NCBI RefSeq assembly: GCF_025602895.1
Contig: NW_026516288.1
Span: forward strand, 62,001 to 126,000
Direction of reading: 5' to 3'
DNA: 64,000 nt
DNA from: Polychytrium aggregatum
Lineage: Eukaryota > Chytridiomycota > Chytridiomycetes > Polychytriales
In this document: piece after piece, positions 1-64,000 of the stretch
Numbering within the stretch: position 1 is the stretch's first letter
Layout: each line of letters opens with the position of its first letter
Translations under genes and position numbers: made by a program
Notes under the pieces: generated by a model
What the model was told of the DNA's origin: nothing
The model's input: only the letters and a program-made list of their open reading frames with translations
The model's database searches: none

Positions 1-425
1 GCTGCGCGGATGATCGGCTCCGGTGCGATTGGCCAACAGAGCAGCCCTGGCTTTTGGCTGTCCGTCGCTCGCCTGCATCCGATCGGCGGAATCGCTGGCC
101 AGCACGTTCTCGCAGATGCTGGCTCGCGGGCCGCAAACGGCACCCGCTCTATGCGGTTGCTTGTCCGCTCTGTCTTTTGTCGCCTCTCGGCGCTTGCTGC
201 TTGCCAGTTCGCTTGGTCATTGAATAGCTACAGCACACCATCCCGCCACATAGACATTGCATCTACTGCATATCGGCATAACACCTACTGCATATCGGCA
301 TCGTATTCGCTCGCCGTCCCTGCGCCGCACCGCTTTCACACGACACCTGCGATACTCCAAGGCCTCGTCTCCATAGCCTCCTCGTTGTTCTTCATCTCCG
401 CGCTGTCGACATTACCGCTGCCTCG
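1..425. other. 5' flank of the aminopeptidase gene
   Basis: No independent gene is supported here. The stretch is open in one plus-strand frame but shows no recognisable domain, and it runs directly into the ATG at 426. It is best read as promoter and 5' UTR of the M1 aminopeptidase, possibly preceded by the end of a gene outside the window. Confidence 0.4.
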
Positions 426-3400
426 ATGAAGAACCCGTCTGACACCAGCGCTGATGCCGACCCACAGTGGGACGCGGGCCAGGTCGACCCAGACGACTCC
501 GAGCATGGGTTTCTACTTGCCCTTGACATGAACGGCAGCTCCTCAACCAGTCCGGGCCAAAAGCCTTATCGGCGACACAGGACTAAACCTACTCCGGCCG
601 AACCAGGCTCCTCAAAGTCCTCCAGCGCGTGGTTTTCGTGGAGCAAGCTGGCATTCGCTGCGGCTTTGGTCGCCGTTGCGTCGCTCGTGATCATCACGGC
701 CGTCTCGATGGGCGGCTCATCTCAATCCGAGCGCACCACTGCTCTGCCCGAGAGCCTCGACTTTCTCCAAGCCAACTCCAGCCAAGGCCTGCGCCTGTCG
801 TCCTCCGTCATTCCCCGCCACTATGACCTCGAAGTGACTCCGGACTTGGAGACCCTTGGCTTTCACGGAACGGTCGACATCGCGCTGCTCATTACCGAGC
901 CGACCTATCACATTCGCTTCCATGCCCTCGATCTCAACCTCTCGAACATCTATCTGGCCCAAGGCTCGACCAGGCTCTTGCCCACGCGGGTCGTTGAGGA
1001 TCCACCCACGCAGACGTTCGTGCTGCTCTTTGGGACCATTGTTGGCGTGGGAGACTACCGCCTTTCCATCGACTTTGACGGCGTCATGGGCGATGGCGAG
1101 CCTGCTGGCTTTTATCGCAGCAGCTACATGGACGGCTCTGGCCAGAAACACTACCTCGCCATCACTCACTTTGAGCCCGTGTTTGCCCGAATGGCGTTCC
1201 CGTGCTTCGACGAGCCGGCGCTGAAGGCCAGCTTCAAGATCACAGTGTGCTCCGCCCTGACCGCGCTGTCAAACATGCCGCTCAACAAAACAGAGCCGGT
1301 GGGCGCCTCTGGCATGAGCCGATATGTTTTTCAGAAAACCCCGCCTCAATCCACCTATCTGGCCGCTTGGGGCGTCAGCGACTATTCCCGCGTAGAAGCA
1401 CGGACCTCCAGCGGAATACCAGTCGGCGTCTATGCTCCATCCGAGTCCATAAACCTGACCAGGTATGCGCCGCTCGTCGCATGGTAGATGCCGATCTGAC
1501 CAGGTGTCAAATCCAACAACTCGCACGATTGTCTGGAATGCTTGCGCTGAGTAGTCGCTTGAACATCCGCTTCAAAGGGATCCGTCCCTTACACCAATTA
1601 TCTGCATCTGTCGGCCGTCGTTGCATTTGACATGTCTTCCGCACGCAGCTTTGCCTTGGATGTGGCAACACGGTCGATGGAATTTTTCCAAAAGCTCTAC
1701 AACTACACGCTTCCGGTTCCAAAGATGGACCATTTCCCCGTTCCGGATTTCACCTGTGAGTTTCGCGATCGTTGGCAAGCAGTCCATGGCGATCGATGCT
1801 CACTGCCGCGGCTGGCACAGTCCTGTTTGATATCGGACTGACTGGCCGGCTGGCTCGGTTCTTGGACAACAGCGGAGGGTATGGAGAACTGGGGCTTGAT
1901 AACGTATGAAGACAGCCTGCTACTCATCAACCGCAGCTCGGCTCCCGCCCAAGATCTCCAGGCATCGGCGATGCTGATCGCTCATGAGATTGCTCATCAG
2001 GTCTGGCAGATGCGAGCGGCTCCCACGCAATATCGATTCAAGGACTGTACCGTCTGCATTGTCCTCCATCAATATTGGACAGCCGCATTAGTCCTTGCTG
2101 GCTGACACTGTCGATTCGTCGTTTCACAGTGGTTTGGCGATCTTGTCACGATGGCCTGGTGGGATGATCTGTAAGACCAGTTTCTTCACGCTACGATGCT
2201 TGAGACGGGACCTCTTGGTGCCGAAAAAGAGCGCAGTCTGACGTTCATGTTGTCTATGGCATCTAGGTGGCTCAATGAAGGCTTTGCAGAGTTTATGCAG
2301 TACAAGAGCGTTGCTGCCCTGCACCCGGACTGGGATTTACTGTCTCAGTTCTTCGTCTATGAGCATCTCCTCGCCTTCGAAGCCGACGAATCAATGTTCA
2401 CCCACCCCATATACCTTCCCGTCGCCGACCCTCTTCTGCTTCCCATGCTCTTTGATGATGTGACTTACAACAAAGGCGCATCGGTCATCCGTATGCTCGA
2501 AGACTGGCTCGAGTCCGCTGACGGCGGGCACCTCTCCTGTGGGCAGTTCTGTCGTGGTCTCAGGCAGTACTTGGTACAGTATGCCGAGTCGACTGCCCAA
2601 ACTGCAAACCTGTGGCATGCGCTCGACGCTGTTGGGCCCGAGGCCCACAAAGGAATCGTTAACGACACCATGTCCGGTTGGATCAGCAACCCAGGCTTCC
2701 CTGTTGTTCTTGTATCCGCGCAGAACGGGTTTGTCCGTTTGACTCAGTTCCGCTACACCCTCTGGAAAGACACAAACGCAACCGAAATCTCGAGTTCTTG
2801 GCAAATCCCTGTGAGCTATCGCATCCTTATGGATCCGCACTCATCCCCGACTCATGCAACTCCAGCAAAGACCGTGCTTATGAATGGCCACACAACCATC
2901 ATGACTCCGGCTCCTCGAAACTCGCTCGTTCTGATCAACCGAGACCGTGTCGGGTTCTATCGCGTCATGTTCGACTCTATCGATTACTACAAGCAGCTCT
3001 CGCACTGGCTCAAGAGCAGCCCCTCGCTCTTCTCTCCAGCTGACCGTGCCGGCTTCTTGTCCGATATCTGGGCGCTTGCAACCTCGAATCGACTCGGCCT
3101 CCAGCTGGCTATGGATATTACAACCTTTGTTGCCAAGGACCGTGATCCGACTGTGTGGCGCACCTGCATCTCGGTGTTCAAGCAGATGGACAGACTCGTT
3201 GGTGCCCATCCATTCATCGAGGCATGGAATCAGTACAAGTCTAGCCTCGTGGGACCCGTTGCTGCAGAGATCGGATGGGGCGCGTTTGCTGCGACGAAGA
3301 GCCGCTCCGGATCAAAGCCGATTCCGGCTCACGCACTCTCGCTCCTGCGATCTGCTCTCATTCCGTACGCCATCACCCTGGGTATCCCCAGAGTTGTGTC

Positions 3401-3974
3401 CACGGGACTCGAGCTCTTTGACGAGCTCCTCACCGGAAACCTCCACGATGCTCCCGACGAGATACTGCCATGGATATACTCTACCGCAGTGATGCACTCT
3501 TCCAACCTGACAGAGGCATACTACATCCTCTGGCATCTACGCGAGAGCCTTCCTGGAGACACCGTTTCGCCACTGGCACAGACCCCACTCCAAGCTCTAC
3601 AGAACCAAACCATCAAGATCATTGAGTCTGGCGAACTGCGCCCGCAGATGATCGTTCCCATGCTCTCGTCACTGGCCGGCGCCAAACATGGTGCTTCGGT
3701 GGTCTGGAGCTTCTTCCTCAGCCATGCGGACCAATTCCTTTCCGTCTCGTCAAACAGTGCCTCCCAGGCCGTGGAAAAGTGCGTTTCACTGCTCGAGAGC
3801 GCACAGCAGATTCGACAGGCGCAGGATTTAGTGGGTGGACCTGACGGCTGGATGGATGCTGAGCCCGGCGAGTCTGGCAGTCGAACTGGGATCAGGAGGG
3901 GCTTGGAGCGACTTGTACACTCCTCCAAGTTCAAATCGGTGGTTCTGAAGGGATTTAAAGCCCACCCTGAGTAA
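426..3974 (+). CDS. M1-family zinc aminopeptidase, type II membrane protein
   Basis: Five exons give one 1006-residue frame: 426-1462, 1649-1755, 1873-2000, 2130-2170, 2267-3974. All introns are GT..AG. Domains in order: a Ser/Pro-rich cytoplasmic N-tail, a single membrane anchor at about residues 75-95, then the M1 catalytic domain. The exopeptidase motif reads GMENWG (about 384-389). The zinc site is HEIAH (419-423) followed by WLNEGF, whose Glu442 gives the HEXXH-x18-E spacing of gluzincins. TYNKGASV farther on carries the usual M1 catalytic Tyr. The long C-terminal helical region matches ERAP/aminopeptidase-N-type enzymes. Length and anchor fit glutamyl/alanyl aminopeptidases that remove single N-terminal residues from peptides at the cell surface or in the secretory pathway. 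Substrate preference cannot be read from sequence. The ATG at 426 is the first in frame with the anchor. Confidence 0.93.
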
Positions 3975-4442
3975 GCTCAACATAGCAGGATCTGTTCCTG
4001 GTTATGGAGGTGTTCAAAAGCGAAATGGGACTCTTTGTTTTTGTGTTCGATTTCAAGTGTTTTGGATCCTGAATACACTCATGTTTATCCAGCGCGCCCG
4101 AGGATACTGCTGTTCAATCGCAGTTGTATTGGATGCAACCGGTGTGTGCTTATCCACTAGATAGGGTCGTGGCACGACCATTCTGTGCAATTCGATCGCT
4201 GCAGCATGTATTAATCTGTCAATTCGCGGCACTTGGCCAAATGCCATCGTGCTGAAGCATATATGACTCTCGGTTTTATTGAATGAGCTGATCGTCTACG
4301 CCGCCAGTTTTACGGAGCAGTCTCATGATGACAGGGTCGGCGGTAACTCTCGGAGGCCGGTGTATTAGAGATCCAGAATCGCACGCCGACAGCCTCGTGG
4401 ACAAGATGACTTGCTTCACTTTGTGAGCGCTGGAGCGTGCGC
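3975..4442. other. Convergent intergenic spacer (aminopeptidase / IFT140)
   Basis: Two genes end tail to tail here. I see no conserved coding frame and no RNA gene. The stretch must hold both 3' UTRs and polyadenylation signals; it is more AT-rich than the flanking exons. Confidence 0.5.
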
Positions 4443-7400
4443 CTAGCTGTCGGGCAGCTCCTCGACAATGTCCGAGCCGTCGTCGCCCTGGGTGGCGCCA
4501 TAGCTCTTGTCCAAAGCTTGGAGAATGTTGCGATCAACAAAAAACTCAATGTTGGACGTGGACTTTCGACTCTTCATCTTGTGGAGGACTTCCAGCGCCT
4601 GCTCGTGATTGCCGCTATCAAAATGGCACTCGACCAACAACGCGTATATGTCGCCCATTCGGACTGCATACTGAAGCGAGAAGAGGGCGGTGAGTCTGTT
4701 GGACATTTGCTCCAGCGACTTCCACGCTTCTTACAGGTGGGGCCACCAACCAGGGCAAGGATCTGGATCCGCTTACCTCGATGTCCGGTTCCCGCAACAG
4801 TGCTTCGCAAATCGAGAATGTCTTTTCAACATCGGTCTTGGCGAGCTTTCTGGCCTCCACGAACTTGGACACCAGGTAGATGCGGCGATCCATCGATGCG
4901 AGTTGGGGGTCGTCGGCCCCTCTGTCTTTGCCCTTCAAGGAGCACTTTGCTGCTTCGCGGAACGCGCCAAGAGCCTAGTGCATGTATCAGTCAGCGTATT
5001 TGATAAACAAATGCCAGGCCGACCGACGACACCGAGCTAGCACGGTGTCTATGATGCGCAAGAAGAACAGCATTGTATCTCCGCCACAGTAGAGGGATAC
5101 ACTCAGAGATACCGCAGCGCCTTCCACTATCCGCCGTGGGCAGTACCAGCCACCCAGCATCGAGACAGATCCAAGAATTCTCACCTTTTCGTAGTTCTGA
5201 TACTCGTCGATCTCTACCTGTGCGCAGGCTTGGTAAAATCCAGAGAGCGAATCAAATGCCTTTGCCTGGGGCCAAGCGCAGCTTGCTGTGAGAAATATGG
5301 GCCAGTGCTTCCATCTGCCTCCTTGAGCAGTGTCTCCAACGCCAGCGATTGATTTACAATATCCGAATGCGTTGCTATGGCGTCCGTGGCGATCGAACAG
5401 GTCGTTACACCCTTTGCTGCCTACCTTGCTGTAAAACAGTATGATTGCCTTCATGATCGACGGATAGTTCCTCCAGTCGAGTGTTTGGAGGTAGTTTGCA
5501 GCCAAAACGTAGATTTCTTTCTGTTTTGGACCCGAGACGTCTGGTGCGCATGGTGAAGGTTGATGCAGGATGGGTGAGTACAGTGGATTCCTGACTTTGG
5601 TGCATATGGCTCGCCAGTGGCATCAGCACTTACTGGCGAAAAATATAATCTTCTCAGTATCGCCTGATTTAAGCAGTGACTTCATTGCCTGCAGCCGATC
5701 GCCGCCCTGGTGATTGCATTGTGGGTGAGTGAGTGAGGGCGCAATTTGCAGTTCATGGCGTGGCTCTATCGCGAGTCTTGTCGTCTCGATTGAGACCCGC
5801 TCTGTGTACCTGGGTGAATTTCTTGCATGCGAGATGGTAGGACCTTTGCTGCAGACAGCACTGCGCAAGTTTGAGACACATTTCCTTCTCCTCTGCAGTC
5901 TCGCTTCCGCTCTTATCAGCTTGGATCAAGTCAGCCAGTTCCTCGGTGATGGTAACACCGTTTTCCTGTGCGACTTGGATCGCCTGCATAAATGAGATCA
6001 ACCGATTGTTTTAGCCACGGGTGAGTATGCCGTTCGAATAGATTGCTTTGTTAGTTTGTGAACCAACCTCGTCGACGTTTCGTGCCTTCAACAGCAGACG
6101 AACAGCTTGGGTGTGCTGCTGGTTTTCGATGAAAAACTGAGCGCATTTGGAGAGTAATTTTGGGTCTACACCCTCACCAAGACTCTCCACTGATATATCC
6201 CACAAAGAGGTGTTAGATTTACCAATATTCAGTGTTATTGTGCTGCGCTACAGCACTTGGACATTTCATCCAAACTTCAGCCGCCTTGTACACCAGACAA
6301 ACTCTGACGTTCGCGATTTGGCTAGGTCCTTCAGAAGAGCATACTGTCTCTGCTCTTGATACGACAGCAGTACCAAGCTGGCGCAGTCAACGATGCAATA
6401 TACCCTCCAGAATCCTCCGGGCCAGTCGGACAGCTTACCCAAATCTTGGAGCATCATGTGCTGCTTCGAGTCGAAGCAGAGCTGGAGCGCTTTCGAGATG
6501 TGGCCGCTCTTGTAATACAAGCTGATAGCCTTGTCGAGATATTTTCGCTTAGCCTCGTAGTAACTGGAGGTAAAGCGAGAGACGGACAGAAATCAAAGTT
6601 GTTAGAGCTCACAGACAAGATTTCGTATTGCGCGGGGCGCCTGCATGCACTGCAGTTGGTGGTACTTCCAGGCAATATGCATGGCACCAACTGGTGCGGA
6701 TTCTCTACACGAACCGTGCGACGTTGAGCATAGACTCCTTGGAGCCCTGAAGGGCCAGATACATGAGCTGATCATCCATTCCATGCAGCTGGGCGATCGA
6801 AATGGCTTGTGTGAAGCACTTTGCTTTGGAGTAGAACGATATGGCATCCGAAATCTAGGAACAGGTGTGTTTAAACTGTGGTCAAACCCGGGTATCCTCA
6901 CAGCTGTGCCACATTATATATGTGCCATACATTGCCTTCGTTCTCGAGGTGGTTTGCGATAAAGTACGCGGCCGCCGGCGAGTTGCTTTGGTCGGCAAGC
7001 TTCATGGCCTACGATCGGTGGTGTATTCCATCAAACGAATATTAACTCGCTTGAGAGGCATCGCACTACGCGAGAGAGTGCCAGCAAAGACGGGTCTGGC
7101 CACGAGTTCAGACAGATCGTACCTGGTCAAGCTTGCCGATACAGCAGTACAGCCGAACAATGGCAATATTATCGCCGCTTTGTTCGTAGAACTTGAGTGC
7201 CGCTTCGTAGTCGCCCGTCGATTCGAGATACTGTGCCCACCACTTCTTCAGAGGCTGATAAATGATTCCAGATAAAGGACAAACTCGTTATTTCCGCTCG
7301 ACATTTTGGCATTGCCTTGCCAAAGGATGCGTTGCTTTGGCCACTGTCCTGTGGCAGACCCTACCTTTGATTCGGACGAGTCGATATAGTCCTTGAGCTC

Positions 7401-10400
7401 TCGGTCTCGGCCAGCGAGCAGTCGCGGAATCTCGTAACTACGGGGTCATCGGTATTTGTCAGATATCTTTGGGATTGCGTTCGCTTGCCGCAAGACTTCC
7501 CAAGACATGCGCCCACTTTTTGACCCTTACTTGCATGCCGACGACTTTTCAAAGGCTGCAATCGCTCCGCTGATGTCGCCGATTTCCTGCAGGTATCGTC
7601 CGAATTTGCAAAAAGTCGAGCGGAGGCTGATCCGGTCACGACTGGCGGCCGTGTCGAGAGCCCATTCCCAGTTGCCCGAGCACTGCGGAGACGACGACTT
7701 GGGTTAGTTCACAACAAGGCTCATCTTGGCGGCTCGAAGGGAGCGGCGGCCCACCTGGTAGTATTCATTCAACAAATCGTATCGCTGAGCACTCAAATAC
7801 AGCTCCTCGACATCATTCGTCATGCCTGTGTGTGTGGGGGGGGGGAAGTGTCGGATGACAGGAGAAAAGGTGGCGATAGATTTATCGCAGTTAGCCACAG
7901 CCTTCGTGTGATCAATGCCCCAGAGATGGACTCACACCGAGCCCAGGCCGATACACCATATAGTGCCACTTGATGTATGTGTCTCACCCTCCGCTGCGAC
8001 ATCATACTTGTCACCACCTCGCCTTGCCCGCCATCGTCCCAAATGCAGGCTTACCAAGATATGTTGCTGCGATTGCAGCCTTGACGTCGTCCGACTCGTT
8101 CTTTGCTTCATTGAGGGCCGACACAGCCTCAGCGTATCCCATGCTGCCCAAACACATGACCGCCACATCCATTCGCTTCATCTTGACGCACTTCCGCGCC
8201 ATGTTTTCCCACACCCGCTCGTACTTGATGAAGCGAACTGCCTGGTGACATCGCCGCCAAGCTGTCAGATATTCGGAGCTGTGACCACAAGAGCCATCCA
8301 GGCACGGGTTCTTCCTATACCCATCTCCTTGCCTGCACCAGCATACCTTGAGCGCATCATCGATGTTGCCGGTGGTGAGATGGAAGCTGAAGTCCGTCAT
8401 TGCACGTAGGGTAGATGCATCAGACTCTTCGATTCCAACATAGTCGTGTGTGGGCTTTCGGAAGACTGATGTTGTGGTGGTCTCGTTTGATTCATATTTC
8501 TGGATTCGCCACGGGTTCGCCAAAGGAGGAGGATAGGTTGCGCTGTGTGAGCTCGAGCGTGCGGCCATATCAAAATATGTATCGCGTCTGGAGGCAGCAT
8601 CCCAGTCACCCATGCGTCTCAAGAGAGGGTACAAACCTGCATGAATATGTGGAACGGCAGATTCACTTCGATCAAGGTATCGGCGTCACTGGCAGAATAC
8701 CGATCCTGGAACACGATTCCGTGGGTTGAAACCACAAAGAAGGAGCATATCTGAAAGCGATAGCCATGAACAGCGTTGGCGCGAAGTGCCAGGCTACGTG
8801 CCCTGAAACCCGTTGATCGCAGAGGTTGGATGCTGATGCTGCGTCGGAAGTCGTCGTTGCGGTACTAAACATACCTCGTTGGACTGCAGACTTTGGCTGT
8901 CGGTCGATGATCCTGCAGCATGACCACAGTGACAACGTGTGAGGCTTATCCACTGACTTGGCCAGTAGTGCGGCAGATTTGGTCCAAGCCGTGAAGAATC
9001 TGCACCACTTGCTATCGAATTGAAACGAAAGCCATCTGACGAACCTGAAAGTGTCGCATAGGCCTGCGCCTCACAAACTAAAATACGAGGATCTGTCTGG
9101 TCCCAGAAGTGACTTGTGACCTATTGAGTAACGGCGCGCGGATTAAGGACCGTGGTGTCCACTCATTTGTGCATACGAGCCAAAGGGCACATGTCGAGAA
9201 CCCATGGGAGTGTTTGACTGACCCGAAGATTCTGCTGCGAGAAATCGTACTGTAGAATCTCGTCGTGATCGACATCGTAGATCAAGAGTCCTGTGTCGAT
9301 ACGCGGGTTGTTTGAAGCCTCTGCAGCGGCGTCGATTCAGCACAACAAGTAGTGCATCTCAGATGCCACGCATCAGCTGCGATCTTTGGCAAGAAGCTTT
9401 GCGACGGCTTGCCGCGATACATACCGTCGCTCATGGTTGTAGCCAAGATGCTCACAAACGTGCCACTCGAGTTGTGTTTGATCGAGAGCAGCTCTTGTAT
9501 GTTGATGGATCTGCAGTCAGAGATGGTTAGACTCTGCCGTTTAGCGCTTATTGAGCCAGAGCCAGAGCCATTCGAAGCGACGCGCGGAGGAGTGTGGTAT
9601 TCAGGACACCACGCGACCACAAAAATACTGGGTCGGTGGCTGGCAATGCAGCAATCAAAACTCGGTGCAATTTGGGTGACTCAGATACTTGCTCGTCGAT
9701 CTGCTTTGTGCAGATGTACTTTGGATCTTTGGACGATACGTCGAAGAGCTTGATAAAGTTATTGGAAGTTGCCTGAATGCGTCAACCGAGAGACCCAAGG
9801 AGTGTCACCAATTGCCTTCCGCATCAATCGAAGCCGAGTCCTCGATCCTTCTCTGTAAGGCGAGAGCTGCAGGCAAGGGATACAAATCACAGAAGCGATG
9901 CGACATTCCAAATGTTGCGACTGCAGTTTCCCATCTTACAAGCAATAAAAACCCGTGGCTGACACGGAGTGCGATGATCTCGCCTTCCTTCTCAGACACC
10001 GAGACGGAGGTTTTCATGACACCTTGCAAGTTGCACACATCAATCGCTTTCTTGGCCAGATACAGGGCTGTTCGGTCGACCGCGATGAGGAGAGAGTCTG
10101 ACGTGATGGTTCCGATAACTTGGAAGTTTGTGCCATCTGGAGGGGTCAGTGAAAGCGAAGCTTATCGTCAGAACAAGCGTCGAGCACACCGGTCAATCGC
10201 TCAGGACAGAACCGAGTCCACATGAACGCGGATCCGAGAGGACCGTGATATGTTGGGAGCAGGGACAAGGCCACACGCCCGGCACTGCGATTTGAATCGG
10301 CTGAAGAGCTTGCTTGCGAGTCAGCCATACAACCTTCTCCAAACTCGAATATTTCAATTTGCGTCCCGTCCCAGATCGCCAAGTGATTGGATGACAAATG

Positions 10401-12858
10401 AGCACCCTTGATTTTGCCCGAGAATTCGACTTCGTATGGCTCGAATTTCTGTCAGTGTGTTCATATAAATGTCGATATTAGATCCGTAACTTGAACTCAA
10501 ATCGATGAATGCGATAGCCGGGGCGAACCAACCTCCTTCGATGGGTTGAAGCATAGAAGCTGCTTGGGTGACGATTGAATAACTGCCAGCTTTCCGTTGG
10601 TTGCCCAGTGCGTTGTCGTCCGAGTCAGGATTTTGACAGAGTTTTTCTTGCGCACCGAGAGTAGGTTGGAGGATCCGCCTGTTTGTCCGTTGTAGTGCAA
10701 TCGTGTATCAGCCGCAAGAAGACACACTGACAATCACAACGGCTGTACTCAGTGGCCGCACTGCGGGCCAAGCCTCCGTGATTCCGTACCCCAGTGCAGC
10801 TCGTCGATGCATCCACCGGTGTTGATTCGAAAGGCGATCTGCTCCGATAGGAAAGATACAGGCAATTATGGCGCGGTTCAGTGAAGGCACGGTGTCGCTG
10901 ATAGTCCAGTTACGGACTTACTTTCCAATCGAAGCCCAAGTGCTTGTCATCCTTCACAACTTTGTTCAGTCTCCAGACAATCACATGTCCAGAGTCGGTG
11001 CCGGCTGATTGATTTCACCCATCCCACACAAAATAGCGTCCAGTAAGAAACGTGGTAGATCGTTCAGCTCAACGTTGCATAGCGTGATCCGTGGCATTCG
11101 TTCCAACGAGCCTGGCCATCGTTTGGGCGGTTGGGCTGTCGCTTCATATCAAGTGACGCACACAGCTTACCTGCAAGCATATTCTGGCTGCTGGAATAGG
11201 AGAGGCAGTTGAATCGGACACCGTCGGCATCTGTCAGTGAAGAGAATTACAGTCATCAGCCACTCCATTCTGCCGCCTTGCGATCTCTTGCGTTGCTTGC
11301 CACAGTTCTTGCACTCGGGGTGAAGACCGGCACGAAGGTAATGTGCCCGATCACTGTTGACAGACACCCGCGAGGGACCCCACCTGGAATAGTGAGATTT
11401 TGGGTCTCTTCGTTCAACAGGTCCCAGATTTTGACAAATTGACCGCAGAACGACAATGCCAATGTTCCAACACCGATCCAGACTGCCTGGAGATTCTTGC
11501 GGTCGTATCGAGCACCGGCGCTCAGTTTCATCTGTCGCATGCGGCAGCGCCAGATCGACCATTCAGACACAATGAGTCGAGCCCTTTAGTACATCTTGTC
11601 GATGAGACTAACACTGCAGCACGCTGGAATTCGGTGCTGCTGCTATCCAAGCCCACACCGGAGCGCTGAGCGCGAATCGCTCCGCTCCAGCGACACCAGG
11701 ATTTGGATATCAGTCACAGCTGCGATCCCAAACAGGCGCGTTGCTTACCTCAAGCTCCTGCGACAGCTTGCCGTCTTGGGTGAGGTTGTAGCGCAGCAGG
11801 ACGAGCTCGCTGCTGAGGGCAAACAGGATGTCCCGGTCTTTGATCTGGAAGATTCCCATGGAAATGACCGGCGGCGAGACCGAGGCACTCTCGGCGCAGT
11901 GCCCCATGTCGTCGGCATAATAGAGGGATCCCGAGGTTGTAGTCAAGAAGAACGGAGGGCTGTCCGATCGCCTGTTATAAATGCAAGCAATGCCAATCCG
12001 CAGAAAGTAAAGCATAGGTGGCATCAGCGCCGCTGCGGCCATAGTGTGGGCACATGCAAAATCTGGGAGCGGGTGGTGGCTGGGGCGGCCTGGCGACCTG
12101 CAGGTTGTCGGTCTGCGGAGGGTGAGGAACCGGTATCATACCTTTGATCGCGTTCGGATGAGCGGGTGCTCCGGAACAGGCAGAATGACACCCCTCCTTT
12201 CAGTCGATACTGGCAGAGCGAAGTGATTCGTCCGCGCTGATCGACTTTCCAGACGACAACAACCCCGTCCTGTTGATATGCAGAGACGCATGAGCGACGC
12301 GTGAGACGCTGCTTTCTGCAATGTGACGTCGTCGTGGGCTCTCAGGGATCCCTGACGCATCTTTGACACGACCGGCTTTTCGCCAAGGACCAGCGAGCCT
12401 CACCTGGTCGGCGCTGATCAATCGGTTGCCACCAAAGCTCCACTCCAGAATGCCAACGGGGCACTGGTGGATGTTGCCCTCTCGCAGCGCTTGTTCGGCA
12501 TCGCACCAAACTCCGACCGTGCCTGAAAACATATCGATGTTAGAATCATGTCCGGCGGTGAATGACATCGAGGGAATCAAGTCACCTGCGTCTATGCTGC
12601 CCGTGTTTGCGATCATGAATCCGCATCCCGGCCGCCTGAGCTACCTGTTGACCATCCGGCAGCAAGCAGCCGACGTGAGGGATGCCAAGTCATCGCGCAC
12701 ACTTTGGCCTCCTTCTGGATGCTGGCCTTATCGAGACGGGTGCCCTCGTCTGAAAAGATCTCGATTGAGCCATCGTCCTTGGCAGCAGCGAGCAGAGGTG
12801 TTGTCCTGTGCCAAACAGTCGAGGAGTAGTCTCCATCGATCGTGCAGTCTTGCCACAT
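4443..12858 (-). CDS. IFT140: Intraflagellar transport protein IFT140 (IFT-A core)
   Basis: Many exons on the minus strand encode an N-terminal WD40 half and a C-terminal TPR-like solenoid that match IFT140 throughout. Phase-checked exons at the 5' end are 12858-12645, 12522-12404, 12269-12142, 11971-11749, 11531-11384, 11230-11171 and 11004-10922. At the 3' end they are 5265-5185, 4974-4777 and 4670-4443. Diagnostic stretches include VVVWKVDQRGR, the IWDGTQIEIFEFG blade, WENMARKCVK, LLKSGDTEKIIFFA, AANYLQTLDW, CAQVEIDEYQNYEK and RMGDIYALLVE. IFT140 is a core subunit of the IFT-A complex, which drives retrograde transport and membrane-protein entry in cilia, here the zoospore flagellum. The start at 12858 is the first in-frame ATG and lies close to the family N-terminus. 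Internal exon boundaries between about 10.9 and 5.3 kb are only partly resolved. Confidence 0.93.
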
Positions 12859-13496
12859 GGCGCCGTAGGTCTGTGTGGGGTAATTCTGATGGGATGCAAG
12901 AGCGATTCCCAAAGCGATTCCCAAAGCGATCACCAAAGGCGATCCCACACGAATAGAGACGAAGCACCTGTTGATGGGATTGGCGCCATGGCGGGAGCCG
13001 GGCCAAGGACGGACTGCGTGATTGGTCTGGCTCGGACCGACAGCGCCATCTCATGCCGAGGAGGCGAAATCTGAGGCTGGACGCCCGGGCGCTTCTCGGA
13101 AACGCAGGTCCGTCTCATTGCTGGATTCTGGGCGATCGTGCCGCAATGCCACATCGTCGCTGGGGGCCCTGCGTCTGAGATAGACGGTCCTTGTAGCCGA
13201 GGACAGCATGCGCGTCAGGGTCGAGAGAGCATCCTCGACCATGATGCGTCTCGTTTGACGCTCCCCAAGATTACCAACCCAACATGCACGGAGTGATCGG
13301 CCGTCGACAAGAAAACGATAGGCTTGCGTTGGCCATGCCCTCAGCCGATGCCACCCGATTGCTCCCTCCGCGCCGAGACCCACAGCGAGCACAGGGACGG
13401 ATCTTGGAGGCGAAATTAACGGCGAGTGAGGCGTCACTCTATTTGATATTTGTCGTTTTCAAACAAGGAGGCAGTGTTGGGGGGAGGATGGCGGCT
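12859..13496. other. Spacer between IFT140 start and COX subunit end
   Basis: This stretch holds the IFT140 promoter and the 3' flank of the downstream minus-strand COX gene. Short open frames are present on both strands, but none shows family motifs. A four-unit 12-bp repeat lies at 12900-12937, just upstream of the IFT140 ATG. Confidence 0.4.
12900..12937. repeat. 12-bp tandem repeat upstream of IFT140
   Basis: The unit AGCGATTCCCAA is repeated about three times, with a fourth degenerate copy. It lies some 40-80 bp upstream of the IFT140 start codon, so it falls in the promoter or 5' leader. Confidence 0.7.
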
Positions 13497-14476
13497 TTAC
13501 TCGTTGAACCATCTGAACTCGCGGACGATCTTGAAGGCACCGAGGTCTTTCTTCTCCTCAACGCCAAGCTCGGCCAGGAGAGGCTTCAGCTCGCTGATGT
13601 ACTGGCTGTACTGGCTCTTGGACTCAACCTTGCCCTCGAGGGCCTCAAGAACACGGACGGCAGTGGCGTACGAGTTGAGGCGGCGAGCGGCCTTGAGCGA
13701 CTCGGTGATGACATCGACAGAGGGGACCCAATCGGCGGCGAAGATGTGGTTCAGGCCGCGCTCGAGCTCAAAGTCGTCTTCGCAGGTCGAAAAGTGCGAG
13801 ACCCACTTCTGGACGTAGCCGTCGTAGTCCTTCTGGTTCTGGGGGTCGAGCTCGTGCGAGGCATATCCGCGAGTAGCGACGAACTGGGCGGGGCGGGCGA
13901 AAGCAGCGCGGGCTGTCGAATGGGACGATAAACAGACGAATCAATCAATATGAGCACAGAAGGTCGAGTTCATAACGAAACGGGGGTGTCGTGGAATCAC
14001 GGCGTGGTATCGGATGCTGGCAGAGGCGGGCGCGGCGATGCTCAAAGGGCGCACACAGCCTCAAAACGAGGTTCTTTGGTGGCCGCCTCGGTCGTTCGAG
14101 ATCCGCAAAACACCCGGTCGATAGAGATGCATGCTCGGCAGTGCACAAGCGCATCGATGTGGGTCGCCGGATGAATAATTGTCGGGTGCATCCGAAAGCC
14201 ACAATTCAACAGGGCGGCCATGGTCTTGTTGAAACGTATCCACGCAGGCCATAGGCGGACACGGCCCATCGATCGAGCCCATCCGGCGGCGACCGCAGTG
14301 ACGCTCCGACATCATGCGGAAAACTCGGATCGCAATACAGCAGAGGAGGCGCCTGGCCGTCGGAGTTGCAGGGTACCGACGGCAGCACCGACGGCAGCAT
14401 CAACGGTGGCAGCAGCGGCACGACATTTACCCAAGGGGGCAGCGACGGCCCTTCTGACGGCGAGACGAGCAAACAT
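13497..14476 (-). CDS. COX6: Cytochrome c oxidase subunit Va (fungal subunit 6)
   Basis: Two exons, 14476-14431 and 13912-13497, give 153 residues, close to the usual ~150 of the family. Exon 1 encodes MFARLAVRRAVAAPL, an Arg-rich amphipathic mitochondrial presequence. Exon 2 carries the mature helical-repeat subunit, including GYASHELD at the mature N-terminus, KWVSHF, LERGLNHIFAADWVPS and the C-terminal FKIVREFRWFNE. The donor GTAAAT and acceptor ACAG keep phase (G|CC). The protein is a nuclear-encoded, matrix-facing subunit of respiratory complex IV. The gene diverges from the Mn-CDF transporter, so the 645 bp between the two starts must serve both promoters. Confidence 0.93.
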
Positions 14477-15121
14477 GGTGGTGGGTTGGGTTGAGCGGAG
14501 CGACAAAAGCCAACGGCGATCAGACGAGGGAGAAGCGCAAAAGAAAACGCAAACCGGCGCGAGCAGGCGCCTATATGACACTGCGAGTCATCTTTGCGGG
14601 GAAAAAAGAAAACTCGGCCTCGCTCTCGGCACGCATCTCGCCTGCTCTCGCGCACTCTCGGCCCCCGTCTCGCCGCAGCGAGAGCCCGAGTGACTCACGC
14701 CAGCGCGTCTCGCGAGAACGCCTGTGTGTGTGTGTGTGCAGCCGTGTTCACGTGGGCATTCTGTGTCGCAGCCAGGCACAGCCGGCTGGGCACCGGTTCG
14801 AGGGCGGCGCCGGCTCGAGCCGCGAATGAATTCATTCATCTGCGCCGCGCTGCGCTGCTGTGGCTGCTGCCGAACCACTTTCTCCCGTGCGACCATGCTC
14901 ACATGATCTTTTCTTCGCATGTCCCCGCGCTTCAGCCAATCCTCCGCCCTGGGTGCTGTCGATCCGGTTGCTGCTTGATCCGATTGCTGCTTGATCTGCC
15001 CGCGGAGCACCAATACTCGCTCCCACTCACTCAGACCGGCCGATCAACAACTGCCAGCAACGCCTGGTTCCGCATTCATCCACAACTCTGTCGATATCGT
15101 CCTCGTCTCAATCCCACACAC
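14477..15121. promoter_or_regulatory. Divergent promoter region, COX6 and Mn-CDF
   Basis: 645 bp lie between the ATGs of two divergently transcribed genes. The stretch is very GC-rich near COX6 and contains a (TG)8 tract at 14723-14738. No TATA box is obvious. The assignment rests on gene orientation only. Confidence 0.5.
14723..14738. repeat. (TG)8 dinucleotide tract
   Basis: Eight uninterrupted TG units lie in the divergent promoter region. This is an ordinary microsatellite. Confidence 0.85.
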
Positions 15122-16949
15122 ATGTCCAGAGAAACAACCCCGCTGCTTGCGGGTGCTCCATCATCCGTTGTCGTCAACGTCGCAGAGACTGTCGCCGATC
15201 CGCTCCATCTGCAGAGCTTCAAAAAGCCCACAACAGATGTGTCTGCGCTCAAACGGTCGGGCTCGAGAGGCCGCAAGATCGCCGAGTTTTACGAGGCTCA
15301 AAACGAGCTCATCGACGATCTGCTGCACTCGCTGAGTCCACACGACGAAGAAGCCGAGCAGGCAAAACTCTTCAGGGTAAGTTCCAGCAACGCCCTTGTC
15401 CCAACGGAGCATGATCAAAGTCGCGCTGGGTCCGTGAGCACGCCCATGTGGTTCACACGGCCGATATGGGGTGGCTTCAGCGGGATACTGGTGTCTGGTG
15501 AGGCTGCTGACCCGTTTTCGTCTCTCCGGACCGATGGTCATCCCGGCGCGCCCACAACATATTTCTATCTACTATCATTCGCATCTGCAGCTCCAGCTCG
15601 CCATCAATTGCTCTGTGGCCGGCAACGTCTTCCTCATGGCGCTGCAGCTCTATGCCGCCCTGACATCCAACTCGCTCTCGCTCTTCGCAACCATGGCCGA
15701 TGCATTCATGGACCTGGCTTCGTCTATAGTCCTACTCATAGCTGCCCATGCTGCCTCGAAGCAGAACCGACATGAATACCCAACTGGAAAGATGAGACTC
15801 GAGACCGCAGGCATCATTGTGTTTGCAAGCCTTATGGCCACGGTCTCATTTCAGCTGATGGTAAGCTTGCCTCTGCGCCTCTGCACATTATTCCGTCCGC
15901 CGACACCAGGACGGGAGCACCAGGGGACATGTTCAGGCGCAGCGACTGCCGTGACGCTGTGAGCAATGACGAAACTGGGCTGACGAGCACTGTCGCTCCT
16001 TCCCCGGCAACCTCCTCAATCCCGAAAGGCGGAGAGCATGAAAACGCTGATTGCCAAGAACCACGAAGTCGATGTGGACATGGCCAGCCTGTCCTGTGTC
16101 GGTGTTGCTCTAGGTTCGTGGAGTTGGCGTGCTATCACCGGCTGGCTACACTTCGCGAATGTCAATCGATCATCTTGGCAGAGTCCACCAGCGCCTGGGT
16201 CTCACCGCCCCCATCCTCTCTAACTTTGGTTGTCTGGGCTCCTCAGTGCTCAAAGCATGCCTGTACATGTTTTGTTCAAGCCTGTCTGAGTATCCCAGCG
16301 CAGCGGTGCTCGCCACAGACCACCGTAACGACATCATCGTCAACTTTTTCGGCATTGCGGCATCGCTGCTGGGCAAATATTATCTGTGGTGGATCGACCC
16401 GGTCGGCGGTCTTCTGATCGCCCTTGTTATTCTGCACTCATGGACAGAGACAGCATGGGGTAAGACCGCTGAGTTATGTTGTATTGCTGTCGCTGTAGCC
16501 GAGGGCGGTTCATGCAGTGTATCGCACATACGACAAGCCTCCAGTTCCAAGGTCCCCTTTGGTGCTGGTCTTCACCGGCCTGCTTCCTATCGTCCCATGC
16601 AGCCTGAAGCACAGCCGCTGACACATTTTCTGGGACTCTGCCACTGCTAGAGCACATCCAAAAGATCATCGGACAGTCCGCCGAGCCGGCTTTCCTCAAG
16701 AAGATTATCTACATCTCGCTCACTCACGACCCGCGGATCTTGCAGATCGACACCTGCTTTGCATATCACTCGGGCGACAACTACTTTGTCGAGGTAGACA
16801 TTGTGCTCCCTCGGACCATGACGCTGGAGGACGCCCATGACATTGGCGAGAGCCTGCAGATGAAGCTCGAGGGCTTGAAGGTCGTCGACCGCGCGTTTGT
16901 GCATTTGGATTTCGAAAGCAGCCACAAGCCGGAGCACTCTCGCCCATGA
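15122..16949 (+). CDS. Cation diffusion facilitator transporter, Mn-CDF type
   Basis: Five exons give 373 residues: 15122-15376, 15591-15860, 16029-16113, 16247-16459, 16651-16949. The acceptor of exon 3 could also be six bases later, in frame. The N-terminus carries a dileucine-like TTPLL, and AEFYEAQNELID precedes the first helix. The metal-site motifs are DAFMD (about 122-126) and DHRND (about 228-232). The helix-joining signature EYPTGKMRLE is typical of Mn-CDF proteins such as plant MTP8-11. The C-terminal cytoplasmic dimer domain ends with EVDIVLPRTM and an Ala/Val/His-rich strand. CDF proteins export divalent metal from the cytosol, usually into an organelle, in exchange for protons. 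The Mn assignment comes from the DxxxD motifs and is an inference. A second CDF of Zn type lies at 35.5-38.5 kb. Confidence 0.88.
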
Positions 16950-17489
16950 AGCGGCGCTCGTGCTCTTGTCCCGATATTTGAACCGTTCAGGGCAGCCCGC
17001 TGCCCTGCTCTCAATCATGTCGGTTTCCTTCCACAATCCTTCTCCGCATACTTTTGTTATGAAGCAATACGGAGCACATCATTCCAAGTATACAGGACGC
17101 CGCTGCCGTGATAGCTTGGCAGCTTGCTGGTGTCGCTGTTCGACCATGAAGACACGGTCTGCTTGGACAGATTGGCACTAAACTCAATCAATAGACATGG
17201 GGCTACACCTTACACATGAGCAACGGGACACCCTCACGATCCCATAGGTCAGCGTAGTATGTGATGGCATGCATCAAGCTGAGCCACAAGAAGGGCGATG
17301 TGGGTGGCGACGGCGGTGCTTGAACTGCTCAAAGTGCCGAGCAAACCGCTGCCTCCTGGGACTGGATGCATAGCCCTTACCTTGACGCTGTACTGGTCTC
17401 GGAGTGCCAGCGATGAATGGTGCTCATGGGCACACTGAATATGGAGGCAACTTTTCTCAGGCTATGGATGACAGTAACGCCGCATCACA

Positions 17490-17581
17490 GAATGGTCATG
17501 GCCAGCGCGCGATGTTTTGAGGCAACAAAATATGATCAACGGCCAAAACCAGGGTGTCCCGTTTTTATTGGATTGGCTGTA
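17490..17581 (+). repeat. Dispersed ~90-bp element, copy 1
   Basis: The element runs from GAATGGTCATGG, through CGCGCGAT, to GGGTGTCCCGTTTTTATTGG and GATTGGCTGTA. Clearly related copies lie at 28910-29004 (reverse strand) and 41285-41371. The shared 3' block GGTGTCCCGTT, a T-run and GGATTG is the best conserved part. It could be the terminal remnant of a DNA transposon or the 3' end of a retroposon; no coding capacity is present. Confidence 0.75.
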
Positions 17582-17645
17582 GCGGTGGCGATCTCGCCTC
17601 CGCTCAGCTCAATGGTATGAATCAAAGGTGCCTGTACCCATCTCC

Positions 17646-17670
17646 ATTGGATTGGATTGGATTGGATTGG
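17646..17670. repeat. (ATTGG)5 microsatellite
   Basis: Five perfect ATTGG units lie 64 bp downstream of dispersed-element copy 1. The unit resembles the ATTGGATTGG at the end of that element, so the two may be related. Confidence 0.85.
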
Positions 17671-17847
17671 CCCAAATCAGTACCAAAACCCATCACGGTT
17701 GGCTTCGGAGTGACGAAGAGGAGGGAAAGCGACGGATGGCCAACTTGCCAAAGATATTCTGCTGCCAGTTGCACCATATCACAGTTAGGCCACAGAGTCT
17801 GTGTCGATTGTCTCTTCGTCTGCCTGTGCCATCATCTTGACGGATTT

Positions 17848-20118
17848 TCAAATACGAGCTTGCGGACTGGACCACGGCTGACGGCTCTCGAAGGTGTCGT
17901 TGACCCAGCTCTTGACGAGCGTATTTGCAATCGCATACGGCTTGGCAGTGAACAAGCCGGTGGCAGGGGCGTCGTGCGCTTCAGCATTCGACAGCATTTC
18001 GCGTGCCTCTTCGCGCGTGAACCAGCGGGCATCTGAGCGATGGTTGGCTGAGTGTCAGGCGAGCAAACTGCACAGTATGACGACACAGGAGGCAATAGGA
18101 CACAGCAAGAGCAGCATCGCTTGCAGAGCATAAGTTGGCCAAGTGAATCATGGGAGACACCGCTGCACCTCACCTTCGAGCTCCTAAGCGACACAAATCG
18201 GGTAGAGAACGACGAGCGGGGTCAGTGATCCGGTCGTATTCATTCCGCGGCCTTCAGAGTGCGTCTCTCTCGCAGATTCCTCAGAGAAGAGGCTCGCGAA
18301 TCCACTTACATCATCATGAAGCTGAATGTCCTCTGTTTCTGCCTGAGCGACACATCCAATCCTTTCAGAGAGCCATGCGACTCAGGGTCAGTACGAATGA
18401 GTCGGGGTCCGACTGCATGGCCAAGCATCAATCGACATTGCTACTTCCGACCGGAGAGATATCGGATCCGGCTCATCGAGAATCTGCCACCCGAGCGATC
18501 CTAGTCGCTTGCATGATACGATGCAATGCCATGCAATGCCATGCGATACCATGCGATACGATACAGGGCCGCTCGAGGATGTCGCGCACTTACATGAGTT
18601 GAGCAGGGAACGGCCATGGCTGGGAACTGTGGTACCACACCTTGGAGATCCGGACATTGGTTTCCTCGTATGCCTCTCGCTGGACAGCCTCCTGGAAGAT
18701 TGGAACGTTCGTATCAGTATCCCGTGTCTGGAAGAGCAACCTTCTGGATTGCGGCACAGCCCGAGCGAGAGCAGACTCGAGGATGTGGCTCACCTCAATG
18801 CTCTCTCCACCTTCCATAAATCCGGCTGACAACGAAGGGTGGAACGATGAGTAACTCTTTGGTTCTAGCATGGTCGATTTAGCAAAGTGCAGCGGCCTCC
18901 TGATCATAACAATGAAACCGAAAGCCTACCAACACATGAGTACATTCCTTGTGGCCAAACAGGCTTTCTGCCCAAGAGACAGCGCTCGCCGTCTTTGGAG
19001 ATGATGCAGGCAATGACAACAGGGTCGGTGCGGGGATACGACGAGTTCTGGATTCCCTTGTTGGAGACGCAGGCAGCGTTGGGACATGTGCGCTTGTACC
19101 CGCCGTCGTCGGAGGAAGTTCTACCGCCGCAAGAGGAGCAGAATCGCTGGAAGCCACGATTTTAGAGGTCAGCGCAAGCCGCAGTTAGTAACAGCAGAGA
19201 TCCTCGATTCGACTGTGGCTGACAGTGGGCCCGTGGACAGGAGTGAATCCAAGACATCCATCAAGTCCGCTCCTAATCGCTTCACGCACAGCGTCCATTG
19301 GCTTATCCATCGCGGATGGCACGCAAGAGTGTACACAGAATCATGCTCGACTCTGCATCGACAGACAGGCTTACGTTTCTCGAGTTCCAGTCAAGGAGAC
19401 TTGCTGCTTGAGAAAAGAGGGCCGCATGGAACGAGCAAAAGCCAAAGGCGGCGGGCCGCGAGGACGCAAAGCTCAGTCCTTTCTGGCTCAGAGGCTCTGC
19501 AAAAACAGCCGTGTGTCAGTACGAAGGAATCCGAAAAACAGCGCACATTTCATTGCGGTCAAGGCAGCTTGCCTATCCAGTCGTTCAACAGCTGTTGAGC
19601 TGATCGAGATGGGGCCGGACATCAGCCTTGACTATTCACCCACCTTCCAGGCCGGCCAGTTGTCCGGTACCGTCGATGGCCCAGTAGGCGATTGAGCGAC
19701 TGTCGACCCCGAGAAAAACGAGTGTCGTGGCCTCGCCGCCTTCAAACAGGGACTGCCCTCCCGCCGTCTCAAGGTCTAGACGAGAGAGCAGCGCAAGCTC
19801 TCTGTCCTTGGTAACAAGAATGCGGTGGCCACCATACACGAGGAACTTTGACGATGTGTCTGATAGTGTCTTGGCGAGGAAGGTCGAGTCACCGCGCTTG
19901 GTCGACTGGCGGGATGGAGCAGCGCACATCAGCCTCGGCGACGCATCTGGATCCGTCTGGATCAAACGGCGGCAACTGGCAGTGCAACTCGGGTACGGAC
20001 ACGGAGCAGCGCAAATACAGATTGTGCGATTGCCGATGCTCTCGGATGCTTTAGAAGAGCGATGACCAGGGCTCACCAGACGGTCCAGCGGGTTGGAGGC
20101 AAAGTGATGGTGGTGCAT
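17848..20118 (-). CDS. NADH pyrophosphatase / Nudix hydrolase, NUDT12-NPY1 type
   Basis: Nine exons give 339 residues: 20118-20077, 19905-19644, 19496-19375, 19146-18930, 18825-18794, 18691-18594, 18361-18310, 18183-18174, 18032-17848. The N-terminal domain begins MHHHHFASNPLDRL and contains the LVFLGVD strand. It is followed by LLDWNSRN and a four-Cys zinc ribbon (FCSSCGG...CPNAAC, from about 145). Then comes SYPRTDPVVIA and the Nudix box, built across an intron as GFMEGGESIE plus EAVQREAYEETNVRI. The NADH-specific SQPWPFPAQLMIGC block and DARWFTREE complete the enzyme. It should cleave NADH to NMNH and AMP, and related enzymes also remove NAD caps from RNA. No ankyrin repeats precede it, unlike animal NUDT12. 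The C-terminus ARI is at best a weak PTS1, so peroxisomal location is uncertain. The 10-nt exon 8 is unusual but restores the conserved ELEDARWF. Confidence 0.92.
18521..18560. repeat. 10-bp tandem repeat in a NUDT12-like intron
   Basis: Two ATGCAATGCC units are followed by two ATGCGATAC(C/G) units, all inside the intron between exons 6 and 7. Confidence 0.8.
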
Positions 20119-20578
20119 TCTTGGCAGATGGCGGAATGCGGACAGAGCCGGCCTGGCGACGGGCTTGATCGCTCGCGGAGAATTTGTCACTCGGCTGGTG
20201 CACAGGCACAAACGACCAGACACTGTCGTGCGAGCCTGTCCATGCAGCACCTGGTTGGAAGTCAGCCAGGACAGACATGTCGTCCCCGGCACCACCGTCG
20301 ACCAGCCTCTCTGCAGCCGCAATCGCAGCCGGTGCCATCCCGGTCGATACATGGCAGAGCAGGCCAGGATGCGGCAGCGTCCGGGTCGGCCATTGTCTGT
20401 CGGAGTTTGCTGCGTCGCACAATCCGGCTCCAGCCAACTTTTTTTTTTGCCTCGCGGCTTTGGCGAGCAGGCGCTTGTCTGGGACGTTCCGATCGATCCA
20501 CTCTGTCCGTCGCCGACACCGTCACCGACACCGTCACCGTCACCATATCGACACTGTCCGCAGCCACGTTGCATCGCC
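20119..20578. promoter_or_regulatory. Divergent promoter region, NUDT12-like and MRT4
   Basis: 460 bp lie between divergent ATGs. The stretch contains a T-run near 20441-20450 and a short CCGACACCGTCA-type repeat at about 20508-20545, close to the MRT4 start. No sharper element can be defined. Confidence 0.45.
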
Positions 20579-21845
20579 ATGCCCAAGTCAAAGAGAGCCC
20601 AGATTGGTGAGTCGAGACAGAGAATCCATGACCAGCCAACGTCCGATTCGGGCCGTTCACCCGAGCGTTACTGACCCGACCGCATCCATCGTCTTGTCGC
20701 CGACCTGGCCAACCAGTCTCGCTAACCAAGACACAAAAGAAGACCCGGGAGCAGAAGGACACTCTGTTTCAGCAAGTCCGCGATGCCTGTGACTCGTTCA
20801 CCAGCGTCTATGTCTTTTCGGTTGAAAACATGAGAAATACGTTCCTCAAGGATCTCCGAACCGAGTGGAGCACATCCAAATTCTTCTTTGGCAAAAACAA
20901 GGTCATGGCCAAGGCACTTGGCACTACGGCCGAGGAGGAGTACAAAGAAGACCTCCGATACGTGGCTGAGGTACGCTTTGGTCTGGACAGCGGATCGCCG
21001 GACAAGCGGTCGTCGATTTTGCTGGAGTTGAATCCTGGAGCCGTCGCTGCGTGCTCGAAGTTCGGTGGATGCATGGCTGCAACACTGGCTTGTCAAGGGA
21101 GTTGTCTTGGTTGGCAAATGGGCACATATAGGATGAGATAGGTGGCTGCTCCAGCACAAGCGCCGGACTTGCGCGGCGGTTGCAGCGCTGACCCTATCCG
21201 ATTGCTCGGCATTCGTCGGCATGATCACCCGCCTTGGATGCCGATCTGATGGACAATCCCATTTGGAATCCACCTACAGAAACTCGATGGCAACGTTGGC
21301 CTTCTGTTCACCAACGCCAGCAAAGAAGAGGTTGAGGCATTTTTCGATTCTTATCGCAAGCAAGATTATGCTCGATCGGGCTGCGTGGCCACTGAGACCT
21401 TTGAACTCAAGGAGGGTGCCCTTTTCCGAGGCGAGGACCCCTTCCCGCACAACATGGAGCCGCAGCTGAGGAGCCTGGGGCTGCCCACCAAGCTTGTCAA
21501 CGGAAAGGTTATGCTCACGCGCGACCATGTTGTCTGCCACGAAGGAAGTGTGCTGACTCCTGAGCAGGCCCAGCTTCTGGTACGTGGACGACGTGAACAA
21601 ATGCAGTTCGTTTGGCCGATTAGCCAGATGCAGCTGCCGCATATTTTGTCGAGACAGCTCGTGGCGCGGACGAAATGATCTCGCTCAGGATGTGCTTTTG
21701 TGAGGATCATCACCTCGAATATCTCTCTAATCTAGTTGGCTCGGTCGTGCAGAAACACTTTTTTGTTCAGATGGCCGAGTTCCATGTGACGCTGCTCTGC
21801 CACTGGAACAACGGTACCTTTGTGGATCTGGCTGAGTCTTCGTAG
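20579..21845 (+). CDS. MRT4: Ribosome assembly factor MRT4 (P0-like)
   Basis: Four exons, 20579-20606, 20717-20970, 21280-21579 and 21753-21845, give 224 residues. The start MPKSKRAQ matches MPRSKRSK of yeast Mrt4. Family blocks follow: VSLTKTQKKTREQK, SVYVFSVENMRNTFLKDLR, SKFFFGKNKVMAKALG, EEEYKEDL, VGLLFTNASKEEV, PTKLVNGKV and VCHEGSVLTPEQAQLLK. Mrt4 is the nucleolar paralogue of ribosomal stalk protein P0. It occupies the P0 site on pre-60S particles until it is exchanged late in maturation. The acidic P0 C-terminal tail is absent, as expected for Mrt4. The gene diverges from the NUDT12-like gene. Confidence 0.95.
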
Positions 21846-22764
21846 TTGCCGCCGCTGTTTTGTGGACATGTCATCTTGAAGCAGTCCCAAGACAGGCGGT
21901 CGGTGTTTGGCCGGTACACTCGACAGGCAAGGGGCAGTCCAACTTCTGGACGAGTGGGCATATAGACAAACGTCCGTCGCCCTCATCATCGAACGGCAAG
22001 GGCGTCAAACTGACCTTGGGCACCATGTTCTGTGGATCTGGATTGCAATAAATCGCTGATACAGCGTTGTGCACGAGTCTCGGTGCATATAGGTGATCAG
22101 ATCTATCTCAAATGGTCTTGTTGGATGCAAGCTTTGACACACGAGCTGGCATAGTTCAAACGAGCAGCTTCCTGTTTGAGCACAGTGCAATATTCCGGCA
22201 GTATCAGTCCTAGGTCGTCCAACTAAATTCGGCAGAGAGACTTCTCCTGCGATACCAGCCCAAGCCATACTGCATCGAGTGACGCTGCTCCAAGTGACGT
22301 CCACATTGGGTGTCGCTTTCGGCCGCTTTGCCCCCGAGCACATTGTAGCTCGTGGCGGGACCACAATACCCTCTGGCCAATCATGGCGGGGACGGATTGG
22401 ATGCTATCACTAACCATCGCAAATGGCCTCTGTTTGTGTCGGCGCCCGCTGAGTATCGATCGGTCCCCCACGAAGAAAAGTCGTCGATGGTTGTGAGCAC
22501 CCCAGCACCGGCACCGCCCATCCAGCCTCTGCTCTCGAGCTCACAAGCTTCCCCCTTGCGCCATCTCCCCATCCCTTTCCCACGGCGATATCCTCCTCAG
22601 CTACTCGTGTCGGGTGCTGGAATCTCCATCTCTAAAGGCGGCCACAAACCAGCGCTGCGACGGATCCATCCTTTTGCTCCACCCTGTTCGCCGAGCCCGC
22701 TTGCATCTATCGACCATTGCCGCACCTCTGCTGTTTGAGCTTGCCCGCACCAACCCACGCGACA
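21846..22764. other. Spacer between MRT4 and the triple-CNB gene
   Basis: About 0.9 kb without a supported gene. The last 250 bp are C/T-rich on the plus strand and run into the ATG at 22765, so they probably hold the promoter and leader of the cyclic-nucleotide-binding protein. Confidence 0.4.
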
Positions 22765-25246
22765 ATGGACGACGTCGGGGAGCTGAAGCGAACTATCGAC
22801 TCCCTCAAGAAAGAGCGAGACGACCTTAAGGCCCAGCTCAGACAGGCCACCGTCGAGCTTGCTGTGCTCCGCGGCCAAGTCCAAAGAGCCATTTCCATCC
22901 TTACACCGTCCATCGCGACCCACACCCCAGCTCACGGCACCGCCAGCCAGGGGTCGTCGCGGATCAACGAGCAGCTTCTCTTGAGCCACGACCGATCCTT
23001 CAGCAGCGGCGAAATCGGCCCGGCCTCGCTGCAGCGCACACCTTCCACAGGAAATCAGCCCATTGCCAAGACAGCCAGCATCGAGAGCTTCAGTATGTTC
23101 ACCGAAGTAAGCAAGCCCGTGACCCGACCCCCAAGACGAGCCCTTCGACCGACCCTCACCACGTTGATCCGACGGAGCTCCATCGACACTCCGACCGCCC
23201 CAAGTCTCAGCCGGAGGCTCTCTGACCAAAAAGGTCAAGAATCGATCAAGAAGGTGTCCGACGTCCCTCTGTCCCCCGGCGTAGCCGCCGGCATCTCGGG
23301 CTCACCACAGATGACAGGCTCTGGAGCGGTCCGGCAGCAATCCAGCGGCGAGGTTGTTCCAGGGTCGGCGTCCGAGCTCCTTTCGGCCTTCCCTGCCTTC
23401 AAGGGCTTCCCGCAAACGGTCCTCAACGAACTTGCTGCCAAGGGAAAGCCCCTCTCTGCGGGCTGTGGGGACTTTATCGTCAAATTCGGCACCTTGGCTA
23501 AAGAGATGTACTTTGTGGTCGAGGGCCAGGTAATATTCAGAGCAGCGGCTGACATCTGCGTCGTCATCCTGACATCAGGCATACTCGCATTCGGATCCAG
23601 CATCGACAATTTGCACTAAATCCCAGCCAATTGCACTCCCCAATCAGGTCGGAATCCAGAGTCAGAAGGGAAACAGCATCGGCTCCCTTGGCGAAGACGA
23701 GTTCTTTGGAGAGCTGGGCCTGGTCAACCAGACTCGCACGGCCAACATTGTCGCCAAGACCAACTGCCAGTTGTTAGTGCTGACCCGCGAATCGATCGAC
23801 CAAGTGCTTGCCCCTCACCCCGACCTGAAAAAGCAGGTCGTGGACAAGATCGACGAGAAGCTCTCCTGGCTTAAAAACCAGGAGACCACCAATGCTTTCT
23901 CGAAGGAGTTTGGAGGAGAGTTTCTGGCTGATCTTGCCCGAAAGGATCTCGGCAAAGTAAGCTGTGTGTCGTCAGGCAGCTCACGAGCCTTACAGCGGTG
24001 TTTGCCGTTGGGCAGTACAGAAAAATAGCGACGCTAATGGCAGCATGTTCGGCCAATAGCTCCTGGTCCTGTCCGAAGTGGAGCCGACGTTTATTGAGCA
24101 GCTCGTCATGACGATCGTACCCGAAGTATACGATCCCGGCAAGAACGTCATCAACATTGGCGATGAGTCCGACGCCATATTCTTCCTCCTCAAGGGCTCG
24201 GTCGAGGTTATTGGCCCCCAGGGCGCGGTCCATGCTGTCATGGTCGAAGGAGCATTCTTTGGCGAGGTCGGGCTCTTCCACAACATCAAGCGAACAGCGT
24301 CAATTCGGGCCAAGGAGCAGTGTCTTGTCCTCAAGATGATGAAGTCGAGTCTGGAGCAGGTTCTGACGCTCTATCCGGAGGTCAAGAAGCAGATCGCCCG
24401 TGTGGCAGCCGAGCGCTACAGCCTCCTGAAGGAGCGTGGAGAGACTGGCGAGTCCCGCGAGCAATTCGATGTTGAAATCTCGTTGCAGGCGCTGAAGCAG
24501 GTGCGTTGGTTGCCCGGACAGGCACTTGTTCAGCGACTTTGAAACAGTCCCCACGCGTGGAACTGACCTCGGGCAGCCGATGAAGCACCCGTGTCAGAGT
24601 CTGAAGGAGCGGCGATTTCAATTTCTTTCACTATCTCGATCATCTGAGCTTGCACCAGACGGCTTGATAACGCTTCCCTTTGATTTTCTTGGCGACTCGA
24701 TAACGACACACCGCGGTCCTCTCTCTCAGATCGAAATCTTCCTGCACGTTCAAGACGAAGTTTTGAGCGAGCTCGGAATGTGGATGAACCGACGAAGCTG
24801 GAAGTCTGGAGATTATATCCTCCGATGCGGCGAGCACGGCGATTCGATGCACTTCCTGGCAGCAGGGAACGTCGACGTCCTGTCCGAGGTGAGCAGCAAA
24901 CGCTGTCGCAGAATGATATGGTTCGATGTGATGTGACCTGAATTGCAATGCAACGGAGCCAGCGCTGCTCATGTGCTCATCCCAACCACATTCTACCTAA
25001 ATCCCACAGTTTGGCCAAACCATCGACACCGCTTCGGGCCCCAACGCCTATTTTGGTGAAGTGGCAATTCTGGAGGAAGTTCCCAGGACTGCCTCGGTGC
25101 TGGCAAAGTCGGACTGCTCGACGTACGAGCTGCGAAAGGAGGACGTTCTCAGGATGATATCAAAGTATCCACAGATCGGCGAGTCCATCGCCGAGATAGC
25201 CAAGTCGAGAATGCAGGCGTACTTGATGCGGAGCATTTTGGCGTAA
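22765..25246 (+). CDS. Protein with three cyclic-nucleotide-binding domains
   Basis: Five exons in phase 0 (22765-23529, 23648-23956, 24060-24500, 24730-24888, 25010-25246) give 636 residues. An N-terminal heptad-like segment (ELKRTIDSLKKERDDLKAQL) predicts a coiled coil. A Ser/Pro-rich linker follows, then three CNB domains (about 205-310, 360-480 and 510-630). Each keeps the phosphate-binding cassette with its Arg: FGELGL..RTANI, FGEVGL..KRTASI and FGEVAI..PRTASV. No kinase, channel, GEF or DNA-binding domain is attached. The pseudo-substrate inhibitor site of PKA regulatory subunits (RRxS/A) is not evident, although RRSS occurs in the linker. It probably senses cAMP or cGMP and passes the signal to a partner through the coiled coil; the target is unknown. 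The retained cassettes suggest that all three sites could bind ligand. Confidence 0.85.
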
Positions 25247-25848
25247 CCGGCGCGGGAACAGGCCAGAGGATGGGAAAGGGTGGAGGAGGCGGTCTGTGGA
25301 TGAACAGTCACAAGGAATCAGCAGCGGCGACGCTCTGTACGCGCTGGCATCCTCCATCCACAACCTGAGCAAGGTGTCCACTTGGCCTCAATACCATCAT
25401 TATCATAATTGTCATCATCATCACCACCATCATCGTCACCGGAATGATCGCTTTGGTACTGCGATTGTCGTTTACCGCATTGCTCGCCTCTTCCCCACCC
25501 CCGGACTCGTCGCTGATGCCAGAGAAAAGGGTCGCTGTCCCGTAACTTTTCGTATTGACTGTGCTATAAGGGACATGAGATGTATTCAGATACCAGAGAC
25601 GCAAAATATAAGGGGGGTCGGAGGAGGGTACCAATGACCATCCTTGGATATCCTGGGGGATGTCAACTCCTCGATACATACATACAACGGAGCCGCCGGG
25701 TATGTAGCTTCGTCTCTATCGCCAACTGCTGTGCTTCGTGCACGATCGCACGGCAGGAGGAGACCCGGGTTCGTTGCACCGCAGCAGCTCCATGGATCAT
25801 AGCTTTCAGACACGATTGTATTCCAGCAATCATGTGCCGGAGGATCGA
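25247..25848. other. Convergent spacer with an imperfect CAT-rich microsatellite
   Basis: The triple-CNB gene and the GTPase gene end tail to tail here. The plus strand carries an imperfect ATC/CAT tract at about 25392-25440. No coding feature is supported. Confidence 0.5.
25392..25440. repeat. Imperfect (CAT/CAC)n tract
   Basis: Trinucleotide-like ATCATTATCATAATTG then CATCATCATCACCACC-type sequence, in the 3' flank of two convergent genes. Confidence 0.7.
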
Positions 25849-28420
25849 CTACTTCCATCCGCCGCCGTGGTTGCCGGTTTTGGCCTCGGCACCCTTGCGC
25901 TTGTCGTTGACGCTGCTGGCCAGGCGTTCCCACACAGGAACTCGACGCTCCTTGGCTGGCGGCGTGGGCGGTGCTTGTGGGGCCGGAGAGAGCGGGGGCG
26001 TCGGCTGTTGTGGCTGGCGCTTTGACGCTGCAGCAGCCGGAGCCGGGGTGGGAGTGATGCGCGACACTCGCTTGGGTGGCACCGGCGTGCTGGTGGACGA
26101 GCCAACGGTGGCGGCGGAGGAGACGCTACGGGGTCGAGCGACTGGCACGGCCGGAGCCGGGATTCCAGCTTCGACGGGCTCAGGGCTGGCTCGCAGTGCA
26201 TTGGTGGAAGCTGCTGTCTGCACGACCGAAGCCGACAGAGGCTCTGGTCCCGGTCGGATAGAGGATCGGCGAGAGTTGGGAGCAGAAGCACTCGGGGTCG
26301 GCGACGCAGCAGCTCGGTCGAGCCGTGATATCGAGCGCGCCGAGCGGAGAGTCTTCTCGGGAGGCGTGGGTGGATTCTCTGCAGAAACGGCACTCTGGCG
26401 GCGCGAAGCAGTCGAAATAGTCGAGATCGAGGCCCGCTTGCGAAGCGTGGAGGATGAGGAATACGCAGTACTGGAGCCCCGCGGCGGGGCAGTGTCGGGC
26501 GAGGTAAAGGTCGAGCTGCGGACCCGCGTGGCGCTACTGGAAGGTGCCGTCGTGGTTCTGGAAAGCGAAGACGTCCCGTTGATGGCGGAGCTGCGGGGCG
26601 ATCGTGCCTCGCCCGACGATGAGGTATCCTTGGAGACGGTGCTGGTGCGGACGGCGGGCTTGGCCCCTGCTGCTGTCGAGGACGACATCGACTGGGTCTT
26701 GCGATGGGTTGTATCGCTTCGTTTGAGTGGCGCGGCGGAAGGATCCCGCTTCCTTCGCTCGCTCGCAGGCGCCGAAGGATCGCGGTTGCGACGAGAGTTG
26801 CGCGAGTCGTCCTTATCGGCAACATGGCTCGATCGAGCGGCGGTGCTCCTTTCTTTCTTGGTTCTGTCGGTGCGGGTTCTGTCGGAGACATCGGGGTCGG
26901 ACCCATCTTTTCGATGCCTGGACGACGCAGATGTCTTGGAGTCGTGCTTGCGAGCCTCGGATTTGCTATGGTCGTTGTCGTCGTCATCGTCGTGCTCATG
27001 AGCCTTGCCAACGTCCCGGACGATCTTTGCACTTGCGGGAGTGAGACTCTTTGCCCGGCGCCGACCGACCTCGGTGATGAAGTTGTCTTCGTCCGTGTTG
27101 ATGTCACTGTCGAGGCCGCCAAAGACGGTTTGGATGCCGTCGCCGCTGAGGGAACTGCACTCGACGTATCGCGTAGCCGACATTTTCTTGGCGAGCTCGA
27201 GGCCCTGGATAGTTCAAGCCCAGAGTGAAGCGACTGTACGGTCAGGAGCCGGCCCAGCTGAACTGCCAACGCGAGGTAACGACGGTTGAAGCACGAGGAA
27301 CTCACCATCTCGAAGGTCACAAAGCCAGACTCTGGACTACCGCCACCGGGCGACTCGCGGGCAGCTTTGTCTCGAGCATCCGACTTGAGTCCAACGACCG
27401 CAAAGGGCCGGTTGGGGCAGTAATATCGCACCTCGGGTACGAACTGAAGGAGCACCAGAGCAAAAGACCAAGGGGTTACAACGTGCTATTGGCCAAGACA
27501 AGCACTGGCATGGTATCTGGGGATCTATACTCGAGATCCATGTCCCAGAGATAGACAGCGCGGACAACACTGGCCTCGCAAGCCAGGATATGGCGCGGAA
27601 TCCCATCCAAGAATCCCATCCAAGAATCCCATCCAAGAATCACGTCCAAGAATCCCATCCAAGAATCGCGTCCAAGAGTCGCTTCCAAGAATCATGTCCA
27701 AGAGTCGCTTCCAGCTTTGGCGACTGCTGATCGATGCAGCCCCCAGATTGATTACATGGCCGTCCATGACTTGCCCAGGACTTGGATTGGACTGCCGTCG
27801 CCTCCCCATCTGGCCTTTCTTCATCCCTCTGCCCAAACGGATATCGTGAGTGAGTCGTGCGCTCGTACCTTCTCCTCGACACTCTTGAAAGACGGAATGC
27901 TATCGACGGCGAAGCAAATCAGAAAGCTTGAGGCGCGCTCGTATGCGTAGGGTCGAAGCCGGTCAAAGGCCACGGCACCGGCGGTATCGCAGATCTCCAG
28001 ATCGGGCTGGGAGGGCAGCGAGTAGCTCTCCTCGAGGGTAGCAACGTGCTCCTGTCGAACGGGAAAGAAAAGAAAAAGAAGAAAGAAGCGGTAGCACCAA
28101 AGAGATTTGGCGAGAGCCGGGATGAGATTGATGCGGACAAGACGTCAGGAACGGAGCCGATGAGAGCTGTGTCAGGCCATATTGTCAAATCCAAAGAGCA
28201 GGTGCAGGAAGGGAGAGATTGCCAGGGACAGGACAGGACAGAGCAGGACAGGACAGAGCAGAGCAGTGCGTGTTGGGCTCTTTGGGAACCAAGATCTGCG
28301 GTGACCGACAAAGCCAGAGCCGACTCGTACCTCTTGAAAAGAGCCATTCAAAAGACGGAGGACCATGCATGTTTTGCCGACGCCCTCGTCGCCGACACAG
28401 ACGACTTTTCGCTTCGACAT
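25849..28420 (-). CDS. Atypical Rho-like small GTPase with long Ser/Arg/Pro-rich tail
   Basis: Four exons, 28420-28331, 28051-27869, 27443-27306 and 27204-25849, give 588 residues. Residues 1-167 form a Rho-type G domain: KVVCVGDEGVGKTC (G1), TLEESY (switch I, Thr kept), CDTAGAVAFDRLRPYAY (G3), LICFAVDSIPSFKSVEEK, YYCPNRPF, GLKSD (G4) and ECSSLSGDG (G5). The DRLRP and CP(N/K)RPF blocks place it near Rho/Rac rather than Ras or Rab. The third G1 residue, equal to Ras Gly12, is Glu. The residue equal to Ras Gln61 is Ala. Both changes normally abolish GTP hydrolysis, as in Rnd proteins. About 420 residues of Ser/Thr/Arg/Pro/Ala-rich sequence with a short poly-Asp run follow. The protein ends GGGWK, so there is no CAAX prenylation box. 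It is probably a constitutively GTP-bound scaffold or regulator; the partner is unknown. Confidence 0.85.
27599..27714. repeat. 13-bp minisatellite in GTPase intron 2
   Basis: Nine units of AATCCCATCCAAG and variants (AATCGCGTCCAAG, AGTCGCTTCCAAG) lie wholly inside the intron at 27868-27444. Variation is confined to the middle and first bases of the unit. Confidence 0.9.
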
Positions 28421-28767
28421 TGAGGGGAGTGCCGAGCCGGGTTGAGGAAGGGATTGGCTGGGGAGTGAGGCTGAGATTCAGCGCAGATACGGAAGGAATC
28501 GAGAGGTGGAGGACCGTGGCCAGGCCGAGGAAGCGCAGAGACACAGGCGAGAGGCTGCAGCGGGCATGGGCCGAGGCGGGGCGGGGCGGGGCGATGAAGG
28601 CAAGAGGGCAAAAAGGCGGGGCTGCAGGGTCTGGACCCAACGAAGAGCAGGCCAGCAACGGGCAAGCTCTTGGGGACGACAAGAGGCAAGTCTGTGGCAC
28701 CTGGAGCGACACCAAGGCCGAAACTGAAACAAGTGGCCTGGTGGGTGCGCGGGAAAGGAGCCCGGCT

Positions 28768-28812
28768 CAGCAACAGGTGCAGCAACAGAAGCAGCAACAG
28801 AGGCAGCAGCCA
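28768..28812. repeat. Imperfect CAG/CAA tract
   Basis: CAGCAACAG units interspersed with GTG and AAG. No gene model in this stretch supports a coding poly-Gln. Confidence 0.7.
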
Positions 28813-28909
28813 GAGTCATATGGGGTGCCAGGATTCCACCGGATGCCGTGCCAAATGAAACAGGCCATCGACAGGCGTCGGTCCATCGGCTCCTGCTCGA
28901 GATCATGAT

Positions 28910-29004
28910 TACAGGCAATCCAATAAAAAACGGGACACCCAGGTTTTGACCATTGATCGAATATTTTGTTACCCAATGTTATCGCGCGCTGGCCATGACC
29001 ATTC
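28910..29004 (-). repeat. Dispersed ~90-bp element, copy 2 (inverted)
   Basis: Read on the minus strand it begins GAATGGTCATGGCCAGCGCG and ends GGGTGTCCCGTTTTTTATTG then GATTGCCTGTA. It is the closest match to copy 1; the centre (AACAAAATAT, GATCAA) is also shared. A weaker match to only the GGTGTCCCGTTTTTTT block occurs near 29192 on the plus strand. Confidence 0.8.
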
Positions 29005-29575
29005 GCCGGACAGTGTGGAATCGCGGCGTCAATGCGGCGCGCAACATGATCGCAGTATGCAGGTCGATTGTGGAGATCGGAGAGCGACCGGCGATCTTCA
29101 CTCGGAGGCTGCCAAAGTGATCTGTTTTATTTCTTGTGGCTTTGCTTGACGCAAGCACAGCACATACTACATGTTCATGGAAGCGGCTGTGGTGTCCCGT
29201 TTTTTTCTGAATAAAGTGTACAGAGCCACAAGGCGATGAATGCAGTCACGGGATTGTTATATTTGCAATAGGATGTACGGGAATACCAAATATGGGGGGA
29301 TATCAACTCCCGGTCGCCCAAGAACAACAATCTGCGATATGTGACAGCAAGACCGTTGTACTGAGAGGGGGGGAATGTGACGACCCAGGCAGATAATGAT
29401 TGCAAGAGAGGCAGGGGGTGACCGACCACATCGGCGGTAAGCGACTGCAGTTCAGCGACACGCGCAACATGCAGCAGTAACCGCCAGTCAGCAACGATCA
29501 TGGCTCGATGACATGCACGACATGCGACGATGGCAAGCAGTTGGCGACCATGGTAGCGAGTGCCACACAAGGCGC

Positions 29576-32395
29576 TCAGGCCATGTGGCCCTGCTTGCTT
29601 GGGCAGGACACCTTCATGAACTCATCCACCTTGGCCACATAGATCTCAAAATCCACCAGGACCTCGGGCGGCATCTTGATGTTCTCCACAAAGATGCTCT
29701 CGTCGATCTGCTGGTTCTCTTCGACCGCAACCCGGTGGACAAACTCGCTCTGGGGCAGGAAGCTCAGGCGCCGCAGGGTGTTGTCGGTAAAGTTGGTGGA
29801 CTTGTTGGGCTTGCGCGCGCGCATGAAAATATAGCGCACGAGCGATCCAAGCGTAGGCGCCGGATAGGCCGTCGATGCTAGAGGGTCTCGTGAATAGAAC
29901 CGGTGCAGCTCCGGGGAGAGAGGCTCGGACTGCAGGTACTCGACCATGGCCCGCATCAGGCTCACCGAGTGCGGTGACCCGCCGATCTTGTACTGTCGGT
30001 CGGCACCATAGGAGAACCGAAGGCATCGCGATCCTAGGTCGAGCTTGACGATCGCAACGGAAATGTACATGTGTGGGTCGGAGGCGCGGCCGAGGTCGAC
30101 GAGGGAGCCTTGCTGCCGGCGCCGGCGGGTTTTCGGAATGGGCACCTGGCCCATGATCAGGAACTTGAGCTCGCCCATGGCGCACGGCCGCATAATGTCG
30201 TCCCGGGCCTCATCGGTGACGCCGTCCAGCCGCTGGACGATGCGCTCAAAGGTGCTGAAGGACACGTGGGTCTCCATCTTCTGGGGGATGGCAATCTTTT
30301 CCATGTTGATATCGCGGATCATCTGCAGGACCTGCGACAGGAACGCCGAGTTGAGGGCCGAGCTGGTCGGGGACGAAATGTTGAAGACCACGTACTTGAC
30401 GGCGACGTCTTTGCCGATACGGATGTGCTGCAGGTTGCAGGTCTTTTTGTTCTCGCTGAAGAGCTCCTTGGGACGCCACTTGCCGGTGCGCCGGCGGCCG
30501 CCGCCTCCGCATTCGGTGCAGAACTGGTACTTTTGCTCGCAGGTCTTGCATAGGGTGTCGACATCGAAGGCAGCCTTTTTCCAGCCCTCGGGTTTCTGGA
30601 TGCCGACGCCGCCCCAGCAGATGCAGCCCTTACAGACATCGCAGGTGACAGCCAGCGATTCGGGCGACGCGAGCGACTCTTCCAGCGACGCGGGTGGCTC
30701 GCCAGCGGCTGTCGAGCTCCGGCAGGGCTCGCATACGAGATTGACTTCGTAGGGCTCTTGAAAGAGCGACGACGGGCCATAAAGCGTGAGATGCACAAGG
30801 CTGGCGTGGCAGCTGCGACAGTGGCCAAGCTCCTGGATGACCTTGCGGCCCGGGTCAGACTCGGACGGAGGACTTGAGGGCTGCGAGGCGTCGCCCAGCA
30901 GCTGGGAAGAGCCCGTGGGCGAACTGCGATGGCGAAGAAGCGACTGAACAACGGCGGCGGGCTTGTTCTTTCCAGACTTGTCGATGGTCTTTGTGGCGAC
31001 CTGCGACAGGGCAGTTTTTTTGGGCTTGACGTCCGCGGAATGAGGAAGGGGATGGGGAAGGGGAAGGGGATGGGGATGCGGATGGTGGGGATGGACATCT
31101 CGACGCTCATGTTGGGGGAGGGACGAAGACACGGGGAGACTGCCGTACTCTGGATACTCGGCCGGAAGGTAGCGCTGGGCTGGGACCGGGTGGAAGCCGT
31201 CTTCGGCCAAAGTCTGGGCAGGGTCTCGATGGGGTGAGAGCGTCATATCACTCTTTGGTATGCCGTCGAGGATAGCGGCTTGATCGATGCGCACAGAGTT
31301 CGGGAAGGGCATTGCGCCAAACTCAGGGTTGAAGCGGGCGGGCGTTGACATGTGGTCGATCAGGGTGTGGGCCGGGATGGACGAATAGTAGTCCTGGACA
31401 TGAGGCAGGCCGAATGAGGGATCTTGTGCATTCTGGCGAGCAGAAGGATGGGCGGGAAGCTGCGATGGATGTTGATGGTGATGGGATGGCATCTGGCTAT
31501 GACCCGAAAGATGGCCGTGATTTGGAACCTGGGCATGCAAGTGCGTCGGGACGTGGGGAACATGACCGTGATCGAGAGCATGGGCATGGCCGTTGCTGGC
31601 GATCTGGGTCCGGATCTGGGAGTGATCGGAAAAGGGCCCGGACGCATGGCTATGACCAGGGACTTGGCTCGGGCCTTGGGTATGGGCTGCGGAGGCTTGA
31701 TGGGCGCCTGGGCTCTGCAACTGAGACAGCGGCGAGGGCGGGATCGACGGTGGCGACGGATGCGAGCGGGATATCGATGCCAGCTGAGAGTGCGAATGAG
31801 AGTGCGGGTGCGGGAACGATGGCGGAAACGAGGGCGACTGGGGCTTGAGCTGCCGAGTCTGGGACAGGGTCTGGATGCGCTTGGAGGAGTCAAAGTGGGA
31901 GGGCGACGGCAGCTCCTGCGGAGAGAACTGGTAGACGGACGGTTGGGTGTGGTTCTGGGTGTGGTTCTGGGTCTGGCTTTGATTCTGAGTCTGGGCAACC
32001 TTCCACTGCGACGGCGCAAAGGCAGGAAGGAGCTGGGCATCGGGCTTGGGCAGCGATTGCGGGTCATGGCGGGTCATGGCAGCCAAGTCGCCGACGACGG
32101 GAGGGTACTCGTGCATCAGATAGGGATGGGGCTGGACAGGGGCGCCGATGGGAGGCATGTCGGCATAGGACAGCTCGGGCTGGGCGCCGTTGGGCAAGTA
32201 GTGGCTGTAGTGGTAGCCGGGCGAGGCGAGCATCGAGGGATAGGGCAGCGGCTGGGAGGCAACGGGATCGGCGAAGGGCTGCGAAAGCGGGTGCTTTTTG
32301 GGGTCAGGGAGGAGCTCCGAAGAGGGAGGGAGTCTGTTTTGTCCGGCAAGTCGCGAATTGGGCTCTTGAGGCGAGTGATGGAAATACGGGTTCAT
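29576..32395 (-). CDS. Conserved Cys-rich protein with His/Gln/Pro-rich N-terminus, function unknown
   Basis: One intronless frame of 939 residues. About the first 500 residues are low-complexity, rich in His, Gln, Pro and Ser with repeated HSH/SQ/QTQN patterns, typical of disordered regulatory regions. A Cys-rich part follows (about 520-640): CRSCH, CEPC, CDVCKGC, CKTC and CTECGGGG, which looks like paired zinc-binding knuckles. Next comes the block RTGKWRPKELF, which I remember as conserved in uncharacterised fungal proteins, then a folded C-terminal domain of about 290 residues with QVLQMIRDINMEKI, FKFLIMGQVPIP-like and RFSYGADRQYKIGG stretches. No DNA-binding or catalytic motif is certain. 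It may be a nuclear or chromatin-linked regulator, but that is a guess from the architecture. The ATG at 32395 is the first in frame. Confidence 0.8.
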   Translation of the reverse strand: MNPYFHHSPQEPNSRLAGQNRLPPSSELLPDPKKHPLSQPFADPVASQPLPYPSMLASPGYHYSHYLPNGAQPELSYADMPPIGAPVQPHPYLMHEYPPVVGDLAAMTRHDPQSLPKPDAQLLPAFAPSQWKVAQTQNQSQTQNHTQNHTQPSVYQFSPQELPSPSHFDSSKRIQTLSQTRQLKPQSPSFPPSFPHPHSHSHSQLASISRSHPSPPSIPPSPLSQLQSPGAHQASAAHTQGPSQVPGHSHASGPFSDHSQIRTQIASNGHAHALDHGHVPHVPTHLHAQVPNHGHLSGHSQMPSHHHQHPSQLPAHPSARQNAQDPSFGLPHVQDYYSSIPAHTLIDHMSTPARFNPEFGAMPFPNSVRIDQAAILDGIPKSDMTLSPHRDPAQTLAEDGFHPVPAQRYLPAEYPEYGSLPVSSSLPQHERRDVHPHHPHPHPLPLPHPLPHSADVKPKKTALSQVATKTIDKSGKNKPAAVVQSLLRHRSSPTGSSQLLGDASQPSSPPSESDPGRKVIQELGHCRSCHASLVHLTLYGPSSLFQEPYEVNLVCEPCRSSTAAGEPPASLEESLASPESLAVTCDVCKGCICWGGVGIQKPEGWKKAAFDVDTLCKTCEQKYQFCTECGGGGRRRTGKWRPKELFSENKKTCNLQHIRIGKDVAVKYVVFNISSPTSSALNSAFLSQVLQMIRDINMEKIAIPQKMETHVSFSTFERIVQRLDGVTDEARDDIMRPCAMGELKFLIMGQVPIPKTRRRRQQGSLVDLGRASDPHMYISVAIVKLDLGSRCLRFSYGADRQYKIGGSPHSVSLMRAMVEYLQSEPLSPELHRFYSRDPLASTAYPAPTLGSLVRYIFMRARKPNKSTNFTDNTLRRLSFLPQSEFVHRVAVEENQQIDESIFVENIKMPPEVLVDFEIYVAKVDEFMKVSCPSKQGHMA

Positions 32396-33679
32396 GATCG
32401 AGCCGCCGAGGGAGATGAGCGGTTTGCCCGCTTGCGGACCAGGAGTGGGAGTAGTAATTGGGCAACAGCCGCCGAGACAGATGTGCAGTCAATAGGCCCG
32501 ATGTGCAAGTCGACGAGGCAGGTGTGTCGCCGAAGGATGGAAAGGGATGGAGTGCCTGTAAAGGTGGGGGGGAATCGGCAGCAGACGAGCGATCACGGCG
32601 ATCAGAGCTCACGCAGCCGAAGGTAACATGGAGCGAGAGCGAGAAAAAATGCACGATGGAGCCCAAGACCGGAGAGGGGGCGGTCTGTAAAACGGTTTAG
32701 TAATACGCAATGGTAGCCTGAGGCGGTGCTGGGGCGAGATCGTCGTCGTTTGTTTGGACCAAGACAGCCGGGGGTTGGAAGGGGCATGAGCATGTGCGGT
32801 GTGAGGCTGCGAGGGGGTTGTGCTGCATTGTTACTTGGTTGTTATTGCATTGTTGTTTGGTTGTGTTGCTGTGCTAATGCTGTGCTGCGTTGCTGTTGTT
32901 GCTGCCGCTGTTACTGTCGCACTGTGTTGATGTCGCTGCTGCGGTGTTCTGTGTGAAAGTGGTGGTGGCGGATGCAGTTTTCTGTCAGCGCAGCCGGCCA
33001 CTGCGCAGTGGCCGCAATCAACTGCGGCTGCATCAGCCCGAGGCGCTTGTCCTCCGGCTGTGTCGCAGAAGAGTGTGCTTGCTGTGCGAGCAGGGGCTTT
33101 GTGCCGCCAGCCGCCCCGCTGTACCACGAGGGGCGGCTGTTTGTTGTGTGTGCAAGCTTCCGGCGTGCCAGCGGACAGCGCCGCGCCCATGGCGCCCAAT
33201 CCTTGCTGCCGCCGCCACGCGCGATAGCAGGCGCACCGCCCCTCAGCCGCAGACAACGACCGGGGCCAGCGCCGCGAGCGCGAGACGAGGAAGGGACAGG
33301 CGGCACACAAACAGCACAGACCGAGTGGGACAGGAAGGACCAGGGCGCGACACATCCATGCAGCCAATGCCGATGGCATCGGTGTTGACGATGTTGGTGT
33401 TGATGATGCTTGCGATGCTGTCCCGCACGGCAGGAGTGGCAACGGCAACGGCATCAGCAACAGCGCCGATGGCCGTCTCATCCAACGACAGCAGCAACAA
33501 TGCCGCCAAAGCGACCGCCACACACTGACACACTGACATTGCTCCCCGGCACACCGACAGGGGCGGCCACGGTGACTCATGACCACACAAGGGCCGCCAC
33601 GGAAGCGCCTGATCCGCGAACGGCCCAAAGGCCCGGAAGGCCGGCGGGGCCTTGTCATCCAGCCCGATGCGGATTCCAG

Positions 33680-33717
33680 CCAGTTGCCAGCCGGTTGCCA
33701 GCCGGTTGCCAGCCGGT
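33680..33717. repeat. 11-bp tandem repeat
   Basis: Three CCGGTTGCCAG-type units plus a partial fourth. It is a short local duplication. Confidence 0.8.
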
Positions 33718-35169
33718 CCCTTGTCATCAAGCCCAGAGCCCAGAGCCCAGAGGCTGCATTGATCTTCGTTGGGAAGCAGCTCCCGGATACTGCTCCCGCC
33801 CTGCTGCAGCCCGGACCAGAGCCCGCCTCCAGCAACGGGTCTGGTGCGGCTCATCGCAGCCAGATGCCGCTGCACGTCCCTGGCGGGTTGTGCATCTGGT
33901 GCGCTGTTGGCGGGGGCAGATTGAGACAGGTCTGTGTCCAGCAGAGGACCTGGCTCCAGACTGACATCCGCGTCGCATTTGGTCGGTGCGGACACACGCA
34001 GCAACCCAATGCCGCACAAAGCCGCCGCTTGGGTCGCCCATCCAGCCAGCGATTGCACATCTGCCATCGGGTGCTTCCTATCTCGCCATCGGGCCATCGC
34101 TCTTCGCCATCGCCAAGATTGCCAAACACCATCGGCCATCGCCGGGCATCGCCAGGCAAGCCGATTCATCCACCCCAATTGTCCGTGGCCCCACGCCACC
34201 ATCCAGTCTGCTGCTCCATGTTAGCGTCTTCCCACGCCTGGCTGCCGCTGCTGCATCGATGCACCCCCCCCAATCTTCCCATGCCGCCCCTGCCTCGCCG
34301 CCCATGCCGTGTCCCCCGCGCGTCCATTTGCCATCTCTTCCGCATCGCTCGTTTCCCCCTGCTCTGGCCCCGCCGCCACCGGGTCCGCCTGACGGGCTGT
34401 GGCAACGACGAGGCGCCTTGCGTCCTTCCCCGGGGACTGCCACAAGGCCAGGAACACCCCACCACGGAGCGAGGCCGCAACTTTGAGGCGTGTGCAAGAG
34501 ACCCGGCCGCAGAATCGTGCTTGCCGCAGAATCATGCTTGCCGCAGAGGCCAGCATGTCCTTCGTCCCCCTTCCAATCTGCTCGCCATGTGCTCTCTGGG
34601 TGCGGCCTGCCTGGCCGCTGTCGCATCAGCGGCATTTCGAATCCAATATCTCCCAAACGTGCACCGGGCTAATGCATTTGGTCGTCTTGGCCGCGGCCAG
34701 CGCCACAAACTCTTCCCCACCACCCCCCAGCCCGCACGCCACCGGGTGCAGCGCGAGCCCTGTCTCGTCGCTGCTGCTGCGTCGTTGCTGCGTATCCCGC
34801 TCCGTCACCCGCGAGCTCCACGTCATCCTTCATGTTCTCCTTCCCTCGTTCGCTCGTTCGCTCCAAAACTTTGCTGGCTCGCTGGTCCCCCCGTGTGCCT
34901 CTCCCCCTGGACTGGCGGGTGGCGTCCGCGCGTCCCTTTGTGGCACCATGTCTGTGCAACAGCACTAAGAGGCTTCGGGCCACGTGAATGTCGCGCGCTC
35001 CGGTCCTGTGTCCAGGCAAGCGCTGCCCATGGCGGCCTCTGGCCCCGCGTCTGTTCGTCCTTGTCCTGCTGCTCGCGAGCTGTTGGTTGTGTCGCCGCCG
35101 GGCTCTCTCCGTCGCAGCAAAGTCCGGCATTGACCAGTTTGAACCTCATCAGTTCTGCGATTCAGAGCC

Positions 35170-35343
35170 CACACCAACACCAACACCAACACCAACACCA
35201 ACACCAACACCAACACCAACACCAACACCAACACCAACACCAACACCAACACCAACACCAACACCAACACCAACACCAACACCAACACCAACACCAACAC
35301 CAACACCAACACCAACACCAACACCAACACCAACACCAACACC
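35170..35343. repeat. (ACACCA)29 hexanucleotide array
   Basis: About 174 bp of essentially perfect ACACCA units. Because the period is six and the unit makes no stop codon, all six frames are open, reading Thr-Pro, His-Gln or Asn-Thr on one strand and Val-Gly, Val-Leu or Cys-Trp on the other. It ends about 155 bp before the Zn-CDF stop codon, in its 3' flank. Confidence 0.95.
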
Positions 35344-35499
35344 GATACCACAGGCAAATCGTTCGAGCCCTGTCGAGTCGCCACGATCCCTGAGGCTTCG
35401 GCACTTTTGGCCCGGCATTGAGGCCATGGGAATACATCAATATTGTTCCCCGTCTACCATTCCATTACAATTGGGTGGCCCCGCCTCTTGCCCGTCCGT

Positions 35500-38463
35500 T
35501 CACATTCGGCACATCAGCGGCGCACAGTGGCCGACCGGCATATCGTCCGTCTCGTATGCGACTTCCACCTGGATAGTGGTGTGGTGGATATCGTGCTCCT
35601 CACAGAGGATGCGCTGGGCCTCCGTAAGGATGTAGTGGCAGTCTTCCACCGTCAGGGGCTGGTTCGTGCCCGGGAAGGTTGGCGAGACCGCAATGTGGAC
35701 GGCCAGAGCGGGCTGCATTGGAATATGACCATCAAGTTCGTCGAGCAAACACAGCACAAGGTTAGCATCCAAGCTTGCCCGCAGGCATCACTCACTCACT
35801 CGGCTCCGAGAGCCAGCCCCTCCTATCCATCAGGCTCTCCTTCATTCATCCGCCTCGCCATCTCACCCTCGCCGCCCATGCCCATCCAGCACCACGGGGA
35901 TACCCACCTTGCCGACCGTAATGTTCCAGATATGCAGATCGTGGATGTTGATGACGCCCGGGACGGTTACCAGCTCTTTGGTGACGATCTCGACATCGAT
36001 ATTGCTTGGCGTGGCTATATGGTGAGGAAACGCCTGGGGATCAGCCTCTTTGATTTCCCTCCCGTAAGCCCGGTGCTGTCCATCCCAAACATCCATGGCA
36101 CCTGTGTCTACCAACTCTACCGCCATGGACAAGCCCACCAACATCAAAGGCCCATGGCTACGAGTCCCTGGCTGTGGTTCGACACGCCATCCAAAACCCA
36201 GTTATTTCAACCTTGCTATCTCTGCCTCCGTCTCGCCATTCCGGGCACGCTTTATGCCTGCCCCCGTCTCTGTCAGCTATCCCTGTTTGCAGCTTCGCTT
36301 GGGTCTTACCCTCCATCAGGACCCTGAGGCTGTTGTCCATCAGCTTGATTGTCGTCATGATCACAAAGATCGAAAAGATGAACGTGCAGATTGGGTCGAC
36401 GATCGTCCAGGACGGGTCGTACCAAATGATTCCTGCTGATATCAAGACACCGATGCTCGAAATGAGGTCGCCGATCACATGGATGGCTGCCGAGTGCACA
36501 TTAATGTTAACTTGCTGGAGTCGGGCAGGGGGAGCGTCGCGCCGGTAGGTTGTCGCGTGCAGAGAAACCAATGGAAGGACATGTAAATGAGTTAGCAATT
36601 GACGGCACTTGGGCTCCTGTCCTCCGCTGGCTTCGACCGACTCTCCGCTGGCACAAGTTGCTCGGCCAGGCCTTACTTTGCTTCGTGTTGGGGCCGAAGA
36701 TGGGGCGCTAGAAATCGCAACAGCAACAGCTGGGACGGCGGAAGTCTCGACCTGGTCTTCGGAAGACCCATCCAAGTCATGGTCATGCACATGGTACGAC
36801 TGCACCAGGGTGCCGTTGGTCGCGGACTTGTGAGTCGACGAGCTGAGTCCGTGCGAGTGCGATTGTGATTGAGAGTAGGAGTCAGTTGCCGATCGATTGC
36901 TGCTGGTGCCGTTGCTGAGTCAGTGCCAACACAAAAACCAACACTGTCAGCATGCCAGTCGAGCATGGCGAGGACTGCGATCGGCATGTAAAAACACGGG
37001 CTGCCTTTCGGTCGTGGCAGCAGACTCTGCAGTCGCTCTCACAAGCACCAGCACGTAATGCGAGCGGCCGGCGCACCTCTGCCCGTGAGCGTAATCGTGT
37101 CCATGGTCGTGTCCATCGTCGTGCGAATGATCATGCGAATGATCATGCGAATGGTCGTGAGAGTGGCCGTGGCCGTGGTCGTGCGAGTGCGAGTGCAGTG
37201 TCAGCCCAAGCACGATGTTAACGACGACTCCAATGGCAGCGGTGCCAAACATGATCGGGGCATCGATTGGTGTTGGATTTCGGAGACGCTCAAAGGCTTC
37301 GACGAGTAGATACGCGGTGAGAATCCAGATGAGGAAGGTCGAGGCAATTGCGCCGATGATCTCTGCGCGGTGGAATCCGAACGAGTGGCCTGCGAGAAGC
37401 ACAGAGTGTCAAGCACGAAGATAGAGAAGGTGGTGGGAGACCGACGCCGCATCATCAGACGGCGACTCGGTATCGCTGAGGAATGGATCGTACAGCTGCT
37501 TGACCTCCCAGATCCAAGCAAGAACCCATGCCTCCCGCAGTCGCGGACGGCTTACGTTTGGTCGCCGGCTGGTTCGAAAGATACAAAGCAACCAACGAGA
37601 TGGCGAACCCGGCAATATCTGGAACCGAAAGGAGCGAGCATGATAGGGTTACGAGAGCGCTCTCCTGGCAATCTTGACATACCAGCCTAGCGGGATGGCG
37701 CTGTGCTAAGCCTCCTCCGTGGGTGACCTACCAGAGAGCAAATGGAAGCTGTCGCTCAAGATGGCGAGCGATCCTGTACGTATATGTGTGTGTGTCGAGG
37801 GTCGAAAGTTGTAGATCCAGCGATCACCGCAAGAGGCAACGACGGTCCGAGTATCCGTTGCGAGGCAGTGAGGGAGTGAGAGTGAGGGAGGGAAAGCATA
37901 TCGTTAGTTGCCTATTTTCTCGAGACTGGGGGGCATGATCGACCAAATAGCAAGGCTGGCTTGTGGCATATTGATGGCTTCAAGAAGGCAGATCCAGGTC
38001 CAAATAGAGCGCATATTCGGTTCCAGACAGCAAGCAGCACCGGATATCGCTCTGCTGCTCGAGCGATGAGCCAAGTCGTCGCCGGAAGGACCAGAGGCCG
38101 TTCCTCCAGCGTCCTGCCATCATCCCATCCTTCCTGCTCTACCCAACTTTGCCAGCTCCGTCCTGTTCTGGCCCCAAGCGAGCAGACTGGACCCTTACCA
38201 GAGATGTAGCCGGCGACAAGCTCGATGAGAAAGAAGATAAAGCACAAGATCGTGGCGATCAGCAGCTTGCGCTTCGAGGCCTCGCTTTCTCTGCTGTGCT
38301 GGTTCGTCTCGACGTTGATGCACCGCAGCTGAGAGCCGCGGGGGGTGCCCGGCTGCGACGAGGATGGGCTGGCGGCTCGATCGATGGTGACCCTCTGGAC
38401 CTTGCCGTCCGCGGGCCGGCCAGAAGCTCTTGGAAGGAGAGGAGAAGACTCGGAGAAGTCCAT
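35500..38463 (-). CDS. Cation diffusion facilitator, Zn type (ZnT/ZRC1-like)
   Basis: Eight exons give 481 residues: 38463-38199, 37773-37732, 37618-37556, 37389-37077, 36914-36677, 36514-36310, 36014-35908, 35712-35500. The N-terminus has a lysosomal/vacuolar-type dileucine (ESSPLLP). TM motifs include [14 protein letters not shown], with the HxxxD site of Zn transporters, and [14 protein letters not shown] His-rich cytosolic loop ([12 protein letters not shown] and so on, about 190-225) lies between TM4 and TM5, followed by a Ser-rich extension. The second metal site is HVIGD in [11 protein letters not shown]. The C-terminal cytoplasmic domain has [15 protein letters not shown] and the final TTIQVEV strand. 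This set is diagnostic of Zn2+/H+ antiporters that load zinc into vacuoles or vesicles. It is clearly distinct from the Mn-type CDF at 15.1 kb. Confidence 0.95.
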
Positions 38464-39029
38464 GTCGACAGACAGGTAGGGAGCAGGATGTGGGAGGGGC
38501 CTGCACGAGGGAGAGAGCAGGGAAGCTTGCGAGGCCCGGGTGGGAGGGCGGAACCTTTATAGGATAGCGGCGGAGTGGTTTGTGTGTGTGGGAGAGGATC
38601 GGAAGAAGGATATTGGCTTCGAGACACAGCCCGCCAGCTTGCTTGGTTACGTTGCCCAGCCCGACACACTTCCGAAATGGGCCCAATACCAGCACGGCGA
38701 TCCAGAAGGATCGGCTGGCACAAAGGGGGCTGGGGCCGACAACGCATGTCTTTGGAGTGCAGCAATGTGCGCCCGTCTGAGCATATTCAGTATCCGGCAC
38801 ACTCGAAACAAAAAACAAGAAAGTGTTCTGACACGCCAAAGCAAGCAAAGAAGGCCGAGGCGATGAAGAAAGCTCCTCACGGACAAAAAGGCAGCGTTCC
38901 ACCAGATGCAGTGCGGGGGTAGAGGAGATGTAGAGCCAGTTCTCTGAGGAATTGCACTGGGCTGCAAGATCCACCAGTGTCCCAGCCAAAGGCGTGTCCC
39001 GCCATCGAACCTTCCCCACGCCAAGCCGA
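38464..39029. other. Spacer between Zn-CDF start and kinesin end
   Basis: 566 bp holding the Zn-CDF promoter and the 3' flank of the kinesin gene. No gene or clear motif is seen. Confidence 0.4.
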
Positions 39030-40841
39030 CTAAATATCTCCGCCCACCCGCTTCATGTATTCTCTGGCCCATTTTCGGCTGACCTCCGCCTGCTTCGGGA
39101 GATGCCGTATGGCCAGCGTATCCTTGCGAGTCTTGGTTCGGGCATCGACCATCAACTTCCACAATTCGATGTAGAACAGATGCGCCGCGCGATCGGTAAT
39201 TTTGGGATCGCATTGCTTGCATCTCTGGATGAATTCCGACTCGGGGACACGCAGGAGCTGTCGGCCTGACTCGGTTGGGCACAGGATCTCAGGCCGCACC
39301 AGCGACTTTGGCGACTTCTCCCGGACCCACTGGGAGAGGGTCGCGTTCGACCACGTCGACGGATCCGCGGGGTTGGGGGCCGGCTGCAGCTTGGGAACCG
39401 GGATGCGCAAGGCACCGACATAGCGCAGGGTGTTGACGGTCTGAGACACATCGTCGGAGCTGGCGGGTGGCATACGTCCAGCCGTTGTTCAAAGCGAAGG
39501 TGGATCAGACGAAATCGAGCACGCAAATCGAGTGCGCAAATCGAGCACGCAAATCAAGTGCGCAAATCGAGCACGCAAATCAAGTGCGCAAATCCAAGTA
39601 CATCAGACGGATTGAGCACACACGACAGACTGATCTCGCTAGCTGTCGACTTACCTCGGCGAGACATTGGCAAACACGACTGTCTGAGTCGCTCGCATTG
39701 ACGATATCTCAAAGGTGTCCTTGAGCAGGTGCGTGATCTTGGAGTTGCGGTAGGGGATATGCACGAACTTGTCCGAGTAGATGGCCAGAACCCGGTTGCG
39801 GATGCAGTCCTTCAGCACCGACAGACTCGTGTTGATCTCGCGGGTCTCCTTCATGCGCTCCTTGTCGTGGTATTTCGAGTCGCCATGGGACTCGGAGCCG
39901 GCAAGATCAATCAGATACAACACGCCGTCCTCGGCCTCTGAGACCGATTTGTTGACAATGCGGAGGCGGCAAATGGCATGCGACCGGGACGACGTCGCAT
40001 TCTTGCTCGTTTCCTCCGTTCGCCGGAGCTGAACGGCGCTCTGGATCAGTTGCTGGAGCTCGTTGGTGGATCGGACGTGAACCTCGCGCGCCCCAAGAAC
40101 CTGGATAGCCCGGAAGTGGTCCTCGAGGATCTTGACGGGTGCACGCTCGCTAAGCAGGTCAACGGCATTCTTGCCGAGGATCTCAAAGAACGAGAGGTGG
40201 ATTTCAAAATCGTCGTGCGAGGCCCCCGGGATCCACTGTTGGAGGAGCTCGAGGTCGAAGAGATCCTTGCTGACACTGGCCTCAAAGGCCGTGAGAGTGA
40301 ATGTCTTTCCGGAGCCTGTGGATATCAAGGAAGGTAGACCAACGGACCGACGCCCGTATGGACAGCGTCCGACGCGAAGCAGAGTAGGCACATGAATTCG
40401 CTGGAGATACACGAGAGAGGCAGGGGAGGGGAGCGAATCGATGCGATGCACGAGCAGCTTGAAGCTGACATTTCATGTCTCCGCTACCGGCCCAGCCCAG
40501 CAGAACTTCCGTCCGTCCAACCGCCCACCTGTTTGTCCATAGGCAAAGACGGTGGCCAGTCCGCCCTTGAGCGCAAAGCCCACCAGCTTCCGAACGGCCT
40601 GCTCGTAGATGGTATCGTTGCAAGAATCGGGACCGTAGACGTTGTCGGCCTTGAACTCTTGGACCTGAACGGACGACTCTCCTCTGACGGTGGTCTGTGG
40701 GACATGGACGGACGCAGTTCGATCCTCGGCGAACACCGAGGCCGCCAGCCCGCGTTCGAGTTCATGCGGAAGGAGCGGACGAGCGCGGACATAGACGGAG
40801 ATGTCGACCTGCTTGGAGTCCTCAGCGAATGTGGTAGCCAT
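39030..40841 (-). CDS. Kinesin-13-like motor with C-terminal SAM-like domain
   Basis: Three exons, 40841-40529, 40315-39655 and 39459-39030, give 467 residues. The motor domain starts almost at the N-terminus (VDISVYVRARPLLPHE). The P-loop GQTGSGKT is formed across the first intron. Further motifs are SKNATSSRSHAI (switch I), LIDLAGSE (switch II), EINTSLSVLKDCIR, HIPYRNSKITHLL and NVSPSSDDVSQTVNTLRY. The motif set and internal position suit the kinesin-13/KIF24 group, which depolymerises microtubules and, in ciliated cells, limits axoneme length. After the motor, residues of about 345-467 contain SQWVREK and ESGRQLLRVPESEF, which resemble the SAM-like WVR domain of fungal kinesins. At 467 residues the protein is short: there is no N-terminal neck of classical kinesin-13 and no long coiled coil. 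Confidence 0.88.
39512..39598. repeat. 13-bp minisatellite in kinesin intron 2
   Basis: Six full units alternate AAATCGAGCACGC and AAATC(G/A)AGTGCGC, giving a 26-bp higher-order period, plus a partial seventh. The array lies between the acceptor at 39460 and the donor at 39654. Confidence 0.9.
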
Positions 40842-41533
40842 GGTGCTTTGGGACAGAGGACCTGCTCAGAGCTGAATCGGGGGTGAGGAGGTGGATGAAG
40901 ACAGAACAACGGCTGGGATGAAGGAGGAGGGTCTGGCTCACGGCCCAGAGACGTGGGGTGCAATGCTGCCGAAAGCGGAAAGATGCATGAGGCGGGACAG
41001 TCGTGGGAACGGAGAGCCCATGGCGCCATGTGCGTGGGGGGCTCTTGCTGGAGTGGAAGTGCCCCGGTGCTTCCTTGTGATGCTGTGTGGCACTTGACTG
41101 GATCCGCATGAAACCAGTGCCTGGCACGGCGATACCTGGGCCGAAGTGCCTGCTCCAACGTACAAGGGGTACCGCCCTCCAAGAACAGGGCAGATCCACT
41201 TGGGCGCCTGGGTGGTGTCCTTCGCTTGCGGGGAGCCATCTGAGCGAGAAAGCGTCCTTGATTCAGATCCAGAAACACATCACTGAATGGTCATACCCAG
41301 TGCGCGATGTTTTGAGTGATAACATATTTGTTCAACTCCGGGGTGTCCCGTTCTTTGTTGGATTGGCTGTATTGCCAGGTTTGGATTCATTGGAGTGCCC
41401 ACGGCCGGCAGCCACACCGAAACCACGCCATTTGCACTTGCTCTGGCTCATGGCAGCCGTGTACCCAACGATGAAAGAGTTTGCGAGCCATTCGGGGTGT
41501 ATATTTGAGAAACACATCCACTGGAATCAGACA
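40842..41533. other. Kinesin promoter and eIF2alpha-kinase 3' flank
   Basis: 692 bp without a supported gene. It contains dispersed-element copy 3 at 41285-41371. Confidence 0.45.
41285..41371 (+). repeat. Dispersed ~90-bp element, copy 3
   Basis: It begins GAATGGTCATACCCAGTGCG, keeps CGCGATGTTTTGAG as in copy 1, and ends GGGGTGTCCCGTTCTTTGTT then GGATTGGCTGTA. It is more diverged than copies 1 and 2 and lies in the 3' flank of the eIF2alpha kinase gene. Confidence 0.75.
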
Positions 41534-45530
<3,997 letters not shown>

Positions 45531-46529
45531 CGCAGGCGGTGGCGAGGCGGAGGCGAGCGGGCGGGCGGCTTGGGATCCCGCTGAAAGACGGAAGGGGATA
45601 GGCAGCCGTGGAGGACGGAGTGCTTGCGCTGGCCCTGGAGCGGGAGCGATGAGGGCCGAGGCGAAGCGAGGACGAGGGAAGCCAGAAACACTTGGCCAAG
45701 TCGCCGACAGGGCCGTGCGACCACGGGCTGGGCAGGTATCGCAACAGAAATCGACGTGGTGTTTGAGCACTGGACGGTGCCACAAGAGCCAGGACAAGAG
45801 TGGCGAGGACGGGCTGTTTAGGCCGGTGTTTGCACCTGAGGGGAGGTGTGAACTGCCTGGGTGTGAGCTTGGACGACAAAGCAGGCAGCGGAATGCAGAC
45901 CAGCTGGGAGAGAGGGGGCTCCTGGATGCTGGTTTGGGCTAAATCAGTTGATGTCGGCGGCAGGAGGGCGATCCTCCACGTCGGCGGGCCGACGCAAGGC
46001 GGAGCCAAGCGAGGCTGCGGAACGCAGAAGAAGACAGCGGAAGGCCAGGCAAGATTGGGGAGGACGAAACCCATGATGTGGGGCTGCAGCGGCATCGATT
46101 GGCAAAGGGGCAGCGGACGGACGGGCGGGCGACTGAGCGAGCCGACCGAATGTTCAAGAGAGACGGAGAAAGCCATTCCCACGACGGCCGGGATGGGCCA
46201 GGCAGCGAACGGAATGAGCACGAGGGCGCGGGCGATAGATGAGATGGATGAGATGGATGAGATGGATGAGATGGGTAACATCGTGAACAGAGAGTGTCGG
46301 TCAAACTGCCGAGGCGACTTGCAGGGATATATCAAAGCGATCGCACACCCAAGATCTGTGTTGCCAGGATCGCTCAACATGAACACCAACTATCCTCTGA
46401 ACATTCGCCGTGTGAATACAAGACGAGGGATTATATCGATGGCCCGATCGAAGGAGCTGTATTTTAGAACCCGCGAAGCCGTTGGACCAAATGGCATCGA
46501 AGGACAGGCCGCCGGCTATCGGCGCGTGG
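45531..46529. other. Spacer between eIF2alpha kinase start and roadblock light chain end
   Basis: About 1 kb holding the kinase promoter and the light-chain 3' flank. The plus strand is G/A-rich. A four-unit 9-bp repeat lies at 46238-46273. The open frames in it are compositional. Confidence 0.45.
46238..46273. repeat. 9-bp tandem repeat GATGAGATG x4
   Basis: Four perfect units upstream of the kinase gene; ordinary minisatellite. Confidence 0.9.
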
Positions 46530-47273
46530 CTATGGATGTGGATTCTGTAATACTATCAATATATACTCTTTATCTGAGCCAGGAGGGCGATGGATGAGCA
46601 TGGAGTGTGAAATACCAGCACCGAGCATGATGAGATCCCAGCACCGAGCGTGAGTTGTCAGTTCCAGCGCCGAACAGCAAATGGTCCCGCTTAACTACTG
46701 TCGCAGCCGCAACGCAAGGGATGCCCAACATTGTCGCTCGACCGCTGCCGACAGAACAACCCCACTCGCACTCACCCGGAGCGACCATGATTTCGTGTTT
46801 TTTTGATCGGATTCTCAAAAACGTGAGATCATTCTATCAAAAGCGGTGGAGTGACATGAGTTCCCAGCCACGGCCTTGGCGATGCATCTTGGTGTCCTTG
46901 CCCACGCTCGCTGATCTCGAGCATGTGGAGCGAGTCAATGCGCTCCCGCAGCCCCTTCCAGTCCACCTCTCTGCGGTCCCACCTGAGGATCCAAGTCGCG
47001 AACGACACTGCGGGCCTTGGAGGAGAGCTGGGTGATGAGCGCGGCGTACTGGACGGTCTTTTCGTTGTCGAGGGTCGTCCGGATGGGAATGCCTTCCATA
47101 TTCACGATGACGACGCCCTCGACACCTTTGTGGCCCGCGAGTCGCTTGATGGTTTCTTCGACTTCAGACTGGCGAGACGCAGCGCAGGGATCAGCCAAGT
47201 GCGAGTTGCAGAGCCAGATGCATCAGCGGACGTGAGTGAGATTCAGATCGCAGCTCCTATCAATGCGCACCAT
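46530..47273 (-). CDS. DYNLRB: Dynein light chain, roadblock/LC7 type
   Basis: Four exons give 96 residues, exactly the family length: 47273-47271 (the ATG alone), 47168-46983, 46833-46776, 46573-46530. The reading is [76 protein letters not shown], then [15 protein letters not shown]. Each block matches animal DYNLRB1/2 in order. All introns have GT..AG ends and consistent phase. The protein dimerises and binds dynein intermediate chains in cytoplasmic dynein-1 and in IFT dynein-2. The gene lies head to head with RNF32, 273 bp apart. The single-codon first exon is unusual; the only conceivable alternative is an unseen upstream exon, but no better ATG exists nearby. Confidence 0.93.
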
Positions 47274-47546
47274 GGTTGAATCGACGACGTTTAGCTAGGA
47301 TAATGGTGCAGTGGACTATTCGCAGACAAGATCTGGCGGGAGCCAAGGCGTCTTGCGGCGAGCGAGCCTCTTCAAGAGTCTTCTCGGAGGAGGGAAGCCT
47401 TCGGGACTGCCCTCCCAATCGAGCGTTTCCCGCCAAAACCTCGGCCCACACCTTCATCCGGCGCTGGAGCGCATCAAGGTCCCAGCAAGCCGTCCAGTCG
47501 TATCGACCTCTGGCGGCTCCGAACCCGACCGGCTCTATCCAGCACA
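47274..47546. promoter_or_regulatory. Bidirectional promoter of the roadblock light chain and RNF32
   Basis: Only 273 bp separate the divergent start codons of two ciliary genes. The interval contains TTTCCCGCCAAAA at 47426-47438, a full match to the E2F core TTTSSCGC extended by an A-run. No TATA box and no convincing RFX X-box are visible. Shared control is inferred from the arrangement. Confidence 0.5.
47426..47438 (+). promoter_or_regulatory. E2F-like site TTTCCCGCCAAAA
   Basis: Matches the E2F/DP consensus (TTTCCCGC plus the reverse half GGCGGGAAA) within the bidirectional promoter. One such match by chance in 273 GC-rich bases is not negligible. Confidence 0.35.
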
Positions 47547-49516
47547 ATGCAGCCCATTCGACAGCGCGAGAACAGCCGCAAGGACTCGCTGGGTCTGTGG
47601 AGAGCCGTTGCCCTGCAGGATCATTTCTCACGGTCGCTCCATCTCGAAGGTTCAGGCCCGTCCCGTCGACTCGGGCAGACCGGCCCTTCGTCTCAGCACC
47701 AGTCGCTCCCGGCGCACCTCGATCCGCTGCCGCCGATACCGCCAGGTTCACGGCCAGCACCTGTGATATCGATGCACAAGAAGCAACTCGCCAAGTGGAA
47801 GCGCGAGAAGCTGCAGCTGGATCGGGCCGAAAGGCGGCTCATGGCGAGTCTGCACCCCGTTCTTGACACCAATGACAGCCCGCTGCATCGGGCCGAAAGT
47901 GGAGCTGGATCGTCGCTGGGGCCGGGGCTCGAGGGCGCCCCGTTTTTCGTCGAAAAGGACCGGACGCTGGATGCCCAGAAGCAGGCCCCGCTGACGCTGG
48001 GTATGTCGACCGCATTGCCTTCTACGAGATCGCCAGACACGGCCATGATCATGACCATGGCTGTGTGCATGTGGACCCACACCACACATCCCGACAAGCC
48101 CACACGGGCAAGAGAATTCTCGGCTTGGGCACAGATGCAAAAGCCAACTGGCTCACCAGATCACTGTGTCTCTCGATCATGGCCTCATGCATCCTCCAGC
48201 GCAGAAAATGGGGATCGTCGACCGGCCCGCCGCCCTGCTCACCAACGCCGACTGGAATCATATCAAGATGACCTTCATGACCCGAAACGAGTCATCGTGC
48301 TCCATCTGCCAGGACGAGTTTCGCACCGAGGACCAGATCCTGCTCTCATGCTCGCATGTATTCCATCGGCACTGTGAGTTCCTACATCCGGGCTCGGGAC
48401 CGACTCGGCTCGGGTCGGCGCTGCGGGTGATCTTGATCCTGCCATGCGAGTGATATTGATCTTGCTGGCGATTGGGACGATTAGGCATCGAGTCGTATGA
48501 GCGGTTTGTGGGGCAAAAGATGTGCCCCATGTGCCGGCAAGCCAACTACCAAAAGCGGCTCATATTCGAAGGCAAGCGGGCGTATCTCAATCGAGCAGCG
48601 ACGATGTAAGCCGAGGGACATGGCTGTGGTCCTTGATGTCGCTCCAGTCTGTTGTGGGAAATGATGAGAGGGGAGGGGGAGGGCGAACATCATGGTGACG
48701 GGACGGCCACGGAAACGACAGGATCCAGAAGACTTGGAGAATGTGGAAGCTCCACCGGGCATATCTGCAATATCGCGAGTGCCATCCTCCAACCGACCCA
48801 AAGCTCCTCCGAAAATATCATCTGGACAAGGTAATGGACAATTCGCGACGTAGAACAGGGCGATGCGATTCGGATTGCGAGCTCACTGGATCAACCCAAC
48901 TCACCAACCCCAACGATTGCCATTGCCATTGCCGTTGCCAGCTCGAGCGACACTCACGCAAACTCGAGCAAGCTGTCCGCAGCGAAACAAAGGGCCTCGG
49001 AGCCTTCTTCCGGCAGCTGGATGCGCAAGTGAGCCACTCGCGCCGAATCATCGATCGGTAAGCGACAGCAACAACAGCACCTGGCCGTGAGAAATGCTTG
49101 GCCGCTGCATTTCACTCACTTTCCTGCTCGCCATATCGGATGCACTGCATTGACTCCCCCCATCTTTCCCAACCTCGACCTCGACCTCGACCTCGACAAG
49201 GTCGACGCAGGAATTCCAGCGGATCCAGTCGCTGCCAACCCTGTCGGTCGAGGACTGGGAGCAGACTTATCAAGTGGCCCTCGATCGAGACATGTGGGAC
49301 TCGAACTGCACCATCTGCCTCGGACCGATTCGCCCAAGGGCCCACTCGAAACGGCCCAAAAGGCTGGCGCTGACGAGCTGCTCGCACGTCTTTCATGAGC
49401 CGTGCTTGGAGTCGTTTGAGCGGTTCGCGGATGCGGGCAGCCGGGTCTGTCCGGTGTGTCGGTCGCCGTACCAGCGGCAAGAGCTGCAAGCATTCGAGGA
49501 GCCCCCACATCCATAA
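47547..49516 (+). CDS. RNF32: RING finger protein 32 (two RINGs plus IQ motif)
   Basis: Six exons give 429 residues: 47547-48000, 48200-48373, 48485-48605, 48722-48830, 48942-49057, 49201-49516. The order matches animal RNF32: AVALQDHF near the start, PLTLAQKMGIVDRP, RING-1 (CSICQDEF..LSCSHVFHRHC..CPMCRQ, about 186-230), an IQ motif (IQKTWRMWKLHRAYLQYR), a helical linker with LERHSRKLEQAV, then RING-2 (CTICLGPI..LTSCSHVFHEPC..CPVCRS, about 356-410). RNF32 is restricted to organisms with motile cilia and is expressed in testis in mammals. It is thought to be an E3 ligase, with calmodulin binding through the IQ motif; both roles are inferred. It pairs head to head with the roadblock dynein gene, which fits a flagellar role. 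Confidence 0.93.
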
Positions 49517-49557
49517 GCACCACACATACCGGCCGATGCGAGCGACCATCTCGCCCC

Positions 49558-49629
49558 CGACGGACACTACTCGAAGCACTCCGACGGACACTACTCGAAG
49601 CACCCCGACGAACACTACTCGAAGCACGC
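49558..49629. repeat. 24-bp tandem repeat x3
   Basis: Three 24-bp units (CGACGGACACTACTCGAAGC plus four variable bases) just after the RNF32 stop codon. Confidence 0.9.
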
Positions 49630-50238
49630 CGACCAGATCCCAGAATATTGTGGAGAGTATCGGCCGGCGAGATTAGCTCCCCACCTCGTCTTTGCTATCT
49701 CCTGGCCTTTGCGTCCCTTGCGTCGCCTTGCGTCTCGTCGGCAGTAACTTTTGCCCAGCCAAAGTCTGGCTCGGCTCCTTTTCCTTTCCTCTTGGTCCGG
49801 CGCCCCCATGTGACTACGGCTGCTGTCTCGTAAGCCGCAACCTCATCGCCAAGGAAAGGATCGGCAGGGACCAGCAGCGATGGCGATGGCGATGGCGACA
49901 GTCGCCCAGGGCCGCTCAGCAGGCCCTCGACCAAGCCCGTTCCTCGAGTGGAGCGGCCAAGCAGCAGCATCCGCGCGGTCATGCCGACGGGTGTGCAAAT
50001 ACGAGAAGGCAAAGGCAAAAGCAAAAGCACCGTCAAAATTGGAAAGAATTATGCCGCGCTGTCTGCCGCCAAGAAGAACAGAGTTTCCTGTCCTGCCGCG
50101 AGCCATGCAAGTCATGCCGATGAGGCTGCGGGTGGGGCAGGGGGTCAGCAGGCAGACGAGCGGGGCATGTTCGGGAGAGGCGAGAGGACAGGACGAGGGA
50201 AAAACGGAAAGAAAGAGAAAGGCAAGGGCAGCTGATGG

Positions 50239-50262
50239 CGAGGAGGAGGAGGAGGAGGAGGG
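50239..50262. repeat. (GAG)n purine tract
   Basis: About seven uninterrupted GAG/AGG units in the purine-rich block. Such a run can form triplex or G-rich structures. Confidence 0.85.
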
Positions 50263-53200
50263 ATATGATCGAACCTGGCAGGCTCGGGTGAAGACGCTGA
50301 CCAAGATCGAAGCCGGTCGCGGCGAGGGAAGGCAGGGGCAGTCGAGGACAGGAAGGCGGCTGCATGTGATCGATTGGCCACGCGCAGGACCACGATGGTC
50401 ATGGCAGGGCATGAATGGATGGATGGATGGATGATGGATGGATGATTGGGGGGCCATGGCAAGCGGCGCTGGCAACAGCCCAGCCGAGGAAATGGGGCTG
50501 GCTGGGATGCTGGCCATGGGCGAGCGGGGCAGCGTTGGGCTGGTGGGAGGACGGACAGGGTGCAAGGGCAAGGCACCTGGCGATGGGATGGGAATGGGAA
50601 TGGGAATGGGACGGGAACGGGAACGGGACGAGGAGAACCCAGCACGAAGACGCAAGCGGCAGACCAGCCATGGAGGCAAGGTTCGGCGAGACGGGCTGGT
50701 TGGGCTGGTTGAGCTGGTTGGGCAAGCACAGACATGGGGCAAGTACCGCTGCGAGAAACAAGCCGATGCAGGCAAAGCCGGCAGACATGAAGCAGCGGGA
50801 GGCAGGCGGGCCCAGATGCCTCCGGCCATTAAGCAAGCAGATTCAGGCCAGGCAACAACGCAAGACCCGAGCGACCGAAGGCGGCGTGGGAACCAGAAGA
50901 AGCAAGTGCCAAGAGCACTCGCCCGCACCCCACAAACAAACCAGGCCAGAAGGGGTGGGCGTCGAGCGGCTCCAGCCCATGGACGGGGTGGCGGCATGGG
51001 CAGATGTTGGCGTGGTGGGAGGGCAGGAGGTGTGGCTGCTGGGCGATGGCCGAGTGGTGCAAGGGGGCAGGGAACCAGCAACTCAAACCCAAGCAGGTCG
51101 ACTGGGTGGTCGAGGGGGGGGGCCAGGCTGGCAGTTTCAGCTGCAGCCGTTGATGCGTGGTGGTGGAGGTGGAGGAGGTGAGTAGTCGTTGGCGATGCAT
51201 GGTGCGGTGGTGGCCGCACTTGGTCGCATTCGGTCGGCAGTCCCGGCTTGCCTGCGAGTCCGGCCCATCCAGTGCCGCCAGGGTCGTCCCCGAAGAGCAC
51301 ACCGATGCAGGGACTTGCGCAAGGCGACAAAGGCGGCGCACCGACCGCAGGGCCGATGCAGGATGGGCCAGCTGCGGTGGGGGAGAGGTTGCGCCTGTGC
51401 GCCCGGTGGCGATCTGGCTCGCGGCTGGGAAGCGATCTTCACGTGGCGGAAGCAAAGCCAGGCGTGGGACAGAGTACAGAGGACATTTCGGCGACGGCAA
51501 CGACGGGGTCTGTAGAACAAACAAACGTGCAGGCAAGGGCCGAGGGGCGGCACCAGCAAGGAAGGGAAGGGAAGGCAGTGGAAAGGACCGGAGGAGGCGG
51601 GTCGGTCTGGGGCGATGATGGCAAGCCGAGGGCGGCAGCGATGGCGATGGTGGCAGCACGACGAGCGAGCATTGCTGTTATGGGATCACTTGAGGAATGC
51701 ATGGATAGGACTGGATATTCCATGGGAGAGCAGGCGGCAGGCAGCAGCAGGCAACAGCATGCAACACCCAGCATTGGACAGTCCTGGACAAGCGACAGCG
51801 CAGTCGCCAAAGGGAACACAGCCCGCAGGGCTGGGTGGCTGGAGGGGCAAACGGAGCCATGGCCGCGCATGTCCCACTCGAGCCAGACGCACCAAGTCGG
51901 TGCAACAGGCAGCTGTGTGGGGGGGGTCGCGCCAAGCGACAAGAGCATGCGCTTGGCCTGAATCGCACGCTGGCGACGAGGGCATTGTGCGGTTGCTGCA
52001 GGTGCGGTTTGTCGTGGTGGGAAAGACGAAATGCATTTGTGTTCGGGACAGCGCCTGCTGAGCAGAACGATTGCGTTTGTGCGATAGGGCTGTGTCGGCA
52101 AGGCCGCCGTGTCCAGATGCGGTCCACATCCAGGGGATACAATCCACACCTCGACGATGGGGGTGCGATTCAGCCATCCAAATGCGATTCAGCCATCAGA
52201 CGCAGCTCAACCATCGGACGCAACTCCATGATCCAAGCGCAGCCCAACGACACCCCAAGAATACAGCACAGCACATCACAGCACAGCACATGCAGCGCCT
52301 CACGCGGCCGACGGCAGGGTGGCTCTGTGCCGCGCTGGCGCCCCCGTTCCTGGTTTCGCCATCGCCGCGCGATCGGGAAGGACTGGCGGCTTGGTCAGCG
52401 ACATCGCGGCCCCCCGCTGACCACGCAGGAATCGGCGCGATCGGGCGGCGACGGGCGCCAGTGGTGCGCTGCGCGGGCGGGAGACAAAGCGGAAAGCGTC
52501 GTGCAGCTGATTCGCTTGCGGGAGCGAAGCGGTGCCACACCGCCACGTCTTTGTCAGCCAAAGCGGTGCGCGGAACATGGCGGGGATGGAAAGCGGTGCG
52601 AGGGAGCGAGCGGCGTGTGGGCGGTGCGCAAGAAGACGAGGAAGGGCGGGGAGGAGGAGCAGACGGAGATGATGACTCCTGGGCGGTGGCCGATGCCGCC
52701 GCGACAGGCCCGGCCCCGCACCGGCTTGCACGGTGCTGCACTGTTGTCAGCATATCGCACTGCATCATGTCACGCTGTGCATCACACCGAGACAACACAA
52801 ACATCAGCAGCACCACAACACAGACCCCACACAAACAGTGCCCCTGGCCACACGCACACCACCGCCGCCGCGCCGCACGGCAGCACAAACAGCGCAATGT
52901 GCCACGGGCTAATGCAGTCAGGGCCCAGCAAGGCCCCGCACCAGCGCCTCCCCAGCCGCCGGCTGTCGCTCCCTTTTCCCTTACCGCCACACGCGCACCT
53001 TGTGTCACGGCCCGCACCCAGCCCACCCAGCCGCCCCTGCCTGTCCCTCCCCGATGCTGCAGGTTCCTGGGCCGCCTCTCGACGGCCAGCCCGCCAGAGC
53101 GCTTGTCCCTGAGTTCCTTGGATGCACAACTTGTGCGAGCCTGTCCGGCTGCTTGCTGCTTGCTGCTTGCCTGCTGCTGCTGCACGCCGAGCACAGCGCT

Positions 53201-54264
53201 GGCCGGGCGGCTCGCTGCTGCCAGCAGCGCTGGTGTGGGTATCGTCGGTGATGCATGTCGCTCCGGCAGACGCCGTTGGTGCTGTCGGGCAGCTCTCATC
53301 GCCGCCGCCATTTGTTCCATTCGATCGGCCGTGGTCCAGAAACGGGCGAGCGACCAGGCAAGCCGCGACGCAACGACGACAGCAGCAGCAAGGGCAGCAA
53401 GGGTGGCAAGGACACAGCGTCCTCAAGGCGATGCGCCGGGTGGCTCCGGTGTGTCTGGACGCCGCCGTCGCCCCAAAGAGCTTGCACAGTCAGACGCTTT
53501 CGTCTGGCATCGAGTTGATGCATTATGTTGCAGCATCGACCATGTCGCTGCATCGGGTATCGCATGGCATCCAGCGTGGCATCTAGCATGGCATCTAGCA
53601 TAGCTTTACGCATGGCATCCAGCATGGCATCCAACACGGCGTCCAACACGGCAATAGCCCGCCACACCACAACGCATCCGCCCATGCCCTGTATCCGAAT
53701 CAGCGTCCACATGGAGCCGGCGGCAAGGCCGGGCTGCTGGTGTAAGCAAATATTTGTCCCTCCATCAGGACAGCCGGCAGCAAGGCAAAAGGGATTGGCA
53801 AAAGAAAGGAGCCGCATCAGCCGTCGCCTCGAGGGTGTGCACGGGATGCGTTCTGCTCGCTCCTCGCAAGGGACAGACCAGCGCAGAGCAGACCACACCA
53901 AACCACACCAAACCAGGCCAGAGCCGGCGCAGGGGCCGTTGCCGCGGGCGCACGGGTTTGTTTGCGGCCATTGCACGCTGCCTTGGCAACGTCGCTGGGC
54001 AAAGGTCCAACGGCGTGCGCTTTCGGTCAAAGGATAATGCCGTGCGCTCCTGCCATGGAGGATCCCAAACATCACGGCCGCACGCCGCCCGTCGTTGGCG
54101 CTGCCGTTGCTTCTGTTGGCGGATAGGCATGTGCCTCTGAGGCCGACAGGCGTTGGTCCGGCCAGCTGAACCAGACCAACAGACGAACTAACACCGAGAC
54201 CAACAGACCAACTAACACTGAGACCAAGCAGCGAGACAACGGCGCCATGGACCTGTCGCAACTT

Positions 54265-54316
54265 TCGTTCCAACTTTCGTTCCAACTGCCACTCCAACTG
54301 CCACTCCAACTGCCAG
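54265..54316. repeat. 12-bp tandem repeat
   Basis: Two CAACTTTCGTTC units followed by CAACTGCCACTC units, about four in all, upstream of the C2H2 gene. Confidence 0.8.
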
Positions 54317-54878
54317 TATTGCATCTGTTAACCACCACCAAACTGCACCAGCACCAACTGCTCCCGCTCCCCACAGCCCCCTCCCAAATGAAGCCGCCCA
54401 CCGCCTTGTTGGTCCGTCCGTGCTCGCAAAGGAATCGCTGGACACCCGCCGCGCGGGTCATCTGTCCCGTCCTTGTCGGGCGCCCTAACGCCGCCTGTTT
54501 TGCTCGACCAACCGGCTGGCGTGCGGCCTTTGCTGGTCCCCGCCTTGCTCGCTTCGGCTTACATGAGCACCCCATACACAGTCCCCGGTATTGCCTCGCC
54601 CCTTGGTATTTAGTCTCCCCGCTTCCCTCGCTGCCGTTGCGATTCCTTCGCTTTCCCTCCCCCCAGCGAACCCATCCCATCCCTGATTCCAAGCTCCCCT
54701 CTTGGTAATCCGCCTTCCCTGGCCTCTCGTCTCCAGTCCACTCCTCCCCCGTCTCGCCTCTCCTCTGTCGGCCGCTTCCATCGCGCCGGTTCTGGATCTC
54801 GCTCCTGCCTTTCTTCCCCTGCTTGCTTCTGTTCCTTCGACGCTCCTCCCTCAGTCCTCGCTGCTCTCTCTCGTTGCC

Positions 54879-56146
54879 ATGTCCTCGCATCTGGCCTCCC
54901 TTGAAATCTCCAGCACCGCTGCCAACCAGGCCGCGGTCGCCAAGAAGTTTGTCTGCGAATATCCCGCGTGCGGCAAGGCGTTTGCAACTTCGTACGTATC
55001 ATCTGCTGCAGTCGATCCGCACCGTACCCTTCCTTTGCAGATCCTCTCTCCCTGCGTCTTTCCTCGCTTCCTCCTCTGTCCTGGCCCCTTGTCGCTGCAC
55101 TTGCATTCCTCTCGCTGGCTTTGTCGAGTACTTTTTCTTGCGGCTCTATCTATTGCTCTATCGATTCGATACTTTCGTCTGTCACCGCACACCACTTCAA
55201 ATCTCATCCTCATTCGTTCTCCTCACTGTCCCCTGCCTTCACCAGCGGCCATCTCTCTCGCCACGCCAAGGCCCACTCGGGCCTCAAGCCGTACAGCTGC
55301 CCCATCCCCAACTGCACCTCAAAGTTCTCCCGCCACGACAATATGCTCCAGCACTACCGCTCCCATGCCAAGAAGATCTGGTGCTCCTCCATCCCGGCCA
55401 ACGCCCCTCCGCTGCGTCGACGACCCTACACCAAGCGTGCGAACCCTGACCAGCAGCAGCAGCAACAGCAGCAACAGGCTACCCGGCCCGAGGCCATCTC
55501 GCTGCCCAGAGGCCAGTCGCCTCCCAACAGTGTCTCTCCAACGGCCTCGGTTCACCACCACTCCCTGTCCCGCCCTTACCCAGAACATGGCCCGGCTGAG
55601 GCCTATGCCTTCCCCAATCACGGATACTACTCTCCTCCCTCCCCCTCTATCCGTCTCACCGACGACTCTGTCGATCGCCGAGCATCCTTTTCCCCGAGCG
55701 CCTCGCACTCTCACTTCGTCCGGTACCCGCACCCGCACCCGCACTCGGTCGAGGCCGCCTCCCATTCCCGGTACAACCACGACTTTCCCACCAAGCTGCG
55801 CGAACTCAGCGCCCCAGCTCTCCCCTCGGTTTCGTCGGTCTCGTCGCCCTCGTCCGAGCGTCTGCCTTCGTTCAGAGAGCTCGAGCAGTCGCTGCACCGC
55901 ACCCAAGAACGCCCTTCCTATGGCCTCGCCCGGGTCTCGCCTCCTCACAACGAGGCCTTCTTTGATACTCCCCTGACCCCGGCGCCCCAACAGTACGATC
56001 TTTCCCACAAGCATTGGGACCAGAAACCCGTCGATCCGATCCACCCGCGCACCCGCCCGACCCACGACGAAGCTGCTATGGCCCAGGGCTACTACCGCGC
56101 CCCGTCCGTCTATCCGCCCACTCATGATGGCCGCGTCTACTACTAA
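54879..56146 (+). CDS. C2H2 zinc-finger transcription factor, Nrg1-like
   Basis: Two exons, 54879-54991 and 55246-56146, give 337 residues. Two adjacent C2H2 fingers lie at about 26-80: FVCEYPACGKAFATSGHLSRHAK is finger one, built across the intron, and CPIPNCTSKFSRHDNMLQHYRSH is finger two. The TSGHLSRH and FSRHDNMLQHYR(S/T)H recognition helices and the linker are those of fungal Nrg1/Nrg2/Rsv-type regulators, which usually repress stress- or glucose-controlled genes through CCCCT-like sites. The rest is Pro/Ser/His-rich with a short Gln run, typical of an effector region. No other domain is visible. The strand-skewed block lies upstream and may hold its long promoter. Confidence 0.88.
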
Positions 56147-57212
56147 AGCCCTCGGATGTATCCAACCCCTCTCCTGGCTCGGCAACCTCCGCCCCCATCC
56201 TCCGTCCTGCCCCCTCCCTCTCCCTCCACCACGTTGCGAATTCTATGCCACCTCCGCATCCGCATCCGCATCTGGCCACGGAGCCCAGCGGTGCCTTCCT
56301 CCAGACCTCGAGCCTGGTCGCTTGCGTCTGTCTGAAGGTTTTGCGCCTCACTCGAGCCAGTTCTCCGCCTCCCCGGCCTCGCCTGTTTCCAAGTGCAGAC
56401 GGCTGTTCTCCCCAACAACCAACCACCCCACGGGAGCACCCCCGACCGTTTGAGTATCGACCCCTGCACTCTTTCCCACCCCGATACCAGCGAACCTTTC
56501 CGAGAGCGCCCTTACTCGTACAATCCACTTCCATGTTCCTTTGGCGGGCATTCCTCTTTTAATCCCTCACCCTCGTGCCTGGCTCGGGCTGGCTCTTCCC
56601 AGACCTGGCACACATCCACTCCCTTTTCTTTCTCTGCTTTTCAGTATTTCCAGGATCCGCTGCATCCGCTCAGTGCCTCCATGATCTTTGTCGCCCCCCC
56701 TTCCCCCTCCATCTGCGTGCATGCACGTAGCCCAAGCCTGCGTCTGGTTTGCACTTCATAGCCGCCTGACGAACTGGTTCCTCCCGTTCCTTGACTATGG
56801 TCTCTCAGCGCGACCAACAACAACCCGCATGGCTGTCGTGTGTTTGTTGCTTTTTTTTATCGTTATTCTGTAATTCAGTTCTGATTTCACATTCTTTCTC
56901 GCTCCGTCCCCATCTTCATCTTCTTCATTCTCTTGCTGTACCATCGAGTTTATTATATCATTTGCTTGCCCTGCGCAAACTCTCCAGTGGAGGATAAACG
57001 CCAACAAAAAGGAATATAGTTCATGTGTCTGTTACAAACCGATATAGAAGCTTTGTCCACTCCTATGCGATACATGAGATACATGCGATACATGGGCTCC
57101 ATGAGCGGCTATATCGGATTCCTCCCCTCCTGGTTGTTGTCCGCCATCCTGCTCGGCACCGTCCACCATGCAGACTTGAGGTCCGCCTCGTCCTGCTGCC
57201 GCCGCAAAACAC
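56147..57212. other. Convergent spacer, pyrimidine-rich
   Basis: The C2H2 gene and the next minus-strand gene end toward each other. The plus strand is C/T-rich throughout, then AT-rich near 56.85-57.0 kb. No gene is supported. A short ATGCGATACATGAG-type repeat lies at about 57063-57095. Confidence 0.45.
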
Positions 57213-58298
57213 TCATATCCACAGCCGACTCGCCCGACAGAGCCACAGCCACACGGCCAAAAGACACAGCGTGCCCGCATGCAAAACCGGCGCTGGTCCG
57301 CTGCGAACAGCATGCGAAGTGTTGGGCGGGAATCGGTCCACCGTCGGGCTGACATAGATTGGGTTCTGGATCGAGAATGCGCCGGAGACGGCCGGCAGAG
57401 CTTCGCCGTTGGAGAAGCACGGCATCTGGTCCTGCGGAATGTTGAAGGTCTCCTTGCCGTCGGGCACCAGCCGGACCTCGTACTTGCCATCGAGCAGCGG
57501 CGGGATGGTCCACTGGAGGGTGTTGTTGGTGGTGGTGAGGCCGATGCCGATCTTGTTACTCCAGGTGGTGGTGATGGAGACGTCCTGGTAGAAGGCGTTG
57601 ATGGTCTTGGGCGGCTTCGTGACCGTCGGCGAGTACTTCCAGGTGATCGTCACCGTCGAACCCACCAGAAAGATCGAGGAGATGTTTGGGGCGCTGATGA
57701 TGAAACTTCCCAGCACCGTTCCGGGCACACACGGCGACGGGCTCGCTGCCGCCGTGCCGTTTGCGTTGACAGTGCCTGTCGCTGTTGGGCCAGTGATGAC
57801 GGCGGTGCCGTTGACCATGGCGCCTGCTGTCAGGCTGGGCTGGAGTGCCTGGGCAGATCCGATCGATGAGAAGGCCGTCGCAGCCGCTGGGAGCCCCACC
57901 GCCGGAAATGTCTGGGAAGCTCCGCCGCCGATGATGCTGCCGCCGCCGATGATGCTGCCGCCCACCGCCGGGATCGGTCCTGAGATCGGTCCTGAGATCG
58001 GCCCCGGGGTCGGCCCAATGCGAGAAGCCGAAGAGAGCGGCTGCTGAACAATGCCCGCGACCGACGGCGACTGCGGGGCCACTGCGGTGTTCACTCCGAG
58101 AGCATTGATGCTGGATGCGGGGACGTTGACGCCGGGTGCGAGTACATTCGCATTCGCCGCGAAGCTGTTGGCGTTGCTGACGATGACGTTCTTGGGATCG
58201 GTGCCGATATTGTTGGAGTTGGAGTTGAAGTTGCCGGCCGGGGACAGAGCGGCAAAGCGGTTGGGGCTGCGGGGTTGGTGTTTGGAGTCCATAGTCAT
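57213..58298 (-). CDS. Putative cell-surface protein with fungal beta-sandwich domain and hydrophobic tail
   Basis: Single exon of 361 residues from the ATG at 58298. The N-terminal half is Asn/Ser/Ala/Gly-rich, with short repeats (GPISGPISGPI, SIIGGGSIIGGG) and several NxS/T sites. A folded part follows, with FIISAPNISSIFLVG, STVTITWKYSP, TTTNNTLQWTIPPLLDGKYE and GAFSIQNPIYVSP. Its strand pattern and the WKY motif resemble fungal Kre9-like/GPI-anchored Ser-Thr-rich domains. The C-terminus (LCLLAVWLWLC) is a hydrophobic tail. No signal peptide is visible after MTMDSKHQ, so either a leader exon is missed or the protein is tail-anchored. A TATA-like run lies 76-89 bp upstream. Product assignment is tentative. 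Confidence 0.6.
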   Translation of the reverse strand: MTMDSKHQPRSPNRFAALSPAGNFNSNSNNIGTDPKNVIVSNANSFAANANVLAPGVNVPASSINALGVNTAVAPQSPSVAGIVQQPLSSASRIGPTPGPISGPISGPIPAVGGSIIGGGSIIGGGASQTFPAVGLPAAATAFSSIGSAQALQPSLTAGAMVNGTAVITGPTATGTVNANGTAAASPSPCVPGTVLGSFIISAPNISSIFLVGSTVTITWKYSPTVTKPPKTINAFYQDVSITTTWSNKIGIGLTTTNNTLQWTIPPLLDGKYEVRLVPDGKETFNIPQDQMPCFSNGEALPAVSGAFSIQNPIYVSPTVDRFPPNTSHAVRSGPAPVLHAGTLCLLAVWLWLCRASRLWI

Positions 58299-59433
58299 GG
58301 TTGAATATAGCGTCGAGAGGTGTGAATGGCGAAGATCGCATCTGCGACCAGAACAAAACCCGGACACGCAGGCATATATATATATATCGGAATAGTTGCG
58401 AGTGCTTGCAGAAAGCGCGTGGGAACGATCGTGGCCTGGGGCGGGTGAGGAGCATATGAACCCTGAGTCCACTGGGCTCCAGCAAAGTGCCAGGAGAGGG
58501 ACCGGGCAGCCAAAATCAGGGATGCTGGGCTCGTGGACAAGCTGTGAGGGCACATTGTGCTGCAAGGGTCCAAACAACAGCAGAGTCGCCGGCCGTTGCT
58601 CGTTGGCGGGGTGCAAGCTAGTCCCTGGGAACGGCTGGCCATGAGGGCCAATCCAGGCTCATGAGCCTCGCCAATGTCCCACGCTGTGTCGATGCCCATG
58701 CTGCCGATGCCGATGCCGAGATGCAGACGACATTCCCATGACGAATACGATTGCCGTTGCCTCCTGCGGCTCGGTCGGCGTTGCTCCCGGCATCTGCCGA
58801 TGACCCACGCTGCCCTGCCCTCTCTCCCATGCCGATCCCTCTTCTCCATCGCCCCCTCGCCCGCTTTTGCGTCGTCGCTGCCCACGCCGCCCTCCGGAAA
58901 TCGCCGATCCCGCAACGGGAGCACTCGGAACCCCGGACACTCTCGGCTTCTCTCCTATCGGGCGTTCCCGGAGATCGGGCGCGTCCGGCTCGTCCGCCTC
59001 CGCTTTCCCCCGAACAAGCCAGACATAAATACCTGGGATATCCAGTCCAGTCCCCACCACCCACCACATCCGCTGCGACTGCGGACCAGCCTCGACCGAT
59101 TGACTCGCCAACCGACCCGACCACCTCCTTGCCACCACAGCCGCCCTTCTGTCCGAAAACCAATCCTTGTAAGTTGTAGCGCCGCTCGCGTTGTGGCTCT
59201 CGACTTGGCTCTGATTCTCCACACACAACAGCCACCCAGTTCACACCCGCAGCCATGTCCATGTCGTCTGCGTGCATGTCCATGTCGTTCACATGCACGG
59301 CCGCCATGCTGCAGCTCACAGCTCACAGCCCACAGCCCATCTCACCACTCTGGCCATTCCTCCTTCAGTCAGCCCACGGTCTCTTGTCAATCCTTCTCAT
59401 TCCAGACCCATCTCGCCACCCATCTCGCCACCC
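58299..59433. promoter_or_regulatory. Divergent promoter region, surface protein and methyltransferase
   Basis: 1.1 kb between divergent ATGs. Open frames on both strands are compositional. Before the methyltransferase ATG lie CATGTCCATGTC-like and CAGCTCACAG-like local duplications (59253-59345). Confidence 0.45.
58374..58387 (-). promoter_or_regulatory. TATA-like (AT)7 run
   Basis: An alternating AT run 76-89 bp upstream of the ATG at 58298 on the minus strand. Position and sequence suit a TATA box, though a simple microsatellite would look the same. Confidence 0.45.
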
Positions 59434-60632
59434 ATGTCTGCCCAACAGTCCGACTTTTGGTCTCCCAGCCACTACTCGACCCACGCCGCCTTTGTCCCCG
59501 TCTTGACCAGCAACATCGTCACTCTCCTGGACCCCAAGCAGGACGAGCGCATCTTTGACCTTGGCTGCGGCGACGGCGTCCTGACCCAGGAGCTCGTCAC
59601 CCGCTTTGGCGCTCGGGTCGTCGGCACCGACTCGAGTCCGGCCATGATCGAGGCTGCCAGGGCCAAGGCTGCAGCCGCCGGCATCGACGAGAGCCGCCTC
59701 CGATACGATGTTGTTGACGGCCAGAGGCTCGAGGAGGACATCGGCGACAGCTACAAGGGCCCTTATGATGCTGTCTTCAGCAACGCAGGTATGGGCATGC
59801 ACCCCTGCACCCCTGCACCCCTGCACCCCTGCACTCATGCACTCATGCACTCATGCACTCATGCACTCATGCACTCGGTGGTATCCTTGGTGTGCGATGG
59901 TCTTGCCGAGGGATATATCCGCCACACCACATCCTTGCCATGCAGTGTCTGGTGTGCATCGTGGTGGTTCCCACGGCATCAGGCATGTGTGATTCGAGTC
60001 CCTTGTCCCTCTCAGACTCATCTCGCTCACCGCCATTCTGCCGCCTCATCTGCCACACGCCCTTTCCACAGTCATTCAACGAATGAAGAAAGATCCTGAG
60101 GCTGTCGTTCGCGGCGTCCGTCAGCTTCTCAGACCTGGCGGCCGCTTCGTCGCCGAGTTTGGTGGACATCTTTGCGTTGCCTCTGTTCGCTCGGCCCTGA
60201 TTGCGGCAGTCGGTCGCCGAGGCAAGGACGGCGTCGAACTCTCGCCCTGGTTCTTCCCAACGTGAGTGTCGTCGACGTACATCCCATCCCATCCATACCA
60301 TCCATCCACTCTCGGCTCTGGCCTTCGTGCTCACATTCACATCCATCCATTCACGATGTCACAGCGCCGACGAGTACAAGACCATTCTCGAGCGCAACGG
60401 CTTTGAGGTCGAATCCATCGGGCTGTTCCCACGCCGACTGCCTCTCCCCGCCGATGTCGGTGGCTGGGTCGATACCTTTGGTGCGCCTCTCCTGAAGCAT
60501 TTTTCCGAGGCCGAGGCGGCGCAGATCCGACACGAGGTCGTCGAGCAGCTCAGACCGGTTCTCTGTGACAAGAACGGCAAGTGGGTTGCGGACTGCGTCC
60601 GCCTCCGAGTCAGGGCCATCCGCAAGCCTTGA
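59434..60632 (+). CDS. Class I SAM-dependent methyltransferase
   Basis: Three exons, 59434-59788, 60072-60261 and 60365-60632, give 270 residues. Motif I is IFDLGCGDG (about 40-48), followed by the acidic VVGTDSSPAMI that binds the SAM ribose. YDVVDGQRLEE and DAVFSNA form motifs II-III, and LLRPGGRFVAEFGG is the post-I strand. The fold and DxGCGxG set resemble trans-aconitate/malonyl-ACP-type small-molecule methyltransferases. The usual ALHW after SNA is replaced here by VIQRM, which may change the substrate site or indicate that the second acceptor lies elsewhere. The substrate is unknown. No signal peptide or membrane segment is present. It is convergent with DIS3. Confidence 0.88.
59799..59878. 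repeat. 8-bp tandem repeat in methyltransferase intron 1
   Basis: Four GCACCCCT units followed by five GCACTCAT units and a variant tenth, starting 10 bp after the donor site. Confidence 0.95.
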
Positions 60633-60853
60633 ATGATACCAGTGGCTCCACATCTCTATGCTTCGTTGTGCGCGCACCAAACCTGTATTGATCTTTCGCA
60701 GCCTCGCCGCTGCTTCTCAATACATTCTTGTTCTGCGGTGCCACCAACTCGATCGAAAGCGCTTCCATTCAGATCCAGAGACTCAACAACCTGTTGGCCG
60801 GCCCAAGACCAGGCTGCCCCGAGATCATAGCTACCCGAGATCGTACCGGATAA

Positions 60854-63800
60854 TCACTTCTTGGACTTTCTGGCCTTCTTGGTGGCCGGGGGCTGACTAG
60901 CCTGCGAGCTCGTCTCGGGGATCCCAGGACCCTGCTCGGGGATCTCGACCACTTGACCGCTAGGGGGCACGCTGAGGCCCGGAACAGCAGGACTGACAAG
61001 GCGCATCACCAACTTGCTTCTCTCGCCGGTGACGCCCGCTTCTTCGATCGTGATCTGCACTGTCACCTTCAGGAAGATCTTGACGGTGAGGTTGGGTGAT
61101 GTCAACGTGTTCGCTGCGGGATCAAAGGCAAAGGCCGACGACCCGGCTGCCGCTCCCGGTGCTGTGGTGTAAACAATACCCTCGATGCCGTATCTAGCAT
61201 ACCAGTCGTACCGATGCATGACGTTAGCGTCGACTGCTGGCCCTATTTCACCACCAAACCAATGACGACACCGGTAACGAGGGTGTGGCGACAGAGTCGT
61301 GAAGCACGCATGTTACCTGGGAATCAACACCACAAATCCGTTCTTGAGCACCCGGATGACGTAGCCCTCCTCGTCCACCTTCTTGTCGCGGAAGTACAGG
61401 GTGGTGAAGAGCTCGACCGACGATCGGCCGGCGTGCTGGGCGTTGCGATGTCGGTAGTTCAGGACTGCACGGCCCCAGAGAGAGTGAATGAATGAGCACA
61501 CGCATCGATCGTACGCTCTCCACGCTGCCGTTCTGGCCACCAGCCACACGATAGCTTACCATCGGAGAGTTCGGTCATCTTGACTTTATCCGTGAGCTCC
61601 GAGGAGTACGTCCGATCCACACCAATCGCCGCTGCAAGCAAGCGGTGGACAACCAAATCTATCGAGCGGCCATACAACTGCGTTAGTTCGAGTTCCTCTC
61701 CTCTGTGCACCGACTACATGCGATACCATTGGCAAGCACGAGCAATGTCGCTGGCTACCCACCAGCGTAACGGCGAATTGGGGATGTGAAGTGCGTGTAG
61801 ATCTCAGAGGCGAGACCGTAGTGCCAGAACTCATGCTCGGCGGTGGTGCCCGAGCAAAAGTAGACAGCTTGCATCATACACCGCGTCGTCATGATGCGCA
61901 AGAGTTTGTTGAAATAGGGGTCCGAGGCGATCTGGGCAAGCGGCGGTAAAAGGTGCAGCGTAAATCCGTGCCCTGTAGCTGTCTATCGCTTGGCTACTCC
62001 CCCCAAGGTGCACCATTGACAACAGACGCTCACCACGGCCTTGTCGAGCGAGTCGGACAGAGTCTTGGAGGTCGACACGTCCAGGGTGATGCCAAGGGGC
62101 TCGAGTGCCTTGAGAAGCGTCTCAAAGCTTGTTCGGGGAGGCTTTGGATGGCGACTGCAGCAAGTGGAGTGAGTTGTTGCAGGGCAGGGTAGTTGTCAGT
62201 CGGTGAAGCGGGTATGCCTGACGCTGATTATATGCTTGTCGAGCCTACCGCAACATCGACGAATCGGGGAAGTGGCTAAAGATCTTCTTGGCGACATAGA
62301 TGTTGGCGAGAAGCATAAACTCTTCGACCAAGGCGTTGGTGTCCTTCAGTTCCTTCATCTCTGTCGATAGAATGGCCATCTTGGTCAGCCGACTGTCCGC
62401 TCGCCAGAGGCGCGGTCTCGGTGCAGTATCAACTGGGCAAGCACATGCGTCTCCGACACGCACCGACGTCAACAGGATCCTGTGAATCGTTTTCCAGATG
62501 GAACTTGACCTCGGGCGAGGCGAGGGTCAAGGCACCGCGATCCATGCGCTTCTTGCGCATCTTTTTGGCAATCTGATTGAGGATCTTGATGCCTTGCGAG
62601 ACAGGATCAACCATTTTCCTGCACATGCGTCGGATGCGACACAGCCGGCGTAAGTGGAGAGTGAGCCAGTGCCGGGGTGGCATTGTGCATCATATCGATG
62701 GCTTGGTGAAGTGCACTCTGACTTACGGGTCGTCCAGTCGTGCCTGGGCTTCATCGTACGTGAACGAGTGCTTGGAGCGGATGACACTCTTGTTGTATTT
62801 GACGCTCTGAACTTCGCCTTCCTGGTCAACTTCCTGCGAAAGGGGAATGGTAGCTCAGTCAACCCGCACAAGAGATAATGTGCACTCGTTTGATGATGGC
62901 CCTGGAAACGTACCCAAATGACCGAAAAGGCGAGCCGATCGACGTTGGAGCGCAGCGAGCAAAGATCTGCCAGGAGAATGCGGGGGTTGAGACAACGTAG
63001 CGCTAGTGTCGAGAGGGTCATTGGGTGAAGCTGCAGCAGAACTGGCCTTACTTGTGCCCAGCAGTCCGGGAAGCATATCAACACGTTTGTTGACCAGATA
63101 GACCGTGGTTCCACGTCGCGCTGCTTCGGCATCCATGGCGTTTCCCGACTTGACAAAGTGGCTCACATCGGCAATATCTGACGATGGCCACGACAAGGAG
63201 GCAGAGAGGGATAGAGGGCGATGGCGGTGGTGGGTACATTGAGTGGCAAAAGGCTGCGAGCGATCAGGTTTCGGAATTGTCATCCGGACCGATCCTGCAT
63301 TTGGCTTTGCCACTTACGAACTCCAACTTCAAAGTTGCCGTTGGGCAGCGGCTTGGCATGGAGGGCATCGTCGATATCTGTACAGCCCGGAGGGTCGATG
63401 CTGCAGATGTCCAAGTCTCTGAGGTCCCACCGGCCGGCCACATGCTCATCCTTGACGATCCAGCTCTCGCCTTCGGGTGGCAGGAAGCTCTCGACGTGCT
63501 TCGAGAACGGCGCATACGGACAGTCGTGCTCCAGCAAGAGCACCTCCGTCTCGGTATCGCGATCACCGACTTCGCCCAGGGTCTTCACAAAGTGACCCGA
63601 GGGATATCTACATCGTCGCCAACGGCACGCCAACAATGAGCCCGCTACCGCGCATCATATGCAGCGTCCCCCTCCCGCTTTGTCGCTGAGGATCAATTGT
63701 CGCAGCAACGTACCTAGAGTTGCGAGGCCAGCCATCGACGGCCACAATGATGCGCTTGCCAACCAGGCTGATGGCTTGTTTGGTTTTGATGCGAATCTTT

Positions 63801-64000
63801 GGGATACGTCGATCCATCGACCAGAAGAACACATTCTGCGAGCCGCTTCCGCCCGTCATGACGACTGATTTCTTGTCGATCGTGCCACAGTATGGCCTCC
63901 AGTTCCGCTGAATGATACCAATGACCTTGCCCGTGGGCTTGACCTCAGCGTTGGTGCTGTCGACATCCATTGCGCTGTCTCCAGGGGCAGCGGTGTCCTC
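60854..64000 (-). CDS. DIS3: Exosome exoribonuclease DIS3/RRP44, 5' part outside the window
   Basis: Twelve phase-consistent exons (64000-63714, 63607-63318, 63177-63052, 62966-62914, 62833-62727, 62618-62464, 62360-62249, 62154-62034, 61931-61763, 61658-61560, 61464-61317, 61193-60854) encode the last 668 residues. Present are the second cold-shock domain ([24 protein letters not shown]), the RNB catalytic domain with [15 protein letters not shown], whose Asp cluster binds the catalytic Mg2+, [59 protein letters not shown] and [11 protein letters not shown], and the S1 domain ([14 protein letters not shown]). The C-terminus is a Lys-rich KKARKSKK, likely nuclear targeting. RRP44 is the processive 3'-5' nuclease of the RNA exosome. 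The PIN endonuclease and first cold-shock domain lie beyond the window. All RNB acidic residues visible here look intact. Confidence 0.96.

Follow-up and report, generated by a model that had tools for sequence, protein, structure and literature searches.

The question raised by this locus is whether a zoosporic fungus holds a Rho protein that keeps GTP without hydrolysing it and acts away from the membrane, as an earlier note on this DNA had proposed. The window, which is the whole stretch of DNA that was analysed, comprises 64,000 nucleotides of the Polychytrium aggregatum contig NW_026516288.1 (contig C404 in the numbering of the assembly, which has 64,678,306 bases in 418 contigs), and we call window Rho the 588-residue protein encoded in it at 28420-25849 on the minus strand. 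The host fits the description of a zoosporic fungus, with 8 matches to the axonemal PACRG domain and 71 to the chitin synthase domain (best E 3.9e-229; 4 of 14 control genomes, all prokaryotes, also match the latter). RhoGAP and RhoGEF domains are present in the genome, so an ordinary Rho cycle exists beside window Rho; a search of the genome for Rho-GDI gave no match, and neither did the control genomes, so that this result is no evidence of absence.

Gene structure and the two haplotypes

The window Rho gene consists of four exons, and its three introns all have GT..AG ends. The features of the gene and of its product are the following:

28331-28420, minus strand: exon 1, residues 1-30, start codon at 28418-28420; the intron at Rac1 position 30, phase 0, is found also in five other Rho genes and in the gene L072
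28370-28393, minus strand: G1 (P-loop), GDEGVGKT, residues 10-17, with Glu at the position of Ras Gly12 and with Lys16 and Thr17 kept
27869-28051, minus strand: exon 2, residues 31-91, with switch I (Thr35 kept, His32, Ala34, Glu37) and a shortened beta2-beta3
27971-27988, minus strand: G3, DTAGAV, residues 52-57, with Ala at the position of Ras Gln61 and, before the motif, Cys at the position of Rac Trp56
27306-27443, minus strand: exon 3, residues 92-137; introns at Rac1 positions 96 and 141, phase 0
27378-27389, minus strand: G4, LKSD, residues 110-113, with Lys and Asp kept; Leu also in the canonical gene L063
25849-27204, minus strand: exon 4, residues 138-588 and stop
27148-27159, minus strand: G5, CSSL, with Ser at the position of Ras Ala146, where the canonical rows mostly have Ala
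25852-27105, minus strand: low-complexity tail, residues 171-588, by composition
25948-26013, minus strand: Pro-rich cluster, residues 535-556, with PxxP motifs resembling SH3 ligands (motif match only, without a control)

The last five residues of the protein are GGGWK. When Rac1 was aligned with splicing to each Rho locus of the genome, the window Rho introns fell at Rac1 positions 30, 96 and 141, all in phase 0, and the same three are common to five other Rho genes (L056, L058, L059, L063 and L065); L041 has those at 96 and 141, L072 those at 30 and 96, the Rac gene L062 only that at 96, and the Cdc42 gene L066 none. This coincidence at three of three positions makes the proposed exon joins very likely, and the gene model of the earlier note, with its 588 residues and GGGWK end, holds. 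Short repeated units (aagaatcccatcc-like) were seen by eye within intron 2 (27600-27715), and at 25001-25246 on the plus strand lies the end of a gene with a cyclic-nucleotide-binding domain (PF00027, E 3.6e-9), convergent with the window Rho gene.

Many of the Ras-family matches in the assembly come in pairs of equal score, and window Rho has a second copy on contig C21, also of 588 residues and with identical G1, G3 and G4 motifs. The coding sequences on C404 and C21 differ at six bases, all in exon 4, three of them silent and three replacing. The replacements (I485T, A501S and N582S) all lie in the tail, one silent difference (at 27112, residue 168) falls at the G-domain boundary, and the two contigs encode the same G-domain protein. 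The copies are 99.4% alike over 4953 bases and diverge at window position 29007, beyond which C21 carries about 3.3 kb of repeated sequence. The copies thus look like two haplotypes and not like a copying error, and the Glu and Ala reported at the Gly12 and Gln61 positions are read on both. A repeat of about 271 bases at 28950-29220 of the window is found at 93-97% identity in 38 other places, of 40 matches scored. On the C21 haplotype the further repeat of about 3.3 kb splits it, about 0.6 kb upstream of the start codon, and the two states look like a solo and a full-length mobile element.

Residues lost and kept in the G domain

We compared window Rho with 11 canonical rows (eight genes of the same genome, Rac1 and two Rho1 chains). 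At the 44 positions that are invariant in these rows, window Rho keeps 29 of the residues, L072 31 and Rnd3 34. In Rac numbering, window Rho has kept Lys16, Thr17, Phe28, Thr35, Asp57, Ala59, Gly60, Arg66, Lys116 and Asp118, and has lost Gly12 (to Glu), Gln61 (to Ala), Pro34 (to Ala), Phe37 (to Glu), Tyr64 (to Phe) and Leu70 (to Tyr). Cys replaces Trp56, where the genome's own Cdc42 has Phe, and position 32 is His, as in the canonical L041. The first G4 position in the canonical rows is C, T or L, and the Leu of LKSD, previously listed as a deviation, is no anomaly because it occurs also in L063, whose motifs are otherwise canonical. A survey of 111 fungal Rho proteins gives T or L in G4 with the wording "instead of K", which leaves the exact position ambiguous (PMC8146680, section 3.2).

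The loss of both hydrolysis positions, as in Rnd, stands, Rnd3 (1m7b) having Ser12 and Ser61. The label GTPase-defective is given to Rnd, RhoBTB and RhoH for their lack of conservation at Gly12, Ala59 and Gln61 (PMC8072805), and by this mark window Rho is changed at two of the three positions, with Ala59 kept, and L072 at all three, with Ser59. Rho proteins without Gly12 are described as constitutively active (PMC13236570). Switch I of window Rho is also altered (P34A, F37E and W56C), so that classical Rho effectors may not bind. We take Trp56, Pro34, Phe37 and Leu70 to be GEF and effector contacts, and given P34A and F37E an "active" state of this protein may not imply the binding of Rho effectors.

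Window Rho could instead be a pseudoGTPase, with no nucleotide bound or with one bound for structural reasons alone, whose fold is a protein-binding module for the tail. Glu12 would adjoin the phosphates, both switches are much altered, with 15 of the 44 canonical-invariant positions changed, Ser stands at the Ras Ala146 position, and in the Rho insert region between G4 and G5, the length of which is about kept, a Gly/Ser/Pro-rich stretch replaces the usual sequence. However, Lys16, Thr17, Phe28, Thr35, Asp57, Gly60, Lys116 and Asp118 are all kept, and we regard this reading as unlikely, if worth keeping in view. We give still less credence to a GTPase that continues to cycle by another route, through fast intrinsic exchange or through a dedicated GAP like RapGAP, the special GAP that supplies the missing group to Rap, which has Thr61. 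Ala59 is kept, the Ala to Ser change at the Ras Ala146 position would fit such a route, and in the same genome L067, which we take to be an Arf-like gene, has Asp at position 12 (GLDGAGKT). Arf proteins are GAP-sensitive, and the Asp12 of L067 means that an acidic residue there, taken alone, is poor evidence for the loss of hydrolysis. In window Rho, however, position 12 is lost along with position 61, the Ala to Ser change occurs also in L063 with otherwise canonical motifs, and Phe28 is kept, whereas it is changed in the fast cyclers RhoU and RhoV (PMC8072805).

The tail and the C-terminus

The tail counts 418 residues (Ser 76, Ala 55, Arg 49, Pro 45 and Thr 40, with 18% Ser, 12% Arg, 11% Pro and 10% Thr) and is basic, with 73 Lys or Arg against 41 Asp or Glu, in agreement with the earlier description of a Ser/Arg/Pro/Thr-rich tail of about 420 residues. 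It contains no Cys, all six cysteines of window Rho being in the G domain and none after residue 153, so that the tail can be neither prenylated nor palmitoylated on cysteine, and the reported lack of a CAAX box is borne out. The canonical Rho genes of the genome have short C-termini and, in eight of eight, a CAAX-like end with Cys four residues from the end; in the survey of fungal Rho proteins a CAAX box is typical and not universal, being present in 99 of 111 (PMC8146680). A hidden CAAX exon close downstream was considered and rejected, since the sole CAAX-like end in the three frames of the same strand, within 3 kb from 27204, is at 24640, beyond the gene.

Motif matches in the tail, made without a control, include 11 overlapping PxxP, three PxxPx[KR], two RRxS sites and a candidate bipartite nuclear signal at residue 275. 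No Pfam domain was found in the tail, the four matches of the protein at E up to 0.1 all lying within residues 3-170, and in the search of the genome for relatives only the C21 allele matches beyond residue 182 (74 candidates scored).

We also asked in which frame the tail is read. Only 2 of 1000 dinucleotide shuffles stay open over the 1251 tail bases, and the tail frame has the best codon-preference total of the six (+0.5 vs -12 to -111), the preference having been derived from 1384 codons in the genome's eight canonical Rho genes; a total of +0.5 does not exceed what base composition alone gives. Of the four 312-base segments, the first scores higher in a plus-strand frame than in the tail frame (8.8 vs -0.3), and that plus-strand frame contains four stops across the whole tail. 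Two other long open frames, of 551 and 480 aa, cross the tail, of which the 551-aa frame, on the same strand as window Rho, has a codon score of -111 and is a shadow frame. A tail in another reading frame was rejected with reservations, as the shuffle test and the best codon total favour the tail frame and one segment is contrary.

Kinship with other Rho genes

Window Rho matches the Pfam Ras family at E 3.1e-28, and in NCBIfam only the general small-GTP domain matched. With phmmer against PDB the first matches are Rac1 (E 2.7e-33), Rac2, TC10 and Cdc42 (best 60 of 757). The genome gave 107 PF00071 matches, with 150 of 163 candidates scored, and 40 loci were examined after apparent allelic copies had been removed by score; at least three weak ones (C190:480159, C124:29921 and C139:46085) were left out. 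Nine other Rho genes were picked from the motif listing and then aligned, which makes ten Rho genes a lower bound, and apart from window Rho and L072 the eight others found all have Gly12, Gln61 and a CAAX-like end. Contig C17 carries L058 (about 43 kb) and L059 (about 34 kb) on the same strand and some 8 kb from each other, an arrangement that suggests local duplication of Rho genes. Searches with residues 1-168 gave 37 pattern matches in GTDB genomes and 7 in IMG/VR contigs, none of them confirmed, as expected for two collections without fungi.

A tree that includes Ras, Rheb and Rab of the same genome sets the 14 Rho rows apart at 95/97, which upholds the description of the protein as Rho-like. 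The rows of the tree are own genes and four PDB sequences, with one genome standing for the fungi and with long branches, and within Rho the one neighbour of window Rho that the tree resolves is L072, with which it forms a clade at 96/99 (92/98, below the starred threshold, with the P-loop, switch I and switch II columns removed). L072 (G000:C13:691000-696500, locus 1510-3389) is a second atypical Rho gene, with GDEQSGKS and DTSGSA. Their pairing shows in shared unusual states and not in plain identity. Window Rho is 41.2% identical to L072 (160 columns), 40.6% to Rac1, 40.0% to the own Cdc42 and 32.9-40.0% to the eight canonical own genes, L072 is nearer to Rho1 8etd (44.2%) than to window Rho, and with the motif columns removed the top identity of window Rho is to Rac1 (38%), not to L072. 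The pair shares 12 states absent from the 11 canonical rows, including Glu12, Cys56 and Phe64, and the same count for window Rho with each of the eight canonical own genes is 2, 0, 0, 0, 1, 5, 0 and 2; two of the 12 states (172 and 175) fall in the border columns of the domain, in which L063 is gapped. L063 itself (G000:C35:575900-579100) is a divergent Rho, canonical at positions 12 and 61, that carries Ser at the Ala146 position and ends in CKMI; it has five unusual states in common with window Rho, more than any other canonical gene.

L072, absent from the earlier note, is a stronger Rnd look-alike than window Rho. It shares with Rnd3 Gln13, Asp26, Ser59, Ser61 and Ala77, none of which is found in the canonical rows or in window Rho, and it carries a long extension that is acidic and rich in serine. 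The 373-aa frame of L072 stops at SLSGA, and another frame of the same DNA ends in GGGCCTIL (a CAAX box, CTIL); a 368-base intron with donor GTAACT, which scored best among 180 candidates, would join the frames, and the putative end GGGCCTIL is plausible.

In AU tests, a clade of the pair with Rac/Cdc42 is not rejected (p 0.353), window Rho alone with Rac/Cdc42 is borderline (p 0.055), and a clade with Rnd3 is absent from the best tree yet not rejected (p 0.314, and 0.183 with the motif columns removed). The likeness to Rnd may thus be convergence, as the earlier note worded it, or common descent. The window Rho gene probably arose by duplication among the own Rho genes, in the Rho1-type group, a label used here for Rho genes other than Rac and Cdc42, of which L056 alone was matched to Rho1 by search (best PDB match 5zvp). 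Since the AU tests leave alternatives, this origin rests on the introns more than on the tree.

A decaying duplicate or a wrong gene model, with drift behind the motif changes and a tail that is not translated in the form given here, would fit the long terminal branch of window Rho (1.33-1.71), the two other long open frames over the tail, its neutral codon preference with one of four segments favouring an antisense frame, and the three replacing and three silent allele differences, compatible with weak constraint on the tail, but we consider it very improbable, as there are two intact alleles without a replaced residue in the G domain, three of three intron positions common to other Rho genes, a codon-preference total and a shuffle test that favour the tail frame, and a sister gene, L072, with the same class of losses.

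Comparison with known atypical GTPases

The nearest systems would be Rnd and RhoH in mechanism and, going by published description, the Big Ras GTPases in fungal architecture. Rnd1/2/3 (RhoE) of animals resemble window Rho in their Rho G domain, in the loss of Gly12 and Gln61 and in the nucleotide-holding residues kept (Rnd3 row). Rnd3 has Ser12, Gln13, Ser59 and Ser61 and keeps Tyr32, Phe37 and Trp56, whereas window Rho has Glu12, Ala61 and an altered switch I. The anchor of Rnd3 is made by prenylation. Window Rho, unlike Rnd, has no anchor and has a 418-residue tail, and L072 is nearer to Rnd in motif (Gln13, Ser59 and Ser61). Rnd3 is bound to the membrane via Cys241, and its C241S mutant is cytosolic (PMC13236570). 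Membership in Rnd was rejected, as window Rho has DTAGA with Glu12 and no anchor Cys, and L072 has DTSGS but Glu12, whereas Rnd3 has DTSGS and Ser12.

RhoH has no long tail. It is a GTPase-deficient Rho of animal blood cells with an output set largely by its amount (PMC13236570), and it differs from window Rho in having a CAAX box, CKIF (PMC8072805). RhoBTB has a Rho G domain with a long C-terminal extension (PMC7600811) and is listed as GTPase-defective (PMC8072805). The window Rho tail contains no BTB or other Pfam domain, and membership in RhoBTB was rejected. The same holds for Miro, which has two GTPase domains with EF hands, a layout not found in window Rho, whose Pfam matches are confined to residues 3-170.

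Big Ras GTPases (BRGs; TBRG-1 of Trichoderma virens and putative relatives) are outsized fungal Ras-like proteins of 3-4 times the usual size (PMC8146680), and window Rho, with 588 residues, is large enough to be counted with them. Putative BRGs of Catenaria, Rozella and Rhizophagus are reported to group with Rho and Ran (PMC8146680, section 3.7). According to that survey, G4 is not found in BRGs and G5 has Trp for Ala, and the Catenaria, Rozella and Laccaria proteins are without G2, G4 and G5; window Rho keeps the Lys and Asp of G4 and has CSSL in G5, and by these marks membership in BRGs was rejected. Trichoderma Rho6 is another atypical Rho of fungi, extended and altered in G1 (PMC8146680, section 3.2), and differs in that its extension is N-terminal, of about 130 aa, and its G1 is without the Lys that window Rho keeps (PMC8146680). 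The claim that no fungal family of this architecture had been described has to be qualified, as BRGs and Trichoderma Rho6 were already described (PMC8146680); window Rho lacks the marks of BRGs and of Rnd. Fungal Rho1 and the canonical own Rho genes are like window Rho in the phase 0 introns at 30, 96 and 141, found in five of them, and differ from it in canonical positions 12 and 61, a CAAX-like end and short C-termini. We classify window Rho as a predicted GTPase-deficient atypical Rho variant, with Ala59 kept.

Proposed mechanism

We lean, with some reserve, towards window Rho being a nucleotide-binding, hydrolysis-defective, cytosolic Rho paralog with a partner-recruiting tail, its state, location and partners being inferred from residues. 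The kept residues (Lys16, Thr17, Phe28, Thr35, Asp57, Gly60, Lys116 and Asp118) would hold the guanine nucleotide and Mg2+, and Gly12 to Glu together with Gln61 to Ala would remove the positions needed by hydrolysis and by arginine-finger GAPs. With the nucleotide contacts kept and the catalytic positions lost, the protein would load GTP after synthesis and stay loaded, and with the GEF and effector contacts and the CAAX anchor gone, it would take no part in the GEF/GAP/GDI/membrane cycle and would be a GTP-bound module, either cytosolic or recruited to the cortex. The tail, basic and rich in Ser and Pro, would be the regulated part, to which SH3 partners and kinases would bind; as with Rnd and RhoH, expression, phosphorylation and turnover would determine the output.

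Implications for Rho evolution in fungi

To our knowledge, the GTPase-deficient Rho proteins on record come from animals, in which it is their amount, and not a GDP/GTP switch, that controls them. A review states that fungi hold only the Rac, Cdc42 and RhoA types (PMC7600811), and among the matches listed in the CC-licensed PMC literature, no paper is devoted to a GTPase-dead or Rnd-like Rho of fungi. A wider proposal, possible although we hold it doubtful, is that zoosporic fungi have a two-member, Rnd-like, hydrolysis-dead Rho subfamily, in which L072 has Gln13-Ser59-Ser61 and perhaps a CAAX box, and window Rho is soluble, anchorless and permanently GTP-loaded, with a 418-residue basic PxxP tail. 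If true, either Rnd-type Rho proteins predate the animal-fungal split or the same end state arose twice. Such a pair in a flagellated fungus would mean that the use of GTPase-deficient Rho is not confined to animals, and its anchorless member would test whether Rho action depends on the membrane. As some chytrids both crawl and make walls, a Rho protein that has left the usual cycle would bear on how animals and fungi diverged in the control of shape.
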